Shown here piece after piece: positions 1 to 64,000 of a DNA stretch of 64,000 nt. The stretch comes from Candidatus Poribacteria bacterium. Lineage in GTDB: Bacteria > Poribacteria > WGA-4E > WGA-3G. The notes under the pieces are model-generated. The model was not told the DNA's origin. It saw nothing but the letters and a program-made list of their open reading frames with translations, and searched no databases. Location: contig VXMD01000077.1 in NCBI GenBank assembly GCA_009841255.1, positions 1 to 64,000 of the forward strand, given 5' to 3'. Position 1 is the first letter of the stretch. Each line of letters starts with the position of its first letter. The translations under genes were made by a program, and so were the position numbers.

Positions 1-109
1 GACCTCTATTGATGAAATTCTAAAAGTGTATCATTAATTACGGGCTTTACTATAATAAAAGATTCTAACGGATTGTATCGCAGCACATCAGATGGAAAAG
101 GGGACAAGC

Positions 110-856
110 ATGGTTACACGAAAAGACATTCAAGCGACATGTGATGACATCGTGCGCGAATTCGCCCCGCTACAGGTAGTTCTCTTTGGCTCTCACGCTT
201 ATGGGACACCCAGGGAATACTCGGATGTTGATCTGCTGGTGGTGATGGCAATACCGAAATCAGAAACCCGTCGCAAGGAACTGGAGATCCGCGAACGGAT
301 TTCACATCGCTTTCGTATGGACTTGATGGTGCGATCGCCCGAAGATATTGCGTATCGACTCTCGTATAACGACTGGTTTCTTCGCGAGATTACTGAAAAA
401 GGTGAAGTGCTTTATGAATCTGCTAACTTCTTCCTGAAACCGCCAAAAAAGGAGCAGTGTGCTGTGAATCCATTGGTGTTAGAGTGGATGCAGAAAGCTG
501 AAGGTGATTATGCTGTGGCACAGCAAGTTCTACAAGGACAGAATCCTGTACACGATGTTATCTGCTTCCTGACTCAGCAGTGTGTTGAGAAGTATCTAAA
601 GGCATGGCTCCAAGAGGCGAACATCCCTTTTCCAAGAACGCATGACTTACAGGAACTGTTGGGACTGATAACCTCTACTGTTCCGAGTTGGCGCGTTTGG
701 CACACTGACTTTTCAATCCTCTCTGAACATGCGGTTGATCCTCGCTATCCCGGAAAATTCGCAACTGCGGATGACACAGCGCACGCGATGCACATCTGTG
801 ATAAAGTTCGGCGTGCTGTTCGCGAGTCGTTGAAACTCCCGCTTGACTCCTCCTAA
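110..856 (+). CDS. Nucleotidyltransferase (MNT)-HEPN fusion protein
   Basis: The N-terminal third is a minimal nucleotidyltransferase domain: LFGSHAYG is followed by the acidic pair DVDLLV. The C-terminal half, after a linker at about residue 120, resembles a HEPN domain, with the EKYLKAWL helix and then PRTHDL. Separate HEPN and MNT genes often form toxin-antitoxin pairs, the MNT partner modifying the HEPN RNase. Here both lie in one chain, so self-control or a tRNA-modifying role is possible. An ATG at 92 is in frame, but the purine-rich AAAAGGGG just before the ATG at 110 favours the latter. The gene stands alone, upstream of a TnpB element. Family call is firm; biological role is inference. 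Confidence 0.8.
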   Translation: MVTRKDIQATCDDIVREFAPLQVVLFGSHAYGTPREYSDVDLLVVMAIPKSETRRKELEIRERISHRFRMDLMVRSPEDIAYRLSYNDWFLREITEKGEVLYESANFFLKPPKKEQCAVNPLVLEWMQKAEGDYAVAQQVLQGQNPVHDVICFLTQQCVEKYLKAWLQEANIPFPRTHDLQELLGLITSTVPSWRVWHTDFSILSEHAVDPRYPGKFATADDTAHAMHICDKVRRAVRESLKLPLDSS

Positions 857-1119
857 CTCCAGACGACTTTTCTGACCTAAGTGCTACTGACAAAATTTTA
901 GGCATCTGGAGACCACTTTTCACTGAAGTCCGTTGGGGATCCACAAGGTTTTGTAGCCTATCCTGTTAGGTTGAGCACTTTATGCACAAACTCACAGTTT
1001 ATGCTACAAGATCCTTTTTCAAATTCATCTAAAATACGGACTGGAGACCCCTACCTTTAGGTAGTGGGAGGAAAGTCCGCTCTCGTGTGTAAGGCCACAG
1101 CGTTTTTTGAAAAAAACAC

Positions 1120-1148
1120 TTGACAAAATTAATAAATTGTGATTTAAT
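1120..1148 (+). promoter_or_regulatory. Sigma70-type promoter of tnpB copy 1
   Basis: TTGACA at 1120-1125, a 17-bp spacer, then TTTAAT at 1143-1148. The predicted start of transcription coincides with the 5' strand of stem P1 of the leader RNA. Confidence 0.7.
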
Positions 1149-1152
1149 AGAT

Positions 1153-1234
1153 GTATCACGTTGGCAGACATTTCGAGCATTGTCGCTTGACAATGTGTCT
1201 GCCACCCACTCGAAAGGGGTTAAAGGCGTGATAC
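1153..1234 (+). ncRNA. Pseudoknotted tnpB leader RNA, copy 1
   Basis: P1 pairs GTATCACG (1153-1160) with CGTGATAC (1227-1234). P2 pairs GGCAGACA (1163-1170) with TGTCTGCC (1196-1203). P3 pairs CATTGTC (1178-1184) with GACAATG (1189-1195) around a GCTT loop. The 7-nt bulge TTTCGAG (1171-1177) pairs with CTCGAAA (1209-1215), forming a pseudoknot. The purine-rich GGGGTTAAAGG between the pseudoknot and P1 is conserved in copies 3 and 4. The tnpB ATG follows 10 nt after P1. Pairing is seen directly; the role (translational control, RNP component or ssDNA signal) is unknown. Confidence 0.8.
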
Positions 1235-1244
1235 GTGAAACTCC

Positions 1245-2396
1245 ATGAGGAAACGAAAAAAGAAAAAGAATCGCAGAACATACAAGTTCCAACTGCGCGA
1301 ACACCCCAAGAATGTGCGTCTCGGGAATATGCTTGACGACCTTGCGGATGTCCATAACCACTTTCTTGCGTTGGAAAAGCGATATTACCGTAGATACGGG
1401 AAATATGCGGGGCGTTTTCGCCTGCAACCGCACTTGACGAAGTTGCTCGAACGCACGAAGCAACACTGGGCATGGATACCGAGGGATACGCTTGACGCAG
1501 TGATTATCCGTATCCATGTCACTTATGAACGATTCTTTGATGGACTCGGCGGACTTCCAAAGTTCAAGCGTAAAGATCGCTATCGTTCTGCGAAGTTCCC
1601 ATCGGCGTATCTCCTTGAAGAAGGACGTGTCCGGCTTTCTTTCAAAGCGTGGGACGACCGTCAGCACCGCTTGAAGTTCAACAAACGCTGGTTCTCTTTT
1701 CACCAACACCGCGACTATGAGGGTAAAGTTTGCTATATCCAAATCCTTCGCGATCGTGTTGGAACCTATTGGCTTTACGTGATTACAGATGCTTCCACAA
1801 CCGAACCTTGTTCTGCTACAGGTGAGAGCGTAGGAATAGACTTCGGTATGGAGACCTATTTGACATTTAGCACCGGTGAAAAGAAACACTCGCCACAATT
1901 TTTCAAACACGCCTTGAAAGAACTTCGAACACTCAACAAATCTATCAGCCGAAAGGTAAAAGGTTCTCACAATTGGTGGCGGTGTGTCCGAGAACTTGCG
2001 CGGTTGTATCGGCATATAACGAACCAACGCAAGGACTGGCACTACAAGGTTGCGACCGACCTGTGCAAAAGGTTTGATACGATCGTGACCGAGACGCTGA
2101 ACCTTTCGGGCATGAAACGGCTTTGGGGACGGAAAGTCTCCGATCTTGCCTTCGGTCAGTTTGTTGAGATATTGAAGTATAAGTGTCAAAAACATGGGCG
2201 TCACTTGCTCCAAGTCGGTCAATGGACCCCGTCAACGAAACCGTGTAGCGACTGCGGACATACAAACGAAAATCTTTCTCTTTCCGATAGGCAGTGGACA
2301 TGCCCCGAATGTGGCTCTCACCACGACCGAGACATCAACGCTGCGATAAACATCTTGAGGGAAACCGCCTTGGGTCCCTCTGTGGAGCAGACGTAA
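1245..2396 (+). CDS. tnpB: TnpB RNA-guided nuclease, copy 1
   Basis: IS605 OrfB/TnpB of 383 aa. The RuvC residues appear intact: Asp in GIDFGMET (about residue 196), Glu in VTETLNLSG (about 282) and Asp in DRDINAAIN (about 361). A CxxC-CxxC zinc ribbon (CSDCG, CPECG) lies between the last two. TnpB proteins cut DNA next to a TAM using an omega RNA from the 3' end of their own element. An in-frame TGA at 1236-1238 blocks any longer start, so ATG 1245 is the start. There is no well-spaced Shine-Dalgarno; the nearest AAAGG is 18 nt upstream, inside the leader RNA. Closely related to copies 3 and 4. Confidence 0.92.
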   Translation: MRKRKKKKNRRTYKFQLREHPKNVRLGNMLDDLADVHNHFLALEKRYYRRYGKYAGRFRLQPHLTKLLERTKQHWAWIPRDTLDAVIIRIHVTYERFFDGLGGLPKFKRKDRYRSAKFPSAYLLEEGRVRLSFKAWDDRQHRLKFNKRWFSFHQHRDYEGKVCYIQILRDRVGTYWLYVITDASTTEPCSATGESVGIDFGMETYLTFSTGEKKHSPQFFKHALKELRTLNKSISRKVKGSHNWWRCVRELARLYRHITNQRKDWHYKVATDLCKRFDTIVTETLNLSGMKRLWGRKVSDLAFGQFVEILKYKCQKHGRHLLQVGQWTPSTKPCSDCGHTNENLSLSDRQWTCPECGSHHDRDINAAINILRETALGPSVEQT

Positions 2397-2466
2397 GACC
2401 TTCTACAGAAGGCTGACTGCTACGAAGCACAGGTTTCCCCACGCTTTAGCGTGTGGGTGCCTTGAC
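2367..2466 (+). ncRNA. Predicted omega RNA 3' scaffold of copy 1
   Basis: The last codons of tnpB and the right end are almost identical to copy 4, with a hairpin CCTTC-TACA-GAAGG (2399-2412). In copy 4 the loop changes to CTCG while the stem is kept. The terminal hairpin CACGC-TTTA-GCGTG sits inside CCC/GGG at 2438-2457. By analogy with ISDra2 the guide would be the flanking bases just after position 2466. Boundaries are inferred. Confidence 0.5.
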
Positions 2467-2488
2467 TTTACTTGCAAGGGGCAACAAT

Positions 2489-4033
2489 ATGAAGCGATTA
2501 ACCCTATTTCTCATAAGTTTCCTATTACTTTCCACACAACCCATTGTGCATGCCGAGGTTACGTTGCCAAGTGTCATCGGCAGTAACATGGTATTGCAAC
2601 GCGACATACGCAGTCCTATCTGGGGCTGGGCATCCCCAGGCGAGGAAATCACAATAACCCTCAGTGCCAGAGACGAGAATGCCGAACCACTCTTCTCAAC
2701 CACTGTGATGGTCTCCGACGCAGAAGGCAACTGGCGAACTAAACTTCCCGCAATGCAAGCCGGGGGTCCCTATACCCTTCGTGTTGCTGGAAATAATACC
2801 CTTGAATTGACAAACATCCTTTTCGGAGAAGTGTGGGTCTGTTCTGGACAGTCGAATATGGAATGGTCGGTACGTGCCTCAAAAGACAGTGATGCAGAAA
2901 TCGCTACGGCGGACTATCCAAAGATCCGACTCTTTGACATCCCGCACAGGCCATCCGGGCTGCTTCAGTGGGATGTCGAAGCCGTCTGGCATGAAACCAC
3001 CCCAAAAACAATCGAGAATTTCTCCGCTGTTGCGTACTATTTCGGGAGAAAGCTCCACAAAAACCTCGATGTCCCGATTGGATTAATCAGTACCAATTGG
3101 GGCGGCACCCGAATTGAACCGTGGACGCCACCTGCCGGTTTCGCTAGCGTTCCTGCCCTTGAATCCATATCCAAAGAGATTCAAGAAGCAGATGCGAACT
3201 ATCGCGAGCAACTCCCACAAAAGATGAAGGAGATTGAAACGTGGATAGCGGAAACGCGGGAGGCGTTAGAAACCGATGCCCGCCTTACGCAGATACCCGA
3301 AAATAGACACGCTCTGAGACATCACGCCAGACCCACTGGACTCTACAACGGCATGGTGCATCCGATTGTCCCTTACGCTATCCGTGGGGCAATCTGGTAC
3401 CAAGGCGAGTCGAATCTCCAAGACGGAATGCTCTACCACGAAAAGATGAAGGCGCTCATCAACGGGTGGCGCCAGGTCTGGGGACAGGGAGATTTCCCCT
3501 TCTACTTCGTGCAACTCGCCCCGTTTAACTACGGTTGGGGAGCGAGTCCATTTTCTCTACCAGCGATTTGGGAAGCACAGGCTGCGACGTTATCCGTACC
3601 GCATACCGGTATGGCTGTGACAACGGATGTCGGTAACCTCAAAGACATCCACCCTCAAAACAAGCAGGAGGTTGGCAGACGGTTAGCACTATGGGCACTT
3701 GCGAAAACCTACGGCAGAGAGGATGTAACCTATTCCGGTCCGCTTTACAAGTCGATGGCAGTAGAAGGAAACACAATCCGACTGAATTTTGACTTTGTTG
3801 GGAGTGGCTTGATAGCGAGAGACGGGGGACCACTTACATGGTTTGAAATCGCAGGTGAAAACAAACAATTCGTCGAAGCCAAAGCAATTCTTGATGGCGA
3901 TACAATCCTCGTTTCCAGCGATGCTGTTAAAAATCCGGTCGCTGTTCGATTCGGATGGCATCAGAGTGCGGAACCGAATCTGGTCAACAAGGAAGGGTTA
4001 CCTGCATCACCGTTTCGCACACATCCGTGGTAA
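2489..4033 (+). CDS. Sialate O-acetylesterase-like SGNH hydrolase, secreted
   Basis: A 514-aa protein with an N-terminal signal peptide (MKRLTLFLISFLLLS, cleavage near VHA-EV). The nucleophile Ser lies in CSGQSNMEW (about residue 120), a second block is GAIWYQGESN, and the catalytic His is in DIHPQNK (about residue 386). This matches the sialic-acid 9-O-acetylesterase family (DUF303/SASA), which deacetylates sugars on complex glycans outside the cytoplasm. The start is ATG 2489 behind AAGGGG; an in-frame ATG at 2453 lies inside the IS right end and would bury the signal peptide. The upstream element may have displaced the native promoter. Confidence 0.85.
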   Translation: MKRLTLFLISFLLLSTQPIVHAEVTLPSVIGSNMVLQRDIRSPIWGWASPGEEITITLSARDENAEPLFSTTVMVSDAEGNWRTKLPAMQAGGPYTLRVAGNNTLELTNILFGEVWVCSGQSNMEWSVRASKDSDAEIATADYPKIRLFDIPHRPSGLLQWDVEAVWHETTPKTIENFSAVAYYFGRKLHKNLDVPIGLISTNWGGTRIEPWTPPAGFASVPALESISKEIQEADANYREQLPQKMKEIETWIAETREALETDARLTQIPENRHALRHHARPTGLYNGMVHPIVPYAIRGAIWYQGESNLQDGMLYHEKMKALINGWRQVWGQGDFPFYFVQLAPFNYGWGASPFSLPAIWEAQAATLSVPHTGMAVTTDVGNLKDIHPQNKQEVGRRLALWALAKTYGREDVTYSGPLYKSMAVEGNTIRLNFDFVGSGLIARDGGPLTWFEIAGENKQFVEAKAILDGDTILVSSDAVKNPVAVRFGWHQSAEPNLVNKEGLPASPFRTHPW

Positions 4034-4040
4034 GGAAGAC

Positions 4041-4121
4041 CAATCAGCCATCAGCAGTCAGGAAAAAGAGGTATTAGCACGCTAATAATATGTCTCTTTA
4101 ACTGATACCTGACGGCTGAAA
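4041..4121. repeat. Period-7 intergenic repeats
   Basis: Two runs of degenerate heptamers: CAGCCAT CAGCAGT CAG near 4045-4062 and ACTGATA CCTGACG GCTGAAA at 4101-4121. The same type recurs at 5335-5425, 7112-7142, 27356-27393, 44418-44470 and 45311-45498. Confidence 0.6.
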
Positions 4122-4183
4122 GGATTTTTTTGGAAAAAATTCGTGCTGATGGCTATTTCAAACGGAGGCTCATAGTTGAAAAA

Positions 4184-5326
4184 ATGAAAATTACAGCGAT
4201 TAAAACCTTTATGGCGCGATTTGGCAATCGACCTCGCGGGCTCATCAAAGTCGAAACAGACGAAGGGCTCTACGGATGGGGTGAAGCCTACTCCACAGGT
4301 CCCGACCTCTCTGTTGAGCCGATTGCTGACTACATCTTCGAGATGATTCAAGGAGACGATCCGAGGCGCATTGAATACATAATGATGAAACTGCATCAGC
4401 AGTTCCGATTCCCGCCCGGCGGTGCTGGGCTTGCTGTCATTTCTGCTGTCGATCATGCGTTATGGGACATCAGTGGAAAAGCGGCGGGTTTACCCGTATA
4501 CATGCTCCTCGGTGGACACGCTCGGGACCGCATCCGCGTCTATCGTGGCATCGGCGGTAGGGATGGCATTGAAGCCGCGGAGCAAGCACACAAACTCCAC
4601 GAAGAGTGGGGGCTCACCGCTTTCAAGACGAGTCCTTACCAACTCGATCCCGACGCAGATCGGTGGGGACGCGTCTGTGATGCCGCCGCGACCTATTTTG
4701 AGCAAATTCGGGACAACACACCCTCGGAATGGGAGTTCGCCTTTGATCCGCACGCCAAAATCTTCGAACCCATTCGCGCACTTCAACTCGCGAACGCCCT
4801 TGCTCCCTACGATCCCTATTTCTATGAGGAACCCCTCCGACCCGAACATATGCCCGCATGGGCACGCCTACGCGCCCAGATGCAAGTACCACTCGCAACA
4901 GGAGAATCCCTTTATACGCGCTTTGAGTTCCTGGATCTTATCGCCGCACAAGGGGCTGACATCATTCAACCCGACATTTGTGTCTGTGGAGGACTGTTGG
5001 AGATGCGAAAGATTGCTGCGATTGCCGAAGCACACTACGTCAGTATCGCACCCCATAATCCGATGGGACCGCTCGCAACAGCAGTAAATGTCCACTTCTC
5101 CGCCGCAACCCCAAATTTCAAAATCCTTGAGTATCTCCTGCCCACCGAGACGGAATGGAATGATTGGGTAGACGAACCCTATCTACCAAAAGACGGTTAT
5201 TTGGAATTACGCGATCGTCCCGGATTGGGTGTAGAGGTCAACGAATCCGCGATTACCGACAATGAATACATCCATTGGCAACGCACCTGTCCCATCCGAC
5301 CCGACGGTTCAACGGGCTACATTTAA
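4184..5326 (+). CDS. Enolase-superfamily sugar-acid dehydratase (mandelate racemase/MLE type)
   Basis: The 380-aa chain shows the capping domain followed by the barrel. The barrel has Lys in FKTSPYQ (about 147), metal ligands in FDPHAK (about 187), YEEPL and ATGES, and a His in APHNPMGP (about 289). The His context resembles D-galactonate dehydratase and related acid-sugar dehydratases, which abstract the proton alpha to the carboxylate. The substrate cannot be fixed from sequence. ATG 4184 begins the conserved MKITAIKTF; the TTG frame further upstream adds non-family residues. GGAGG at 4164 is somewhat distant. It follows the esterase on the same strand and may share its carbohydrate-degrading role. 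Confidence 0.85.
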   Translation: MKITAIKTFMARFGNRPRGLIKVETDEGLYGWGEAYSTGPDLSVEPIADYIFEMIQGDDPRRIEYIMMKLHQQFRFPPGGAGLAVISAVDHALWDISGKAAGLPVYMLLGGHARDRIRVYRGIGGRDGIEAAEQAHKLHEEWGLTAFKTSPYQLDPDADRWGRVCDAAATYFEQIRDNTPSEWEFAFDPHAKIFEPIRALQLANALAPYDPYFYEEPLRPEHMPAWARLRAQMQVPLATGESLYTRFEFLDLIAAQGADIIQPDICVCGGLLEMRKIAAIAEAHYVSIAPHNPMGPLATAVNVHFSAATPNFKILEYLLPTETEWNDWVDEPYLPKDGYLELRDRPGLGVEVNESAITDNEYIHWQRTCPIRPDGSTGYI

Positions 5327-5334
5327 GTGACTTT

Positions 5335-5425
5335 CGGCAGTCGGCACTCAGCGGTCGGAGAGGGAATGTAAAGCAGAAGGTCTCTTCTACTGATTACTGA
5401 CTGCTGACTGCTGATTACTGATAGC
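5335..5425. repeat. Period-7 repeats entering the 3' end of a gene
   Basis: At 5391-5425 the five units TGATTAC TGACTGC TGACTGC TGATTAC TGATAGC are in perfect register. A weaker run lies at 5335-5361. Read on the reverse strand, the strong run encodes the last residues (ISNQQSAVSNQ) of the TrpD-like protein, so the repeat has extended or replaced that gene's end. Confidence 0.7.
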
Positions 5426-6880
5426 TATATACGCCTGTAAATGCTGCAACGCCCTCCCGTCGTCCATTACCGACTGTGCGCGCTTAAGCGCATCTCCGGG
5501 GTCTGGACAAATCCCCAACAGATAATCTACCATCGCCGTGTTTAGGAGAATCCTGTCGTAGATATGCCCTTTTTCACCCGATAGTGCCGCCACCCCAGCT
5601 TCCGCAAATGCCTCCGCACTGACAACCGCTGGACGTGGACTTCTCGTGTAGTCAAATCCATAAATCTCCGGATCTATATCCAACGCGAAATCTTCACGAG
5701 TACCCTTTATACGGCGGAAACCTTGAGAGTAGTTAATTGCCATTCTATCGCTCGTAGAAGGCTTCCCGAGTCGAAGTGCGTAATGGCTTGTCCCTTCCTC
5801 TCCCTTCACGGCGACCGCGGCATCGAATCCGCGCTCCCACGCCAATTGGAGAAGTGGTTTCTCGTAACCGATGTGATAATAGCCGAGCACCATGTAGTTT
5901 GCCTCTCGCGCCGAAAAAAACTGTTGCGCCTTCTCAGTCGCTGCCCAAGGCGGACGTTTCTTTATATGCACCCGCAGTTCACGCAGGTTATAGGCGGCGG
6001 GACAATACTCGCGCTGACTGATATACCCGAAACCCACCGATGCGTCTGTAATCAGTGAAGCCGTCTGAGCAAGCGACAGGTGCGTGTTCGCGCCGAGTGC
6101 CTTCAAGAGAGTCTCCTCTGTCACGCCGTTCTTTGGGGGCATTGCATCTACACTGTGGAGAAGTGATGCTTCGCCGAGTGCAGCACGCACCGCCGCGACG
6201 AACAGTGTCGGACGAAAGTAACGCGTTGCGCCGTCGTAAGGCTGCCCAAAATGCGTTAACCTCGCAACATCGATGGGTTGGACCTCTTCAGGTCCGAAGA
6301 ACGCGTCAAGATAACCTCGCACCTCCTGATAGGTTTCACGGTTCATTCTTTGTCCGATAAGCGCAGCCCCTTTGAAGGCAGGTTTCACCTCGTCGCTGAG
6401 GATGGCTTTACACATCTCACGGGTTTCGATATAACTTAAATGTTTTGCCCGTAGAATCTTTTCTAACGCCTTCACAACGATCGCCTCTCTCGGATTCGCT
6501 GCTACGTAGCCGTGCTCAGGGTTCATGAGGTATTGAATTTCCGAGGGCAGTTGTTCTGTAAGTGCTGAATTGTATTTACGAAATGCCGCTTTTTCAGCGG
6601 GACTCCACTGTGTTGTTTTTGGGAAATAGGCGCGGAGCGTCATCGCCGCAAAGAACGCACCCATTTGTGCCGCTGAAGCTGCCTCCGATTCTGGAAGTTC
6701 ACCCCTCAGGGATTTCAGAAGCGTTTCAAGAAGTGGTTCCGGTTGCGGGAAATCCGAAGCGTTTATACCTAACGGGCGCGTCTGGTGCGGTCCCGTGCAA
6801 ACTCGCGCTTGCGCCTCAAGCAGATCCTCGTTCGGACCCGGGTATACCGGTATATATGCGTGAGAATCAAAATTCGCCAT
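5387..6880 (-). CDS. TrpD-like glycosyltransferase family 3 protein
   Basis: A 497-aa protein related to anthranilate phosphoribosyltransferase. A helical N-terminal domain (AFKGAALIGQRMNRETYQEV) precedes the family region with GQPYDGATR, MPPKNGVTEE and VGFGYISQ. TrpD proper transfers phosphoribose to anthranilate; this chain is longer and the glycine-rich PRPP-binding block is not clearly recognisable, so it is better called TrpD-like than trpD. No other tryptophan gene is nearby. The start at 6880 has GGAGG ten bases upstream and begins MANFDSHAY; an upstream ATG at 7006 is less likely. The C-terminal ISNQQSAVSNQ is repeat-derived. Confidence 0.6.
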   Translation of the reverse strand: MANFDSHAYIPVYPGPNEDLLEAQARVCTGPHQTRPLGINASDFPQPEPLLETLLKSLRGELPESEAASAAQMGAFFAAMTLRAYFPKTTQWSPAEKAAFRKYNSALTEQLPSEIQYLMNPEHGYVAANPREAIVVKALEKILRAKHLSYIETREMCKAILSDEVKPAFKGAALIGQRMNRETYQEVRGYLDAFFGPEEVQPIDVARLTHFGQPYDGATRYFRPTLFVAAVRAALGEASLLHSVDAMPPKNGVTEETLLKALGANTHLSLAQTASLITDASVGFGYISQREYCPAAYNLRELRVHIKKRPPWAATEKAQQFFSAREANYMVLGYYHIGYEKPLLQLAWERGFDAAVAVKGEEGTSHYALRLGKPSTSDRMAINYSQGFRRIKGTREDFALDIDPEIYGFDYTRSPRPAVVSAEAFAEAGVAALSGEKGHIYDRILLNTAMVDYLLGICPDPGDALKRAQSVMDDGRALQHLQAYIAISNQQSAVSNQ

Positions 6881-7011
6881 TTTACGATGTCCTCCGAGAA
6901 TGGTTCTGACTATATTTGGGTGGTGCAAGATATTACTGAGAGCGGTGGTTCTATTATACTGCATATTGACGTTTAAAACAAATTTGCTCATCCACCGACT
7001 CAGCAAGAAAC

Positions 7012-7040
7012 TTGACGAGAAGCAGGAAAGAAGGTATAAT
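7012..7040 (+). promoter_or_regulatory. Promoter of the hen1-pnkp RNA-repair genes
   Basis: TTGACG at 7012-7017, a 17-bp spacer and a perfect TATAAT at 7035-7040, about 110 bp upstream of hen1. Confidence 0.65.
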
Positions 7041-7157
7041 GTAATGTGAATTCAACATAAGTACGTATGGAATATTTCAAGGTAGGGAAGATTGTTACCG
7101 ACCGCCTCTTAACTGGAAACTGTTAACGGACGACTGACGACTATTCGGCGCATTGTT

Positions 7158-8570
7158 ATGCTATTAACAATATCAACCACATATTCTCCTGCGACAGACC
7201 TCGGTTATCTGTTGCATAAACACCCAGCGCGAATTCAATCCTTTACGCTTCCCTTTGGTCAGGCGCATGTCTTTTATCCGGCGGCGCGTCCCGAAAAATG
7301 CACGGCGGCACTACTTCTCGACGTCGATTCGGTTGGACTTATCCGCCGCCCTCACGGGCAATTTGCAGAAAATTTCGCACTGGCGCAGTACGTCACTGAT
7401 CGTCCGTACGTCGCTTCATCGTTTTTGAGTGTCGCAATATCGAGAGTGTTTGGCAGCGCGTTGTCCGGTAAGTGCAAAGAACGTCCAGAACTCGTGAAGA
7501 CTGCAATTCCTCTAAGCGCGCGGTTATCCACTCTACCGTGTCGAGACGGAGAGAAATTGTTGCGACGACTTTTCGAGCCGCTCGGTTATACAATCGGAGC
7601 AGAACGGCACACCCTAAACACACGATTCCCGGATTGGGGCGAAAGTCCCTATTTTACTGTAACACTCGAAAAGACCTGTTCCTTGAGCGAACTCCTCATC
7701 CATCTTTACGTTTTGATCCCTGTGCTTGACGATGAAAAGCACTACTGGGTTGGCGATGCGGAGATCGAAAAACTATTAAAGCATGGTGATAACTGGCTCG
7801 CCGCGCATCCGGAACAAGAATCTATCGTCCGTCGGTACTTAAAACATCAACGGGGGCTCACTCGTGAGGCACTCGCCCACTTGGAGGCACTCGCCCAATT
7901 GCGCGAAGAGGATGTTCAAGAAACTAACGAGACAGTCCAAGCACAAGAAGAACAGGTTGAAGAACGTATGGGGCTGAACGAAGTCCGCTTGCATAGGGTC
8001 ACTGAGGTCCTCAAGCAGTGTAACGCCAAGCGCGTTCTCGATTTGGGGTGCGGTGAAGGAAACCTTCTTCGTAGATTGTTGGCTGAAGAACAGTTCGAAG
8101 AGATCGTCGGAATGGACGTTTCACATCGCATACTAAAAATCGCGCAAGAACGACTTCATTACGACCGGTTACCTGAGAAACAGCAAAAACGGCTTCGCTT
8201 GTTCCAAGGTTCCCTCGGCTACCGAGATGAACGTCTAACTGGATACGATGCAGCTGCGGTTATAGAGGTAATCGAACACTTAGATGTGCCGCGACTTGCG
8301 GTGTTTGAACGGGTTCTTTTTGAGTTTGCTTGCCCCAAGACGGTTGTGTTGACGACGCCGAATATAGAATACAATGTAAAATTTGAGAATCTGCAGGCTG
8401 GCCCCTTTCGACATAAAGACCACCGGTTCGAGTGGACACGAAACGAATTTCAATCGTGGGCGGCAAGGGTCGCCAAACACTTCGGTTACGCCGTTGCATT
8501 TCACCCAATTGGACCAGAGGCTGAAGATGTTGGTCCGCCAACACAAATGGCAGTCTTTACCGTTGTTTAG
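7158..8570 (+). CDS. hen1: 3'-terminal RNA ribose 2'-O-methyltransferase Hen1
   Basis: Bacterial Hen1 of 470 aa. The N-terminal half (MLLTISTTYSPATDLGYLLH) is the Hen1-specific domain that activates the Pnkp ligase. The C-terminal half is a SAM methyltransferase with VLDLGCGEGN (about 293), EVIEHLD (about 368) and FRHKDHRFEWTR (about 415), the last two supplying the metal ligands typical of Hen1. In the known system Pnkp and Hen1 repair ribotoxin-cut tRNA, and Hen1 methylates the 2'-OH at the break so the repaired RNA resists recutting. The start matches the conserved N-terminus. pnkp lies downstream on the same strand but is separated by an inserted TnpB element. Confidence 0.93.
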   Translation: MLLTISTTYSPATDLGYLLHKHPARIQSFTLPFGQAHVFYPAARPEKCTAALLLDVDSVGLIRRPHGQFAENFALAQYVTDRPYVASSFLSVAISRVFGSALSGKCKERPELVKTAIPLSARLSTLPCRDGEKLLRRLFEPLGYTIGAERHTLNTRFPDWGESPYFTVTLEKTCSLSELLIHLYVLIPVLDDEKHYWVGDAEIEKLLKHGDNWLAAHPEQESIVRRYLKHQRGLTREALAHLEALAQLREEDVQETNETVQAQEEQVEERMGLNEVRLHRVTEVLKQCNAKRVLDLGCGEGNLLRRLLAEEQFEEIVGMDVSHRILKIAQERLHYDRLPEKQQKRLRLFQGSLGYRDERLTGYDAAAVIEVIEHLDVPRLAVFERVLFEFACPKTVVLTTPNIEYNVKFENLQAGPFRHKDHRFEWTRNEFQSWAARVAKHFGYAVAFHPIGPEAEDVGPPTQMAVFTVV

Positions 8571-8745
8571 GACTTAAACAAATCTCACAAATCTGTTAGA
8601 ATGTATTAGAATCTATACAAATCTAACATGCTTGTTTGATTGCTGCCATAATTCCTGCTTCGTCGTTTCGCGCCTCTCAATGAGGTCTTACAGAAACTCC
8701 ACAGGCGTTTACTTCTCCTCGCAACTCGTGGCGAAGTGTTAAGGT

Positions 8746-9840
8746 TTAAGTTGGACACAGGTTAATAGCAGCATTTAGGTCTCTGTCGCATTCAAAGCCA
8801 CATTCGTGGCAGTGATATATGCGTTCAGAGAACGTCAAGTCTACTTTCTTGTGTCCACAGTGGCTACAGGTCTTGGAACTGGCGAAGAATTGCGGTGCTT
8901 CGGTGACCGGTATTCCGCGACGGTCTGCCTTGTATTTGAGTTTCGTTAGGAAACCACCGAGTGCTGAATCCGATAATGCTTTGGCAAGTTTTCGGTTCTT
9001 TAGCATATTGGTAACCTTAAGTGTCTCAATACCGATAGCACTTGCTTTATGGACAATCCGAATTGTCGCTTGGTGGTGAGCGTCCTCACGGATATTGCTG
9101 ATACGGGCATGAACACCAGACAGCATGGCTTTTGCCTTATACCAATTCTGACTGCCTTTCCGTCTACGAGAGAGCCGACGGTTCGCACGTGCCAGTTTTC
9201 GCTCATATCGCTTGAGTGGGCGTGGGTTGTCGTAGGTATCGCCATTAGAGCATGTAGCAAGTGTATTGATACCCACGTCAATGCCTATCGGTTGCTTACA
9301 ATCGTCGAACAGAAGGGGTTGGTGCTTATAGTTGTTGCTCTCCAGCCGTCTAACGGTGATAGACGCATACCACTTGTTGTTATGCTTGGACACAACAACT
9401 TTGGTAATTTCACCAGTCCATTGCAGTTCTTCACGCATGCGTATCCAACCGATTTTAGACAAGTTGATCCGCTTTTTATAGACTTCAACAGTTCCTTCGC
9501 CGTTGTCTGCTTGGTAGGAGCATTTACCAGATCGGTTCTTATAGACGGGGAACTTGTTTTGTCCTTTTTTCCAACGCGTGACAGCGTCACCTAAATCTCG
9601 GATTGCGTTTTTAGAGGCGTTTTGTGAGAGTTCCTTGCACCAGTCAAACTTATCAGACTTGACAGTGTTAAACTCTTTTCGTATATCCTGCTCGGTTCGC
9701 CATTCGTCGTTATCTAAACCTACTTTGAATGACGACAGAGCAAAGTTGAACGCAACACGCCTGTAACCGCAATGTTTAGACATACAAGTAGATTGCTTGT
9801 TATTTGGATTGAGTTCTATCTTCTGTGTTCGTAAAGTCAT
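8746..9840 (-). CDS. tnpB: TnpB, copy 2 (divergent; C-terminus cut by an in-frame stop)
   Basis: A 364-aa TnpB of another subfamily. The RuvC Asp is in GIDVGINTL (residue 188), Glu in AIGIETLKV (about 280) and Asp in CDRDLNAAIN (about 356), with a zinc ribbon CSHCG/CHECG. The core is therefore intact. The chain ends at NLCPT, where a TAA interrupts a frame that carries on into a recognisable family tail, so it is probably a recent nonsense allele. Function may persist because the missing tail lies beyond the catalytic core. The start is fixed by ATG 9840, nine bases after P1 of the leader RNA. Confidence 0.8.
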   Translation of the reverse strand: MTLRTQKIELNPNNKQSTCMSKHCGYRRVAFNFALSSFKVGLDNDEWRTEQDIRKEFNTVKSDKFDWCKELSQNASKNAIRDLGDAVTRWKKGQNKFPVYKNRSGKCSYQADNGEGTVEVYKKRINLSKIGWIRMREELQWTGEITKVVVSKHNNKWYASITVRRLESNNYKHQPLLFDDCKQPIGIDVGINTLATCSNGDTYDNPRPLKRYERKLARANRRLSRRRKGSQNWYKAKAMLSGVHARISNIREDAHHQATIRIVHKASAIGIETLKVTNMLKNRKLAKALSDSALGGFLTKLKYKADRRGIPVTEAPQFFASSKTCSHCGHKKVDLTFSERIYHCHECGFECDRDLNAAINLCPT

Positions 9841-9849
9841 GGTTATCAG

Positions 9850-9933
9850 GTATCAGGCTTTATCCGTGTGTAAGTCGGAGGCAAGCACATTACCAAGCGG
9901 TAACGCTTACACTGCTGGTCTCCAACCTGATAC
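9850..9933 (-). ncRNA. Pseudoknotted tnpB leader RNA, copy 2
   Basis: On the reverse strand P1 pairs GTATCAGG (9933-9926) with CCTGATAC (9857-9850). P2 pairs 9923-9913 with 9887-9877 as GGAG/CTCC and AGCA/TGCT around a 3-nt mismatch. P3 pairs CGTTACC (9905-9899) with GGTAATG (9894-9888) around GCTT. The bulge GTGTAAG (9912-9906) pairs with CTTACAC (9874-9868). The architecture is identical to the other copies although the TnpB is divergent and the primary sequence differs. Confidence 0.8.
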
Positions 9934-9937
9934 TATA

Positions 9938-9966
9938 ATTATACTACATTTCTGTGTGAATGTTAA
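9938..9966 (-). promoter_or_regulatory. Promoter of tnpB copy 2
   Basis: On the reverse strand TTAACA (9966-9961), a 17-bp spacer and TATAAT (9943-9938). The leader RNA starts five bases downstream. Confidence 0.65.
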
Positions 9967-10040
9967 ATTAGATTTGATATAATTTGACTATATTTATATA
10001 GATTTTTGGCGACTGCAACTTACCCGAGAAAGTTATGATT

Positions 10041-12608
10041 ATGAAAATTCCTGAACCTTCACTTGTACTCCTCATTGGACCTTCAGGTTCCGGCAAATCT
10101 ACCTTTGCGCGTAAACATTTTAAGCCGACCGAAATTCTCTCGTCCGATTTCTGCCGAGGGCTTGTTTCGGACGATGAAACCGACCAGGCTGCAACGAACG
10201 ATGCATTTGAAGTGCTGCGTTTCATCGCAGCAAAACGACTCGCTGCTGGGAAATTGACGGTCATTGATGCCACGAACGTCCAGGCAGAAGCACGAAAACC
10301 TTTGCTCGCGCTGGCACGTAAATATCATTACTTAACGGTCGCTATTGTGTTTAACATGCCTGCCAAACTTTGTCAGGAAAGAAACGAGGCACGTCCTGAC
10401 CGCAATTTGAAACCGCATGCCATCCGCCAGCAGAGCCAGCAACTGCGGCGCTCACTACGAGGACTCAAACGCGAAGGTTTTCGGCAATTTACCTATGTGA
10501 TGTCCACACCCGAAGTCGCTGAATCTACACGCGTCGAGCGGCAGCCATTGTGGACAAACCGCGCAGATGAGCACGGACCGTTTGACATCATTGGTGATAT
10601 TCACGGCTGTTTCGATGAACTTGTTGAATTGCTTGGAGAACTCGGTTATGAAATCTCGACACAACCAGGTGGGGACACCCTTGTTGCGTCACCGCAGGGT
10701 AGGAAAGCGATTTTCGTCGGGGATTTTGTTGACCGGGGTCCGAAGGTCCCCGAGGTATTACGTCTGGTCATGGACATGCAAAAAACCGGAGCAGCCCTCT
10801 GCGTGCCCGGGAATCATGATGTAAAGCTGGTGCGTGCGCTTCGCGGCAAAAATGTGAATCCGACACATGGATTAACGGAATCACTCTCTCAATTGGAGAA
10901 AACATCAACCGCATTCAAAACGCAAGTCGCGAAATTCTTGGATGGTTTGGTAAGCCACTATGTACTTGACAACGGAAGATTGGTCGTCGCACATGCTGGA
11001 ATGAAGGCGGAATTACAAGGGAGAGCATCGCGGCACGTGCGGGAATTCGCACTCTACGGTGAAACAACTGGAGAAACCGATGAATTCGGCTTACCAATGC
11101 GGATTGATTGGGCTGACGAGTATCGCGGCACTGCGATGGTGGTCTATGGACATACACCAGTCGCTGAACCGCAATGGGTAAATCGAACAATCAACATTGA
11201 CACCGGATGTGTTTTTGGCGGCAAACTGACTGCATTGCAATACCCTGAAAAAGAGCTCGTGTCTGTCCCCGCACGCCAGACCTATTATGAACCGACTAAG
11301 CCGCTTCTTGTAGGAGGGAACTCCGATTCCCGACTCCGTACTGCCAAGACACAGCATGCCGGTAATATTCTAAACATTGATGATGTACTGGGAAAGCGTG
11401 TTATCGGCACACGGTTACACCACAACGTAACAATTCGTGAAGAAAATGCAATAACCGCGCTTGAAGTGATGAGCCGTTTTGCTGTAAATCCAAGATGGCT
11501 TATATACCTTCCACCGACAATGTCCCCAACCGAGACGACAAACAGACCTGGTTTGCTTGAACATCCAACGGAGGCGTTCACCTATTATCGCAGACAGGGT
11601 GTATCCAAAGTCATCTGGGAAGAAAAACACATGGGATCACGCGCTGTTGTCGTCGTTTGTCGGGACCCAGAAACCGTAAAAAAACGGTTCGGTGTCGCAG
11701 AGAACACCCTTGGCATCTGTTACACACGGACCGGCAGGCGATTCTTTAGTAATGCTGCCATTGAAACCGAGTTTTTGAGACAGGTGAAAACCGCTGTAGA
11801 TAGAGCCGGTTATTGGGAGGCCCTCAAGACAGATTGGATCTGTTTTGATTGCGAGTTAATGCCTTGGTCGGTCAAGGCTCAGCAGTTGTTACAGCAACAA
11901 TATGCCCCAGTAGGGGCATCGGCCCGTATTGCTTTGGGAGAAGCCATTGCTTCCTTAGAAACCGCTGCTGAACGAGGTATTGAAGTAAATCCTATATTGG
12001 ATGACTATCGTCTACGCGCCGAGGCAGCAACCGAATACGTCAAGGCTTATCAGCAATACTGTTGGCAGGTCCAATCTATTGCAGATCTGAAACTCGCACC
12101 CTTCCACCTACTCGCGACGGAAGGGACCGTGTACTTCGACAAAGATCATCTGTGGCACATGAAGATGCTTACAGAACTTTGTCAACATTCTGAGAACGAC
12201 TTGTTGTTCGCAACCTCCTACGGGGTGGTTGATGTAACTGACGACACAAGTCAAACTGAAGCGATCCATCGGTGGGAAGAACTTACCCGACAGGGCGGTG
12301 AAGGCACAGTCATCAAATCTCTGGATTTTATCGTTCAGGGCAAACGAGGATTGGTACAACCCGCTGTAAAGTGCCGCGGGCGTGAATACCTGCGAATCAT
12401 CTATGGACCTGAATATACACTGCCTCAGAACTTAGAACGTCTCCGTTCCCGTGGACTCTCTCATAAACGTTCCCTCGCCCTTCGAGAATCTGCGTTGGGT
12501 GTTGAGGCACTCGAGCGGTTCGTTCACCGTGAACCTTTGTCTCGTGTTCACGAATGCGTTTTCGGAATTTTAGCACTCGAAAGTGAGGCGGTTGATCCAA
12601 GGCTCTGA
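10041..12608 (+). CDS. pnkp: Polynucleotide kinase-phosphatase with ligase domain (Pnkp)
   Basis: Three domains in the order of bacterial Pnkp. The 5'-OH kinase has the P-loop GPSGSGKST. The metallophosphoesterase runs from about 180 to 400 with GDIHGC, GDFVDRGP, PGNHD and VVAHAG. The ligase/adenylyltransferase has the nucleotidyl Lys in EEKHMGSRA (about 530). The enzyme heals and seals broken RNA with Hen1. The length of about 855 aa is full size. ATG 10041 is preferred over ATG 10035 because GAGAAAG is correctly spaced from it. The TnpB insertion separates it from the hen1 promoter; a TATAAT at 9978-9983 with a poor -35 is the only local promoter candidate. Confidence 0.92.
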   Translation: MKIPEPSLVLLIGPSGSGKSTFARKHFKPTEILSSDFCRGLVSDDETDQAATNDAFEVLRFIAAKRLAAGKLTVIDATNVQAEARKPLLALARKYHYLTVAIVFNMPAKLCQERNEARPDRNLKPHAIRQQSQQLRRSLRGLKREGFRQFTYVMSTPEVAESTRVERQPLWTNRADEHGPFDIIGDIHGCFDELVELLGELGYEISTQPGGDTLVASPQGRKAIFVGDFVDRGPKVPEVLRLVMDMQKTGAALCVPGNHDVKLVRALRGKNVNPTHGLTESLSQLEKTSTAFKTQVAKFLDGLVSHYVLDNGRLVVAHAGMKAELQGRASRHVREFALYGETTGETDEFGLPMRIDWADEYRGTAMVVYGHTPVAEPQWVNRTINIDTGCVFGGKLTALQYPEKELVSVPARQTYYEPTKPLLVGGNSDSRLRTAKTQHAGNILNIDDVLGKRVIGTRLHHNVTIREENAITALEVMSRFAVNPRWLIYLPPTMSPTETTNRPGLLEHPTEAFTYYRRQGVSKVIWEEKHMGSRAVVVVCRDPETVKKRFGVAENTLGICYTRTGRRFFSNAAIETEFLRQVKTAVDRAGYWEALKTDWICFDCELMPWSVKAQQLLQQQYAPVGASARIALGEAIASLETAAERGIEVNPILDDYRLRAEAATEYVKAYQQYCWQVQSIADLKLAPFHLLATEGTVYFDKDHLWHMKMLTELCQHSENDLLFATSYGVVDVTDDTSQTEAIHRWEELTRQGGEGTVIKSLDFIVQGKRGLVQPAVKCRGREYLRIIYGPEYTLPQNLERLRSRGLSHKRSLALRESALGVEALERFVHREPLSRVHECVFGILALESEAVDPRL

Positions 12609-12740
12609 AGCGTAATCATAAAAAATTAATCTGCCTATCTAAATTTTTTGATGAAGACCTCCACAAGTTGCAACAAACATTGTAAATCGCAACTTTCATA
12701 CAGTCTTTCGGTGACATAGTTGGATCGATACATACGCAAG

Positions 12741-13655
12741 ATGAAAATTCAGCCCTTAAAACATTACTTCTTGATCCTCTGCCTTAGTTTAGTGGTCGGT
12801 GTAGGTTGTACGACACAAGAAACCGCTAATCCTGTGGCACCTGAAGAAGAATCCGAAATCGTTCTTAAAGACCATCGACTTGCTGAGAATGAAACGTGGG
12901 ACCCCGAGAAGACGTATATTGTACAGGGGACATTGGAGATTCCACAGAATATGACCCTCGACGTCCCACCCGGCACGACTGTTAAATTTGGACGGGATGC
13001 CCTTCTCACCGTGAAAGGTATTCTAAAGATCGGAACGCCTTTGGATCAAGATGTGGTGACTCGACTCGTGCATCTTACATCCGACAACGTCGAACCTGCA
13101 CCCAGTGATTGGAACGGAATCCTCTTCGACCATACACACGATTTAGAGAGTTTTGTCAGAGGGGCGGTTATAGAGCATGCCACGGTTGCTCTCGACATCA
13201 AAACAACCTCCCCAACTATTGCAAAATGCACCCTTCGTCTAAATAAAACTGCCATCGCTTTAGACGGGAGTGACGCTCGCATTCAACACAACGACATTCT
13301 TGACAATCAAGTAGGAATCAGCACGATCGGACGTCAAACACGTCCAAAGATTGAGGGAAACAATATCACCAAAAACGAGACTGGAATCTTCTGTGAGAAC
13401 GTCCAATCTATTATTCAAAACAACAACCTGAACACAAATATTTTTGCACTCCGTTTAAATGTAAAATTTGAATTGGTGGTCCCCAACAATTGGTGGGGAA
13501 ACTCAGATGCAACTGAAATAGAGAGTGTTATTGTCGATGGTGCTGATCCAGTGCTGACGACTAAACAGATAGGCATAGTCCATTATAAACCCTTCGCGAA
13601 TACGCGGATCGTCGATGCAGGCTTTCCATATCCAGCACTTCTTGCTGATCTATAG
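12741..13655 (+). CDS. Secreted parallel beta-helix (NosD-like) lipoprotein
   Basis: The N-terminus has a hydrophobic segment ending in VVGVGCTTQE, a probable but non-canonical lipobox. The mature part has a plug-like segment (GTLEIPQNMTLDVPPGTTVKFG) and then repeated short strands such as ARIQHNDILDNQVGI and PKIEGNNITKNETGI, typical of right-handed beta-helix repeats. Such folds are common in carbohydrate-binding and surface proteins; no catalytic residues can be assigned. ATG 12741 is preferred over an upstream TTG because it opens the signal peptide directly. It stands alone before the polysaccharide locus. Confidence 0.7.
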   Translation: MKIQPLKHYFLILCLSLVVGVGCTTQETANPVAPEEESEIVLKDHRLAENETWDPEKTYIVQGTLEIPQNMTLDVPPGTTVKFGRDALLTVKGILKIGTPLDQDVVTRLVHLTSDNVEPAPSDWNGILFDHTHDLESFVRGAVIEHATVALDIKTTSPTIAKCTLRLNKTAIALDGSDARIQHNDILDNQVGISTIGRQTRPKIEGNNITKNETGIFCENVQSIIQNNNLNTNIFALRLNVKFELVVPNNWWGNSDATEIESVIVDGADPVLTTKQIGIVHYKPFANTRIVDAGFPYPALLADL

Positions 13656-13784
13656 CGATATTTGATAGGACAACAAGAACACACCATATGTTCTTTGAAC
13701 TTCGCGCACACCCGTTTTTGACAGGAGCTCACCCGTTACTCGGAGAGGGAGAAAAAACGGAGCGAAAACCCGAGGGTTAAAAAA

Positions 13785-14987
13785 ATGCACACTATTTTGA
13801 ATGTCTCGCAGAATTATTATGTCCAAGGCGGCTCTGACCGATATTTCTTCACACTTGCCGAGTTGTTGAAAAACCGCGGGCATCAGGTCATCCCATTTAC
13901 AGCCGCGAGTACCAAGAATGAACCGTCCGAATGGGAACGTTATTTTCCGCGTGGGGCTGATTTTGAGCGTCCCGGGACTGGCGACTTACTGCGTTTTTTA
14001 TATTCACGCGATGCCGTGAAATCAATTCAAAGGTTATTGACTAATACAGATGTGGATATTGGCCATTTTCATATCTACTATGGCAAGCTAACTGCCGCAA
14101 TTTTAGGTAGCCTTAAAAAAGCAGGTATACCACTTATTCAGACATTGCACGATTACCAATTAACGTGCCCCGTGTCTACACATTTGTCAAGCGATGAAAT
14201 TTGTGAAGCGTGTGAAGGGAAACATTTTTGGCACGCACTTCCAAAGCGGTGTAATAGAGGCTCACTTGCACGCACAGCATTGAGTGTTACTGAATCTTAT
14301 GTCTCGCGTTTTCTCGGTTCAGTCGATAAGTTTGATCATTTTATTTCTGTGTCTCATTTTCTTAGGAAAAAGATGATACAGTACGGGATCCCTGAAAATA
14401 AAATTTCAACGGTTCATAACTTTATAGATGTGTCTGACATCGTCCCGAATTTTTCTGTTGGTGAATATGTGCTTTATTTTGGGAGGGTGGATCGGAGTAA
14501 AGGTATTTCAACGTTGATAAAGGCAGCAGTCCCACTTAAACAAATCCCTCTCTATATCGTTGGCGACGGCAAAGCGATGTCTGAAGTCCAGCAAATGATA
14601 GAAGAAAATGGATGCGAACATATTCATCTCTTGGGTTTCAAACAGGGTGATGAACTTCGTGAATTGATTCTAAACAGTATGTGTACAGTTTTGCCAGCCG
14701 AGTGGTATGAAAATTGTCCTATGTCCGTTTTAGAAGCCTGTGCTTACGGCAAACCGGTGATTGGCGCGAATATAGGCGGGATACCAGAATTAATAGAAGA
14801 TGGCGTTAATGGATTTCTGATTCCATCTGGAGAACATGAACTCTTACGTGACCGTTTACTATGGATGTCCAAACACAAAACAGAAGTGGTAGAGATGGGT
14901 AAAGCCGCTCGAAAAAAAATGGAAACTGAATTTAATGCCGACATTCACTACGAAAAAATTATGAATGTATATCGGAAATTTTTGTGA
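13785..14987 (+). CDS. GT4 family glycosyltransferase
   Basis: A 400-aa GT-B fold enzyme. It has an N-terminal QGGSDRYFFTLAELLKNRGH block, HDYQLTCP in the acceptor half, a donor half opening at YVLYFGRVDRSKGI, and the retaining GT4 signature EWYENCPMSVLEACAYGKPV with the donor-binding Glu. It transfers a sugar from a nucleotide donor; the specificity is unknown. GAGGG lies ahead of the ATG. First glycosyltransferase of the 13.8-36.5 kb polysaccharide locus. Confidence 0.88.
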   Translation: MHTILNVSQNYYVQGGSDRYFFTLAELLKNRGHQVIPFTAASTKNEPSEWERYFPRGADFERPGTGDLLRFLYSRDAVKSIQRLLTNTDVDIGHFHIYYGKLTAAILGSLKKAGIPLIQTLHDYQLTCPVSTHLSSDEICEACEGKHFWHALPKRCNRGSLARTALSVTESYVSRFLGSVDKFDHFISVSHFLRKKMIQYGIPENKISTVHNFIDVSDIVPNFSVGEYVLYFGRVDRSKGISTLIKAAVPLKQIPLYIVGDGKAMSEVQQMIEENGCEHIHLLGFKQGDELRELILNSMCTVLPAEWYENCPMSVLEACAYGKPVIGANIGGIPELIEDGVNGFLIPSGEHELLRDRLLWMSKHKTEVVEMGKAARKKMETEFNADIHYEKIMNVYRKFL

Positions 14988-15051
14988 TTGTGGACACAGC
15001 TATTAAATTTTTTCGATCCGAATACGAATATCGGAAGGAGATACATGAAGC

Positions 15052-15663
15052 ATGGCTTCAAATATATCTTTGGTGGATTGTTTCTCGGAAAAACGACCTT
15101 CAGCCTATTTAGATGAATCTAATTCAGACAAAACAGGGATTCGCCACGATTATGGAAACCTTTATGATTGGTTGTTTTCCTCGTTGCTTTTTCAAAATGG
15201 AATGCAACCTATACGCATCTTGGAAATAGGTGTTACGATGTTTGGTGAAGGCAGCGGACACGCTTTTGCAAAGATGCCGTTTGTAGAGAAATTTGTGGGG
15301 CTTGATAAAAGTCCAATTCAGGAGGATTTTGGCGAGAAGGGGGTTTTTCTTAACGTTGACGCATACACGGAGCAGGGGGTACAATCTGCTGCCCGTCATG
15401 GACCTTATCATCTTCTGATTGATGATGCTGAACATATACACGACCAACAAGTTGCATTTTTTAAAATGTATACGCCGCTGTGTGCTACACCGGGCATCAT
15501 GGTCTGTGAAGATGTACCAAAAATGACGATAAGAAAAAGGCTTAAAGCAATTAAAGATCCCAGTCTTTTGCACGTACGGGTGCCGGGTTCCATCATAGCA
15601 TCCAAAGGTAAGTTGGACAACAATGTGCTACTAAAAACGAATATAATAGGACTCACGCAATAA
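15052..15663 (+). CDS. SAM-dependent methyltransferase (class I, small)
   Basis: The 203-aa chain has a Rossmann-type motif (ILEIGVTMFGEGSG), an acidic position in FVGLDKSP and an acidic cluster LLIDDAEHIHDQQ, as in small sugar or macrolide-type O-methyltransferases. The position in the polysaccharide locus suggests glycan methylation, which is inference. AAGGAG at 15034 is 12 nt from this ATG but better spaced for the out-of-frame ATG at 15045, which encodes only 23 residues; this start could be translationally dampened. Confidence 0.6.
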   Translation: MASNISLVDCFSEKRPSAYLDESNSDKTGIRHDYGNLYDWLFSSLLFQNGMQPIRILEIGVTMFGEGSGHAFAKMPFVEKFVGLDKSPIQEDFGEKGVFLNVDAYTEQGVQSAARHGPYHLLIDDAEHIHDQQVAFFKMYTPLCATPGIMVCEDVPKMTIRKRLKAIKDPSLLHVRVPGSIIASKGKLDNNVLLKTNIIGLTQ

Positions 15664-15694
15664 TCTAAAACTGTGTTATTCCATTTTTGGAGGT

Positions 15695-15721
15695 GTAGGG
15701 GCTGGGTTACCCAGCCCTTAC
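15695..15721. repeat. Hairpin just upstream of a start codon
   Basis: GGGCTGGG-TTA-CCCAGCCC, flanked by GTA and TTAC, forms a strong hairpin ending six bases before ATG 15728. It resembles REP-like palindromes of other bacteria. No Shine-Dalgarno separates it from the ATG. Confidence 0.55.
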
Positions 15722-15727
15722 AAAAAA

Positions 15728-18355
15728 ATGCGGACTTTAATACTATTTTTCTTATCCTGTTTTCTACTCCCTGTTTGCGCAGACATTCGGTTTGAAGATG
15801 TGTCACAACAGGCTGGAATTACGCGAATTGGTGAAAGTTGGGGAAACGCGTGGGGCGATTTTGATGGTGATGGAGACCTTGATTTATGGGCGACGAATCA
15901 CCGACACAAACCGAGCCTCTATCGTAACAACGGTGACGGCACCTTCACGGACATTATTGATGAGGTCTGGGACGCAAATCCGTATGCAGACACACATGGT
16001 GTCGCGTGGGCAGATTTTGATAACGATGGAGACCAGGACCTCATCGCATTGTCGGGCGGTGGCGGTGGAAGAATATTAAAAACGAATCCGAGGGAGGATA
16101 ATCACCTCTACGTGAATGAGGGGGGCATACTTTTAGAGCGGGCAGCTGAATTAGGCGTTGATTTCCCGCTTTTGCGCGGCAGAACACCTCTTTGGTTTGA
16201 TTGGAACAGAGATGGACGATTAGATGTTCTCATTACAGGTATACGTCGAGTCGATGGAACAGGCAAGGCCGTGACTTCATATTTGTTTCAACAAGTCCCA
16301 AGCGGTTTTGAGGATGTAAGCCGTGTCTCAGGGTTCTTGTTTGAAAGGAGTTCTTCATTGGCGCAACTCTCTGATATAACGGACGACGGAAATATGGACT
16401 TAATTATTCACAGTAATCCGTATCCGAGAAAAATGTATGACGTGTCGGTTATGCCCTTCAGGAATTTAACAGAAGTGCTTAATTTTCCAAAGCGCTACGA
16501 TGTGCAAGATGCCATATATGCTGACTTCAATGGGGATTTAATTTCAGATGTATTTCTGGCAAGGGGGCGGTACAGCTCCTATATTGATACCCAAGATGCG
16601 CAAAGGATAAAAATAAGTATACTGGCGCATCGGCAAGAAAAAGGCGTCAGTTTTAAAACAGAAGGCGATGTTCGTTTTGAAATCTATTCAGTGTGGGCAA
16701 CATGGCTTTCTCACCTATTTATTGGAACAGATGGGCATCGATTAACGGAATTTAATGGGGAATATATACCTGTAGACCCCAGCCGCAATGCAGCTACCTT
16801 TAAATTCGTCTTATCCCCTGAGGATCCGAGAGTTGCCGGGCTGAAGAAAAGACCTAAGGTTGAAACCCATGGAATGTACGTCGGTTATGATCCTGGGACA
16901 AAACGGTGGACTGTTTTATTTCATACAATGCCTCGTATTGCAACCACGGGTCAGGTCACTATGGACGCCGTTATTGAAGCGTCTCAACCGATATCAGAAC
17001 CACAGCCCATTAACTTTTCAATACCTGAATTGACTTATAGACCACAATCAATCCTTTTTATCAATGAAGGGAACAACTTTAAACCCACCAATGGGGCTTT
17101 TGTCAGTGATGTTCCGTCTGTCACCGCAGGGGACTTTGACAATGATATGGATGTAGACCTTTATGTCGTCCGTTCAACCAATGCCGGAAACTTACCAAAC
17201 CACCTCTATGAGAACCGAGGCGATGGCACTTTTATACAACACGCTGGTGCGGGGGGGGCAAATGGAAGCGCGCAGGGGAAAGGACAGAGCGTTACAATGG
17301 GGGACTACGACCAAGATGGATACCTCGACCTTTTTGTTACAAATGGTAGAGGCGGGTATCCCTTTAACATCGGGCCCGATCAACTTTTCCGCAACATTGC
17401 TAGTGGTAATAATTGGCTTCAAATTGACTTGGAGGGAACCGTCTCTAATCGGGATGGAATCGGCGCAAGACTTTTTGCGACGACACCTGATGGTAAAACC
17501 CAATTGCGCGAAAACGGTGGAGGAATACATTGGTGCCAACAAGATCAGAAGCGTATACACTTTGGACTCGCCCAGAATCAAGTTGTCAGTGAGTTAGTCA
17601 TCCATTGGCCCAGCGGCATCGTTCAAAAATTGGAAGATGTCCCTGTAAACCAAGTGTTAAAAATCGTTGAATCTGGCGCACAAGGCATTTTCTCTGCTGA
17701 CGTCAATCAGGATGGTCGGGTCGGTATACTTGACTTTGTTCTTGTTGTTGAGCATTTCGGAGAAAAACCACCTACAAATTTTCGGGTAGATATCAACAAA
17801 GATGGTGAAGTCAATATTTTAGATCTCATTTGGATTATCAAATCTGTTGGGGGAAATCAGGGAATTGCAGGGGCACCATCCCGACAGCTCTTAACCGGTA
17901 GAATTACCAAGGGTATGTCAAGTTCAATCTACCTTTCAAAGGCTGACATCGGGTTACTCTCTTCCTTTTATGAAAGGATTGAAGAAATATCAGCAAGTGC
18001 TACACATAAAGAGTTAGTCAGACAGTTCTTAAAAGAACTGCTGAGGTCTGTTGAAGAACCCTTAGACACAAGACTCCATGCTAACTATCCGAATCCGTTT
18101 AATCCAGAAACTTGGATTCCCTATCAACTCGCGGAAGATAGCAACATCACGATACGTATCTATGATACCTCAGGGCATATTGTCCGAACACTCTTCGCTG
18201 GACATCAAACTGCTGGGTATTACATGAGTCGTAGGGACGCGGTGTATTGGGATGGGAAAAATGAATTAGGGGAACACATGGCGAGTGGAGTTTACATTTG
18301 TGAATTGGAAACGCCGACCTTCAAACACACAACACGACTCGTGATGCTGAAATAA
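15728..18355 (+). CDS. Secreted FG-GAP/ASPIC-UnbV protein with dockerin pair and sorting domain
   Basis: An 875-aa secreted protein. A signal peptide (MRTLILFFLSCFLLPVCA) is followed by FG-GAP/VCBS calcium-binding blades (GDFDGDGDLDLWATN, ADFDNDGDQDL, GDYDQDGYLDLF). An ASPIC-UnbV region (about 575-640), a dockerin-like pair DVNQDGRVGILDF and DINKDGEVNILDL (about 657-708) and a C-terminal domain with ANYPNPFNPETWIPYQLAE (about 781-875) complete it. The last is a FlgD-Ig/type-IX-like sorting domain found on two sulfatases in this window. Likely an extracellular beta-propeller attached through dockerin contacts; partner unknown. The start ATG directly follows the hairpin. Confidence 0.88.
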   Translation: MRTLILFFLSCFLLPVCADIRFEDVSQQAGITRIGESWGNAWGDFDGDGDLDLWATNHRHKPSLYRNNGDGTFTDIIDEVWDANPYADTHGVAWADFDNDGDQDLIALSGGGGGRILKTNPREDNHLYVNEGGILLERAAELGVDFPLLRGRTPLWFDWNRDGRLDVLITGIRRVDGTGKAVTSYLFQQVPSGFEDVSRVSGFLFERSSSLAQLSDITDDGNMDLIIHSNPYPRKMYDVSVMPFRNLTEVLNFPKRYDVQDAIYADFNGDLISDVFLARGRYSSYIDTQDAQRIKISILAHRQEKGVSFKTEGDVRFEIYSVWATWLSHLFIGTDGHRLTEFNGEYIPVDPSRNAATFKFVLSPEDPRVAGLKKRPKVETHGMYVGYDPGTKRWTVLFHTMPRIATTGQVTMDAVIEASQPISEPQPINFSIPELTYRPQSILFINEGNNFKPTNGAFVSDVPSVTAGDFDNDMDVDLYVVRSTNAGNLPNHLYENRGDGTFIQHAGAGGANGSAQGKGQSVTMGDYDQDGYLDLFVTNGRGGYPFNIGPDQLFRNIASGNNWLQIDLEGTVSNRDGIGARLFATTPDGKTQLRENGGGIHWCQQDQKRIHFGLAQNQVVSELVIHWPSGIVQKLEDVPVNQVLKIVESGAQGIFSADVNQDGRVGILDFVLVVEHFGEKPPTNFRVDINKDGEVNILDLIWIIKSVGGNQGIAGAPSRQLLTGRITKGMSSSIYLSKADIGLLSSFYERIEEISASATHKELVRQFLKELLRSVEEPLDTRLHANYPNPFNPETWIPYQLAEDSNITIRIYDTSGHIVRTLFAGHQTAGYYMSRRDAVYWDGKNELGEHMASGVYICELETPTFKHTTRLVMLK

Positions 18356-18368
18356 AGGAAAATTAGGC

Positions 18369-19475
18369 ATGCAAGAACCTCTTAAAGGTCATACAAAGCG
18401 CGCAGCCCGTAATGAAATGGAGGGCGGATCTACGGAAAGGAACGTCAAACTTGAAACCGACCTGACCGAACCGCAAGGAAAAATTAAAAAAGCATTAGTC
18501 ACAGGTGGTGCGGGCTTTATGGGCGCGCACGTCGTTAATGAACTTCTCAAACAAGGGAGCACGGACGTTGTTGCACTTGATGACCTGAGTGGCGGCTTCC
18601 GTGAAAATCTCAGCCCTGCCGTAACCTTTGTTGAAGGAAGCATCCTTGATGTACCGCTAATAAATCGACTCTGTGAACAATATCGATTCGACTATATCTA
18701 TCATCTCGCCGCCTATGCAGCGGAAGGGCTCAGTCACTTCATCAAACGATTTAACTATCAGAACAATCTCATCGGAAGTGTAAACCTCATCAATGCAGCT
18801 GTAAACTACAATGTCAAGCGATTTGTGTTCACCTCCTCTATCGCTGTTTACGGCGCAAACCAACTCCCAATGCACGAAGCACTTATCCCGATGCCCGAAG
18901 ATTCTTACGGCATTGCCAAATATGCCGTTGAACAGGAACTCGCCGCCGCAAAGCGACTCTTCGATTTGGAGTATACCATTTTCCGTCCCCACAACGTCTA
19001 CGGTGAACTCCAGAATATCGGCGACAAGTACCGAAACGTCATCGGTATTTTTATGAATAATATTATGCAGGAGGAACCGTTAGTTATTTTTGGGGACGGC
19101 GAGCAGACGCGCGCCTTTACGCATATTGCGGATGTCGCCCCACACATCGCTCATGCCGTTGATATACCCGAAGCAGTCGGAGAGGTGTTTAACGTCGGAT
19201 CGGATGAACATGTATCCGTCAACGAATTGGCGGACCTGGTGATGACAGCGATGGGAAAAGAAGTTGCTGTTATCAACGTGCGTGCAAGAGAAGAGGTAAA
19301 ACACGCATATTGCACACACGAGAAATTCCACGGAGTCTTCGGAAAAACATCACAAGTCGCCCTTCCCGAAGGTTTAGAAAGAATGGCAGCGTGGGCGAAG
19401 TCCGTTGGACCGCGCACTTCCGCTGCGTTTACTGACATCGAAATTCAAAAAAATCTGCCCGACAGTTGGAAATAG
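18369..19475 (+). CDS. NAD-dependent sugar epimerase/dehydratase (GalE-like)
   Basis: Extended SDR with VTGGAGFMGAH for NAD (about residue 44), the Ser of FTSSIAVYG and YGIAK (about 179) completing the catalytic triad, and the FRPHNVYG substrate loop. It probably makes a UDP-sugar for the surrounding polysaccharide genes. The first 40 or so residues lie outside the family and are translated from the dispersed repeat at 18411-18489. There is no ATG or GTG closer to the Rossmann fold, so the repeat must be read as an N-terminal extension. GGAAAAT lies ahead of ATG 18369; ATG 18417 inside the repeat is an alternative. Confidence 0.87.
   Translation: MQEPLKGHTKRAARNEMEGGSTERNVKLETDLTEPQGKIKKALVTGGAGFMGAHVVNELLKQGSTDVVALDDLSGGFRENLSPAVTFVEGSILDVPLINRLCEQYRFDYIYHLAAYAAEGLSHFIKRFNYQNNLIGSVNLINAAVNYNVKRFVFTSSIAVYGANQLPMHEALIPMPEDSYGIAKYAVEQELAAAKRLFDLEYTIFRPHNVYGELQNIGDKYRNVIGIFMNNIMQEEPLVIFGDGEQTRAFTHIADVAPHIAHAVDIPEAVGEVFNVGSDEHVSVNELADLVMTAMGKEVAVINVRAREEVKHAYCTHEKFHGVFGKTSQVALPEGLERMAAWAKSVGPRTSAAFTDIEIQKNLPDSWK
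18411..18489 (+). repeat. Dispersed repeat A, copy inside a coding start
   Basis: Carries both hallmarks of the family: CGTAATGAAATGGAG and ACCGAACCGCAAGGAAA followed by ATTAAAA. Here it is read in frame as RNEMEGGSTER...LTEPQGKIK at the front of the epimerase. Confidence 0.7.
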
Positions 19476-19592
19476 GCTTATCCGTCCCCAACTTGGAAAG
19501 TGTTAAGAATCGAGAAGACGTGTGGGATTCCAGTCTTAAAAAACGTACAGATGCACAAACCCAGTCGGAAATTAACCGGAAACCTGCTCGTA

Positions 19593-20963
19593 ATGAAATG
19601 GAGAGTAGTCCAGGGGCTCATCGTTAAAAAGACGTTTTGGGTGATGGGGATTACCCTTGCTGGAATGGGGTTGAGTCTTCTGGTTCGGGTCCTATTGATT
19701 CCAAAACGTTTCGGATTCAGCGATACAGCCGACGCACTCACTGCCGCACTAACGGTTGTGCTGTTAGTGGATACAGTTGTCCGGGAAGGCGCCAAATTTA
19801 GTCTCGTTCCGGTCTTTGTCTCAAACAAGAAGGAGATGACGCCCACAGAATACCAACGTTTCACAAATAGTCTCCTAATTTTGTTGCTCGGTATTGGCTT
19901 CGGAGTTTTCATTCTGATTGAACTTTTCGCACCGTGGATAGCTGGCGGATTGTTATGGAAATCAACTGTTGATGTGCAGAGAGTGACGACCCTGTTGCGA
20001 TTTTGTGCACCTCTCCTTATCTTCGGATGTGGTAGCACGGTACTGGGAGCGTTCCTAAATAGCCAGCAACATTTCAAAACGGTTGCACTCCGAAATGCTC
20101 TACCCGCTGGCACCGCCGCGTTTATATTTTTCCTCCTATGGAATACACAGAGTCTTGAGAACTGGGTGGCGATGGCGTACACCGGGGGCTTTATTGCTTA
20201 CTTTGGATGGTTGTGCATCGGAGCATATCGAATCGGACACCGATATGAATTCACGGGCGTTCCTGTGGACACGATGCGTTCTTTGAAAAACACGGTTACC
20301 CTACCCACACTCGGCTTCGGAATACGACAAATTGTAAACCGATTGCTGGTTGAGGTGTACCTTGTCTCACAACTTGGAAGTGGAGCTATCACGCTCTATA
20401 AGTCTGCCTTCCAAATCACTTCGGCACTACAGACACTCATCGGTATCAGTATCGCAACAACCGGCTTACCCGATATGGCAACAGCTGTGGAACGCCCTCA
20501 CGATAATCCTAATCGCAGGACCACCGAGCACGACACGACAAACAATAAAATGGAATTAGGGCGTACACTCAATCGAAACGCACGCACAGCTATAGTCATA
20601 GGATTCCCGGTAACGCTGGTCTTACTGATATTTCACGAAAGGATCAGTTGGCTCTTATATGGGCGTGGGACAATCGATCAAACCTCAATTGAATTGATAG
20701 GACAACTCCTCTTTTGGCTTAGCGCGGGGATGATATTCTCTTGTCTGATACCTGTGCTGAACGCCGGACTTTACGCACAGAAAGCATACCGCGCTGTTTT
20801 CGCAAATATGGTGACGATGGCAATCCTTAATTTTCTACTGGCATACGGATTCATGGAAACGTGGTGGCTTCTATCCGTGGCGTTATCTGTATCAATCACC
20901 GCGCTTCTGGCCGTTGGGAACCTGACATATCTCCTCCGCAGAACACGCGTGTCTTGGTTCTAA
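19593..20963 (+). CDS. MurJ/MviN-type lipid flippase
   Basis: A polytopic membrane protein of about 456 aa with many hydrophobic helices and the MviN features VREGAKFSLVPVF, GCGSTVLGAFLNSQQHF and LLYGRG. MurJ flips lipid II; paralogues in polysaccharide loci flip undecaprenyl-linked glycans, the likely job here next to a Wzy-like polymerase. The reading frame is open from GTG 19500, but the first 31 residues are not membrane-like, and the ATG at 19593 lies in a piece of dispersed repeat A (CGTAATGAAATGGAG). Start uncertain. Confidence 0.82.
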   Translation: MKWRVVQGLIVKKTFWVMGITLAGMGLSLLVRVLLIPKRFGFSDTADALTAALTVVLLVDTVVREGAKFSLVPVFVSNKKEMTPTEYQRFTNSLLILLLGIGFGVFILIELFAPWIAGGLLWKSTVDVQRVTTLLRFCAPLLIFGCGSTVLGAFLNSQQHFKTVALRNALPAGTAAFIFFLLWNTQSLENWVAMAYTGGFIAYFGWLCIGAYRIGHRYEFTGVPVDTMRSLKNTVTLPTLGFGIRQIVNRLLVEVYLVSQLGSGAITLYKSAFQITSALQTLIGISIATTGLPDMATAVERPHDNPNRRTTEHDTTNNKMELGRTLNRNARTAIVIGFPVTLVLLIFHERISWLLYGRGTIDQTSIELIGQLLFWLSAGMIFSCLIPVLNAGLYAQKAYRAVFANMVTMAILNFLLAYGFMETWWLLSVALSVSITALLAVGNLTYLLRRTRVSWF

Positions 20964-20974
20964 AATTTTAATTT

Positions 20975-21105
20975 TACCTTGCGGAGAAACAACATGGGAT
21001 TCATCATTGAAGTGCTTTCCTTAAATCCGTTCTCCATTACATTACGAACGACGGTCTTGAATTATGAGGAAGACAGTAGCCTGCAACATCGACGCAGGCG
21101 GATAT
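20975..21105 (-). repeat. Dispersed repeat A, reverse copy
   Basis: Reverse-oriented copy: ACCTTGCGG near 20977, CTCCATTACATTACGAAC near 21031, then GACAGTAGCCTGCAAC and CGCAGGCGGAT, the last two shared with 26160-26200. It fills the gap between the flippase and the first sulfotransferase and is read as a non-family N-terminal extension by an upstream ATG. Confidence 0.6.
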
Positions 21106-21162
21106 AAGAGAGAACCTTCAACAGACCAATTACCTCATCTAACGCCTTGCGGACAATTAAAA

Positions 21163-22134
21163 ATGAAAAATGCTGGGGATTACCACTATCTCATCATAGG
21201 CGGTACGACAAAGGCGGCGACAACGTCTTTGTTCACTTACTTGGCGGATCATCCCGCTATTTCGGCCGCTACTTACAAGGAAACCCGATTTTTTCTCAGC
21301 AGCGACTATCCGCTCCCCTCAAAATACAGATATAAAGGTGACGTCGAAGAATACAATTTTTTATTTTTTGATGCTGATGAAACACAACTTCGGATGGAAT
21401 CGACGCCCGACTACCTGTATTGTCAGAAAGCCCGTGAGAGGATTGCTACATCGCTACCTTATGCAAAATTAGCCTTTAGTCTCCGCGAACCGATTTCAAG
21501 GTTAATCTCTTGGTATCGATTTGCGCGGCAAATTGGCAAATTACCACAGACGTTAAGTTTCGATGCCTACGTTGAATCGCTTTTCTCGGAAGCATGCCAG
21601 GATTGTGGGACTTCCAAAGTTGCTAACCGCTATGAAGCAGAGGAAGAACAGCATTTGCAAACACTCCAGCAGGGGTGTTATACTATCTATCTGGAGTGTT
21701 ATTTTAACCAATTCGGTCCGGAGCGTATCCATACCCTCTTTTATGAGGAACTTACGGCACAACCCATAGATACTATGGAAAAGTTGTGCGACTTTGCTGG
21801 TATTGATGCCGGTTTTTATGCCAATTATGCCTTCAAAGTAACGAATCGCACGCAGCAGATGCGAAATTCTGGATTGCATCGAAAGTATAGAGACTTCCGG
21901 TTTCGATTGCGACAGTGGACACATAACAAGCCAGTCATTCATAATCCACTGCGGTCAATCAGACGCACAATTGAACCGCTCTATCTCCGATTGAACACAC
22001 GGACAGATGAGAAAACTCAAATGTCAGAAGAAACGAGACACCGTTTAATCGATTATTACATGCCGGATGTTCAAGCTCTCGGCGAATTGATTGGGAAACC
22101 GATACCATGGAAAGTTTTCGAAAAATCCAGTTGA
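21163..22134 (+). CDS. Sulfotransferase 1 (PAPS-dependent)
   Basis: The 5'-phosphosulfate-binding loop is IIGGTTKAATTSLFTYL near the N-terminus and the 3'-phosphate motif is FSLREPISRLISWYRF. These are the two PAPS-binding signatures of Golgi-type and bacterial carbohydrate sulfotransferases. It transfers sulfate from PAPS to a hydroxyl, plausibly of the local polysaccharide. ATG 21163 starts MKNAGDYHYLIIGG; an earlier in-frame ATG at 21064 would translate repeat A. It overlaps the next sulfotransferase by 28 bases, implying one transcript. Confidence 0.87.
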   Translation: MKNAGDYHYLIIGGTTKAATTSLFTYLADHPAISAATYKETRFFLSSDYPLPSKYRYKGDVEEYNFLFFDADETQLRMESTPDYLYCQKARERIATSLPYAKLAFSLREPISRLISWYRFARQIGKLPQTLSFDAYVESLFSEACQDCGTSKVANRYEAEEEQHLQTLQQGCYTIYLECYFNQFGPERIHTLFYEELTAQPIDTMEKLCDFAGIDAGFYANYAFKVTNRTQQMRNSGLHRKYRDFRFRLRQWTHNKPVIHNPLRSIRRTIEPLYLRLNTRTDEKTQMSEETRHRLIDYYMPDVQALGELIGKPIPWKVFEKSS

Positions 22135-23030
22135 TGATTGTTGGTGCACAGAAGGCTGGAACCTCTTCGCTCCTTCGTTACTTGGCACAGCATCCCGATA
22201 TCCATACGCATGCACAACCAGAACTGACATTCTTCCTACAGACGCGTGAGTACACACGCGGATATGAATGGGCGTTTGCGAAGTACTTTGTTGGAGAGAA
22301 TTCCCACGACGATATTAAAGATAAACAGTTGATCGCCAAGAATGTGATGGTGATGCATTCACCCGAAGTTATGCAACGGATTTATGAACACAACCCTGAG
22401 ATACACCTCGTTGTACTCCTACGGGAGCCGGTGGCACGAGCGTATTCTGCCTATTGGTGGGCTCGCCGGAGAGGTTGGGAGAACATCAAAACTTATGAAG
22501 AGGCACTTGCCGCCGAGGAGGCGCGTTTGAACGAAGACTGGTTTAAATGGCGACAATGTGCTTATCAATACAACGGTATCTATTATCCACATGTCAAGAA
22601 TTTGATGGCGCAATTTGGCACCCATCACGTGCATTGTATCTTAACTGACGATTTGAAGAATGACGCCGAAATTGTCTGTCAACAGCTCTTTGATTGTATG
22701 GGTGTTAGTACCGATTTCAGTCCCATAATAAGTGAACGGCATAACCAAGCCACGCTGCCACGTTCCGAGAAATTCAACTTTCTTTTTACACAATTTCTGG
22801 CATCTCACAATCCTCTCCGAAGGGTCATTCGGAAATTTCTGCCGGATGCTACGGCTTACAAGTTGAGAAAAGCCGTTTTGGACTGGAACGACAAACCCCA
22901 GAAAGATATGGAATCCGTTCCGCCGCCACTCAATCCTGAGACACGCGAACGCCAGATGGCGTATTTTCAGCCATTTAACGATCAATTGGCTGAATTATTA
23001 GGCAGGGACCTTTCTTCTTGGAATTTATGA
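22107..23030 (+). CDS. Sulfotransferase 2 (PAPS-dependent)
   Basis: A 307-aa sulfotransferase with the PAPS loop MIVGAQKAGTSSLLRYL and the second motif VVLLREPVARAYSAYWWARRRG. The start lies within the 3' end of sulfotransferase 1 in another frame, and its stop overlaps the start of the polymerase as ATGA, so the three genes look translationally coupled. The acceptor is probably the glycan built by this locus (inference). Confidence 0.9.
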   Translation: MESFRKIQLMIVGAQKAGTSSLLRYLAQHPDIHTHAQPELTFFLQTREYTRGYEWAFAKYFVGENSHDDIKDKQLIAKNVMVMHSPEVMQRIYEHNPEIHLVVLLREPVARAYSAYWWARRRGWENIKTYEEALAAEEARLNEDWFKWRQCAYQYNGIYYPHVKNLMAQFGTHHVHCILTDDLKNDAEIVCQQLFDCMGVSTDFSPIISERHNQATLPRSEKFNFLFTQFLASHNPLRRVIRKFLPDATAYKLRKAVLDWNDKPQKDMESVPPPLNPETRERQMAYFQPFNDQLAELLGRDLSSWNL

Positions 23031-24412
23031 TTTACTTTTTGACAGGATACGTCGCTTTTGAAGAGTTTGTACTGAAGTTTTTACCGGTGAGTGATGCTAT
23101 CTACTCTTATTTAAGGTTTTTCGGTGAAATCCTTATCTATGTTGCCTTTGGAAAACTCGTCATCCATAAACTCCATAGAGGTATCCCATTCGTCAAAACA
23201 GCGATTGATTTGCCGGTTATTGGCTTTTATACTGTTGTCATGCTCTCGATTCTGGTAAACGGATCTCCGTTGATAGGAAGTTTTTATAACATCCGACCAT
23301 TTGCTCGATACATTGTTCTCTTCTATCTTATTGCAAACTCCGCGCTGTCAGAGAGACGGATTACAACCCTTTTACGTATAATTCTTGTTGTTGGGGTCTT
23401 CCAACTTGTCGTCGGTGTTATTCAGTGGTTAGGCGGACCCGCGGCGTTCGATTTCTTCCTACCGCGCGAATCAACACTCACCATCGGTGGATTTACCAAA
23501 GAGTACAGATTGCTTGAACTCGGTAGAGAGATTGGGAGCGTCTATGGGACTTTAGGGGATACTGTAATTTACGGGGTCTTTATGATTCTTGTGCTTGTTG
23601 TCTATCTGTCTCGCATTCGGCGACTGGAATATCTGAATCTGCTCGGGGCAGCGATACTGTTTTTCTTTATAGCACGTTCGTATTCACGCGCTGCAACCTT
23701 CTCCGCCCTTCTCGCAGGGGGCGCATGGTTCTTCTTCCACTACGGTTGGAAAAAGACCCTTCGCTTGGCGTTAGCGACTGTCCTAATCTTCGGGATCCTA
23801 TTGGCGGTGGTAAACCCATTCAACCTTGAGTACATAAACCCCCGTAAAGCAAGGATTGGGCTTGTGGGCAACGTAACAGGCGTATTCTCTGGGTCCTATG
23901 TCCGTATAGCGCAAAAACAGCGACTGGGGGCGTTGGTCGGCAATGTTCCAACAGTCCTTGTTAACAAACCGATCTTAGGTTATGGTGCCGACCAGAACAG
24001 CACGATTGAAGGGCTTAATATGAGCAAACGCTCATTCCTCCTTAAAGTTCTCGGTAAGAACGGCTTCAAGGATGTGTATTGGGTCGCTATTCTCTGTTTC
24101 TACGGCATATTGGGACTCGGATTTTTCGCTTTGATATTCTACCAACTCTTTCGCGCCGCGCTGAGGCTTTACAGACAATCTATCAGTCCATCATCTGCCG
24201 TAGCGGCAAGTCTTGTGCCTACCCCCTCAGACGTGACACAACGGATCGCAATTATCGTACTCTGTCTCGTCGCTGTTACTGTGTTCCTACTTTTCTTTAA
24301 TCGAACTGTTGAATTTCGAGGCTATGGATTCTATTTCTGGCTGTGTGCAGGGCTCATGTTTGCTAGCGATAGATCGCTCCCAACTTATAGACCACTGAGG
24401 GTAACATTATGA
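23027..24412 (+). CDS. Wzy/O-antigen-ligase-like membrane polymerase
   Basis: About 460 residues, mostly hydrophobic helices, with a large soluble loop after the middle and an AKKRLG-type charged stretch (RIAQKQRLGALVG). This layout fits the O-antigen ligase / Wzy polymerase superfamily acting on undecaprenyl-linked oligosaccharides in the periplasm. ATG 23027 overlaps the preceding stop as ATGA, which decides the start over TTG 23018. The downstream gene also starts in an ATGA overlap. Confidence 0.82.
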   Translation: MIYFLTGYVAFEEFVLKFLPVSDAIYSYLRFFGEILIYVAFGKLVIHKLHRGIPFVKTAIDLPVIGFYTVVMLSILVNGSPLIGSFYNIRPFARYIVLFYLIANSALSERRITTLLRIILVVGVFQLVVGVIQWLGGPAAFDFFLPRESTLTIGGFTKEYRLLELGREIGSVYGTLGDTVIYGVFMILVLVVYLSRIRRLEYLNLLGAAILFFFIARSYSRAATFSALLAGGAWFFFHYGWKKTLRLALATVLIFGILLAVVNPFNLEYINPRKARIGLVGNVTGVFSGSYVRIAQKQRLGALVGNVPTVLVNKPILGYGADQNSTIEGLNMSKRSFLLKVLGKNGFKDVYWVAILCFYGILGLGFFALIFYQLFRAALRLYRQSISPSSAVAASLVPTPSDVTQRIAIIVLCLVAVTVFLLFFNRTVEFRGYGFYFWLCAGLMFASDRSLPTYRPLRVTL

Positions 24413-26085
24413 AAAAAGTTTGCAAGTGTTCTAAAATCCGTAAAGTCGAAAAAGGTTTCCCGGCATACGCCCACAATTTTAGACACGCAAGGCACTTTAG
24501 CTACACTTTACAACTTTCAACAGGGTGTCTCGGATTGCTGGGAGTGATGGTGCTATTTCTGGCAATCAGTTGTCGAGCCCAAGAGCCGCTTCCGGATACA
24601 TTGTCTTTGGAAATTGACACACGTAACGGGCAACCGCTCCGTCAGGCACTCTACGGCTTCAATTCAAACATGATGAGCGGCGATTACGGTTACCTTGATG
24701 ACGATTTTGTCGCCTTGACGAAGGCACTCGCACCAAAGACCTTACGATTTCCCGGCGGAACGGTTGGGAACTTCTATCATTGGGAACCTGGCGGCTTTTT
24801 TGAAAATGAAATGGCGTCGACCCTCAGTACAAAACTTAATACACGAAATAAAGCAAATTACGTCAAACTTCAATGGCGGCGGGACGGTAAAATCCTTTTC
24901 GACGATTTTATGCAGCTATGCAACACGCTGAATATAACACCTATTGTTGTTGTAAACTTATGGACGGGCAGTCCAGAGGAGAGCGCGGCATGGGTCCGCT
25001 ATGCGAAAGACAAAGGATATCAGGTTACGCATTGGGAACTCGGTAACGAATACTATCTGCCACATTACCTCAATAAATACCCAACCGTTGAAACCTACAT
25101 AGCGGCAGCCAAGAAGCATGTAGCGGCAATGAAAGCCGTTAATCCGGATATAAAGGTATCTGTTTGTGCGACCCCTACTGCTTTCCACAAAGAAGGGTGG
25201 TTGCTAAAAACACCGCAGCGGAAATGGGATGAAGGTCTCGCTGCTGATACCAGTTTTTACGATGCTTACACCGTCCATGTCTACGCCTATAAGGCTGTCC
25301 GAAAAAAAGAGATTGAAAAAATGCGCGGCTACCTCATGGGATGGATTCACTTTGCGGTCGCGGATGCAATTGATTACTATGAAAAGTTATTTCCGAATAA
25401 AGAGATGTGGATAACCGAGTGGAACATCGCCAACCCCGCAAACCGAGTCGCGAATACACAACTCCACGCAATGTACGTGGGTGATTTTTTTCTCAAAATG
25501 TTAACAATTCCGAACGTCACACAGGCGAATTTTCACGTCATCACCGGTCTTGGCAAAGGATTCCCGGTGTTTTCGCCTGTAACGCCTCCAACACCCAACA
25601 CGTTTTGGAAATATGGGGGTGAACCAGAATCCGATTTCGGAAACACGATTCGGCGCACTGTTTATCCCGCTTTTCAACTCATCGGTGAAGCGTTTGCTGG
25701 GTCAGATACACAATTCACCGTCTCAATTCAGAACCAGCCCCTTCTCGCAGGTGCCATGGAATATAATGGGAAACAGATGCCCGGTATTCAGGCGCAAGCT
25801 ATCGGCGGGAACACTGCGGAACATCTAACGCTCCTCGTCAGTAATCGCACAGGTGAGCCCCATGAACCACAACTCCTAATTGACGGTAAACGCTACAAAG
25901 GCAATCTCAACTACCGTTATGTTGCCAACGAAAGGCTCAGCGCGACAAACGGAGGCAACGCCGAAATGGAGGGATCGGGCGAAATAGAAGTGAGTATTCA
26001 AGAGTGGCGTGGGAAGTCAACAGAACTCGTCATTCCTAAAAATAGTTTCGGGATTTTAATTATTCCTGGCGGTTCGGTCAGGTAG
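24409..26085 (+). CDS. GH-A clan glycoside hydrolase (alpha-L-arabinofuranosidase-like)
   Basis: A 558-aa enzyme whose N-terminal hydrophobic segment (about 40-60) ends in ISCRAQE, a possible lipobox or signal-peptide region. The barrel shows LRFPGGTVGNFYHW, the acid/base Glu in THWELGNEYY and the nucleophile Glu in MWITEWNIANP, as in GH51, GH39 and GH79 relatives. It is probably exported and trims or remodels the polysaccharide. Substrate unproven. Coupled to the polymerase by a 4-bp overlap. Confidence 0.8.
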   Translation: MKKVCKCSKIRKVEKGFPAYAHNFRHARHFSYTLQLSTGCLGLLGVMVLFLAISCRAQEPLPDTLSLEIDTRNGQPLRQALYGFNSNMMSGDYGYLDDDFVALTKALAPKTLRFPGGTVGNFYHWEPGGFFENEMASTLSTKLNTRNKANYVKLQWRRDGKILFDDFMQLCNTLNITPIVVVNLWTGSPEESAAWVRYAKDKGYQVTHWELGNEYYLPHYLNKYPTVETYIAAAKKHVAAMKAVNPDIKVSVCATPTAFHKEGWLLKTPQRKWDEGLAADTSFYDAYTVHVYAYKAVRKKEIEKMRGYLMGWIHFAVADAIDYYEKLFPNKEMWITEWNIANPANRVANTQLHAMYVGDFFLKMLTIPNVTQANFHVITGLGKGFPVFSPVTPPTPNTFWKYGGEPESDFGNTIRRTVYPAFQLIGEAFAGSDTQFTVSIQNQPLLAGAMEYNGKQMPGIQAQAIGGNTAEHLTLLVSNRTGEPHEPQLLIDGKRYKGNLNYRYVANERLSATNGGNAEMEGSGEIEVSIQEWRGKSTELVIPKNSFGILIIPGGSVR

Positions 26086-26285
26086 GTTTGATAGATGAAG
26101 TGCCTTTCTGTATATCCGTTCTCCATTTCATTACGAACTATGTGCTTTGGTTTACCCAAGACAGTAGTTTCCTGCAACAACGGCGCAGGCGGATTTAAGG
26201 AACGCACGTCAAAGTCCAAACGCCCGTGTTTTTGCTTGGGTATTTCTGCGTATTGCTTGGGCATTTCTGTGTATTACTCCGCAAG
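26056..26285 (-). repeat. Dispersed repeat A copy joined to repeat B
   Basis: The reverse copy of repeat A starts inside the end of the hydrolase gene (GGCGGTTCGGTCAGGTAGG) and includes CTCCATTTCATTACGAAC. Downstream are two tandem copies of a repeat B unit: GTTTTTGCTTGGGTATTTC at 26228-26246 and TGCTTGGGCATTTCTG about 26 bases later. CCGCAAGGTATAATTAAAA just before the next ATG provides its ribosome binding site. Confidence 0.65.
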
Positions 26286-26298
26286 GTATAATTAAAAA

Positions 26299-27294
26299 AT
26301 GGTATTTGTTGTAGGGAATAGCCGCAGTGGCACAACGATGATGGGTCGGATTTTAGGAAAACATCCAAGTGTTTATACCTTTGGCGAACTCCACTTCTTC
26401 GGTCAGTTATGTGCGCCACCTTTTTCATCAGTCGTAGGGAAAAAAGAGATAGAAAAACTCGCTTCACAACTCTTCTGTATTCAACGGGAGGGGTATCGCA
26501 CACACGGAAACCCACGCCGTTTTGTAGGCGAAGCACAGACATTTCTTGGTGGTCTAACGATCTATCCGGATACGTCAGCCGCGCTCTTTGACGCCTTTCT
26601 CCATCATGAGGCTGCCGAAAACGATAAGGCTATCCCTTGTGACCAGACACCCCGTAATGTCTTTTATATTGCGGATATTCTTGAGCTTTACCCGAATTCA
26701 AGGATCATTAACATGATTCGGGACCCGCGGGATGTGCTTCTATCCCAGAAAAGGAAATGGAAACGCCGATTTCTCGGTGGAAGCGATATGCCTATGAAAG
26801 AGACACTTCGTGATTGGATGAACTATCATCCCATAACCATTAGCCATATCTGGCGAACCGCTGTCAGTGCTGCTGATCGGTTTGCGCAACACGAACGTGT
26901 TGTGTCTGTCTACTTTGAGGAGCTCCTCAGACACCCTGAAGTAACTGTCAAACATCTCTGTGATTTTGTTGGTATGACTTACACCAACGAGATGCTCCAA
27001 GTCCCGCAAGTCGGTTCTTCTGTCGCAGAAGATCAGCCGCAACAACTCGGTATCAATCCGCACCGAGCACACAGTTGGCAGAATGGGGAACTCAGTGCGG
27101 TTGAAATCTATTTCAACCAAAAGATAAATGCAGCCCTTATGAAGAAACATAGTTATAATCCCGTCTCAATACAACCTAATATCGCGAGTTTGATGCTTCA
27201 TCTATTGACGTTTCCAGTGAAATTAGGTGGAGCGTTCCTCTTTAATCTTGACCGGATGAAAAGTGTCCGTCAAACCCTAAAAAGACGGTTTTAG
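26299..27294 (+). CDS. Sulfotransferase 3 (PAPS-dependent)
   Basis: The protein opens directly with the PAPS loop VVGNSRSGTTMMGRIL and carries the second signature INMIRDPRDVLLSQKRKWKRR. At 331 aa it belongs to the sulfotransferase_3-like group, distinct from sulfotransferases 1 and 2. The ribosome binding site (CGCAAGG) comes from a piece of dispersed repeat A. Probably modifies a different position or sugar of the same polymer (inference). Confidence 0.9.
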   Translation: MVFVVGNSRSGTTMMGRILGKHPSVYTFGELHFFGQLCAPPFSSVVGKKEIEKLASQLFCIQREGYRTHGNPRRFVGEAQTFLGGLTIYPDTSAALFDAFLHHEAAENDKAIPCDQTPRNVFYIADILELYPNSRIINMIRDPRDVLLSQKRKWKRRFLGGSDMPMKETLRDWMNYHPITISHIWRTAVSAADRFAQHERVVSVYFEELLRHPEVTVKHLCDFVGMTYTNEMLQVPQVGSSVAEDQPQQLGINPHRAHSWQNGELSAVEIYFNQKINAALMKKHSYNPVSIQPNIASLMLHLLTFPVKLGGAFLFNLDRMKSVRQTLKRRF

Positions 27295-27355
27295 GAGTTA
27301 ACAGTTAAGGCGTGTAGTGGCTACAAACGATTGCCACATCTGTAACACCCTCTGG

Positions 27356-27393
27356 ACTGAAAACTGAAAACCGACAACTGACAACTGACAACT
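27356..27393. repeat. Period-7 repeat
   Basis: ACTGAAA ACTGAAA ACCGACA ACTGACA ACTGACA ACT: five heptamers in register, ending five bases before the next ATG. Confidence 0.7.
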
Positions 27394-27397
27394 ATAA

Positions 27398-28396
27398 ATG
27401 ATTGCCCAAATTAATCTGAATTACATCAAAACGCGCCCAATGAAAGTGTTAACCCGATTTATGAGTTATGCACTCTTTGAAGGGCGCCCCGTAACGACTA
27501 AAGGTCGTTGGATAAATCCGCTCGTTTTTTCTATCTTGAAGACAGTTTCTGCGACTAAAAACAGATACAAGTCAATTGAAAAACCTATCTTCATTTTAGG
27601 CACAGGACGCAGCGGCACCACAATACTCGGTATAGTACTTTCTATGCACAGGGAAGTCGGTTATCTCAACGAACCGAAAGCGTTATGGCACGTTGTTCAT
27701 CCACATGAAGACATTATCGGAAACTACAGTCGAGCCGACGCAAAATATCGTCTTACGGCGGAAGAGGCAACTGACGAAATGCGGCGACGGGCTGCTCAGA
27801 TGTTTGGCGCTTATTTGACAGTAACCCGTGCAAAACGCATCGTTGATAAGTATCCGGAACTCATCTTCAGGGTTGATTTCGTACGTGCCCTATTTCCTGA
27901 TGCCCGTTTTATCTTTCTCGTACGCAATGGCTGGGATACCTGTCATTCAATCGCAGCTTGGTCGAAGCGGCTTGGCGTTCAAGTCAATGGTGAAAAACAT
28001 GACTGGTGGGGGGTCAATGACCGGAAATGGAAACTTATCGTCGAGCAACTTGTTAAAACGGATTCGGTCTTTGCTGAAATGGCTGATGATATTAAACATT
28101 TTGACCGACATCTTGACAGGGCAACCATAGAATGGATACTCACCATGCAGGAGGGGCTCCGTCTCATGCAAACTGATGATGATATACATCTCGTCCGTTT
28201 CGAGGATTTGACATCAGAGCCAGACAAAACGCTCACCGCATTATGCAACTTCTGTGAATTGCCGCCAGACAACACTTTCCAAGACTATGCTCGGCAGACT
28301 TTGCATCCCGTACCCGCGAGAAACCCGTTTGATATTCATCCAAAAATCGCTCCCCTTTTCCATGATACTATGAGAGAACTGGGGTATAATACTTAA
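27398..28396 (+). CDS. Sulfotransferase 4 (PAPS-dependent)
   Basis: The PAPS loop FILGTGRSGTTILGIVL lies at about residues 65-80, preceded by an N-terminal extension. The second motif is FIFLVRNGWDTCHSIAAWSKR. Fourth sulfotransferase in the locus. The region before ATG 27398 is a period-7 repeat without a clear Shine-Dalgarno; ATG 27440 (MKVLTRF) is an alternative start. Likely acts on the same polysaccharide. Confidence 0.88.
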   Translation: MIAQINLNYIKTRPMKVLTRFMSYALFEGRPVTTKGRWINPLVFSILKTVSATKNRYKSIEKPIFILGTGRSGTTILGIVLSMHREVGYLNEPKALWHVVHPHEDIIGNYSRADAKYRLTAEEATDEMRRRAAQMFGAYLTVTRAKRIVDKYPELIFRVDFVRALFPDARFIFLVRNGWDTCHSIAAWSKRLGVQVNGEKHDWWGVNDRKWKLIVEQLVKTDSVFAEMADDIKHFDRHLDRATIEWILTMQEGLRLMQTDDDIHLVRFEDLTSEPDKTLTALCNFCELPPDNTFQDYARQTLHPVPARNPFDIHPKIAPLFHDTMRELGYNT

Positions 28397-28426
28397 AACA
28401 TCAAGTGTAAAGCCCATCGAGACGAA

Positions 28427-30517
28427 ATGTGTATAGATAGACAAACGCAAAGGCACTCCACAAAAACACGTCCTTTTACACGGCGGGATTTCCTCTCAAC
28501 GGGTTTAAAAGTTGGTGCCGCTGCCTTCACCACTGGCCTCTTACCGAAACTAAAAACGAGTGCCCAAAGCCACTATAATGTTTTGTTCATCGCTATTGAC
28601 GATCTGCGCCCTCTGCTTGGATGCTATGGCTATCCAGAGATGCACACGCCGAACATTGATGCATTAGCCGGACGGGGAACACTCTTCAACCGTGCTTATT
28701 GCCAATTCCCTGTTTGTAATCCGTCGCGGGCTTCTGTGCTTACCGGTCTGAGACCCGATACAGTTGGTGTGCATGATAATTTCGCCCATTTTCGGGATAC
28801 AGTGCCAGAAGCGGTAACGTTGCCACAACATTTCAAAACTCACGGCTATCATACGCGGTCTGTCGGTAAAATAACGCACGGGGCTGCTGCCTGGGAGGAT
28901 GAACTTTCGTGGAGCGCGCCAATTTGGAGACAGCGATGGAGACCGCTAAATAAAAGAGCATCTCCCTCTTGGCAGGCTCTTGATGTTGCTGATGACGAAT
29001 TGGAGGACGGCAAAATCGCAAAGGCAGCTACAGAAATTATGCAGCAGATTAAAGACGATCAATTTTTCCTTGCTGTTGGTTTTAACAAACCTCATCTGCC
29101 GTTTTATGCTCCGAGCAAATACTTCGATTTATACACCACGCAAGGCTTCAAAATACCCACTAATTCAACCTTGCCCCAGAATGCCCCGGATATAGCGTCC
29201 AATCCGAAGACATTGGGGGTATATCAGGATGTGCCAACAAATCCTCCACTTTCGGATGAGAAGACTTTGGAATTAACTCGGGCATACGCGGCAAACGTAA
29301 GTTATATAGATGCGCAAGTGGGACATCTCCTGAATCAGCTGGAAGTGCTGGAGCTTACCGAAAATACTGTGGTTGTTTTTTGGGGCGACCATGGATTTCA
29401 TCTCGGGGAGCACGGACTTTGGAGAAAGAATACCCTTTTTGAGGATTCTGTCCGTTCCCCATTGATAGTTAGCGTTCCGGGTCAGACGTATCTTGGTGCT
29501 AAAACAGATGCGCTTGTTGAACTTGTTGACATCTATCCGACGGTGTGTGATATGTGTCAGTTACCGATTCCAACAGTGTTAGAAGGTGTGAGTATGGTTC
29601 CCGTTATTGAACAACCGACACATCCATGGAAAACTGCGGCGTTTAGTCAACTCAGAAGAGGTAGTGATCTACATGGTTACTCCATGCGCACGCAGCAGCA
29701 CCGATACACCGAGTGGGGAGAAAACGGGAGTCATGGTGTGGAACTCTACGATTATGAGGCGGATCCAGATGAAACTGTCAATATTGCGGGTCAGTTAGAA
29801 AACGCGGAACTCGTCGCGTATCTCAGCGAACAACTACGCGCTGGATGGCAAGCGGCTTTGCCAGGGGCACATCCGCCCGTTTCTATTCTGCGCACATTAC
29901 CGTGGGATATAAATAATGATGGGATTGTTGATATCCGGGATCTCGTTCTAATTTCAAACAATTTTGGTGTAGCGACCCCAACACCTCCGAAAGTTGATGT
30001 GAACAAGGATGGTCAAGTGAACATTCTTGATTTGCTGTTAGTTGCTGCGCATTTGGGTGAATCCAGCACAGCTACGGCTCCGTCGAGACACGCCGCTATT
30101 AGCAGAGGGCATCTTGACTTGGTGGAACAATGGCTCACTGAGGCGCGTCTGGTAAATGATGGTTCTCTCGGTTTTCGGCAAGGTATTGCTGCCTTAGAAC
30201 GTCTAATAAATACGGCGACACCCCAAGAAACAGTTCTTCTGGCGAACTATCCGAATCCTTTTAATCCTGAGACGTGGATCCCTTACGATTTGGCTGAGGA
30301 TTCGGATGTTGAGATCGAGATCTATAACGTGAAAGGTGAACGTGTCCGTCAGTTATCGCTGGGTTTTCAAGGTGCTGGGAGTTATCGGTCTCGGTCTCGT
30401 GCGGCGTATTGGGATGGTAGGAATGCCGTGGGTGAATCTGTAGCGAGCGGAGTCTACTTTTGTGTGCTTCATGCGGGAGCAGTTAGAACCACACGCCGGA
30501 TGGTGATCTTGAAATAG
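28427..30517 (+). CDS. Secreted sulfatase 1 with dockerin pair and sorting domain
   Basis: A twin-arginine-like leader (TRRDFLSTGLKVGAAAFTTGLLP) precedes a type I sulfatase domain. Its formylglycine site is VCNPSRASVLTGLRP (Cys near residue 97), with metal ligands in IDDLRPLLGCYGYPE and WGDHGFHLGEHG. The closest type is iduronate-2-sulfatase/choline-sulfatase-like. A dockerin-like pair (DINNDGIVDIRDL, DVNKDGQVNILDL, about 493-545) and a YPNPFNPETWIPYDLAE sorting domain (about 603-696) follow. It hydrolyses sulfate esters outside the cytoplasm and needs a formylglycine-generating enzyme not encoded here. Paralogue of the next gene. Confidence 0.92.
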   Translation: MCIDRQTQRHSTKTRPFTRRDFLSTGLKVGAAAFTTGLLPKLKTSAQSHYNVLFIAIDDLRPLLGCYGYPEMHTPNIDALAGRGTLFNRAYCQFPVCNPSRASVLTGLRPDTVGVHDNFAHFRDTVPEAVTLPQHFKTHGYHTRSVGKITHGAAAWEDELSWSAPIWRQRWRPLNKRASPSWQALDVADDELEDGKIAKAATEIMQQIKDDQFFLAVGFNKPHLPFYAPSKYFDLYTTQGFKIPTNSTLPQNAPDIASNPKTLGVYQDVPTNPPLSDEKTLELTRAYAANVSYIDAQVGHLLNQLEVLELTENTVVVFWGDHGFHLGEHGLWRKNTLFEDSVRSPLIVSVPGQTYLGAKTDALVELVDIYPTVCDMCQLPIPTVLEGVSMVPVIEQPTHPWKTAAFSQLRRGSDLHGYSMRTQQHRYTEWGENGSHGVELYDYEADPDETVNIAGQLENAELVAYLSEQLRAGWQAALPGAHPPVSILRTLPWDINNDGIVDIRDLVLISNNFGVATPTPPKVDVNKDGQVNILDLLLVAAHLGESSTATAPSRHAAISRGHLDLVEQWLTEARLVNDGSLGFRQGIAALERLINTATPQETVLLANYPNPFNPETWIPYDLAEDSDVEIEIYNVKGERVRQLSLGFQGAGSYRSRSRAAYWDGRNAVGESVASGVYFCVLHAGAVRTTRRMVILK

Positions 30518-30586
30518 GCGTAGAGACGAGATCATCTCACCCTAATAATGAAATAGAAAGCCTATCGGAGGTCCACGAACAAAAAA

Positions 30587-32659
30587 ATGGAAAAGACAAC
30601 AAAACGACAGACGTTCTCAGAACCGTTTACCCGACGGGACTTTCTTTCAACGAGTTTGAAAGCGAGTGCCGCCGCCTTTACGACAGGACTTTTCCCCAAG
30701 CACCACGCCAGTGCTCAGGGACAATACAATGTGATATTTATTATTGTTGATGACTTGCGTCCTTTGCTTGGATGTTATGGTCATCCAGAAATACACACGC
30801 CCAACATTGATGCGTTAGCCCAGCGTGGAACGCTTTTCAACCGTGCCTATTGTCAATATTCACTTTGTAGTCCATCTCGGACTTCGATGATAACGGGATT
30901 GCGTCCCGAAACGACGAATATCTTAGATAATAGAACAGATTTTCGCAAAAACGTGCCTGAAGCGGTGACACTCCCTCAACATTTTAAAGAAAGGGGGTAC
31001 CATACCCAATCTGTAGGAAGGGTTGCCCACCTCCCGCGACTGCAGGATGAGGAACATTCGTGGAGTGTTCCGTCATGGAGACCAGTTTGGTTTCCGATTG
31101 ATATAACAGCTACCCCATCATGGCAGGCACTTGATGTTGATGACGATGAACTGTCGGATGGAAAAACCGCAAAACGGGCAATTCAGGTATTGGAAGAAGT
31201 TAAAGACCAACAATTCTTTCTGACGCTTGGATTTTACAAACCGCATTTACCACTTAATGCGCCACGGAAGTATTTTGAGTTGTACGATACCCAAGACTTT
31301 AACTTACCTGTATCTTCTGTGCCACCTAAAGATGCACCTGATAGAGTGCGTATCAATTGGAATGCGATTAGACTCTATCAAGATCTCCCTTCTGGAACAA
31401 CGCCACTTTCTGATGAGAAAACCTTGGAGTTAATTCGAGCATACGCCGCATCCACAAGTTATGTAGATGCTCAGATTGGACGGGTGTTCGCTCAATTAGA
31501 TAGACTCGGACTTACTGAAAAAACTGTGATAGTTTTCTGTGGTGACCATGGGCATCACCTTGGTGAACACGGAATATGGGGAAAGCAAACCCTTTTTGAA
31601 GTTTCCGTCAGATCTCCTTTGATTGTCAGCGTCCCACAGCAACAGAGATCACAAACCGAGGCTTTTGCTGAACTCGTTGATATTTACCCGACGCTCTGTG
31701 ATGCATGTCAACTTCCAACACCATCCCAGTTAGACGGCATAAGTCTGATGCCGATCGTTGAGCAGCCGGATCGCCCATGGAAGACTGCCGTTTTTAGCCA
31801 ATTCGGTGGGACTGCCTATGGTGGTATCTCTATCCGAACGGAACGGTATCGGTACACCGAGTGGGGAGAAAACAGGCGTCTTGGTGTGGAACTCTACGAT
31901 TATGAGATTGATCCAGATGAGACCGTCAATATTGCGGGTCAGCCCGAAAACACGGAACTCGTCGCACATCTCAGTGAACGGCTGCACGCCGGATGGCGGG
32001 CGGCTTTACCAGAGGCGCATCAGCCCGTTCCTGTTCCGCGCACATTACCGTGGGATATAAATAACGATGGGATTGTTGATATCCGGGATCTCGTTCTAAT
32101 TTCAAGCAGTTTTGGTGTGGAAACGCCAGCGCATCCAAAAGTCGATGTGAACAAGGATGGTAAAGTTAACATTCTTGATTTGCTGTTAGTTGCTGCGCAT
32201 TTGGGTGAATCCATCGATCCTGCTGCTCCATCGACACACGTTAGCACGGAGCATTTTGACTTAGTGGAACAATGGTTAACTGAGGCACGTCTCGCGAATG
32301 ATGGTTCTCTTCCTTTTCAACAGGGTATTGCTGCCTTAGAACGTCTAATAAATACGGCAACCCCCAAGGAAACGGTCCTTCTGGCGAACTATCCGAATCC
32401 CTTTAATCCTGAGACGTGGATCCCTTACGATTTGGCTGAAGGTTCGGAGGTTGAGATTGAGATCTATAACGTGAAGGGTGAATGTGTCCGTCGGTTATCG
32501 CTGGGTTTTCAAGGTGCTGGGAGTTATCGGTCTCGGTCTCGTGCGGCGCATTGGGATGGTCGGAATGCCGTGGGTGAAGCTGTAGCAAGCGGAGTCTATT
32601 TTTATGTGTTTCATGCGGGAAAAGTGAAAGCCACGCGTCAAATGGTGATTTTAAAATGA
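30587..32659 (+). CDS. Secreted sulfatase 2 with dockerin pair and sorting domain
   Basis: Same architecture as the upstream gene: Tat-like leader (FTRRDFLSTSLKASAAAFTTG), formylglycine site LCSPSRTSMITGLRP, CGDHGHHLGEHG, dockerin pair and sorting domain. The catalytic halves have clearly diverged, while the last 600 or so bases are nearly identical to sulfatase 1, indicating recent duplication or gene conversion of the tail. GGAGG is about 15 nt upstream of ATG 30587. The stop overlaps the next start (ATGA), tying the sulfatase to the Wzi-like gene. Confidence 0.92.
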   Translation: MEKTTKRQTFSEPFTRRDFLSTSLKASAAAFTTGLFPKHHASAQGQYNVIFIIVDDLRPLLGCYGHPEIHTPNIDALAQRGTLFNRAYCQYSLCSPSRTSMITGLRPETTNILDNRTDFRKNVPEAVTLPQHFKERGYHTQSVGRVAHLPRLQDEEHSWSVPSWRPVWFPIDITATPSWQALDVDDDELSDGKTAKRAIQVLEEVKDQQFFLTLGFYKPHLPLNAPRKYFELYDTQDFNLPVSSVPPKDAPDRVRINWNAIRLYQDLPSGTTPLSDEKTLELIRAYAASTSYVDAQIGRVFAQLDRLGLTEKTVIVFCGDHGHHLGEHGIWGKQTLFEVSVRSPLIVSVPQQQRSQTEAFAELVDIYPTLCDACQLPTPSQLDGISLMPIVEQPDRPWKTAVFSQFGGTAYGGISIRTERYRYTEWGENRRLGVELYDYEIDPDETVNIAGQPENTELVAHLSERLHAGWRAALPEAHQPVPVPRTLPWDINNDGIVDIRDLVLISSSFGVETPAHPKVDVNKDGKVNILDLLLVAAHLGESIDPAAPSTHVSTEHFDLVEQWLTEARLANDGSLPFQQGIAALERLINTATPKETVLLANYPNPFNPETWIPYDLAEGSEVEIEIYNVKGECVRRLSLGFQGAGSYRSRSRAAHWDGRNAVGEAVASGVYFYVFHAGKVKATRQMVILK

Positions 32660-34470
32660 AAATACTTAAGAAAATCCGTGCAAGTTCCAAACCCAGGTGG
32701 CAATCAGCATTGTTCCGCAAGCCCACACGCGGCTTGCGTTGCAATCGGAAACCCGCAGCACAGACCCTGTTGACGACGGCTGCCCGCCGATGGCTGATGG
32801 TTATTTTGCTGATGGCTGCTTTAGTGTTAGTCTCAGTTTCTGCAACGGTGGAGGCTGCCTCGCTTATCAATGTTCCGCTCAATCCGGACTTGTCTGACTT
32901 TAATCGTGAAACCTATCGCTTTGTTCATCGTTTACTTAATAAGCGGGTTTTGCCCGGCATTCGGCGTGGTTCGTTACCACTCACCCGTAAACAGGTCGTC
33001 TCCTATCTGTTAGAGGTGACTCGGAAACAGAAAAACGGCGAAATCACATTGAGTGCTATTGACCGAAAACGGCTGAACGCTCTATTGACATTTTATCGCG
33101 AAGTTCGTGAGAATTCGGAACAGGTTGTAGACCAAAAAGACCGTGAACTTAAAAAACAGAGTCCGTCCGGAAACCGACGGTTACACCTAATGACAATGGC
33201 GGGCAAAAACTATCGTTTTTCTTTCGATCTGAGAGCCTCACAACGCGTTATCGCCCACCTTGTTGATAATGTGTCGGAGGAACAGCCTGCTGAAGGAAAC
33301 ATGCATGTTACCACCGTCTATCCACATCTCTATGGACAGGTGGGGGAAACGTTCGCCTTTACGACCGATACAGCACAGAGGTTCGTTTATGGTGAGTTTT
33401 TTGATGATTTCTTTCCTGACGAGGCAAAAACTAATTTTGGGCGATCAAAGGTTGCGCTCAAAAATCGAACTGCCATTAATGCCTATCTGAAGTTTAACTT
33501 GCCGTGGTTTGAGCTGCAACTTGGACAGGATACCCTTCAGTGGGGACCTGGCTATCATGACAGCCTTTTAGTCTCCAAAAACCCGATCGCCATGGACATG
33601 ATTAAACTTCAAGCTACCTATGGATCCGCGACCTTCACCGCATTCACCGGTATACTGGAGGATATGTCGCAAGACATCAATCAGAAGTATATTTCGGGGC
33701 ACAGAGCTGAGGGGTATTTCTGGGATAGGTTCGGTTTTGGTCTTTCTGAAGTCGTCGTCTACGGCGACCGTTTTGAACCCGGGTATTTGAACCCAGTCAC
33801 TATCTATCTGATTAGCGAGCAACCCATCTCACGGGCAGATGGGCGCGTCACCGGCAGCGGGGACAACGTCCTTATGAGTGTGGATATGCGGCTTCGGATT
33901 GTGGACGATTTTGAAATTTATGGCGAACTGATGGTTGATGATGGGAACCCCGCAGTGAATTTTAAACATTGGGATACGAAATTTGGTATCCTCGGCGGTA
34001 TATATCTAACAGACCCTTTCGGTATCTCAGATACCGACTTCCATGCCGAATACGCTTTTATAAACCAATACGCATATACGCACGTAAATCCTGTGAATGT
34101 TTACAAACACTTTACCACACCCATTGGGCATCAGATCGGTTCTGATGCTGATAATCTATGGATGGAGCTGCGTCGCCGGTGGACAGATAGGCTTGAGACG
34201 ATTTTCGGTTACGAATTAGAACGCCACGGGTCGGGTAATATTGACAAACAGCATCCCGCTGATGCACCGGAAGATGATATTTGGACGCCGTTATCCGGTA
34301 TCACAGAAAGTGAGCATCGTCTCTCAGTCGGAGCTAATTGGGTTGTTATCGGACATTATTCGCTCTATGCAGAGTGGGCACGCGTCTGGAGACAAAACGT
34401 GGGAAATCGTCCAGATGTCCGCGAAAATGCGAATGAAATTGAAGCCAAATTCCTCTACCGATTTCCGTAG
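32656..34470 (+). CDS. Wzi-like capsule assembly outer-membrane protein
   Basis: A 604-aa protein with an N-terminal export segment (WLMVILLMAALVLVSVSATVEAA) after a basic extension of about 45 residues. A helical region (LLNKRVLPGIRRGSLPLTRKQVVSYLLEV) precedes a long part rich in alternating hydrophobic strands (PWFELQLGQDTLQWGPGYHDSLL), ending in a terminal aromatic-rich KFLYRFP. This matches the capsule assembly Wzi family, an outer-membrane beta-barrel that anchors capsule. It fits the surrounding polysaccharide genes and is coupled to the sulfatase by a 4-bp overlap. Confidence 0.8.
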   Translation: MKILKKIRASSKPRWQSALFRKPTRGLRCNRKPAAQTLLTTAARRWLMVILLMAALVLVSVSATVEAASLINVPLNPDLSDFNRETYRFVHRLLNKRVLPGIRRGSLPLTRKQVVSYLLEVTRKQKNGEITLSAIDRKRLNALLTFYREVRENSEQVVDQKDRELKKQSPSGNRRLHLMTMAGKNYRFSFDLRASQRVIAHLVDNVSEEQPAEGNMHVTTVYPHLYGQVGETFAFTTDTAQRFVYGEFFDDFFPDEAKTNFGRSKVALKNRTAINAYLKFNLPWFELQLGQDTLQWGPGYHDSLLVSKNPIAMDMIKLQATYGSATFTAFTGILEDMSQDINQKYISGHRAEGYFWDRFGFGLSEVVVYGDRFEPGYLNPVTIYLISEQPISRADGRVTGSGDNVLMSVDMRLRIVDDFEIYGELMVDDGNPAVNFKHWDTKFGILGGIYLTDPFGISDTDFHAEYAFINQYAYTHVNPVNVYKHFTTPIGHQIGSDADNLWMELRRRWTDRLETIFGYELERHGSGNIDKQHPADAPEDDIWTPLSGITESEHRLSVGANWVVIGHYSLYAEWARVWRQNVGNRPDVRENANEIEAKFLYRFP

Positions 34471-34547
34471 TAAAAAATTGAAGATTTAGGTCCTGTTCAT
34501 CATCAAAGGGTATAAGAAAAATTAAAAAAATCGATCGTAAAAACAAA

Positions 34548-34577
34548 TTGGACTTTTGCGCCTAAAATGGGTATAAT
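34548..34577 (+). promoter_or_regulatory. Promoter of the terminal polysaccharide genes
   Basis: TTGGAC at 34548-34553, an 18-bp spacer and TATAAT at 34572-34577, about 90 bp before the glycosyltransferase start. Confidence 0.6.
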
Positions 34578-34670
34578 ATATACGTAGAACCCAATCTAAA
34601 ACAGAGACAAACTGTGCCTTTATAGCACAATTTGATTTGTAAGGCGTGTTGGGACGAGGTACAAAAAAGG

Positions 34671-35789
34671 ATGAGGATTCGGGTGTTGGGCATACGCGGG
34701 CTCCCCGCTACCTACAGTGGACTTGAGACTATCATGAGTGAACTTGCCCCCCGCTGGGTAGAAGCCGGTCATGAAGTTATCGTCTACTGCCGGAAAGCAC
34801 TTTTCAAGGAGAGACCTGCAGAATGGAGGGGCATCAAGCTCGTTTATTTGCCAAGCATAGAGCACAAAATGTTCAGTACCCTGAGCCACAGTTTTCTCGC
34901 AACGATACACGCTTCGGTTGCCGCATCTGATGTCATTTTGACATGGAACGCCGGCAATGGTCCGTTCGGATGGTTCTTCCGTATCGCAGGTAAAACCGCT
35001 GTTATCAACGTTGATGGAATGGAATGGCTCCGTCCAAAATGGAAAGGGCTTGGGGCTCTTTACTTCAAGTGGGCGGCGAAGATGGCGACGGCAGCGTTTC
35101 CAATTGTTATTACTGATGCTTCTGAAATGAAGCGGCTCTATCTTGAGGAATTAGGGGCAGAGACGACTTATATCGCTTATGGCGCAAACATTGAGCCGTC
35201 GGAACATCCAGAAATTCTGGAGACCTATGGGCTTGAACCCCGGAATTATTATCTGATTGCCAGTCGGCTCGTCCCGGATAACAATGCCGACCTCATTTTA
35301 GAGGCATTCGTTGCTTCAAAAAGCCAAAAGCAACTCGCTATAGCGGGGGGAGCTGATTATAAAGGCAACAAAATCGAGAACGAATTTCTATCGAAATTAA
35401 AAAGCATTGCTAACGAGAACGTCAAGTTTCTCGGACATATTGACAGTTCTGAACATATTAAAGAACTTCACCATCACTGCTTTGCCTACATCCATGGACA
35501 CCAGTTCGGCGGCATTAATCCTTCTATTCTAAAGGCGTTAGGGTTTTCCAACTGTATTCTCGCACTCAATACGCCTTTCAATGATGAAGTGCTCGAAGGT
35601 GGGCGTTATGGGGTGCTCTTTGATAAAAACCTCGCGTCGCTCACGGAAAAAATTCAGATGTTGGAACAACATCCCGAACAGGTTGAAAATTTCCGACAGC
35701 GCGCACCCGAACAGATCCGAAAGCGATTTAATTGGGAAAACATAGCACAGCAATATCTTGATGTTTTTGAAGAACTCCAGAGGAATTAA
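34671..35789 (+). CDS. GT4-type glycosyltransferase with DUF1972-like N-terminus
   Basis: About 372 aa. The N-terminus RVLGIRGLPATYSGLETIMSELAPRW is diagnostic of the DUF1972 rhamnosyltransferase-like group, followed by a GT-B donor half (YYLIASRLVPDNNADLILEAF, HGHQFGGINPSILKALG). ATG 34671 opens the conserved start; the frame extends upstream to 34632 without family residues. Downstream the initiating sugar transferase follows after two bases, so both are one operon assembling the first sugars of the repeat unit. Confidence 0.87.
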   Translation: MRIRVLGIRGLPATYSGLETIMSELAPRWVEAGHEVIVYCRKALFKERPAEWRGIKLVYLPSIEHKMFSTLSHSFLATIHASVAASDVILTWNAGNGPFGWFFRIAGKTAVINVDGMEWLRPKWKGLGALYFKWAAKMATAAFPIVITDASEMKRLYLEELGAETTYIAYGANIEPSEHPEILETYGLEPRNYYLIASRLVPDNNADLILEAFVASKSQKQLAIAGGADYKGNKIENEFLSKLKSIANENVKFLGHIDSSEHIKELHHHCFAYIHGHQFGGINPSILKALGFSNCILALNTPFNDEVLEGGRYGVLFDKNLASLTEKIQMLEQHPEQVENFRQRAPEQIRKRFNWENIAQQYLDVFEELQRN

Positions 35790-35791
35790 CC

Positions 35792-36472
35792 ATGCCATTC
35801 CTATCAAGAAGCATAGACCAGATAGGAAAAGATGCAGGCAAAACTGGCTTGCAAGCTTCGCCAAAAATATCAAAGACAGGGACTCTTGTGGAACGACTTT
35901 CCTCTTTCTACGCAACGCGTGGCAAACATTTGTTCGATGCTATCGCCGCATTTCTCCTTATTATTATTTTTGCCCCTCTAATGGGGGTAATTGCCATTCT
36001 AATTAAGCTCACCTCACGCGGTGCAATCTTTTTCTCACACAAGCGGGTTGGGTTGAACAACGAACTGTTTGTTATCCACAAGTTTCGGAGTCTCCATGTC
36101 GATACGCCGTCCTATTCCGAGAAACCTGGCGCAATCGATGATAAACGCATTACACCGATCGGTAGGTGGCTCCGTAAGACAAGTTTGGATGAATTACCCC
36201 AACTTTTCAATGTGCTAAAGGGGGAAATGAGCCTGGTGGGTCCGCGTCCAGAAATGCCCTTTCTTGCTAAAGATTATGAGTCGTGGGAAAATCAACGCCA
36301 TCTCGTCCGTCCGGGGATGACGGGTCTCTGGCAGTTGAGTCCGCGTCGGCAAGGAACAATTCGAGATGGCATCTCTGTTGATTTGGAGTACATTGAGAAT
36401 CTCTCTTTCTGGAACGATTTTAAAATCCTCCTCCGAACTTTCAAAGTCTTTTGGGATAACAACACCTACTAA
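35792..36472 (+). CDS. Undecaprenyl-phosphate sugar-1-phosphate transferase (priming enzyme)
   Basis: The bacterial sugar transferase domain is complete: a membrane helix LFDAIAAFLLIIIFAPLMGVIAILI, KRVGLNNELFVIHKFRSL, TPIGRWLRKTSLDELPQLFNVLKGEMSLVGPRPEMP and RPGMTGLWQLS. This is the short, PglC-like or WbaP C-terminal form. It loads the first sugar phosphate onto undecaprenyl phosphate to start polymer synthesis. Located two bases after the glycosyltransferase and four bases before the DUF983 gene. Confidence 0.93.
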   Translation: MPFLSRSIDQIGKDAGKTGLQASPKISKTGTLVERLSSFYATRGKHLFDAIAAFLLIIIFAPLMGVIAILIKLTSRGAIFFSHKRVGLNNELFVIHKFRSLHVDTPSYSEKPGAIDDKRITPIGRWLRKTSLDELPQLFNVLKGEMSLVGPRPEMPFLAKDYESWENQRHLVRPGMTGLWQLSPRRQGTIRDGISVDLEYIENLSFWNDFKILLRTFKVFWDNNTY

Positions 36473-36476
36473 TCCA

Positions 36477-36833
36477 ATGAGAGTAACGCTCAAGGATCTC
36501 GGTAGAATTCTGCGACGTAGTTTTCAACTAAAATGTCCACGGTGCAGTAAAGGCGCGCTGTTTCAAACGTACTTCAGGATGTTTACTCACTGTGCAGTAT
36601 GTGATTTGAAGTTTGAGCGAGAATCCGGTTACTTTATCGGCGCTATGTACATTAACTACGGCGCGACGGTCCTCACCGCTTTTCCGAGTTATTTCCTCCT
36701 TGAGATGTTTACGCCTATTCCTTTCTACCTCAATTTAAGTGTGTGGGCACTGTTTTCCGCTATCTTCCCCGTTTTTTTCTACCGTTATTCAAAAAGTTTA
36801 TGGTTGAACTTTGACTACGTTTTTTCATCTTAG
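36477..36833 (+). CDS. DUF983 family small membrane protein
   Basis: A 118-aa protein with a zinc ribbon-like CPRCSKG...CAVC pair followed by FERESGYFIGAMYINYG and two hydrophobic helices, the hallmarks of DUF983. Function unknown. ATG 36477 is four bases after the sugar transferase stop and begins MRVTLKDLGRIL; the longer upstream frame is a shadow of that gene. Last gene of the polysaccharide block. Confidence 0.82.
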   Translation: MRVTLKDLGRILRRSFQLKCPRCSKGALFQTYFRMFTHCAVCDLKFERESGYFIGAMYINYGATVLTAFPSYFLLEMFTPIPFYLNLSVWALFSAIFPVFFYRYSKSLWLNFDYVFSS

Positions 36834-36947
36834 TAACGCTGGATGGAAATTCTTAAAATCCACTAACTTCTGCTGATGACATTCAAATTCATCGAAGACC
36901 CGATTTTTCCACTGTCAAAATTGGAGTGAAACCTGATCGTTAAAGAA

Positions 36948-37697
36948 CTATCTCGTGAAAATCTGCCCGCGGGTGTATGAACCCGCATCAGAGGCGAGAA
37001 ACGTGAGTACCCGTGCGACCCCTGACGGGTCACCGAGTGAATTACGTGCATTGGCAACTGCCGCATCTGGATCTTGTCCATCCCGCTCCGCCGATTCTGC
37101 GATCTGTCCGAGTTTCAGTGGAGTCGCAAGTCCACCAGGACAGATAGTATGCATACGGATGTTCATTGACGCAACCTGATTTTCTACCGTCATTACAAGC
37201 CCGTTGACGCCACCCTTGCTCGAAGCGTAAGCAACCGATGAGCTGCCCCCGCGAACCCCAGCACCAGAGGCGATACACAAGATAACACCGCCACCTCTTT
37301 TCATGATTGGGACAGCATGTTTGAGAGCAAAAAAAGTGCCTTTGAGATTCACGTCAATAACTGAATCGAAAGTTACGGCTTCAAAATCATCGATGCGGAC
37401 ACTCGGTCCACGTAAAACACCTGCGGACGTTACCAGAACGTCAATCCCACCGTATTCCGTATCAGCGGTTTCCATCAAATTCGCGACTTCAGTTTCGACG
37501 GTGACATTGGTACGTTGAAATTTGGCGATCCCACCTGCTTCAACAATTGTATTGAGTGTTTTTTTAGCGTCTTCTTCGTTGATGTCACCGAAGACGATTT
37601 TTGCGCCTGCTTTCGCATATTCAATCGCAGTCGCGGCACCAATACCGGTAGACGCACCAGTAATCACAGCCACCTTATTGTTAAGTCGAATATCCAT
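36948..37697 (-). CDS. Short-chain dehydrogenase/reductase
   Basis: Classical SDR of 249 aa with TGASTGIGAATA for the cofactor, a Ser in CIASGAG and the catalytic pair YASSKGG. The Asp after the second strand (FGDINEED) suggests NAD(H) preference. The substrate is unknown; similar proteins are annotated as 3-oxoacyl-ACP reductase or glucose dehydrogenase. The usual C-terminal GQxxxVDGG is replaced by GQIFTR and a stop, so the last few residues appear lost. AGGAGAC lies upstream of the start. Transcribed against the polysaccharide locus. Confidence 0.85.
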   Translation of the reverse strand: MDIRLNNKVAVITGASTGIGAATAIEYAKAGAKIVFGDINEEDAKKTLNTIVEAGGIAKFQRTNVTVETEVANLMETADTEYGGIDVLVTSAGVLRGPSVRIDDFEAVTFDSVIDVNLKGTFFALKHAVPIMKRGGGVILCIASGAGVRGGSSSVAYASSKGGVNGLVMTVENQVASMNIRMHTICPGGLATPLKLGQIAESAERDGQDPDAAVANARNSLGDPSGVARVLTFLASDAGSYTRGQIFTR

Positions 37698-37835
37698 ATT
37701 TCGTCTCCTTAGAAATGGGAGAAATAATCCCGATATTATTAGTTTCAGTGTTGAAGATTATAGGCGGGATATGTTGATAGTGCAAGTATTTTTATTTTGA
37801 CACCGGAGCCATTTAACCCTTCGGTAGAAGGGAAA

Positions 37836-37862
37836 AATACGCAGAAATATCCCAGCAAAACA
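37836..37862. repeat. Repeat B, intergenic copy
   Basis: AATACGCAGAAATATCCCAG followed by CAAAACA resembles the reverse complement of the repeat B unit at 26228-26250. The 246-bp gap 37698-37943 otherwise holds nothing recognisable. Confidence 0.4.
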
Positions 37863-37943
37863 CTCCGATGCCCAACATATCACTGGACACAGAGGAGTGC
37901 AGATAGAGTTCATAGTGTTGGATGGGAATCACTAAGAGGGAAG

Positions 37944-38741
37944 TTAACTTTTAAATTGGAAGCGATAAGGAATACGGAGTCGCTGACTGACAACCTCTTT
38001 GCCCCGTTTCGCGGGCACGAATCGGGATGCTTTGAGTGCCGTAATTGCCGCTTCTTCGCACCCCAACCCACTAATCTCGATCACCTTGATAACTTTAATG
38101 TCTCTCGCTATGCCGTCTCGACCGATCGTCGCTTCAAGCACGACGAGTCCCGCCTTGTGGGAAAGACGGGCAGATTCGGGGTATATCGGATCAACTTTGC
38201 GGAAGAACCGGGCATTTTGTGTCGGTTTGTCCTGCAGCGCTGGAACTGATGGAAGTTCAGAGGTTTCAGCACTCGCAATGACCGTTGGTGTCAAGATCGA
38301 CTCTGGACGTGGTATCCGTTGGCGGGTCAGAGGGATCGAATGTGAACCGCGATCCGGTGATCGGAATGGTAAACTATCCTGAAGCGGTTTTACACCGTTT
38401 ATTCCAATCTCTGTTGGGGTTGTCTGATGAACAGTCGAAACCGGAAGCCTATCAACGATGAGTTGTGTCTGGCTTTCTGGTGTGTGTGCGACTTCTGAAA
38501 TCGTCCGAATACGCTGTGGCTGTGAGCGAATAAAATCTGGCTGTGTGAATGATGGCACTTTGAGGCGACGGGGTTTGAGCATAGGTTTTGTCTCCGGGAG
38601 CGAGACAAATTCAGCGACGATCGCATCGCCGTGTCTATCTACTGTCCCGACGATAGAGAATGCTGCGATTGCAACACCTATCAAGTGGACGCAGATAGAG
38701 AGAGAGACAGACTTGTTCAGAAATTGGATAGACCTGTTCAT
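37944..38741 (-). CDS. TonB-like energy-transducing protein
   Basis: A 265-aa protein with one N-terminal membrane helix (LSICVHLIGVAIAAFSIVG), a long proline-rich periplasmic linker and a C-terminal TonB domain (VDPIYPESARLSHKAGLVVLEATIGRDGIARDIKV). TonB proteins pass proton-motive energy to outer-membrane receptors. No exbB or exbD is adjacent, so it may work with a distant motor or be one of several TonB paralogues. It supports a diderm envelope. Confidence 0.85.
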   Translation of the reverse strand: MNRSIQFLNKSVSLSICVHLIGVAIAAFSIVGTVDRHGDAIVAEFVSLPETKPMLKPRRLKVPSFTQPDFIRSQPQRIRTISEVAHTPESQTQLIVDRLPVSTVHQTTPTEIGINGVKPLQDSLPFRSPDRGSHSIPLTRQRIPRPESILTPTVIASAETSELPSVPALQDKPTQNARFFRKVDPIYPESARLSHKAGLVVLEATIGRDGIARDIKVIKVIEISGLGCEEAAITALKASRFVPAKRGKEVVSQRLRIPYRFQFKS

Positions 38742-38890
38742 AATTTAAACACCTGACGACTAACTTCACATCGGTAGTCGAGTTGAAACCGAGTTGCAGT
38801 GTCCAAAAATGTGTGTTACGCTAAAATTGTAGCAAGTTTCATGCCAATTTTTTGTAATCCCTACGTATTTTCTCAAGCAACGCAAAAGAC

Positions 38891-38919
38891 TTGCAATTTC
38901 CATATATTAATGGTAGAAT
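38891..38919 (+). promoter_or_regulatory. Promoter of the UGT-type glycosyltransferase
   Basis: TTGCAA at 38891-38896, a 17-bp spacer, TAGAAT at 38914-38919. The local sequence ACTTGCAATTT is shared with the selenoprotein promoter at 40294. Confidence 0.5.
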
Positions 38920-39011
38920 TTTATGGTTGATACGGGATTTTTACTGGGTCAGGAGAATCCCGCTAATTTAAGCACTGTATTTACTCTAAATATTCGCAAC
39001 TGTAGAAAAAA

Positions 39012-40247
39012 ATGAAAATTGTCGTCATAGGATGGGGCACTACCGGAGATGTCTTTCCTGTCTTAGCACTATCGGAGCGATTGCTTCGGAGAGGGCATCA
39101 GGTGCGTGTTTGTGCACCAGCACTTTATAAAAACAAAATTCTTGAGATAGGTGCGGAGTTTTATGAGATAGACGTAGTTTTTGACTTGTCAGAGTTTCAC
39201 ATAGCAATGGACGCTATTATTCCGAAACGCGATCCAGTCGCTGTGCTGCAATTCATCGTAGAAGAAGGAATTATGCCTCGGGGTGAAAGGTGGTATCGCG
39301 GTTGCTTGAATGCCATGGAAGGGTTTGATATAGCGATCTGTCATTCCCTGGATATTCCCGGACAGGAGGCTGCAATTCGGAACGGTTTACCGTGGCTTAC
39401 AGTGACATATTGTCCGGACTTCATCAAAACCCTCGATTCTGCACCTTATCCATTTCCAAATTGGGGACGCATCTTCAACGCTATCGTATGGAAATTGGCG
39501 CAACTCCGTCTGACTTCAAGCGTAGACGCGCTTTTTAATCAATTTATCGTGTCTGTCGGAGGCAAACCGCGGACTTCGGTCGCATTGGACGAAATGTATT
39601 CACCACATCTGAATCTCATTGCTGCATCGCCAACACTCTGTTCACTAAGCACTTTCTCACCGAACCACAAACTCACCGGTATATGGCATCTTGCATCGCC
39701 ATCTTATGTTCCGCCCCCTGAACTTGTTAGCTTCTTAGCGAAGGGGCCTCCACCCGTTATTATCTCCTTTGGCTCCATGGGTGGGTCGAATGGAGCTGAA
39801 ACAACAGCAATATTGATTGACGCTGTTAGAAAGGCAAACCAACGCGCGATTATCCAAGCAGGGTGGGGAAAACTCGGCACAGAAGATACGCTACCGGACA
39901 TTTTCTGCACAGAGTATGTACCACACCAGTGGTTGTTTCCGAAGGGATGCTGTGTCGTGCATCACGGCGGCGCTGGAACGACGGCATCGGCATGTCGTGC
40001 TAAAGTTCCGTCTGTTGTGGTAGCTCACTTTACAGACCAGCCCTACTGGGGAAAACGCTTATCAGACTTAGGAGTGGCACCGAGACACCTCCATCGTCGA
40101 AGTCTTACCGCCGAACGGTTGGCGAGACGTATCCGACAAGTCTTGGCAACACCCGCAATGCGTGATCGGGCACAGGTTTTAGGGAAACAGTTGGAAGCAG
40201 AAGATGGCTTAGCAACCGCCGTTGAGCTGATTGAATCTTTCAATTAA
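39012..40247 (+). CDS. UGT/GT1 family glycosyltransferase (sterol or lipid glucosyltransferase-like)
   Basis: A 411-aa GT-B enzyme with the N-terminal nucleotide fold MKIVVIGWGTTGDVFPVLALSERLLRRGH, a typical UGT80/MGT opening. The donor half has IISFGSMGG and the signature VPHQWLFPKGCCVVHHGGAGTTASACRAKVP, followed by DQPYWGKRL. Members glucosylate sterols, hopanoids, macrolides or lipids; the acceptor here is unknown. It has its own promoter and no tight neighbour, so is monocistronic or leads into the selenoprotein region. Confidence 0.9.
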   Translation: MKIVVIGWGTTGDVFPVLALSERLLRRGHQVRVCAPALYKNKILEIGAEFYEIDVVFDLSEFHIAMDAIIPKRDPVAVLQFIVEEGIMPRGERWYRGCLNAMEGFDIAICHSLDIPGQEAAIRNGLPWLTVTYCPDFIKTLDSAPYPFPNWGRIFNAIVWKLAQLRLTSSVDALFNQFIVSVGGKPRTSVALDEMYSPHLNLIAASPTLCSLSTFSPNHKLTGIWHLASPSYVPPPELVSFLAKGPPPVIISFGSMGGSNGAETTAILIDAVRKANQRAIIQAGWGKLGTEDTLPDIFCTEYVPHQWLFPKGCCVVHHGGAGTTASACRAKVPSVVVAHFTDQPYWGKRLSDLGVAPRHLHRRSLTAERLARRIRQVLATPAMRDRAQVLGKQLEAEDGLATAVELIESFN

Positions 40248-40293
40248 TTCTGAAATCTACCATAAATCGTCTTGGTGACATACGCGAAAAAAC

Positions 40294-40322
40294 TTGCAAT
40301 TTTCCGATGTTTGTTGTAAAAT
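40294..40322 (+). promoter_or_regulatory. Promoter of the selenoprotein gene
   Basis: TTGCAA at 40294-40299, a 17-bp spacer, TAAAAT at 40317-40322. Confidence 0.5.
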
Positions 40323-40388
40323 TCTATAATAGGCGATTGGATTTATGGCGATAGCCAATGTCAAAATTAATGAGGAGGAACAATATCC

Positions 40389-40622
40389 ATGGAAGTGAGA
40401 ATCGAATACTGCACCGCCTGAAACTACCAACCACGGGCAGCCAGTTTGGCAGATGCTTTGAAACAGAAGTATGGTACGGCGGTTAAAACGGTCGATCTGA
40501 TCCCCGGTAGTGGCGGGGCTTTTGAAGTCTCGTTGAATGGAACACTGCTCTATTCGAAGTTAGAAACCGGGCAGTTTCCGACGACAGAGCAGATAACAAC
40601 CGCGATGGACGCAGCGGCATAA
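40389..40622 (+). CDS. SelW-like (Rdx family) selenoprotein, UGA read as selenocysteine
   Basis: ATG 40389 has a strong GAGGAGGAA Shine-Dalgarno at 40370-40378. The frame runs 77 codons to TAA 40620-40622 with one UGA at codon 11 (40419-40421). The product begins MEVRIEYCTA-U-NYQPRAASL and continues with LIPGSGGAFEVSLNG and SKLETGQFP, the conserved body of the SelT/SelW/SelH redox family. The CxxU motif is where that family carries its redox pair. A plain stop would leave 10 residues while the 66 downstream codons retain the family pattern. It requires selABCD elsewhere in the genome. Likely a small thiol-redox protein. Confidence 0.88.
40437..40456 (+). promoter_or_regulatory. Candidate bacterial SECIS hairpin
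   Basis: GCA/TGC plus GCCA/TGGC stems with a GTT apical loop and an AGA bulge on the 3' side. The hairpin begins 15 bases after the UGA, the usual placement of a bacterial SECIS read by SelB. Confidence 0.5.
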
Positions 40623-40689
40623 ACAGCGTCTAATGCGTAGGTAGGGGTTGCGTCTTTTCTCAGACAGATAGTTTCAACCTCTACATCTA

Positions 40690-40716
40690 CGTTTTGATAC
40701 TATCAAAACGCTTTTT
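40690..40716 (+). terminator. Rho-independent terminator after the selenoprotein
   Basis: CGTTTTGATA-C-TATCAAAACG is a perfect inverted repeat followed by CTTTTTC. Confidence 0.65.
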
Positions 40717-40812
40717 CGTACTTTTTGTTAACTTCTTTTAAATACATACTAAGTTACTTGACTTTGTTTTGAAAATGATTGCAATTATAACATAACAATT
40801 ATTTATTAAGGT

Positions 40813-41211
40813 ATGGGTTGCACCTCAACAACCCGAAAAAAATTGATGTGTCTAAGAAATTTGATGTGGACACTCGGATTACTAATCGCTAATATAGTTG
40901 CTGCGTTTCTTTTATCTTCGTCAGGTATTTCGCCTTTGTCTCTCCTGACCGGGGTGTTGTTTATGGGTAGCTCGGTTCTCTTGTGGGTTGACAAAATGAC
41001 TGATTCAACTGAACATGAAGATAAAATGAGATCGGACGTTGGTTATCGTATGGAATACAACAAGGCAAAGAAAATTGAAGAATTAGAAGCCAAAGTTGCT
41101 AAGTTTGAAAGAAAAGGCAAATACAATTCTGAAGGCGCAATAAGAGTTCGTTATATGTTAGAAAGAACGAAAAAAGGTTGCCTCACCCCCCAATTTCAAC
41201 AGAGGCAATGA
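40813..41211 (+). CDS. Hypothetical protein, two membrane helices and coiled coil
   Basis: 132 residues. Two hydrophobic stretches (LMWTLGLLIANIVAAFLL and LLTGVLFMGSSVLLWV) are followed by a charged helical tail (KAKKIEELEAKVAKFERKGK) likely to form a coiled coil. No family recognised. The lower GC than the neighbours and the position between a terminator and a TnpB element suggest recently acquired DNA. Start assignment is weak. The stop overlaps the next gene's ATG (ATGA), so the two probably work together. Confidence 0.55.
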   Translation: MGCTSTTRKKLMCLRNLMWTLGLLIANIVAAFLLSSSGISPLSLLTGVLFMGSSVLLWVDKMTDSTEHEDKMRSDVGYRMEYNKAKKIEELEAKVAKFERKGKYNSEGAIRVRYMLERTKKGCLTPQFQQRQ

Positions 41212-41666
41212 AAAAATTGCTCAGAATCCATGAGAAGACAAATGATGATCTTGGCACACACAATAAGCCTAATCCGAACCAAAAGGAAATTGAGCGTTTA
41301 CGTAAGGAAAGAGGCAGATTAGACGCGAGGTTACAAAAACTTGAACAATGTGGCGAAGTATCAACGCCCGAACCCAAGCCACAGTCCAAGCCAGAAGCCA
41401 ATTTAGAACTGTTGGAAGTATATGAAGAGAAAATCTGGAAAAAGATAGATGAAGATTTGACAATAATGAGACGCCATTGGTATCAAGAATCTATGCTTGA
41501 AAATAAAGAACGTGAAACCATAATGTCCAGAATAGGTAAAAACCGTTCACTATTAAGTAGGATAAGTAGATTTAGGTGGCATACAGAAATTCAAGGTGAC
41601 AGTTATGAAGATACCAAAATTTACATGAAAGAAGATATAATCCAAACACTTCGAAACCTTTCCTAA
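41208..41666 (+). CDS. Hypothetical coiled-coil protein
   Basis: 152 residues with long charged helices (KEIERLRKERGRLDARLQKLEQ and LELLEVYEEKIWKKIDEDLTIM), no membrane segment and no recognised domain. ATG 41208 is chosen over an upstream TTG because of the ATGA overlap with the membrane partner. The pair resembles a membrane anchor plus soluble partner of an accessory island; function unknown. Confidence 0.5.
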   Translation: MKKLLRIHEKTNDDLGTHNKPNPNQKEIERLRKERGRLDARLQKLEQCGEVSTPEPKPQSKPEANLELLEVYEEKIWKKIDEDLTIMRRHWYQESMLENKERETIMSRIGKNRSLLSRISRFRWHTEIQGDSYEDTKIYMKEDIIQTLRNLS

Positions 41667-41970
41667 CTATACTGAAAGCGGATATTGTGGTAAATGAACG
41701 TGCCAAGCCCCGCCTGTGCCTCTCCTAACCCTATAATGTGGTCTATATTGGCATTACCGATTACCGCAGCATCCTATTTGTAAACAGAATCGTCATACAA
41801 CTCTACCAGTATCCCACCCACTCCAAACTCAACTAATGAACCTGAATATAGGATTTGACTTGGTTGCACATCCCACGCTGTATCTTCCGATTCTTGCAAG
41901 GCACTATGTAGCTCCGCTGCTCTTTGGGCTAAGCGATTGACAAGGCTTATGGTTTGGAAAGATGGAAGTG
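41663..41970 (-). pseudogene. Possible decayed coding remnant
   Basis: On the reverse strand a frame of about 100 codons with no start and one internal TAG reads as protein-like sequence, e.g. LVNRLAQRAAELHSALQES, then after the stop DAAVIGNANIDHIIGLGEAQ. It lies between the accessory pair and the TnpB left end. It could be an eroded gene or chance; no family recognised. Confidence 0.25.
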
Positions 41971-42082
41971 GTTATTTACTACCTCCGTTTTTTTTACGGG
42001 ACTTTCCGAACTGAAAGCCCAATCCTTTAGGTTTGGGATGAAATTTCGCCGTCTTGGAAAGGACCGAAACTCCCAAAAATAT

Positions 42083-42111
42083 TTGACATTCGGGGTAAAT
42101 TATGGTATAAT
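42083..42111 (+). promoter_or_regulatory. Consensus promoter of tnpB copy 3
   Basis: TTGACA at 42083-42088, a 17-bp spacer, TATAAT at 42106-42111: a perfect sigma70 consensus. Confidence 0.8.
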
Positions 42112-42117
42112 TAATAC

Positions 42118-42198
42118 TATCACACTGGCAGACAGTTGAAGCACAATCGCTTGATTGTGTGTCTGCCTACCCACTTCAACGGGGTTAAAGGTGTGATG
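42118..42198 (+). ncRNA. Pseudoknotted tnpB leader RNA, copy 3
   Basis: P1 TATCACAC (42118-42125) with GTGTGATG (42191-42198, one G-T pair). P2 GGCAGACA (42127-42134) with TGTCTGCC (42160-42167). P3 CACAATC (42142-42148) with GATTGTG (42153-42159) around GCTT. Pseudoknot GTTGAAG (42135-42141) with CTTCAAC (42174-42180). P3 and the pseudoknot differ from copy 1 on both strands. Confidence 0.8.
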
Positions 42199-42209
42199 TG
42201 TGATATACC

Positions 42210-43319
42210 ATGAAAACCTACAAATATCCGTTTTATGATCAATCCAATTGTATTCGGCTTGGCAACTTGCTTGATGATATGTGGCAAGTCCACGAGTGTT
42301 TCCATAAGTGGCAACGTCAGCGATATAAGGACGGACTGCCGTATGCGAACTACGAGGCAATGTGCCTTCACGTAACCGATTTGAAACGGACGACATACCC
42401 GCATTGGAAAGCGTTGCCGAGTCAAGCGATACAAGAGGAGTTGCGGCGCATTGATAAGGCGTATATCCGATTTTTCAAAAAACTTGGGGGTAGACCGAAA
42501 ATCAAGAAACGCCATAAGTTTAAATCCTTCACACTGAAACAAGCGGGTTGGTCTCTGAAAGACAATCGCCTCACCCTCAATTTCAGAAAATGGAATAACG
42601 GTAAATGGCGACATGATAAAGTTGCTTATACGTTCCATAAGCACCGTGAGTTTGAAGGAAATATCCGCCGTATCACGATAAAGCGTGACGCGTGCGGTGA
42701 TTATTGGCTCTACATACTCACGGACTTTGTAGAAACAAAGCCTCTGCCAACAACGGGTAAGAGTGTTGGGGCAGACTTCGGTATGAAAGACGCGTACTTG
42801 ACACTCAGCACGGGTGAAAAGAAACAACACCCACAACCTTTGAAACAGTCCTTGAACGAACTTCGGTCTCTCAACAAAAGTCTTTCTCGAAAGATTAAGG
42901 GTTCTAACGGTTGGTGGCGATGTGTCAGACAACTCGCACGCCTGTATCGGAAAATCACGAACCACCGCAAAGACTTTCATTGGCAACTCGCCTCTGAACT
43001 CTGTAAGAAGTTTGATACAATCATTATTGAAACCTTGAACCTTGGCGGCATGAAACGACTTTGGGGACGGAAAGTCTCTGATCTTTCCTTCTATCAGTTT
43101 GTTGAGATATTGAAGTATAAGTGTCAAAAACATAAGCGTCAACTCATTGAAATCGGGCAATGGACACCCACTTCTAAACCTTGCTCCGATTGTGGATACC
43201 ATAACGAAAATTTAACTCTGAACGATAGGCAGTGGACATGTCCTGAATGTGGTTCTCACCACGACCGAGACATCAACGCTGCGATAAATATTTTGCGGGT
43301 GGGGATAGCCGTTGCCTAA
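42210..43319 (+). CDS. tnpB: TnpB RNA-guided nuclease, copy 3
   Basis: 369 aa, same subfamily as copies 1 and 4. RuvC residues: Asp in GADFGMKDAYL (about 186), Glu in IIETLNLGG (about 272), Asp in DRDINAAIN (about 353). The zinc ribbon CSDCG/CPECG is intact. An in-frame TGA at 42201-42203 fixes ATG 42210 as the start. The protein is shorter at the C-terminus than copies 1 and 4 and its 3' flank differs, so its omega RNA scaffold is distinct although the terminal hairpin is conserved. Confidence 0.92.
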   Translation: MKTYKYPFYDQSNCIRLGNLLDDMWQVHECFHKWQRQRYKDGLPYANYEAMCLHVTDLKRTTYPHWKALPSQAIQEELRRIDKAYIRFFKKLGGRPKIKKRHKFKSFTLKQAGWSLKDNRLTLNFRKWNNGKWRHDKVAYTFHKHREFEGNIRRITIKRDACGDYWLYILTDFVETKPLPTTGKSVGADFGMKDAYLTLSTGEKKQHPQPLKQSLNELRSLNKSLSRKIKGSNGWWRCVRQLARLYRKITNHRKDFHWQLASELCKKFDTIIIETLNLGGMKRLWGRKVSDLSFYQFVEILKYKCQKHKRQLIEIGQWTPTSKPCSDCGYHNENLTLNDRQWTCPECGSHHDRDINAAINILRVGIAVA

Positions 43320-43454
43320 ATACGATATGCCCTATATCCACGCGATGTAGGGGAAACGCCCGCAGGTGGAGACGGAATAAGACGGTGGACTTTTCAAGGA
43401 AACCGCACTGTCTATGAAACCAAAGCCCACGCCTTTAGGCGTTGGGTGCTATCA
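43320..43454 (+). ncRNA. Predicted omega RNA 3' scaffold of copy 3
   Basis: The 135 bases between the tnpB stop and the right-end hairpin (43426-43446) hold several short stems and end in the TTTA-loop hairpin. The guide would be the bases immediately after, which belong to lpxI. Placement is by analogy only. Confidence 0.4.
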
Positions 43455-44255
43455 CGCTACGGCAACGATTGCAATCTTCCACCGGTCTGCTTGCTGAATG
43501 AGCACATCCGTATCCATCACAAATGTTCGCCGCGCTTCCACTGCTAACACACTCGCCTTGACTTGATGTAGCACCTCAAGCGTTTGCATTCCCACCGTCG
43601 GTACATCAATACGAAAATCGTGGTTCTCAGCGGCGGCTTTCGCAACAACGACTCCCTGCTTTCCCAGGTTTCCGCCCCGCTGAATCGTCGCATCTGTTCC
43701 TTCAATGGCTTCCATAGCAAGGACAATCTGATTTTTAACAACAACCGTTTGCCCGATATCCATGTTTGCTATCTGACGGGCGATACTGATGCCGAGTTCA
43801 ATATCTGACCATTGGTTTGCAGTGGGTTGTCGAGTTGTTAAGACGCTGGGTTCTGAAAGAAGGTGTTGGAGGTACCGATCTTGGGTGAGGATGGTGAGTC
43901 CAGCGGATTCAAGATAGTCAAGGGCTGCGTTAACGATTACGGAAGGTTTTTCGCGTCGGTTCTGTACGAGGATTTTAATAGTGGTTGTATCAATTTGAAA
44001 GGGTCGAAGGAGGGTGTTTTTTTCGACTTTCCCAATAATTACAACCTCTTTTGCGCCTGAATTAAGAAGCGTTCGGGCGATCTTTTGAATCTGCCCTACC
44101 CCATAGGTATGAAGTTCGCATTCGATTCCAGCAAAGCGTTGCGCATCGGATTTCGTAATTTGGATGATAACAGGGTGTCGGTCGTGGGCAACAGCAGCAC
44201 GTGCTAATAGCACTGGGAGTTCACCTGCGCCTGCAATAATACCCAATTTTTCCAT
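43452..44255 (-). CDS. lpxI: UDP-2,3-diacylglucosamine diphosphatase LpxI
   Basis: LpxI (DUF1009) of 267 aa with the N-terminal GIIAGAGELPVLLARAA block and the C-terminal core GQTVVVKNQIVLAMEAIEGTDATI plus RIDVPTVGMQTLEV. It hydrolyses UDP-2,3-diacylglucosamine to lipid X in lipid A synthesis, replacing LpxH found in gamma-proteobacteria. The C-terminus seems complete, but its TGA coincides with the right end of TnpB element 3, so the insertion abuts or supplied the stop. Downstream of lpxA in the reverse-strand envelope cluster. Confidence 0.92.
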   Translation of the reverse strand: MEKLGIIAGAGELPVLLARAAVAHDRHPVIIQITKSDAQRFAGIECELHTYGVGQIQKIARTLLNSGAKEVVIIGKVEKNTLLRPFQIDTTTIKILVQNRREKPSVIVNAALDYLESAGLTILTQDRYLQHLLSEPSVLTTRQPTANQWSDIELGISIARQIANMDIGQTVVVKNQIVLAMEAIEGTDATIQRGGNLGKQGVVVAKAAAENHDFRIDVPTVGMQTLEVLHQVKASVLAVEARRTFVMDTDVLIQQADRWKIAIVAVA

Positions 44256-44355
44256 TTTTTAATCATCAAGCTTTCGCGCTGTGCTCTATTGCATTCCGCG
44301 AAATGGTTTGCAGTTAAAAGATTTTCGTTTAACAAGGGAAATCCGCAGAAATACC

Positions 44356-44470
44356 GGATTTAGTCTGGGAATAGACTAAATCCATTCCTTGTATTACATT
44401 GCAAAACATCCCTTTGTGACTGACGACTGAAAACTGAAAGGTTTTTCGTAGAAAAACCGAACTGACAACT
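44356..44470. repeat. Hairpins and period-7 repeat between lpxA and lpxI
   Basis: GGATTTAGTCT/AGACTAAATCC (44356-44383) is a perfect 11-bp stem. The heptamers ACTGACG ACTGAAA ACTGAAA follow at 44418-44440, then a GGTTTTTC-GTA-GAAAAACC hairpin at 44440-44458. Possible attenuation of lpxI, unproven. Confidence 0.55.
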
Positions 44471-44471
44471 A

Positions 44472-45290
44472 TTAAAGTGTACGGTTCGGTTGACTAAATC
44501 CTATGCCACGTTTGGAAGTTTCTATAAATTTAAGTAAATACTCAACTTCCGGCGTTGGTTCAAGTGTTTCTCTGACTCTGGTGACGGCGTGCTTGAGTGG
44601 CAGCCCGGACCGAAACAAGATGCGGAACGCCTTCTTTAACGCCGCAAGTGTTTCAGGTGTGAGTTGTGATAAAGGGTTAATCCGTGATGTTCGAATACCG
44701 ATACGGTTGAGGTCCCGAACACGCGCCGGTTGTCCAGCAGAAAGCGCAAAGGGGGGAATATCCTGCACTATCTTTGAGAAGCCTCCTGCCATTGCCATCT
44801 TACCCACGCGCACGTATTGATGCAGTGCCGCATGGGCACCCAGTCGAACATCATCTTCAATCACGACATGCCCCGCAAGTGAGACGAAGTTTGCCATGAT
44901 TATTCTATTGCCGACGATGGTATCGTGTGCGAGGTTAACCCAATTCATCAGCAAATTATTGTCCCCAACGATAGTGGCTTCCTCTTCAAAAGATGACCTG
45001 GAGATCGAGACGTATTCGCGTAGTATATTGCGATTCCCGATTTTCACATAACTCCGCCAACCCCCATACTTCAGATCTTTGGATTCATTACCGATGGTAG
45101 CACCAAAGAAGATTTTGCATTCTTCACCGATAGTTGTCCATTTTTCAATCTGAACGTGCGGACCAATCACGGTGCCACGCCCTATATGGACATCTTCACC
45201 GACAAGACTGTAGGGGCCAATCTGAACCCCTTCTTCCAACGTTGCTTTTGGAGAGATAATAGCCGTAGGGTGAATGTTGGTTTCTAACAC
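44472..45290 (-). CDS. lpxA: UDP-N-acetylglucosamine O-acyltransferase LpxA
   Basis: Left-handed beta-helix acyltransferase of 272 aa. Hexapeptide repeats run from IHPTAIISPKATLEEGVQIG. The catalytic His lies in VNLAHDTIVGN, with GHVVIEDDVRLGAHAALHQYVRVG. The C-terminal helical part begins near RDLNRIGIRT. It adds the first 3-O-acyl chain in lipid A synthesis. Lies downstream of lpxC-fabZ in the same orientation, the common order fabZ-lpxA. Confidence 0.95.
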   Translation of the reverse strand: MLETNIHPTAIISPKATLEEGVQIGPYSLVGEDVHIGRGTVIGPHVQIEKWTTIGEECKIFFGATIGNESKDLKYGGWRSYVKIGNRNILREYVSISRSSFEEEATIVGDNNLLMNWVNLAHDTIVGNRIIMANFVSLAGHVVIEDDVRLGAHAALHQYVRVGKMAMAGGFSKIVQDIPPFALSAGQPARVRDLNRIGIRTSRINPLSQLTPETLAALKKAFRILFRSGLPLKHAVTRVRETLEPTPEVEYLLKFIETSKRGIGFSQPNRTL

Positions 45291-45310
45291 AGATGTCCCT
45301 CCGTTTAATA

Positions 45311-45498
45311 GTTATCAGCGATCAGTCGAATTTTTTACTCCGTAAAAAATCCTTTCAGTTATCAGTTAAAGAGAGGCTTGTGGCAGTTGCAAACGATTGT
45401 TCCCGCTACGTGTCTTAACTTTAACCATCAACTCGTGCCTTAACAATTTTATCAATGTGCGAGTTGATGGTTAAAACTGATAACTGACGGCTGACAAC
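45311..45498. repeat. Composite repeat with a 16-bp-stem hairpin between lpxC-fabZ and lpxA
   Basis: Period-7 runs at 45311-45325 and 45356-45368, then a perfect inverted repeat TTTAACCATCAACTCG (45420-45435) and CGAGTTGATGGTTAAA (45460-45475), then ACTGATA ACTGACG GCTGACA at 45476-45496. The segment GCAAACGATTG is echoed near 27325. Confidence 0.6.
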
Positions 45499-45504
45499 CA
45501 TAAA

Positions 45505-46791
45505 TCAGACAGATGCCAATACGATTGTCAGTTCTGCCTCTGTAGCGAGTTCGTCTTCTACGTAAACGCGTCCTTCGATGCGTGCGATTCTGCTCCGTAG
45601 TTGGGCGACCTCTATTTCCAATCGGAGTTGGTCCCCTGGAATGACAGCGCGTCGGAATGTTGCCTTACTGATCGAGCGAAAATAGCCAAGTTCACCTTCC
45701 TTACCAATGTCTCGAAGCACGAGCCATGCAGCAAGTTGTGCAAGGGCTTCAATTTGTAACACCCCCGGCATCACAGGGCGTGTCGGGAAATGCCCCTCAT
45801 AAATTGGTTCGTTATAAGTCACATTCTTGATGCCTACGGCACGTTTTTTACTTTCGTATTCAATAACTCTATCGACCATGCACATCGGATGTCGGTGCGG
45901 CAATACCTCATAGATATCCATTACCTCAATCGGTTCTTGAACGGGTGCCTGTTGGAGGTGCCCCGCTTCAGCGAGAGCTTGCACAAATTCCGCATGGAAC
46001 ATGTGTCCAGTCCGCATTGCAAGAACATGTGCCTTCGGCATGTGTCCGGCTAAGTAGAGATCGCCAATCAGGTCAAGGATTTTATGTCGCACAAACTCGT
46101 CTTCAAACCGCAGCGGTATACTGGATTCACCTGCGGCATCGATAACGACGACATTATCGTAGCTTGCCCCTTTCCCAATACCGAGTGCCTGTAATGCTTC
46201 AATTTCATTTTCGAAACAGAAACTCCGCGCCGGCGCGATATCAGAAGCGTATGATTCTGGGGTTATTTTCAGGGTCGCCGTTTGTGGTTTCGTCTGCGGA
46301 TGCGCGTAAACGAATGTCACCTCTAACGCGTCGGCAGGTAACAACACGAGTTGCTTATCCCCTACAGAAAGCGCGAACGGTTCCGTGACCTCAATAAACT
46401 TCCGTGGGACATCTTGTGAGACGAGTCCTACTGCTTGAATATTTTCGACGTATGCGACCGCGCTCCCATCAAGCCCAGGGGGTTCCGATGCGTCAAGCTC
46501 CACCATCGCGTTGTCGACGCCGAGACCACCGAGTGCTGAAAGGATGTGTTCAACGCTGCTAACCGTTGTATCACCACTGCGTAAACTGGTACATCGTGGC
46601 AGAATATCTGCCCAGTTCTCCTGACATACCTTCACTTCTGGCGTACCCGACATATCTACACGTCGGAAGACGATGCCGGAACCTGCGGGCGCCGGTTTCA
46701 AGGTTAATGTCACGGGTTCCCCTAACATTAACCCTTTTCCTGTCACTGTTATTTCGTTTTGAATTGTTTGCTGTGAATCAGCTTTTGCCAT
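45505..46791 (-). CDS. Bifunctional LpxC-FabZ fusion
   Basis: 428 aa in two parts. LpxC (about 1-280): TVSSVEHILSALGGLGVDN with the zinc His, APARSFCFENEIEALQ, and RHKILDLIGDLYLAGH supplying His and Asp. FabZ (about 290-428): YEVLPHRHPMCMVDRVIEYE with the catalytic His and GHFPTRPVMPGVLQIEALAQ with the Glu. LpxC deacetylates UDP-3-acyl-GlcNAc, committing to lipid A; FabZ dehydrates 3-hydroxyacyl-ACP, which draws on the same acyl pool. The fusion is known from Bacteroidetes and related groups. It couples lipid A and fatty-acid synthesis. Confidence 0.95.
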   Translation of the reverse strand: MAKADSQQTIQNEITVTGKGLMLGEPVTLTLKPAPAGSGIVFRRVDMSGTPEVKVCQENWADILPRCTSLRSGDTTVSSVEHILSALGGLGVDNAMVELDASEPPGLDGSAVAYVENIQAVGLVSQDVPRKFIEVTEPFALSVGDKQLVLLPADALEVTFVYAHPQTKPQTATLKITPESYASDIAPARSFCFENEIEALQALGIGKGASYDNVVVIDAAGESSIPLRFEDEFVRHKILDLIGDLYLAGHMPKAHVLAMRTGHMFHAEFVQALAEAGHLQQAPVQEPIEVMDIYEVLPHRHPMCMVDRVIEYESKKRAVGIKNVTYNEPIYEGHFPTRPVMPGVLQIEALAQLAAWLVLRDIGKEGELGYFRSISKATFRRAVIPGDQLRLEIEVAQLRSRIARIEGRVYVEDELATEAELTIVLASV

Positions 46792-46866
46792 TCGATTTTG
46801 TCACTTTCTGTGGCTTTGAGTCTCGATCTTCCGAGCGAGAAGATGTGTAGTTGTTATCAAGCAGAC

Positions 46867-47895
46867 CTACTGCTTACGAGAGGCACGCCGCATTTTTCGT
46901 ATCATTCTGTTGTGTTCTGAAAGCGTCTTTGAAAAGTGGTGCTTTCCCTCGCCTATCGCCACGAAATAGAGATAGTCCGTTTTTTCGGGTCTCAAGGCAG
47001 CTATAATTGCGTCAATACCCGGATTCGCAATGGGACCGGGGGGTAACCCCTTATGTTTATACGTGTTATAAGGCGAATCCATCTGCAGATCGGCTTTTGT
47101 TAGAGGTCTTTCTGGATTTCCTAAGGCATAAAGCACTGTTGGATCTGCCTGAAGTTTCCACTTGCGTGTAAGCCGATTATGGAAGACACTTGAGATACGC
47201 GGGCGTTCCATCCCAAATTGTGCTTCCTTTTCAATGACGGAAGCAAGCGTTACGATTTCGTGACGGGTACGTCCTAAATTTGCTGCATCCTCGTCAAATT
47301 TGTCCGTCCATTGCTGTTTAAATTCATCAAGCATCATCTCAACAACCTTCTCAGTTGTTGTGCCTTTTGCAAATTTATATGTATTTGGAAAAAGGTAACC
47401 CTCCACAGTTTTGTCTGTAAGCCTATACCGCTCCAACAAACGTGCCGATTCGGCGGCTTTCCGAAATGCCTCGGCCGTGCCGAAGCCACTCGTTTCCCAA
47501 AGTTCAGCAATGGCGGATGTCGTTAAACCCTCTGGCACTGTCCAACTAATCAGCGTAACCTGTCCCTTTTCAAGTTTATTGAGGAGATCCCACAACGCCA
47601 TGTTCCGCCGTAACACGTAGGTTCCGGCTTGTAGATGTCTACCAGTTCCTCTATATCGAACGGCTAAACGAAAAGCGTATTCGTTACGTATTAGTTTTTG
47701 CTCAGCCAATTGCTTTGCTATTGTTCGCGAACTACTCCCTACTGTCACTTCGAAATTGACAATCTTTTCTGACGATGTAGGGGGTAGCGTCAGGGATACC
47801 CCAATCAGCAAAACAATGAGGCAGAGAGAACCGAGGCAACAGAGCGTCAGTATCCCGATTTTAACTTTTCGTGTTTTCGAGAGAGTATATTCCAC
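46867..47895 (-). CDS. mltG: Endolytic murein transglycosylase MltG
   Basis: 342 aa. One N-terminal membrane helix (IGILTLCCLGSLCLIVLLIGVSL) and a LysM-like region precede the YceG domain, with the catalytic Glu in VTLASVIEKEAQ and the conserved VFHNRLTRKWKLQADPTVLYALG and SPYNTYKHKGLPPGPIANPG. It cleaves nascent glycan strands at the inner membrane. Next to ruvX, as in many genomes. Confidence 0.94.
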   Translation of the reverse strand: MEYTLSKTRKVKIGILTLCCLGSLCLIVLLIGVSLTLPPTSSEKIVNFEVTVGSSSRTIAKQLAEQKLIRNEYAFRLAVRYRGTGRHLQAGTYVLRRNMALWDLLNKLEKGQVTLISWTVPEGLTTSAIAELWETSGFGTAEAFRKAAESARLLERYRLTDKTVEGYLFPNTYKFAKGTTTEKVVEMMLDEFKQQWTDKFDEDAANLGRTRHEIVTLASVIEKEAQFGMERPRISSVFHNRLTRKWKLQADPTVLYALGNPERPLTKADLQMDSPYNTYKHKGLPPGPIANPGIDAIIAALRPEKTDYLYFVAIGEGKHHFSKTLSEHNRMIRKMRRASRKQ

Positions 47896-47976
47896 AGTGT
47901 TCCAGAATGTTCTAAAGTGTTCTAAGGTTATTGTTTAGTGAAGAGGAATTACCGCAACTTTACAGACTCCACAACT

Positions 47977-48408
47977 TTAGCCCACTTCGCAACTTTCTCG
48001 GCTGCGGTTCAAATAGTCTCTGAGAATAATTACCGCTGCTACCTCGTCAGTAAGTTCTTTCTGTGCTTTTGTGTCTTTGTTAAGTTCGCGCAAAATATCT
48101 TCCGCTTCCGCGGTTGTAAAACGTTCATCCTGAAACTCGATCGGAATCTTGATTACATGTGCCAAGCGTTGGGCAAACTTCTCGATCTTCTGTGCCTGCA
48201 CGCCGATAGAGCCGTCAAGAGAGATAGGCAAACCGATGACCACACGTTCCACCTTGTGAATAGAAACGAGATCCGAAATAGCAATTAAATCAACCTGTCG
48301 ATTTTTTCGGGTGAGTGTACACAATGGATGTGCCGCAATACCGAGCGCGTCGCTGAGGGCAACACCAATGCGTGTATCACCAACATCTAATCCGAGTAAA
48401 ATTGCCAT
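47977..48408 (-). CDS. ruvX: Pre-16S rRNA nuclease / Holliday junction resolvase-like RuvX (YqgF)
   Basis: 143 aa, RNase H-like fold. LLGLDVGDTRIGVALSD carries the first acidic residue, VIGLPISLDGS the middle motif, and FQDERFTTAEAE plus LTDEVAAVIIL the remaining catalytic acids. YqgF processes the 5' end of 16S rRNA and was once proposed as a resolvase. It opens the reverse-strand cluster with mltG 81 bases downstream. Confidence 0.93.
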   Translation of the reverse strand: MAILLGLDVGDTRIGVALSDALGIAAHPLCTLTRKNRQVDLIAISDLVSIHKVERVVIGLPISLDGSIGVQAQKIEKFAQRLAHVIKIPIEFQDERFTTAEAEDILRELNKDTKAQKELTDEVAAVIILRDYLNRSRESCEVG

Positions 48409-48519
48409 TTTTAAACAAGTGCTCCTAGGTTGCTCTCCATTTCATTTCTTAGAATTTTACACGAAAAATTTTCTGGAGTCAAGAAAAATCTCATGTGCAC
48501 AAACACAGCATACAGAAAC

Positions 48520-48548
48520 TTGATAAATTACCAGAACGCTGGTATAAT
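48520..48548 (+). promoter_or_regulatory. Promoter of the restriction-modification pair
   Basis: TTGATA at 48520-48525, a 17-bp spacer, TATAAT at 48543-48548; about 115 bases of leader precede the methyltransferase start. Confidence 0.65.
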
Positions 48549-48667
48549 TTTGCTGAAGAAAAGAGAAGAGAGATCGCAGGCGGTGTTGAGAACTGGAATC
48601 GATTCTCTTTTGTCTGTGGCAAAGAGAAGATCGCTTGCACCCTATTGTATACAGAACAGGAGATCAA

Positions 48668-49561
48668 ATGTCCAAACATCAACTTTATTTTGGCGATAAT
48701 CTTGAGATTCTTCAAACCTATGTTCCTGATGAAAGCGTCAATCTGATTTATATTGATCCACCCTTTAACACGGGAAAACTCCAAAAACGGACGGAGATCC
48801 ACGTCGAACCCGATGTTGATGGCGATCGGGTTGGCTTCCAAGGAAGAACGTATCGAACCCTCACAGGTAAAACCAGGCATTATACCGATAAGTTTGAAAG
48901 TTCGGATGCTTACTTGGAGTTTTTGAGACCTCGGTTTGAGGAGGCATATCGTGTACTTCATCCACACGGCAGTTTCTTCCTCCACATTGATTATCGTGAG
49001 GTCCATTATTGTAAAGTAATGCTTGACGAGATTTTTGGACGAGAATCGTTTATCAACGAAATTATCTGGGCTTACGATTACGGCGGCAGACCCAAATCGA
49101 AGTGGCCTGCGAAACACGATAATATTTTATGGTATGCCAAAACGCCGGGCCACTATACCTTCAACTTTGATGAGATGGACAGAATTCCGTATATGGCACC
49201 CGGGTTAGTCGGCAAGGCAAAGGCGACGCGTGGTAAAACGCCGACCGATGTCTGGTGGCATACTATTGTTGCCACCAATGGGAACGAGAAGACAGGTTAT
49301 CCAACACAAAAGCCGCTCGGAATCCTTAACCGGATCGTCAAGGTCCATTCATCACCGGGTGATATCCTTTTAGATTTTTTTGCCGGCAGCGGCACACTTG
49401 GTGAATCTGCCGCACTTCACAATCGCTCCTCAATTTTAATCGATAACAATATACCTGCAATTGAAATTATTATGGAAAGATTGGCGTTTTATGGAATTGA
49501 ACTTATCAACGGTGATTATAAGGAATTGATGGAGAAAACCAATGAGAGATCTGCCTCTTGA
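48668..49561 (+). CDS. Site-specific DNA methyltransferase (beta class, DPPF)
   Basis: About 297 aa. The catalytic motif IV (LIYIDPPFNTGK) comes before the SAM motif I (ILLDFFAGSGTLGESA), the beta-class order. It methylates adenine N6 or cytosine N4 of a recognition site; the target is unknown. AGGAGAT precedes ATG 48668, the start of MSKHQLYFGDNLEIL. The 3' end overlaps the next gene by 20 bases, so it is co-translated with a probable restriction endonuclease. Confidence 0.9.
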   Translation: MSKHQLYFGDNLEILQTYVPDESVNLIYIDPPFNTGKLQKRTEIHVEPDVDGDRVGFQGRTYRTLTGKTRHYTDKFESSDAYLEFLRPRFEEAYRVLHPHGSFFLHIDYREVHYCKVMLDEIFGRESFINEIIWAYDYGGRPKSKWPAKHDNILWYAKTPGHYTFNFDEMDRIPYMAPGLVGKAKATRGKTPTDVWWHTIVATNGNEKTGYPTQKPLGILNRIVKVHSSPGDILLDFFAGSGTLGESAALHNRSSILIDNNIPAIEIIMERLAFYGIELINGDYKELMEKTNERSAS

Positions 49562-50108
49562 CCCGGATGTGAGAGAGATAGTTTCGATTGCTGATGATTT
49601 ACGAAGCAGTTATAAAAATTATGATTTAGATTGGACAGAGAGTCCATTTGGATGGATTAAAGCTTTACCATCCAGAACAGTAGGAAAAGTTGGTGAACAA
49701 CTTATAGAACGCTGGTGCACGAAGCAGAATTTTGATGTTAGGTCCTCGCCTGATTCAGAGGCTGACCGTGTTATTAGTGGGTTGCGGGTTGAAATCAAAT
49801 TTTCGACCTTATGGAAAACTGGCATATATAAGTTTCAGCAATTGCGGGACCAAGCGTACGATGTTGTCATTTGTTTAGGTATTAGTCCGCACGATGTCCA
49901 TTGTTGGGTTTTACCCAAAAAGGTGATACTAGAACAATGGGAATCTGGAGGAATCCAATCACAACATACAGGAAGTCAGGGGACAGATACTGCATGGCTG
50001 TCGATTAATCCGAATACTCCTCAAATTTGGCTGACACCTCAGAATGGTAGACCCGTAGATGCCATCCAAATACTTCGCCAATTTGTAGAAGCGAGACATC
50101 ATGAATAG
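49542..50108 (+). CDS. Probable type II restriction endonuclease (PD-(D/E)XK)
   Basis: 188 aa. VGKVGEQLIERWCTKQNFDV, then SEADRVISGLRVEIKFSTLWKTG, gives the D...ExK arrangement of PD-(D/E)XK nucleases. Restriction families diverge strongly, so the assignment rests on this motif and on tight overlap with the methyltransferase. GGAGAAA precedes the start. A TnpB element sits 14 bases after its stop and the reading frame appears complete. Confidence 0.75.
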   Translation: MRDLPLDPDVREIVSIADDLRSSYKNYDLDWTESPFGWIKALPSRTVGKVGEQLIERWCTKQNFDVRSSPDSEADRVISGLRVEIKFSTLWKTGIYKFQQLRDQAYDVVICLGISPHDVHCWVLPKKVILEQWESGGIQSQHTGSQGTDTAWLSINPNTPQIWLTPQNGRPVDAIQILRQFVEARHHE

Positions 50109-50212
50109 AATGGTGCTTTATCTAAAATACGGACTGGAGATCCCTACCTTTAGGTAGTGGGAGGAAAGTCCGCCCTCGTGTATGAGACAACAGCATTTTT
50201 TCAAAAAAACAC

Positions 50213-50241
50213 TTGACATTTCTGACAAATTGTGGTTTAAT
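50213..50241 (+). promoter_or_regulatory. Promoter of tnpB copy 4
   Basis: TTGACA at 50213-50218, a 17-bp spacer, TTTAAT at 50236-50241, as in copy 1. Confidence 0.7.
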
Positions 50242-50246
50242 AGATA

Positions 50247-50330
50247 TATCACGTTGGACCGACATGCATAGCATTACCGCTTGGTAATGTGTCGGTCCCA
50301 CCTACTATGCAAGGGGTTAAAGGCGTGATA
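50247..50330 (+). ncRNA. Pseudoknotted tnpB leader RNA, copy 4
   Basis: P1 TATCACG (50247-50253) with CGTGATA (50324-50330). P2 GGACCGACA (50256-50264) with TGTCGGTCC (50290-50298). P3 CATTACC (50272-50278) with GGTAATG (50283-50289) around GCTT. Pseudoknot TGCATAG (50265-50271) with CTATGCA (50305-50311). P2, P3 and the pseudoknot all differ from copy 1 with both strands changed together. Confidence 0.8.
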
Positions 50331-50341
50331 CGTGATAAACC

Positions 50342-51508
50342 ATGAAAAAACAAAAACAGCATCGCAGAACGTATAAAGAAAAGATACGTAATCACCCGCA
50401 GAACATGCGCGTGGGCAACATGTTCGATGACCTTGAAGATGTACATAACCACTTCTTGGCATTGGAGAAACGCTACTATCGCATCTACGGTAAATACGCC
50501 GGCAGATACAGGTTGCAACCGCACTTGACCAAGTTGCTCGAACGGACGCATCACCACTGGGCATGGATACCGCGAGATACGCTTGACGCTGTGATTATCC
50601 GTATCCATATCGGATATAAGCGGTTCTTTGATTGGCTGGAAAAAGGCAGGCGCGGGAGGCGTGTGGGTCCCCCGAAGTTCAAACGCCGCGGCAAACTCCG
50701 TTCTGCGAAGTTCCAAACGGGATACAAACTCACTGAAGGCACGGTGCGCTTGTCTTTCAAGCGATGGTGTTCCGTCAAAGAGAAATTCGTCTTTATCCGT
50801 CGAAATATCTTGTATCACCACCATCGCGATTGGGAAGGGAACGTCCAGTATATCCAAATCGGCAGGGATGTTGCCGGTGAGTATTGGCTTTATGTCGTAA
50901 CAGATAGTACGTCGAAAAAAGTGCTGCCCGCTACAGGTGAAAGCGTAGGGGTAGACTTCGGCATAGACACCTATCTGACCCTGAATACAGGCGAGAAGAT
51001 ACACCACCCGCAACCCTTGAAACAGTCCTTGAACCAACTCCGAAAACTCAACAAAATCCTTTCTCGGAAAGTGAGAGGTTCTGGCAATTGGTGGCGTGCT
51101 GTCCATGAGTTGGCACGACTCCACGTCAAAATTGCCAACCAACGCCGAGATTGGCACTACAAGCGTGCGACCGACCTGTGTAGGCGGTTTGATACCATTG
51201 CCACCGAGACGCTGAACCTTGAGGCAATGAAACGTCTTTGGGGACGCAAAATCTCTGACCTTGCCTTCTACCAGTTTGTTGAGATTCTGAAGTTCAAGTG
51301 TATCAAACATAACCGTGAGTTCCTTCAGGTCGGACGGTGGACACCTACGACAAAGCCTTGTTCGGATTGCGGACATCACAATAGCAACCTTTCTCTTTCG
51401 GATCGGCAGTGGACGTGTCCTGAATGTGATTCACACCACGATCGGGATGTCAACGCTGCGATAAATATATTGAGGGCTGCCTTGGGTCCCTCTGTGGAGC
51501 AGACGTAA
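50342..51508 (+). CDS. tnpB: TnpB RNA-guided nuclease, copy 4
   Basis: 388 aa, close to copy 1 over most of its length. RuvC residues: Asp in GVDFGIDTYL (about 203), Glu in ATETLNLEA (about 287), Asp in DRDVNAAIN (about 367); the zinc ribbon CSDCG/CPECD is intact. An in-frame TAA at 50336-50338 fixes ATG 50342. A short KKGRRGRRVG-like insertion (EKGRRGRRVG, near residue 100) distinguishes it from copy 1. It appears functional by sequence. Confidence 0.92.
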   Translation: MKKQKQHRRTYKEKIRNHPQNMRVGNMFDDLEDVHNHFLALEKRYYRIYGKYAGRYRLQPHLTKLLERTHHHWAWIPRDTLDAVIIRIHIGYKRFFDWLEKGRRGRRVGPPKFKRRGKLRSAKFQTGYKLTEGTVRLSFKRWCSVKEKFVFIRRNILYHHHRDWEGNVQYIQIGRDVAGEYWLYVVTDSTSKKVLPATGESVGVDFGIDTYLTLNTGEKIHHPQPLKQSLNQLRKLNKILSRKVRGSGNWWRAVHELARLHVKIANQRRDWHYKRATDLCRRFDTIATETLNLEAMKRLWGRKISDLAFYQFVEILKFKCIKHNREFLQVGRWTPTTKPCSDCGHHNSNLSLSDRQWTCPECDSHHDRDVNAAINILRAALGPSVEQT

Positions 51509-51575
51509 GACCTTCCTCGGAAGGCTGACTGCTATGAAGCACAAGCCCCGCCCTTTAGGGCGTGGGTGCCTTGAC
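51479..51575 (+). ncRNA. Predicted omega RNA 3' scaffold of copy 4
   Basis: Parallels 2367-2466: hairpin CCTTC-CTCG-GAAGG at 51511-51524 and terminal GCCC-TTTA-GGGC hairpin at 51546-51566. In the terminal hairpin both sides differ from copy 1, supporting structural constraint. The guide would begin after 51575. Confidence 0.5.
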
Positions 51576-51769
51576 CAATGCTGATTATACGACATTGTGC
51601 ACGCATCAGGTAAAGTAGCGGTATCTGATTTTCTGATTCCCTGCCAAAAGCCAGAAATTGTTGCTTAGGCTATCTTTTTAAAGCTTCGTGTTTCTAATGA
51701 GAGTAACGACTACATTATGACGATAGGGGCAGAGGAAAATTGGATCTTCCTGAAGATAGAAGTTTCCGC

Positions 51770-51798
51770 TTGATTTTCGTTAAGAAACTGCATATAAT
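51770..51798 (+). promoter_or_regulatory. Promoter of the pspA-ABC operon
   Basis: TTGATT at 51770-51775, a 17-bp spacer, TATAAT at 51793-51798, about 20 bases before ATG 51819, giving a very short leader. The rest of the gap from 51576 holds nothing recognisable. Confidence 0.6.
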
Positions 51799-51818
51799 AA
51801 ACGATGGAGGCATAGGAA

Positions 51819-52484
51819 ATGGAGAGACTTAAGGAAATTTCAGAACAGATTCGGGAAAATATAAATCAATTTCTGGAAGCAGTAGATGGTGCCGAATCTC
51901 TGCTTGATAAAGCCATCGTTGATATGAAAGAGCGACTTGATGAGGCAAAAGATCTCGTAGCCACAGCCATCGCGGAAGAGCAAAGACTCAAACGCGCCTA
52001 TCAGGAGGCTATCGATACAGCAAACGTATGGAGTGAAAAGGCTGACGCTGCTTTGCAAAATCTGGACACAGCACGGGCAAGCGAAGCGCAACAACTCAAA
52101 CGACACTATCTGGATATCGCAGCGGGTTATAAACGCCAAATTGTGACGCAGACAACGGTCGTAACCTCCCTCAAAACAGCACTACACGAATTTTATCAGC
52201 AATTCCGAAGCGCAGTAGGACACGCTGAAACCCTATCCCATCGTCAGAGGCAGGCGGAGACGCGCGCAGAACTCTATAAATTGATCGCTGCAGCGGAAAA
52301 TGCGATCGCCACGACTTTGGCAAAGTCTGAACAGAAATTGAAAACGGCGGAAGAAAAAGCGGAAATCTGGGAAAACCGAAATCGCCGCGATGCCGCTGAT
52401 GTGAAAAAAGACGTAGATGGTTCCAATCTCGACCAGACGCTTGCAGAACTTAAAAATGATATCTTAGGCAGTAACCGCAAATGA
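51819..52484 (+). CDS. PspA/IM30-like coiled-coil membrane-remodelling protein
   Basis: 221 aa, almost all predicted helix with heptad character (LLDKAIVDMKERLDEAKDLVATAIAEEQRLKRAYQEA), matching the PspA/Vipp1 fold of the ESCRT-III superfamily. PspA-type proteins oligomerise on stressed inner membranes. GGAGG precedes the start. The ATGA overlap with the ABC ATPase suggests it serves or responds to that transporter, unlike classical psp operons. Confidence 0.75.
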   Translation: MERLKEISEQIRENINQFLEAVDGAESLLDKAIVDMKERLDEAKDLVATAIAEEQRLKRAYQEAIDTANVWSEKADAALQNLDTARASEAQQLKRHYLDIAAGYKRQIVTQTTVVTSLKTALHEFYQQFRSAVGHAETLSHRQRQAETRAELYKLIAAAENAIATTLAKSEQKLKTAEEKAEIWENRNRRDAADVKKDVDGSNLDQTLAELKNDILGSNRK

Positions 52485-53239
52485 TTAAAACCTTAAGCTT
52501 GACAAAATATTTCGGTAAATTGTGTGCTGTGGATGCATTGACACTTGAGGTAGATGCCGGTGAAATATTCGGGTTCCTTGGACCTAATGGCGCAGGAAAG
52601 ACGACGACAATCAATATGCTAACGGGCTTACTCCGTCCGACCTCTGGCACTGCGACGCTTGGCGGTTATGACATTCAGAAGCAGAGTTTACAGGCGAAGG
52701 CGATTCTCGGACTGATGCCCGACACGCCGCAACTTTATGAAGTGTTGAGCGGTAGGCAGTTTGTCCGAATGATAGCAGATTTATATGAGGTGCCGCCGGA
52801 GCAAGCTGAAAATGAGATGGCGGTGCTACTTGAGCAGCTTGAGCTTACCGATGCTGCTGACGATCAAATTAAAGGGTATTCTTACGGCATGCAGAAGAAA
52901 ATTCTGCTCATCTCGGTTCTCGTGCATCACCCGCAGATTTTTTTCCTTGATGAACCCACCAGTGGTCTGGATCCGAGGAGTGCGCGTACGGTTAGGGAAA
53001 TCCTGCGTGAACGCTGTGAGCAGGGCTCTACTGTATTTATGACGACACATATCCTTGAAATTGCCGAACGTATTTGCGATCGAGTCGGTATTATCAGTAA
53101 AGGGCAACTGATCGCTGTGGGAACCCTTGCGGAATTGCAGCAGAAAAAGCAGGAATGCCACGGACGATCCGTTGATGTGAATCAGGACCGAACGGAAACG
53201 CTCGAGGATATTTTTCTCGATCTTACGGCAGATTTTTAA
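52481..53239 (+). CDS. ABC transporter ATP-binding protein
   Basis: 252 aa. Walker A GPNGAGKTT (about residue 35), signature YSYGMQKKI in place of LSGGQ, Walker B IFFLDEPTSGLD, switch His in TTHILEIAERI. This is the ABC-2 exporter type of ATPase. It is coupled to pspA by a 4-bp overlap; its permease is the next gene, separated by a dispersed repeat. Confidence 0.93.
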   Translation: MIKTLSLTKYFGKLCAVDALTLEVDAGEIFGFLGPNGAGKTTTINMLTGLLRPTSGTATLGGYDIQKQSLQAKAILGLMPDTPQLYEVLSGRQFVRMIADLYEVPPEQAENEMAVLLEQLELTDAADDQIKGYSYGMQKKILLISVLVHHPQIFFLDEPTSGLDPRSARTVREILRERCEQGSTVFMTTHILEIAERICDRVGIISKGQLIAVGTLAELQQKKQECHGRSVDVNQDRTETLEDIFLDLTADF

Positions 53240-53348
53240 TTATACCTTGCGGTTCGGTCAGGTCAATTCGGTGAATAACGTTGCTCGGCGTATATCCGCA
53301 CCCAGTGAAAACTCGTCGGGAACCTACCCGAAATAAAATGGAGGGCAG
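53237..53348 (-). repeat. Dispersed repeat A, reverse copy between ATPase and permease
   Basis: ACCTTGCGGTTCGGTCAGGT at 53247 is the reverse complement of the repeat A 3' end. AAATGGAGGGCAGTCACC near 53335 repeats the GAAATGGAG end in direct orientation. Confidence 0.6.
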
Positions 53349-53369
53349 TCACCAGCCAATACTTAAAAG

Positions 53370-55064
53370 ATGTCAAGAAATGTGATAATTCTGCTAAGAG
53401 CGGATTTACAAGGGTGGTTGAATGGTCTGAGGTACGGTGGAGAGGCGTGGCGAAAAGCCGCTTTAAAAGGGGTGGGTTATCTCATCTTCATCGTTGCCCT
53501 GTCGGTGTTAGGGAATTCCCTTTTCACACATTTACGGCTTACTGAAGCGGAGCCGACACTTCTGCTGAATGTAATTAATGGGTTCATGATTTTCGGGATT
53601 ATCGTCGTTGCCAAGGAACTGATGGAGAGTTCACTGAAAAGTCTATACGAAGCACCGGACACCACGTTGCTACACGCCGCACCGATTCAACCGGTCGCGA
53701 TTTTTGGATATAAGTTCATTCATCTCACTCTCACGCGTTTTCTGAGTATTCTCTGTTTTTTGGGACCCCCATGGGTAGCGTTCGGTCTGATATTTGAATT
53801 GCCGTGGCATTTTTACGCTGTACTCTTTCCAGTGTGTTTGTGTCTTCTATTAATGATCGCAAGCTATGTTACCGTCAGCGTGATGTTGATTGCGCGTTTC
53901 TTTTCGTCTGGATGGCTTCTCGCAACACTCAAGATACTCGGCACTACAATCGGTGTAACGGTGGGTTTCCTGTTATCGTTAACACTGTTTTTCGAGTTTG
54001 AACCGATCCATATAAAGCAATCTTTGCTCAATTGGGCTTCCGAGAGAACAACCGATACGACTGCTTCGTGGTATCCACACGAGTGGATTGGGAGACTGCT
54101 ATTGAGTTGGGTGACTGAATCCACAGTAGGTGTCCGGTTGAGATGGGCACTGGGAGGTATTGGAGGAAGTCTCACCGCTGCTGGCGTGGCAACGCTCGTC
54201 GCGCACCTGATTTATCAGCGCGGTTGGGAGAATATTCGGCAGTTGAAAGCGAAGCGGAAACCCGTGCGGAGCGCCATTGTCCCGCAGGTTTCCTCTATCG
54301 GCTTGCGCCCGTCTAAGGCATCGCATCTGGAACGCCTGCGGTTTGCGCTCGGACGTGGCAAGATACGATCTATGATGCTAAAGGACTTTCTCATTTTCGT
54401 TCGACACAGTGGACGGCTCATTGCCATTGTGATGCTCACTCTGTTTTTGGTAGTTCACATCGTTATCTTACTCGGGCAAGGCGGGAGTGCGGATACGAAC
54501 GCTGGGCTGATTCTTACTGTGCAGATAGTTCTCTATAGCATGCTTATTACCTTCAGTATCAGTTGTAACGGTCTGCGAGATGAGGCGAAGACGTGGTGGA
54601 TGCTGAAAGCGTCTCCTGTTACACCAAAGTTAGTGTTCACCAGTAAATTCCTGACAGCGTTTCTCTGTGCGTTGGTGTATGCTGAATTCTGGTCTCTATT
54701 TGCTGTCTGTCTGTTGCGAATTCCAAGAGATGTTTGGATACCGGTGATACTAACGCCCCTCTTAACACTCCCGACGGCGTGTGCTTTGAATACAGCGGTC
54801 GGAACTTTGTCGTGGATGGCGGAATTGACACATTGGGGAAACACCCAAGCAAAAACACCAAAGCCTATCTTGCGGGTTTTGACGTTCACGGTGACACTCA
54901 TTGTTGACGTGGTGCTTGTCCTTGCCTTGGTGATAGCGTGGTATACCGAAAGTTTCATTGTGTTTGTCGGATTAATAATCTTTCTGGTGGGTGTATTCGG
55001 GATATCTTATCGGTGGGGAATAGGAAACCTCCGCAGGTTATTGGTTGCACAGCAGTTTCTTTAA
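53370..55064 (+). CDS. ABC-2 type exporter permease
   Basis: 564 aa with about 12 hydrophobic helices and two large soluble segments, one basic (KAKRKPVRSAIV). Partner of the upstream ATPase; the exported substrate is unknown. At about residues 489-495 the sequence GNTQAKT is encoded by a copy of dispersed repeat B (54838-54856), which also occurs in the res gene, so a short repeat-derived insert sits in a loop before the last helices. A repeat A copy separates it from the ATPase. Confidence 0.82.
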   Translation: MSRNVIILLRADLQGWLNGLRYGGEAWRKAALKGVGYLIFIVALSVLGNSLFTHLRLTEAEPTLLLNVINGFMIFGIIVVAKELMESSLKSLYEAPDTTLLHAAPIQPVAIFGYKFIHLTLTRFLSILCFLGPPWVAFGLIFELPWHFYAVLFPVCLCLLLMIASYVTVSVMLIARFFSSGWLLATLKILGTTIGVTVGFLLSLTLFFEFEPIHIKQSLLNWASERTTDTTASWYPHEWIGRLLLSWVTESTVGVRLRWALGGIGGSLTAAGVATLVAHLIYQRGWENIRQLKAKRKPVRSAIVPQVSSIGLRPSKASHLERLRFALGRGKIRSMMLKDFLIFVRHSGRLIAIVMLTLFLVVHIVILLGQGGSADTNAGLILTVQIVLYSMLITFSISCNGLRDEAKTWWMLKASPVTPKLVFTSKFLTAFLCALVYAEFWSLFAVCLLRIPRDVWIPVILTPLLTLPTACALNTAVGTLSWMAELTHWGNTQAKTPKPILRVLTFTVTLIVDVVLVLALVIAWYTESFIVFVGLIIFLVGVFGISYRWGIGNLRRLLVAQQFL

Positions 55065-55109
55065 TCATGGTGCTGTTGACCGGGCAGTCACCAACCAATA
55101 GGAAAAGAT

Positions 55110-55622
55110 ATGTTAATAGAATATGAAGGCATAGTGCCGAAGGTGCATCCGTCTGTTTTTGTCGCTCCAGGGGCGATGATTATTGGCGATGTAGCAATTG
55201 GAGAAGAATCGAGCATCTGGTTTAACAGCGTGCTCCGTGGGGATTTAGAACCGATTCGAATCGGATGTCGCACCAATGTACAAGACGGTGCAGTGATACA
55301 TATGGACAAAGAAATTCCGTGTCTCATTGGTGATGACGTTACGATCGGGCACGGTGCGATCCTCCACAGTTGCACAATTGGAGACGGAGCACTGATCGGC
55401 ATGGGAGCGGTTCTCCTAACGGGTTCGGTGGTTGGCGAAAATGCCGTTGTCGCAGCTGGCACGCTTGTTCGAGAAGGACAAGAAATCCCACCGGGTGCCG
55501 TGGCGATGGGAGTGCCCGCAAAGGTGCGGCGCGAGGCTACCGAGGCGGAACTTGAACGCGTCCGACGCGGTAAGGACGATTACGTTTTGCGTGGTAAACT
55601 GATGCAAACATCTACTTCATAG
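55110..55622 (+). CDS. Gamma-carbonic-anhydrase-like hexapeptide protein
   Basis: 170 aa, left-handed beta-helix with metal-binding His residues in VIHMD and GHGAILHSC, typical of the YrdA/PaaY/CaiE group. Members bind zinc or iron; some hydrate CO2, others have lost activity. The usual catalytic Glu loop is not obvious. A terminator follows directly. The start ATG has AGGAAAAGAT upstream. Confidence 0.88.
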   Translation: MLIEYEGIVPKVHPSVFVAPGAMIIGDVAIGEESSIWFNSVLRGDLEPIRIGCRTNVQDGAVIHMDKEIPCLIGDDVTIGHGAILHSCTIGDGALIGMGAVLLTGSVVGENAVVAAGTLVREGQEIPPGAVAMGVPAKVRREATEAELERVRRGKDDYVLRGKLMQTSTS

Positions 55623-55624
55623 AG

Positions 55625-55647
55625 GTGCCCTCAGGCACAGTTTTTTT
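55625..55647 (+). terminator. Rho-independent terminator
   Basis: GTGCC-CTCA-GGCAC followed by AG and seven T. Confidence 0.85.
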
Positions 55648-55710
55648 ATTTTTACTCTGATTGAAAAATTGGGAGTTAGACAGAGCGCGTAAGCCCAAGC
55701 ATCGCGCCGG

Positions 55711-55777
55711 GCTGGATATACGGAGAAGATCGCTCCTGTAAAACCAGCCTTATCGAACCGCAAGGAAAGTTAAAAGT
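55711..55777 (+). repeat. Repeat supplying the ribosome binding site of the next gene
   Basis: GCTGGATATACGGAGAAGAT followed downstream by CCTTATCGAACCGCAAGG matches 57270-57330. CGCAAGGAAAG is the Shine-Dalgarno for ATG 55778. Confidence 0.6.
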
Positions 55778-56818
55778 ATGGCAAAACGAACATGTTTAAT
55801 GATTGGTGGCAGCGGCATGGCTGGTGGCTGGATTAACAATTTCACGAATAATTTCAGCGACCGGATCGAAATCGTTGGTTTAGCGGATGTGAGTACAGAT
55901 GTTCTCACAGCGCAGGGTGAGGCATTGGGGCTTAGCCCCTCACAACTCTTCACGGACTTCAATGAAGCGTGTACGGAGGTCAAGGCTGACTTCTGTGGCA
56001 TTGCTGTTCCACCGCAATTCCATAGTCCTGCCGCGATTGCGGCTATGGAAAATGGGATGCCTGTTATCTGTGAAAAACCGATCGCGGACACCTTAGACGC
56101 CGCAAAAGCGATGGTGCACACCGCCCAAAAAACAGGATTGCCGTGTGCGATTATTCAAAATTATCGTTATGCAGACAATAAACAGGAGTTGATTCGCATC
56201 CGCGATGAGGGTAGGTTGGGACGGCTTCAGCACATTGTTGGGAGATACGCCTGTGACTACCGTCGGTATCTCTCATGGGGCAAAGCGTGGCGACACGATA
56301 TGGATTTCGGACTTCTTTTTGAAGGCTCCGTCCATCATCTTGACATGCTTCGGTTCCTCTCCGGTGGCGATTGTGAAACCTTGATCGGATTTGGATGGAA
56401 TCCAGAATGGTCGAGTTTCCAACACTACTCCAGCGGTTTCTATGTGATGCGGATGGATAACGGGGTCCATACCTCTTATGAGGGCAATAGTTCATCGGCG
56501 GGTATCGTCAATTGTTGGAACCATGAGCACTATCGTGCTGAGTTCGAGGAAGGGGCTGTGGAAATCGCAGGCGGCAACCAGATGACGATCCACCGCGTGG
56601 GTGGAGAGACCGAAGTCTACGAGGCACCCGCGATTCCGTATCAAGCCCATCAGCATCTTTTTGATGAATTTCTGAATTGGCTTGATGGTGGTGAGCCCTC
56701 TGATACGCGAATTGAGGATAACATCAAAAGTTTCGTGCTTGTCATTGCCGCAATGGAGACAACCCTTGATGGACAACCCAAACAGATCGCCGATTACCTG
56801 AGCGACTTGGAAATTTAA
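55778..56818 (+). CDS. Gfo/Idh/MocA family oxidoreductase
   Basis: 346 aa. N-terminal Rossmann fold (LMIGGSGMAGGWINNF, GLADVSTDVL) and the EKP motif in PVICEKPIADTLDAA, then the alpha/beta domain with WRHDMDFGLLFEGSVHHLDMLRFL carrying the catalytic Asp and His region. It oxidises or reduces a sugar or inositol with NAD(P). Substrate unknown. The ribosome binding site lies in a dispersed repeat. A small hypothetical follows. Confidence 0.9.
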   Translation: MAKRTCLMIGGSGMAGGWINNFTNNFSDRIEIVGLADVSTDVLTAQGEALGLSPSQLFTDFNEACTEVKADFCGIAVPPQFHSPAAIAAMENGMPVICEKPIADTLDAAKAMVHTAQKTGLPCAIIQNYRYADNKQELIRIRDEGRLGRLQHIVGRYACDYRRYLSWGKAWRHDMDFGLLFEGSVHHLDMLRFLSGGDCETLIGFGWNPEWSSFQHYSSGFYVMRMDNGVHTSYEGNSSSAGIVNCWNHEHYRAEFEEGAVEIAGGNQMTIHRVGGETEVYEAPAIPYQAHQHLFDEFLNWLDGGEPSDTRIEDNIKSFVLVIAAMETTLDGQPKQIADYLSDLEI

Positions 56819-56881
56819 GGGTTGTGTATTCGTAAGGGCTTAGGTGCCGCGCAAGCCTTTATAGGAGACTTGCGGGACAAT

Positions 56882-57178
56882 ATGTTCAATTCAAACCCTG
56901 AAATACCACGTGTCCTTGAAGATATTCCTGAACCTGAACAACGCGCGCTGCTTGAAAAGGCAGCGACTTGGATTGTCCGGCGCGGTCTAACCGCGCCCGC
57001 AATTCTCTTTTTAGAGACCGGTAAACCGCTTAACTTTTTGGGGAGTCAACTCTTAATTGCGTTTAGTCCCTTTATTCAGGCGATTTTCAAGGGCGACGAG
57101 TACCATAAATTCGCGCTTATTCTGGAAAAAGATGCCAATGTTGAGTTGCTGATTGAATTGATCGAGGCACACTCATGA
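56882..57178 (+). CDS. Small hypothetical protein
   Basis: 98 aa from ATG 56882, with an AGGAGA upstream at some distance. The sequence has an acidic N-terminus (EDIPEPEQRALLEKAATWIVRRG), a hydrophobic mid-part (FLETGKPLNFLGSQLLIAFSPFIQAIF) and an acidic tail. It could associate with membranes. No family recognised. Lies 63 bases after the oxidoreductase, likely co-transcribed. Confidence 0.6.
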   Translation: MFNSNPEIPRVLEDIPEPEQRALLEKAATWIVRRGLTAPAILFLETGKPLNFLGSQLLIAFSPFIQAIFKGDEYHKFALILEKDANVELLIELIEAHS

Positions 57179-57259
57179 TTCTGTTACCAATAACCCAAGT
57201 TGCTACTAACAGATTTTGCACATTTCAGAAAGGTTTTTCAGTCTTTTTCCACACCCCAG

Positions 57260-57546
57260 AGGGGGTGATATGTCTATAGAAAGCTGGATATACAGAGAAT
57301 ACCGCTCTTCCAAAACTAGCCTTATCGAACCGCAAGGTGTAAGTGGTAGTCGGTTCTCGGTTAAGAGGTGTTTTGCTTGGGTGTTTCTCTCGTCTCACAA
57401 CAAACGGACTTCGTGAGATAGCCTCAAAACCCGTAGCACGTAATGTAATGGAGTGCGGATATACGCAAAGGCACTTCGCTTTCTAAACCTACCTCACCGA
57501 ACCGCAAGGAAACATTAAAATATCGAACCGCAAGGAAACATTAAAA
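57260..57546 (+). repeat. Cluster of dispersed repeats A and B
   Basis: Within the gene-free 57179-57547: the GCTGGATATAC...CGAACCGCAAGG unit, a repeat B copy at 57370-57387 (GTTTTGCTTGGGTGTTTC), and a full repeat A copy from CGTAATGTAATGGAG. The last ends in a 26-bp tandem duplication of ATCGAACCGCAAGGAAACAT plus TAAAAT. The final unit supplies the Shine-Dalgarno for ATG 57548. Confidence 0.7.
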
Positions 57547-57547
57547 T

Positions 57548-58918
57548 ATGGCAGTTGAATTAAGAATGCTTCAGATGGATCAGACGATGACCAAAGGAAA
57601 GATCGGCAAATGGCTGGTTGCAGAGGGCGATACTGTCACACAGGGGCAACCCTTACTGGAGATTGAAACCGATAAAGTCGTCCATGAGCAGGAATCCCCG
57701 ACGGATGGGGTTATCGCGCAATTGCTGGCTGAGGAAGGTACCAATGTTCCTGTCAACGCCCTGTTAGCAATTATCGGGGCACCCGGAGAAGAAGTAGCAC
57801 GCATTGAGGCGGACACCCCTCCCGAACCCGTTGAAGTGGACACTCCATCGGAACCGCAAGCGTCAGTGCAACCTGCGCAACCCAGGGCAACGCCCCCGAT
57901 GACCGTTGCACCAAAAGCCTCACCAGCGGCACGCCAACTCGCCGAAAAGCTCGCTATTGACTTGACCGAAGTCAAAGCCTCTGGACCCGGGGGACGTATT
58001 CTTGAAAGCGATGTCCAACGATATATTGACTTAAGGGGACTGGCTCCAATTGAGGAAACGACACGGCTTAAGGCATCACCGCTTGCCCGGCGATTGGCGA
58101 AGGAGCACGGAGTTAACCTTGTTTCGATTGTCGGTTCGGGACCCGATGGCAGAATTGTCCGTGACGACGTGTTACAAGCGAGCACAGTCGCCGCTGAAGC
58201 CCCCGTTATAGAGACACCGGCGCTCCAACAGGAGACAGAGGTTATTCCTATGGGTGGCATCCGTGAAATTATCGCAGAGCGGATGACCATGAGTCTTCAG
58301 ACAAATGCCAGCGTCACACTCCACACGGAGGTTGATGCAACGGCTTTCGTCGAACTCCGTGGGATGCTCAACGATAAATTGCAAGCGAGAGAAGTGAGTC
58401 TCACCTATACCGATCTGCTCGTTAAGGTCGTAGCGAACGCTTTGCGGGAACATCCGCGACTCAACGCTACACTCACGGATGAAGGGATTCATTTATTGCC
58501 GGAAATTAACATCGGTGTGGCAGTCGCATTGGAAGATGGACTCGTGGTGCCGGTAGTAAGGAATGCGGACAAGGAGAGGTTATCGGAGATATCTGAACAG
58601 GTAAGAGGTTTCGCAGAGCGGGCACGCAGTAATCAACTGACACCCGGTGAACTTCAAGGGGGGACCTTTACCATCACGAATCTCGGAAACTTCGGGGTTG
58701 ATGCATTCACGCCTATCATCAATCCACCGGAGAGTGCGATTCTTGGGGTGGGACGGATTCTGAAGAAGCCGGTCGTTCACGAAGATGAAATTGTTGTTCG
58801 TAACATGTTGACCCTGAGTTTAACGTTCGACCATCGTGTGATAGACGGTGCCCCTGCAGCGCAGTTTCTACAAACAGTCTCCAGTTATATTCAAGACCCG
58901 TATTTGTTGTTAGTATGA
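57548..58918 (+). CDS. 2-oxoacid dehydrogenase E2 component (dihydrolipoyl acyltransferase)
   Basis: 456 aa. Lipoyl domain with the lipoylated Lys in IETDKVVHEQ (about 43), a Pro/Glu-rich linker, two tandem E3-binding domains (SPAARQLAEKLAIDL...GPGGRI and SPLARRLAKEHGVNL...GPDGRI), and the catalytic domain ending in TFDHRVIDGAPAAQFL with HxxxD. Moves acyl groups to CoA in a pyruvate, 2-oxoglutarate or branched-chain complex. No E1 or E3 lies nearby. Two E3-binding domains are unusual. Ribosome binding site from repeat A. Confidence 0.93.
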   Translation: MAVELRMLQMDQTMTKGKIGKWLVAEGDTVTQGQPLLEIETDKVVHEQESPTDGVIAQLLAEEGTNVPVNALLAIIGAPGEEVARIEADTPPEPVEVDTPSEPQASVQPAQPRATPPMTVAPKASPAARQLAEKLAIDLTEVKASGPGGRILESDVQRYIDLRGLAPIEETTRLKASPLARRLAKEHGVNLVSIVGSGPDGRIVRDDVLQASTVAAEAPVIETPALQQETEVIPMGGIREIIAERMTMSLQTNASVTLHTEVDATAFVELRGMLNDKLQAREVSLTYTDLLVKVVANALREHPRLNATLTDEGIHLLPEINIGVAVALEDGLVVPVVRNADKERLSEISEQVRGFAERARSNQLTPGELQGGTFTITNLGNFGVDAFTPIINPPESAILGVGRILKKPVVHEDEIVVRNMLTLSLTFDHRVIDGAPAAQFLQTVSSYIQDPYLLLV

Positions 58919-58925
58919 GTGTACT

Positions 58926-58949
58926 GTGAGGTGGGGTTGAGGTCCTCAC
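58926..58949. terminator. Weak hairpin between convergent genes
   Basis: GTGAGG/CCTCAC six-base stem with a 12-nt loop and no T-tract, between the convergent E2 and res genes. Confidence 0.25.
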
Positions 58950-58953
58950 TTCA

Positions 58954-61900
58954 TTACCGAATTCCTGCTTTCTCAAACATCAAATCCAAATACGATTTCT
59001 CATTGTTGAAAAGTCTTCCCTTGGAACCGTCTTCTGTTTTTTCATGCCAGTTCAATCGATGGATGTTATATGGTAACATATTTTCTTCGATACCCTTGAC
59101 GGATTCTTCATGTCCTAACTTGGAGCTATCTCGTAATAGTAAAAACGAATTGAGACAGAATTTTCGACCCTCTTTAGCCTCTAATTGCTTTTCGAGTGTG
59201 ACAAGCGTTTCGTCCTCAGATTTTTGAGCGAGTTTAACTTTTGGATGGCTCTTATAATTACCCTTTGTTCCGCCAATAATCTCGCGCTCACCCTTTGGAT
59301 CAATAAAAAGAATATGTGTTATATCCTGTTGTGTATCAAGTACCCATAACACAAAATCAGGATAATAACTTCCTGCATCGCTTTCCAAGTAGATACCGAT
59401 CTTCTGCACGTTCCGCATCAGATAGAATTCGTATCTTTCGTTTTCCCGGTAGTGTAACTTGATATACGCTGTCACATCTTCAACAAATTTTTTTTCGCCT
59501 AAGTTGAGTCTATCCGGTGAGACTTTGAGCGTGTCTGATTCATGTTTACTGTTCCCCTGTGGATCTAATAGAAGGGGTTCGTAAATGTGTCGATGCTGCG
59601 GTTCTAAAGATAGGCGCAGGTCTTTCTGAATCCGTATTTCTGGATCTATGCGTCTTGCCTCTAATTGATCCTGTTTCTTTTCTGCTTCCTTGATTTTCGC
59701 AAGAAACGCGTCGTATTCCTGAGGCTTCTTAAATTCCTTTGTTACTGTGTATTCGTAGATAAAGTCATCCTGATTCAATGGTTCATAGATATAGTTTGCA
59801 CGATTGATATGAGCGTTTATACGGCTCTGCAGTTTACGGCTGACATCTGTTACGATCTGTCGATTGAGGCGGTCTGTCCAAGCAATTGGATCTTGCCCCT
59901 GTTCCCAATAACGAATTTCTCCGACAAGCGATAGGAAATCAAGAATGGTCGGTTCACAACTCTCTTTGCTATAGAATTGTAGTTGATTTTTCTCTGCCTC
60001 CCGCTGAATGAAGGTGGCAAGCCCCGCCCGATTTAGATAGCATGCATACTTTTGATTATTTTGCCGCAGATCTTCATAAACATTTAAGGCGTTTTTCTCC
60101 TTATCCGTTCGGTAATCTAACGCTAGAGGCCGCCACTTACTAATAGTACTTGATTTCTCTGTGCCGTTATCAAAGTAAGTATAATGGATTTTACTGTTAT
60201 CAAACGTTACCCGTTTGATGCCGCTACCTTCTATGGTGCCCTGTTTAAAGATAGGCAATTTGTGCTGATATTCACTAAAGTGAACAGTTGTCCCGTTATC
60301 TACTTTAAAGAAGGTTGGATTCACACCAATCTTAAAGGTGTGATAAAGTGGGATACCACCAGCGCGGACTTCCTTGAGAAAATGTTCAAGATAACTTCGC
60401 TTCAAGCTGAAAACGGTTAGCGTTTCCAATCGTCGAATCTCACTTTCTCTATCTCTTTTACGTGAAAGTGGGTAGGGGTAGTCTGGATCTTGCTCAATAT
60501 ACCGACGTTTACCATCACCACCTTTTCCACCTAACCGAACCCCGCGTCCGAAAATCTGTATAATCAGGTTGCCTTTAGAACTTCCCAAGTTAATCAGATC
60601 AATGACAGAGAGGCGATAGGAGTTCCACCCTTCCGCGAACTTGCGACTCCCAATCAACACATTTATCGGGCTGGTTTCGTTATCGAGATTTTCAAAATGG
60701 AGGTTTGGATTGGCGATGACCTCAACACGCGTTTCAATACGGGCATTTGTAATGCTGTTGTAAAAACCCGTAGCATCCCCAACGTTAATCATACCCCACT
60801 TTTCGCCATCTCCGTAAGAGAGAAGTAACTCACTGTTGTTTTCAGGATTACGCGCGACGACCAAGGGACCGATAATGTCTCCGCCAAAAATGGCTCTAAA
60901 TTTTCTGCGTTCTGTAGTGTCCAGGGCTGCAAAGTAATCAAGAACTTGCTGGATATCGGAGACTTCATCTTTATCGTCTTTGCCTTCCTCTTTCGGATTT
61001 TCGACTGTATGTCCCATGAATGCCATTAACGGACGATGCACCGTGAGGTCGTTGTCATATTGTTCGTCCTGTTGGACTCTATTGAAAGTTTGTAACTTTT
61101 CCTCCATGACTCGGAGACATTCGTCTAAGTTGTTTTTAATCTCTTCCTCAGATTCTGCAGCCACTTCGTCTGCGGCAATTCGCTTAAAAAAATGATCTTT
61201 GCCATATCCATCGTTATAGAAGCGAGTATAATCGTATCGATAGATGATTGCGTTATCGTATTCATCTTTCAGTTCATTTGCGACATTGTGGAAGGTGGCG
61301 GAATACTCAAATAGAAAGGAGTTTCCTACGTTGAGCCGGTTCCGCCGGAGGTCCCTAAATCTACCAGATTCCTTGCTGCTCAAGCCGATGTGTGCTTCAT
61401 CTACTAAAATGAGTCGACGAATCTCTCCGTTATCTGGTAATTGAAAATAATCGTCTTCCTTCTGCAAAAGCCCTTGGGTAGTGTCAATGATGAGTTCAAT
61501 CCGATTGTTGTAGAGGTCGTTGAGTGAACGGATGTATGGCTCTAACTCACGCTCATGCTGCTTAATCAGATTTGCTAAGGGAGTCGTTAGAAAAATCTGA
61601 AGGGTTTTTGCTTGGGTGTTTCCTCGCGCGTTATCTTTTTCACAGAAGTGGTGCAGATATTGGAGGATATTGAGATGCATGATGTGGGTTTTCCCACTGC
61701 CTGTTGCCATCCAATACGCCAGCATCCGCTGGTTTTCTGCTTCACTGTTCGCGTCAAGTCTGTCCGATTGCTGCTGATTGGCAAAAAAGCATTCAGTGAA
61801 TAGTAGAGCCAACACCTGATAGTAACGGAGTTTAAAAGTCTGCCCTGTCAAAGAACTGTAATCGTCTACAAAATTCCGAATCCGTTCTAAGGGTTCAGCA

Positions 61901-62019
61901 GGCAATTGTAGCATCTGATCAAGATCGTACAACTCAATATCTCGCTTTGTTCCGCCATCTCGGATGTCTATACCGTTTTCGATTAGGATTTTTGTTTCGT
62001 AATCTTGATAAAGTGCCAT
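58954..62019 (-). CDS. res: Type III restriction enzyme Res-like helicase-nuclease
   Basis: 1021 aa. SF2 helicase: Walker A YWMATGSGKTH (about 105), DEAH box LILVDEAHIGL, SATF, and motif VI IQIFGRGVRLGG. A C-terminal PD-(D/E)XK nuclease is seen in SYYPDFVLWV...LFIDPKGER (about 915-950). This is the restriction/translocation subunit acting with a Mod methyltransferase; the mod gene lies upstream at the right edge. GNTQAKT at about 132-138 is encoded by repeat B (61604-61622). Start ATG 62019 opens MALYQDYETKILIENG. Confidence 0.88.
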   Translation of the reverse strand: MALYQDYETKILIENGIDIRDGGTKRDIELYDLDQMLQLPAEPLERIRNFVDDYSSLTGQTFKLRYYQVLALLFTECFFANQQQSDRLDANSEAENQRMLAYWMATGSGKTHIMHLNILQYLHHFCEKDNARGNTQAKTLQIFLTTPLANLIKQHERELEPYIRSLNDLYNNRIELIIDTTQGLLQKEDDYFQLPDNGEIRRLILVDEAHIGLSSKESGRFRDLRRNRLNVGNSFLFEYSATFHNVANELKDEYDNAIIYRYDYTRFYNDGYGKDHFFKRIAADEVAAESEEEIKNNLDECLRVMEEKLQTFNRVQQDEQYDNDLTVHRPLMAFMGHTVENPKEEGKDDKDEVSDIQQVLDYFAALDTTERRKFRAIFGGDIIGPLVVARNPENNSELLLSYGDGEKWGMINVGDATGFYNSITNARIETRVEVIANPNLHFENLDNETSPINVLIGSRKFAEGWNSYRLSVIDLINLGSSKGNLIIQIFGRGVRLGGKGGDGKRRYIEQDPDYPYPLSRKRDRESEIRRLETLTVFSLKRSYLEHFLKEVRAGGIPLYHTFKIGVNPTFFKVDNGTTVHFSEYQHKLPIFKQGTIEGSGIKRVTFDNSKIHYTYFDNGTEKSSTISKWRPLALDYRTDKEKNALNVYEDLRQNNQKYACYLNRAGLATFIQREAEKNQLQFYSKESCEPTILDFLSLVGEIRYWEQGQDPIAWTDRLNRQIVTDVSRKLQSRINAHINRANYIYEPLNQDDFIYEYTVTKEFKKPQEYDAFLAKIKEAEKKQDQLEARRIDPEIRIQKDLRLSLEPQHRHIYEPLLLDPQGNSKHESDTLKVSPDRLNLGEKKFVEDVTAYIKLHYRENERYEFYLMRNVQKIGIYLESDAGSYYPDFVLWVLDTQQDITHILFIDPKGEREIIGGTKGNYKSHPKVKLAQKSEDETLVTLEKQLEAKEGRKFCLNSFLLLRDSSKLGHEESVKGIEENMLPYNIHRLNWHEKTEDGSKGRLFNNEKSYLDLMFEKAGIR

Positions 62020-62068
62020 AGGTCTTTCTATTTTTAGTTTTAGCTGAAACTATCAGTAGGTCTTGGAG

Positions 62069-62518
62069 TTAAATTCCCCCCAAGAGAACCTCCGTGTCGC
62101 TCGCTATATGTTCTTCAATGGGTATTCGGAAGTCTTCCAAAACAAGTAGAATGTCTTGCCTATCTGCTTCCTTGTCAGAATAGATCATTTGAGCAACATC
62201 GGAAAGTTTCCCGCGAAACGAAGGCGACTGAATTCGGTAGTTGTGCTTTGCAGCGATAAAGTTCCTTATGAACTGCCGCCGCCTCGCGTCGACTTCCAGC
62301 AATGATTGAGTCCCTGTCTTCTCCACGCGTTCCACTATAATATCTAATTCTTTGAAAAAGGTGTTCGGTGTTTCCTTCGCCTCTGTTATCACCTTGGTAT
62401 TATTCAAATAAAAACGTCCTGCCATTTCCAATTTGGTGTGAGTAGATACGGTATTAACGGCGGAAAGCAGTTTTTGATTTTCGTGAAAGCTTTGGACAGT
62501 CCGCTCTTTTGGTTTCAT
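62069..62518 (-). CDS. Hypothetical protein in the type III R-M locus
   Basis: 149 aa, charged and mostly helical (NTFFKELDIIVERVEKTGTQSLLEVDARRRQFIRNFI), no recognised domain. It lies 49 bases upstream of res on the same strand. Could be an accessory subunit; no function assigned. Confidence 0.55.
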   Translation of the reverse strand: MKPKERTVQSFHENQKLLSAVNTVSTHTKLEMAGRFYLNNTKVITEAKETPNTFFKELDIIVERVEKTGTQSLLEVDARRRQFIRNFIAAKHNYRIQSPSFRGKLSDVAQMIYSDKEADRQDILLVLEDFRIPIEEHIASDTEVLLGGI

Positions 62519-62630
62519 GGTTTCAGTCTTCTGTGTTATTCCACGCGTTTTAGTGGGATTTCAAGTAAAGAGGCAACTTAGAGCTCGTTTCTACTGCATG
62601 ACTATGTCTCAACAGTTTTGTAACAGGACC

Positions 62631-62875
62631 GTAGGTTGGGTTGAACGAAACTGAAAAGGGAGATGTGAGTGTTCCCAAATATCTGTGAAACTCGACCTGC
62701 TGTCATATTCACTCAAGAATACAGTGAAACCCAACTTCATACCGCCATATTCCCAGATACTTCACAACTAAAGCGTTGGGTTTCACTCGATTTCTGTTTG
62801 ATGTAACATATATCAAGATAACTTGATTTTCTATTGCTGTTCAGGGCTTTGGGGTATTCGTTCAACCCAACCTAC
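62631..62875. mobile_element. MITE-like element with 19-bp perfect terminal inverted repeats
   Basis: GTAGGTTGGGTTGAACGAA at 62631-62649 and its exact reverse complement at 62857-62875 bound a 245-bp non-coding element. An internal inverted pair, GTGAAACCCAAC and GTTGGGTTTCAC, lies near 62724 and 62783. GTAGGTTGGGTT palindromes are a common repeat type in other bacteria. It fills most of the 62519-62958 gap. Confidence 0.8.
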
Positions 62876-62958
62876 AATGCTACGGGGCAGTTTTTCTTAA
62901 ATCGACTCCCATGGGCCTGGGGAATCGCACCTAAAATAGGATTGTGAACCCCCCTCAG

Positions 62959-63609
62959 TTAAGAGCTTTCTAATAATTCGATGTGCATGTGGAATCGGTC
63001 CTTGTAATAGTGCCTTTTTCCTTTTCTTTTCAGTTTTCCATCGTGCTCTAAAGTTTGTGCTGGTTGAGGTTGCCAACCGAGGATTCCACTTGCAATATCC
63101 CATGATGTTGCGTGCAGGGCTTTGACAGGTTCATAAGCGTCTTTAGAACATGCAATGTACATAGCGTAGACAAGCGCGCGATGATTACCGTCTGTGATAT
63201 AGAATGAACATTCGGGTTTCTCAATCTTTTCGCCTACCCATTCACCATTTCCATTTTGCCAATGGGTTGGATTCCGAATCCAAAGTCTATCCATCAATTT
63301 TTTGTTGAAATGTTTACTGAGGAGGACATGAGACTCAAACCATGGTACATCCTCGTTTCTGGCTTTTATATCTTGCATACTTTCAAAAACTTCAGTAGGG
63401 TCTATTTTTCGACCCTTGAGTCCGGACCTTTTTATGATCTTTTTGACAACCTCCTTAAGAGGTTTAGAACAGAGATGAAAAAGAAATTCGTGTTCTTCCT
63501 CAAAAGGTAGTTCCGGGCATTCTTTCTTATGCCACTCTCTTGGAGGATTCATGAAAAGCAAGTTGTTGAATTCCTCTTGACAAAGTTCAAGTTCTGTGAA
63601 TTCGTACAT
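62959..63609 (-). CDS. Hypothetical protein with DGNHR (ParB/sulfiredoxin-like) motif
   Basis: 216 aa. The central ECSFYITDGNHRALVYAMYIA matches the DGxHR loop of ParB/Srx and DGQHR-type proteins, which bind or hydrolyse nucleotides. The rest (EEFNNLLFMNPPREWHKK, WFESHVLLSKHFNKKLMDRLW) is not recognised. It lies between mod and res on the same strand, so may belong to the defence locus. Confidence 0.55.
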   Translation of the reverse strand: MYEFTELELCQEEFNNLLFMNPPREWHKKECPELPFEEEHEFLFHLCSKPLKEVVKKIIKRSGLKGRKIDPTEVFESMQDIKARNEDVPWFESHVLLSKHFNKKLMDRLWIRNPTHWQNGNGEWVGEKIEKPECSFYITDGNHRALVYAMYIACSKDAYEPVKALHATSWDIASGILGWQPQPAQTLEHDGKLKRKGKRHYYKDRFHMHIELLESS

Positions 63610-63641
63610 TTTGGTTCCTGTCAGAATTGCTGGGATGCTGT

Positions 63642-64000
63642 TTATGTCTCAATAGTATTCCATACCGCACCTGTATCAAAATCCGATGTTGAGATGAGAT
63701 GAATCTGCCGAAGTTCCGAATTCTCAAGCAACGCTTGCTGATTTGCATCATAGTTAACGTCTAACTGTGTGACACCCGCTAATCGTTCATCTGCAAGAAT
63801 TTCCAATAATTGGGATGTATCGTCCTCCTCGGTTACGTTGCGGAATACTACGGCTCGTGTACCACTCCGAACAACTCGGTATACCTGATCATTTAAATCG
63901 AACCGCAAATGCCGCTGAACTGAGAGTCCCTTTAGATAGCAGTAGGTTTCTAAAACATCTACGAAACCTTCTGTGCTATCCTTACCGTAAGTGATGCGAT
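63642..64000 (-). CDS. mod: Type III DNA methyltransferase Mod, C-terminal part (partial)
   Basis: The frame is open to the right edge of the window (no start inside). The visible 119 residues include EGFVDVLETYCYLKGLSVQRH and YRVVRSGTRAVVFRNVT, the pattern of the C-terminus of type III Mod subunits (VDLVETFNYL... and VVRG...). Mod would methylate one strand and provide site recognition for Res. The TTG at 63908 is not a start. Assignment rests on the C-terminal pattern and on res in the same locus. Confidence 0.65.
   Translation of the reverse strand, partial: RITYGKDSTEGFVDVLETYCYLKGLSVQRHLRFDLNDQVYRVVRSGTRAVVFRNVTEEDDTSQLLEILADERLAGVTQLDVNYDANQQALLENSELRQIHLISTSDFDTGAVWNTIET

Follow-up and report, generated by a model that had tools for sequence, protein, structure and literature searches.

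We identified a structured RNA leader that precedes the four tnpB genes of a 64,000-nucleotide stretch of Candidatus Poribacteria DNA (hereafter, the window) and that recurs, in hundreds of previously uncatalogued copies, across the phylum, well beyond the four copies of the initial annotation. The leader probably represents a new class of translational switch that acts in cis and serves mobile-nuclease and defence genes. Work on TnpB has so far centred on the guide RNA at the 3' end; at the 5' end, hundreds of tnpB genes additionally bear this conserved, putatively regulatory leader.

Fold, covariation and promoter position of the leader

The four window leaders (Table 1) share one fold, as originally described. 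Model R2, trained in part on these leaders, was run without filters over the whole window and returned exactly the four at 65-94 bits, the next match scoring 13 bits. From the 5' end, each comprises P1 (7 bp), P2 (at least 8 bp), a bulge of 7 nt and P3 (7 bp with a 4-nt loop), followed by a short P4 hairpin (usually CCC/GGG), a conserved GG[AT]TAA(A) stretch and the 3' strand of P1. Leaders of this kind stand 11-18 nt ahead of the start codon. The loop of P4 holds seven nucleotides that pair with the P2/P3 bulge and form a pseudoknot, which is a loop-bulge kissing contact because its 3' strand sits in the P4 loop. The initial annotation quoted the pseudoknot strands correctly in all four copies and paired the bulge with a segment 3' of P2; the pairing stands, but the partner strand is actually in the P4 hairpin loop. 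Its limits for copy 1 (1153-1234) also located the leader, with the start now corrected by one base, whereas the P3 loop that it called an invariant GCTT is so in the four window copies only, with GCAA, ACTT, CCTC, TCTC or ACAT elsewhere. The genes behind the four window leaders encode TnpBs with OrfB_IS605 and Cas12f1-like TNB domains, and leader-bearing TnpBs as a whole span more than the two subfamilies first recognized.

Table 1. Leader RNAs and associated features in the window
Feature	Position	Strand	Details
Hairpin apart from leader, upstream of copy 1 promoter	1037..1079	+	CGGACT..AGTCCG; probably transposon left end
Promoter of tnpB copy 1	1120..1148	+	TTGACA 1120-1125, TTTAAT 1143-1148; 5 nt before leader
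Leader RNA copy 1	1154..1233	+	from sequence, alignment and R2 scan
Copy 1 P1	1154-1160/1227-1233	+	
Copy 1 P2	1163-1170/1196-1203	+	
Copy 1 pseudoknot	1171-1177/1209-1215	+	TTTCGAG/CTCGAAA
Copy 1 P3	1178-1184/1189-1195	+	
Copy 1 P4	1205-1207 with GGG in 1216-1219	+	
P1'' copy 1	1234..1240	+	CGTGAAA, 4 nt before ATG
tnpB copy 1	1245..2396	+	OrfB_IS605 and Cas12f1-like TNB
tnpB copy 2	8746..9840	-	different TnpB family
P1'' copy 2	9844..9850	-	CCTGATA
Leader RNA copy 2	9851..9932	-	pseudoknot GTGTAAG/CTTACAC
Leader RNA copy 3	42118..42198	+	pseudoknot GTTGAAG/CTTCAAC
P1'' copy 3	42199..42205	+	TGTGATA
tnpB copy 3	42210..43319	+	
Hairpin apart from leader, upstream of copy 4 promoter	50130..50172	+	probable transposon left end
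Leader RNA copy 4	50247..50330	+	pseudoknot TGCATAG/CTATGCA
P1'' copy 4	50331..50337	+	CGTGATA
tnpB copy 4	50342..51508	+	

The claim that the helices change on both strands while staying complementary holds far beyond chance. Among 44 distinct genus- and family-level copies, standard pairs make up 99.3% of paired cells (82.9% in shuffles), and 25 of the 32 pairs change on both sides, with 239 double-changed cells, compared with 14.1 such pairs in shuffles. When the partner strand was slid by one to three columns, pairing fell to 26-44%. A set of 22 copies from the source genome, taken by itself, gives 98.2% of cells paired and 21 of 32 pairs changed on both sides. The leader is thus confirmed as a structured RNA by compensatory changes in excess of both the shuffled and the slid controls.

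Of the helices, the pseudoknot varies most, and every pair type, or nearly every one, occurs at its four central pairs. The 48 copies compared have 34 distinct pseudoknot 7-mers, and differences per site reach 0.45 in the pseudoknot compared with 0.17-0.32 in P1, P2 and P3. Such hypervariability could be read as a code that is particular to each copy and either blocks or mediates pairing among transcripts of different copies, by analogy with antisense control in plasmids. We regard this as highly improbable, as neutral compensatory drift is the simpler account and the pseudoknot strands match the rest of their own element 19 times against 23.6 expected. Pseudoknot strands as guides to, or matches within, their own element were also rejected, since swapped strands gave more matches.

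Leaders were divided into class A, class B (a diverged class found with model R3 that stands before other genes) and a further diverged set C. A -10 box, assigned by consensus match and not by a mapped start, precedes P1 by 5-6 nt in most copies (class A, 51 of 53; class B, 49 of 65; set C, 10 of 16), so that the first predicted transcribed base falls at P1. The -10 position fits the promoter placement of the initial annotation and its view that tnpB transcripts begin with a structured RNA distinct from the omega RNA of TnpB, which lies at the 3' end of the gene. Wobble cells inside the helices, read on the sense strand, comprise 30 G.T and 4 A.C, as expected if the transcribed strand folds. 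The leader lies inside IS605-type elements near their left end, and a single-stranded DNA fold acting in transposition, like the IS200/IS605 subterminal hairpins, had been suggested. This now appears extremely improbable given the wobble bias and the start of the leader at the expected transcription start, as well as its occurrence before non-transposon genes, away from transposon ends. The transposons moreover have separate hairpins, probably their left ends, the one upstream of copy 4 being the same element as that upstream of copy 1.

Distribution over genomes and genes behind the leader

The source genome (5.73 Mb) contains 43 TnpB matches. In the regions upstream of 30 of these TnpBs, one script found 21 full leader copies, to which L016 is added; diverged versions precede L003, L018, L019, L022 and L029, the leader or its 5' part has been lost at L006/L017, L024 and L324, and the TnpB genes L326, L328, L329 and L330 carry none. 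Model R2 gave 36 matches in this genome. Over 85 Candidatus Poribacteria genomes, covariance-model copies number about 810 (summed over the match table) and occur in 58 genomes; R2 matches are confined to two families, and among these 85 no genome from any other family of the order, class or phylum had one. The association with tnpB recognized in the window is borne out by this broader search, TnpB being encoded directly downstream of 54 of the 60 class-A copies with enough downstream sequence.

Among the pattern matches listed, nearly all are from Candidatus Poribacteria, which are sponge symbionts. With the stricter filters applied to large sets, one of 299 Pseudomonadota genomes had a match, and that genome had been chosen for its copy. 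A genuine leader followed by a TnpB-like gene (L228, 7094-7134) is present on a contig from a sponge gammaproteobacterial MAG; it is the sole copy in that genome and represents either a recent horizontal transfer or a binning error. A pattern match in Robiginitomaculum (L214) lacks the pseudoknot and was discarded as a chance hit, and a phage origin was dropped, with no exact class A or class B pattern match in 2.9 million viral contigs.

The class-B sample comprises 65 distinct elements that are mostly best-scoring matches and not a random draw: 21 precede small secreted coiled-coil proteins (whose loci have the leader in only some cases), 40 precede other genes and four have no clear ORF nearby. 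The first and, where close, second genes behind those 40 leaders encode 60 proteins, among them 13 N6_N4 and two D12 DNA methyltransferases, two BglII-like and one MvaI/BcnI-like restriction enzymes, SNF2/ResIII-type helicases and FRG-domain proteins; 13 of the 60 match defence methyltransferase models. The leader also heads a gene for an AbiTii protein, and diverged copies stand before FRG/TPR proteins. DNA methyltransferases make up 15 of the 60 class-B-headed proteins and 1 of 37 window proteins (Fisher p = 0.003), an enrichment that is only indicative because the window background is small.

The TnpB-specific reading of the initial annotation does not survive this gene content, the same fold heading restriction-modification, abortive-infection and secreted-protein genes while some TnpBs of the same genome lack it. 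One explanation of that kind is autoregulation, in which the leader would be bound by TnpB (or by its complex with omega RNA) to control TnpB translation, in keeping with the position of most class-A leaders directly before TnpB and with a P2 sequence conserved beyond the needs of pairing. However, L328 and L329 lack a leader although they are close to the leader-bearing L327, and one TnpB family is served by leaders of quite different sequence. With the fold placed before methyltransferase, restriction, AbiTii and secreted-protein genes and missing before some TnpBs, the suggested binding of TnpB cannot be its general role, and we consider autoregulation improbable.

Two further loci were noted. 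A class-A body with a class-B P1 (TACCAGT/ACTGGTA) stands before a non-tnpB gene (L264:4634-4674), and a class-A leader (L256:2067-2107) is followed by a short ORF whose beginning, judged by eye, resembles a GIY-YIG nuclease (MGYIYKITNTTNGKS); in the guessed frame, this ORF had no match in a Pfam scan.

A second partner strand at the start codon and the proposed switch

The 3' strand of P1 (P1') is repeated at or just before the start codon as a further strand, P1'', which was absent from the initial annotation (for example, CGTGATA CGTGATA TACC ATG). In 49 of 53 class-A copies P1'' begins at the base right after P1'. The P1 strand exists in many versions (TATCACG, TATCAAG, TATCGTG, TATCAGG, TATCACA, TATCTCG, TATCCG(T), TACCGTT, TGTCTTTC, TGTCCTTT, CGGCTTTC, GCATAGTT and others), and P1'' usually follows suit. 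In class A, P1'' matches its own P1 over a mean of 6.3 nt and P1s borrowed from other copies over 4.4 nt; the corresponding values in set C are 7.0 and 4.0. In the alignment, 94.5% of P1:P1'' cells are paired and 35 are double-changed, compared with 7.0 in shuffles. P1, P1' and P1'' change together at three variable positions, and the counts at P1 position 6 are identical in both pairings (CG 23, AU 10, UA 6, GC 5). P1'' is also present in class B, where the P1 core (CCAG) hardly varies and matches to own and swapped P1 are alike (4.60 and 4.62), so this class affords no independent covariation test of P1''.

The likeness of adjacent P1' and P1'' could in part reflect slippage. This is not a full account, because the repeats are also found separated around a Shine-Dalgarno-like stretch: at L018, L019, L022, L124, L132 and L327 P1' and P1'' flank a purine-rich stretch of this type (AAAGGAA, GGGAGTAA, GGGAATAA, AAAAAGGAGTTA), and P1'' contains the ATG. 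The idea of a mini-ORF spanning P1'/P1'' was given up because its start codon is not conserved.

The covariation and position of P1'' point to a mutually exclusive pairing that would cover the start region, and they lend support to translational control as the possibility raised in the initial annotation. The leader would begin at the first transcribed base and, presumably acting as RNA, would control translation of the gene behind it. P1 would close a compact domain formed by the P2-P3 arm, P4 and the kissing contact between the P4 loop and the P2/P3 bulge, and its 5' strand would have two competing partners, P1' with the domain closed or P1'' at or over the start codon. With the domain folded, P1 would hold P1' and the start region would be free, a state that we infer to be ON; with the domain unfolded, P1 would take P1'' and the start region would be hidden (OFF). 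The choice could be made by a metabolite, a protein or folding kinetics. Joint change of three strands fits the need of such a switch, and stability alone hardly explains it. Further points in its favour are the close computed energies of the two registers (given below), the -10 box ahead of P1, the sense-strand wobble bias and the placement before TnpB and defence genes. Counted against the switch are the lack of a clear Shine-Dalgarno sequence in most class-A copies and two class-B leaders that lie 145-300 nt before large secreted repeat proteins (L059:1501-1585 and L106:315-399); P1'' is also weak in a few copies (L118, L135). At L059 and L106, P1'' is soon followed by a run of eight T, and these two may be a version of the switch that acts by terminating transcription.

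The main rival to the switch is a passive 5' structure that receives no external signal, either an mRNA stabiliser or a kinetic timer in which P1:P1' is the first pairing to form as the RNA is transcribed and translation is shut off afterwards by slow exchange to P1:P1''. The two registers are nearly isoenergetic, P1' being favoured by a median of 1.4 kcal/mol when each was enforced by hard constraints and the pseudoknot was left out of the folding. The pseudoknot sequence is almost free to vary, and there is no obvious ligand pocket, since few nucleotides are invariant. All of this would suit a passive structure, but the conserved GG[AT]TAA after P4 suggests a specific tertiary contact or binding site, and we judge the passive reading rather unlikely.

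For the translational switch, the sharing of one leader by unrelated genes implies that the trigger should be general in the cell, and TnpB is unlikely to be a general signal. It can be tentatively speculated that a riboswitch-like class senses such a signal and switches translation of TnpB and of restriction-modification and abortive-infection genes together, which would unite mobile and defence functions in a post-transcriptional regulon. The distribution suggests that one translational device was recruited to control DNA-cutting and defence enzymes, which could do harm if expressed without restraint. With its triple covariation of one strand and two partners, the switch model lends itself to direct testing, and the broad alignment is a starting point for a ligand or protein search.

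Known RNAs, related systems and neighbouring genes

No Rfam 15 family matched the window at the gathering score, and lax scans of the leader regions and 24 other loci gave nothing at any leader, which answers the comparison with Rfam proposed in the initial annotation. Motifs of structured RNA in the vicinity of IS605 orfB genes have been suggested earlier, and any in Rfam 15 are covered by these scans. In our literature searches, which covered open-licence papers, no leader of this kind was described. Translational riboswitches and ribosomal-protein leaders likewise have a 5' domain whose closing helix competes for a strand covering the start, whereas here the 5' strand has two partner copies and the RNA is outside all Rfam classes. 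The TnpB omega RNA (reRNA) is likewise a structured RNA of tnpB elements; however, it is at the 3' end and ends at the guide, while the leader precedes the start codon, has no adjoining guide and heads unrelated genes. HEARO, the guide RNA of IscB at the transposon end, is likewise a structured RNA upstream of a transposon nuclease gene, yet the leader has no Rfam match and is not limited to one nuclease family. IStrons combine a group I intron with an IS605-type element and thus also carry a 5' structured RNA in a tnpB-bearing element (PMC4227781); the leader, in contrast, is about 80 nt long and has no group I intron signature, with no Intron_gpI match at any leader in the Rfam scans of the window, leader regions and loci. 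The timing of restriction-modification is controlled by C proteins, which are protein transcription factors (PMC2997769, PMC4824078); the leader may be a comparable device for safe expression, in the form of an RNA structure instead.

Several neighbouring genes were also noted. In the window, a protein with nucleotidyltransferase and HEPN domains is encoded at 92-853, and an N6_N4_Mtase DNA methyltransferase (48635-49558) lies just upstream of tnpB copy 4, with no leader ahead of it in the R2 scan. The second tnpB copy sits between Hen1 and Pnkp RNA-repair genes (7158-8567 and 10035-12605; Hen1_L E 1.5e-112, PNKP_ligase E 2.7e-178) and appears to interrupt this pair. In another Poribacteria family, a tmRNA match of 116.8 bits adjoins a weak same-strand group I intron match (L119:1736-2683) near a leader-bearing tnpB.
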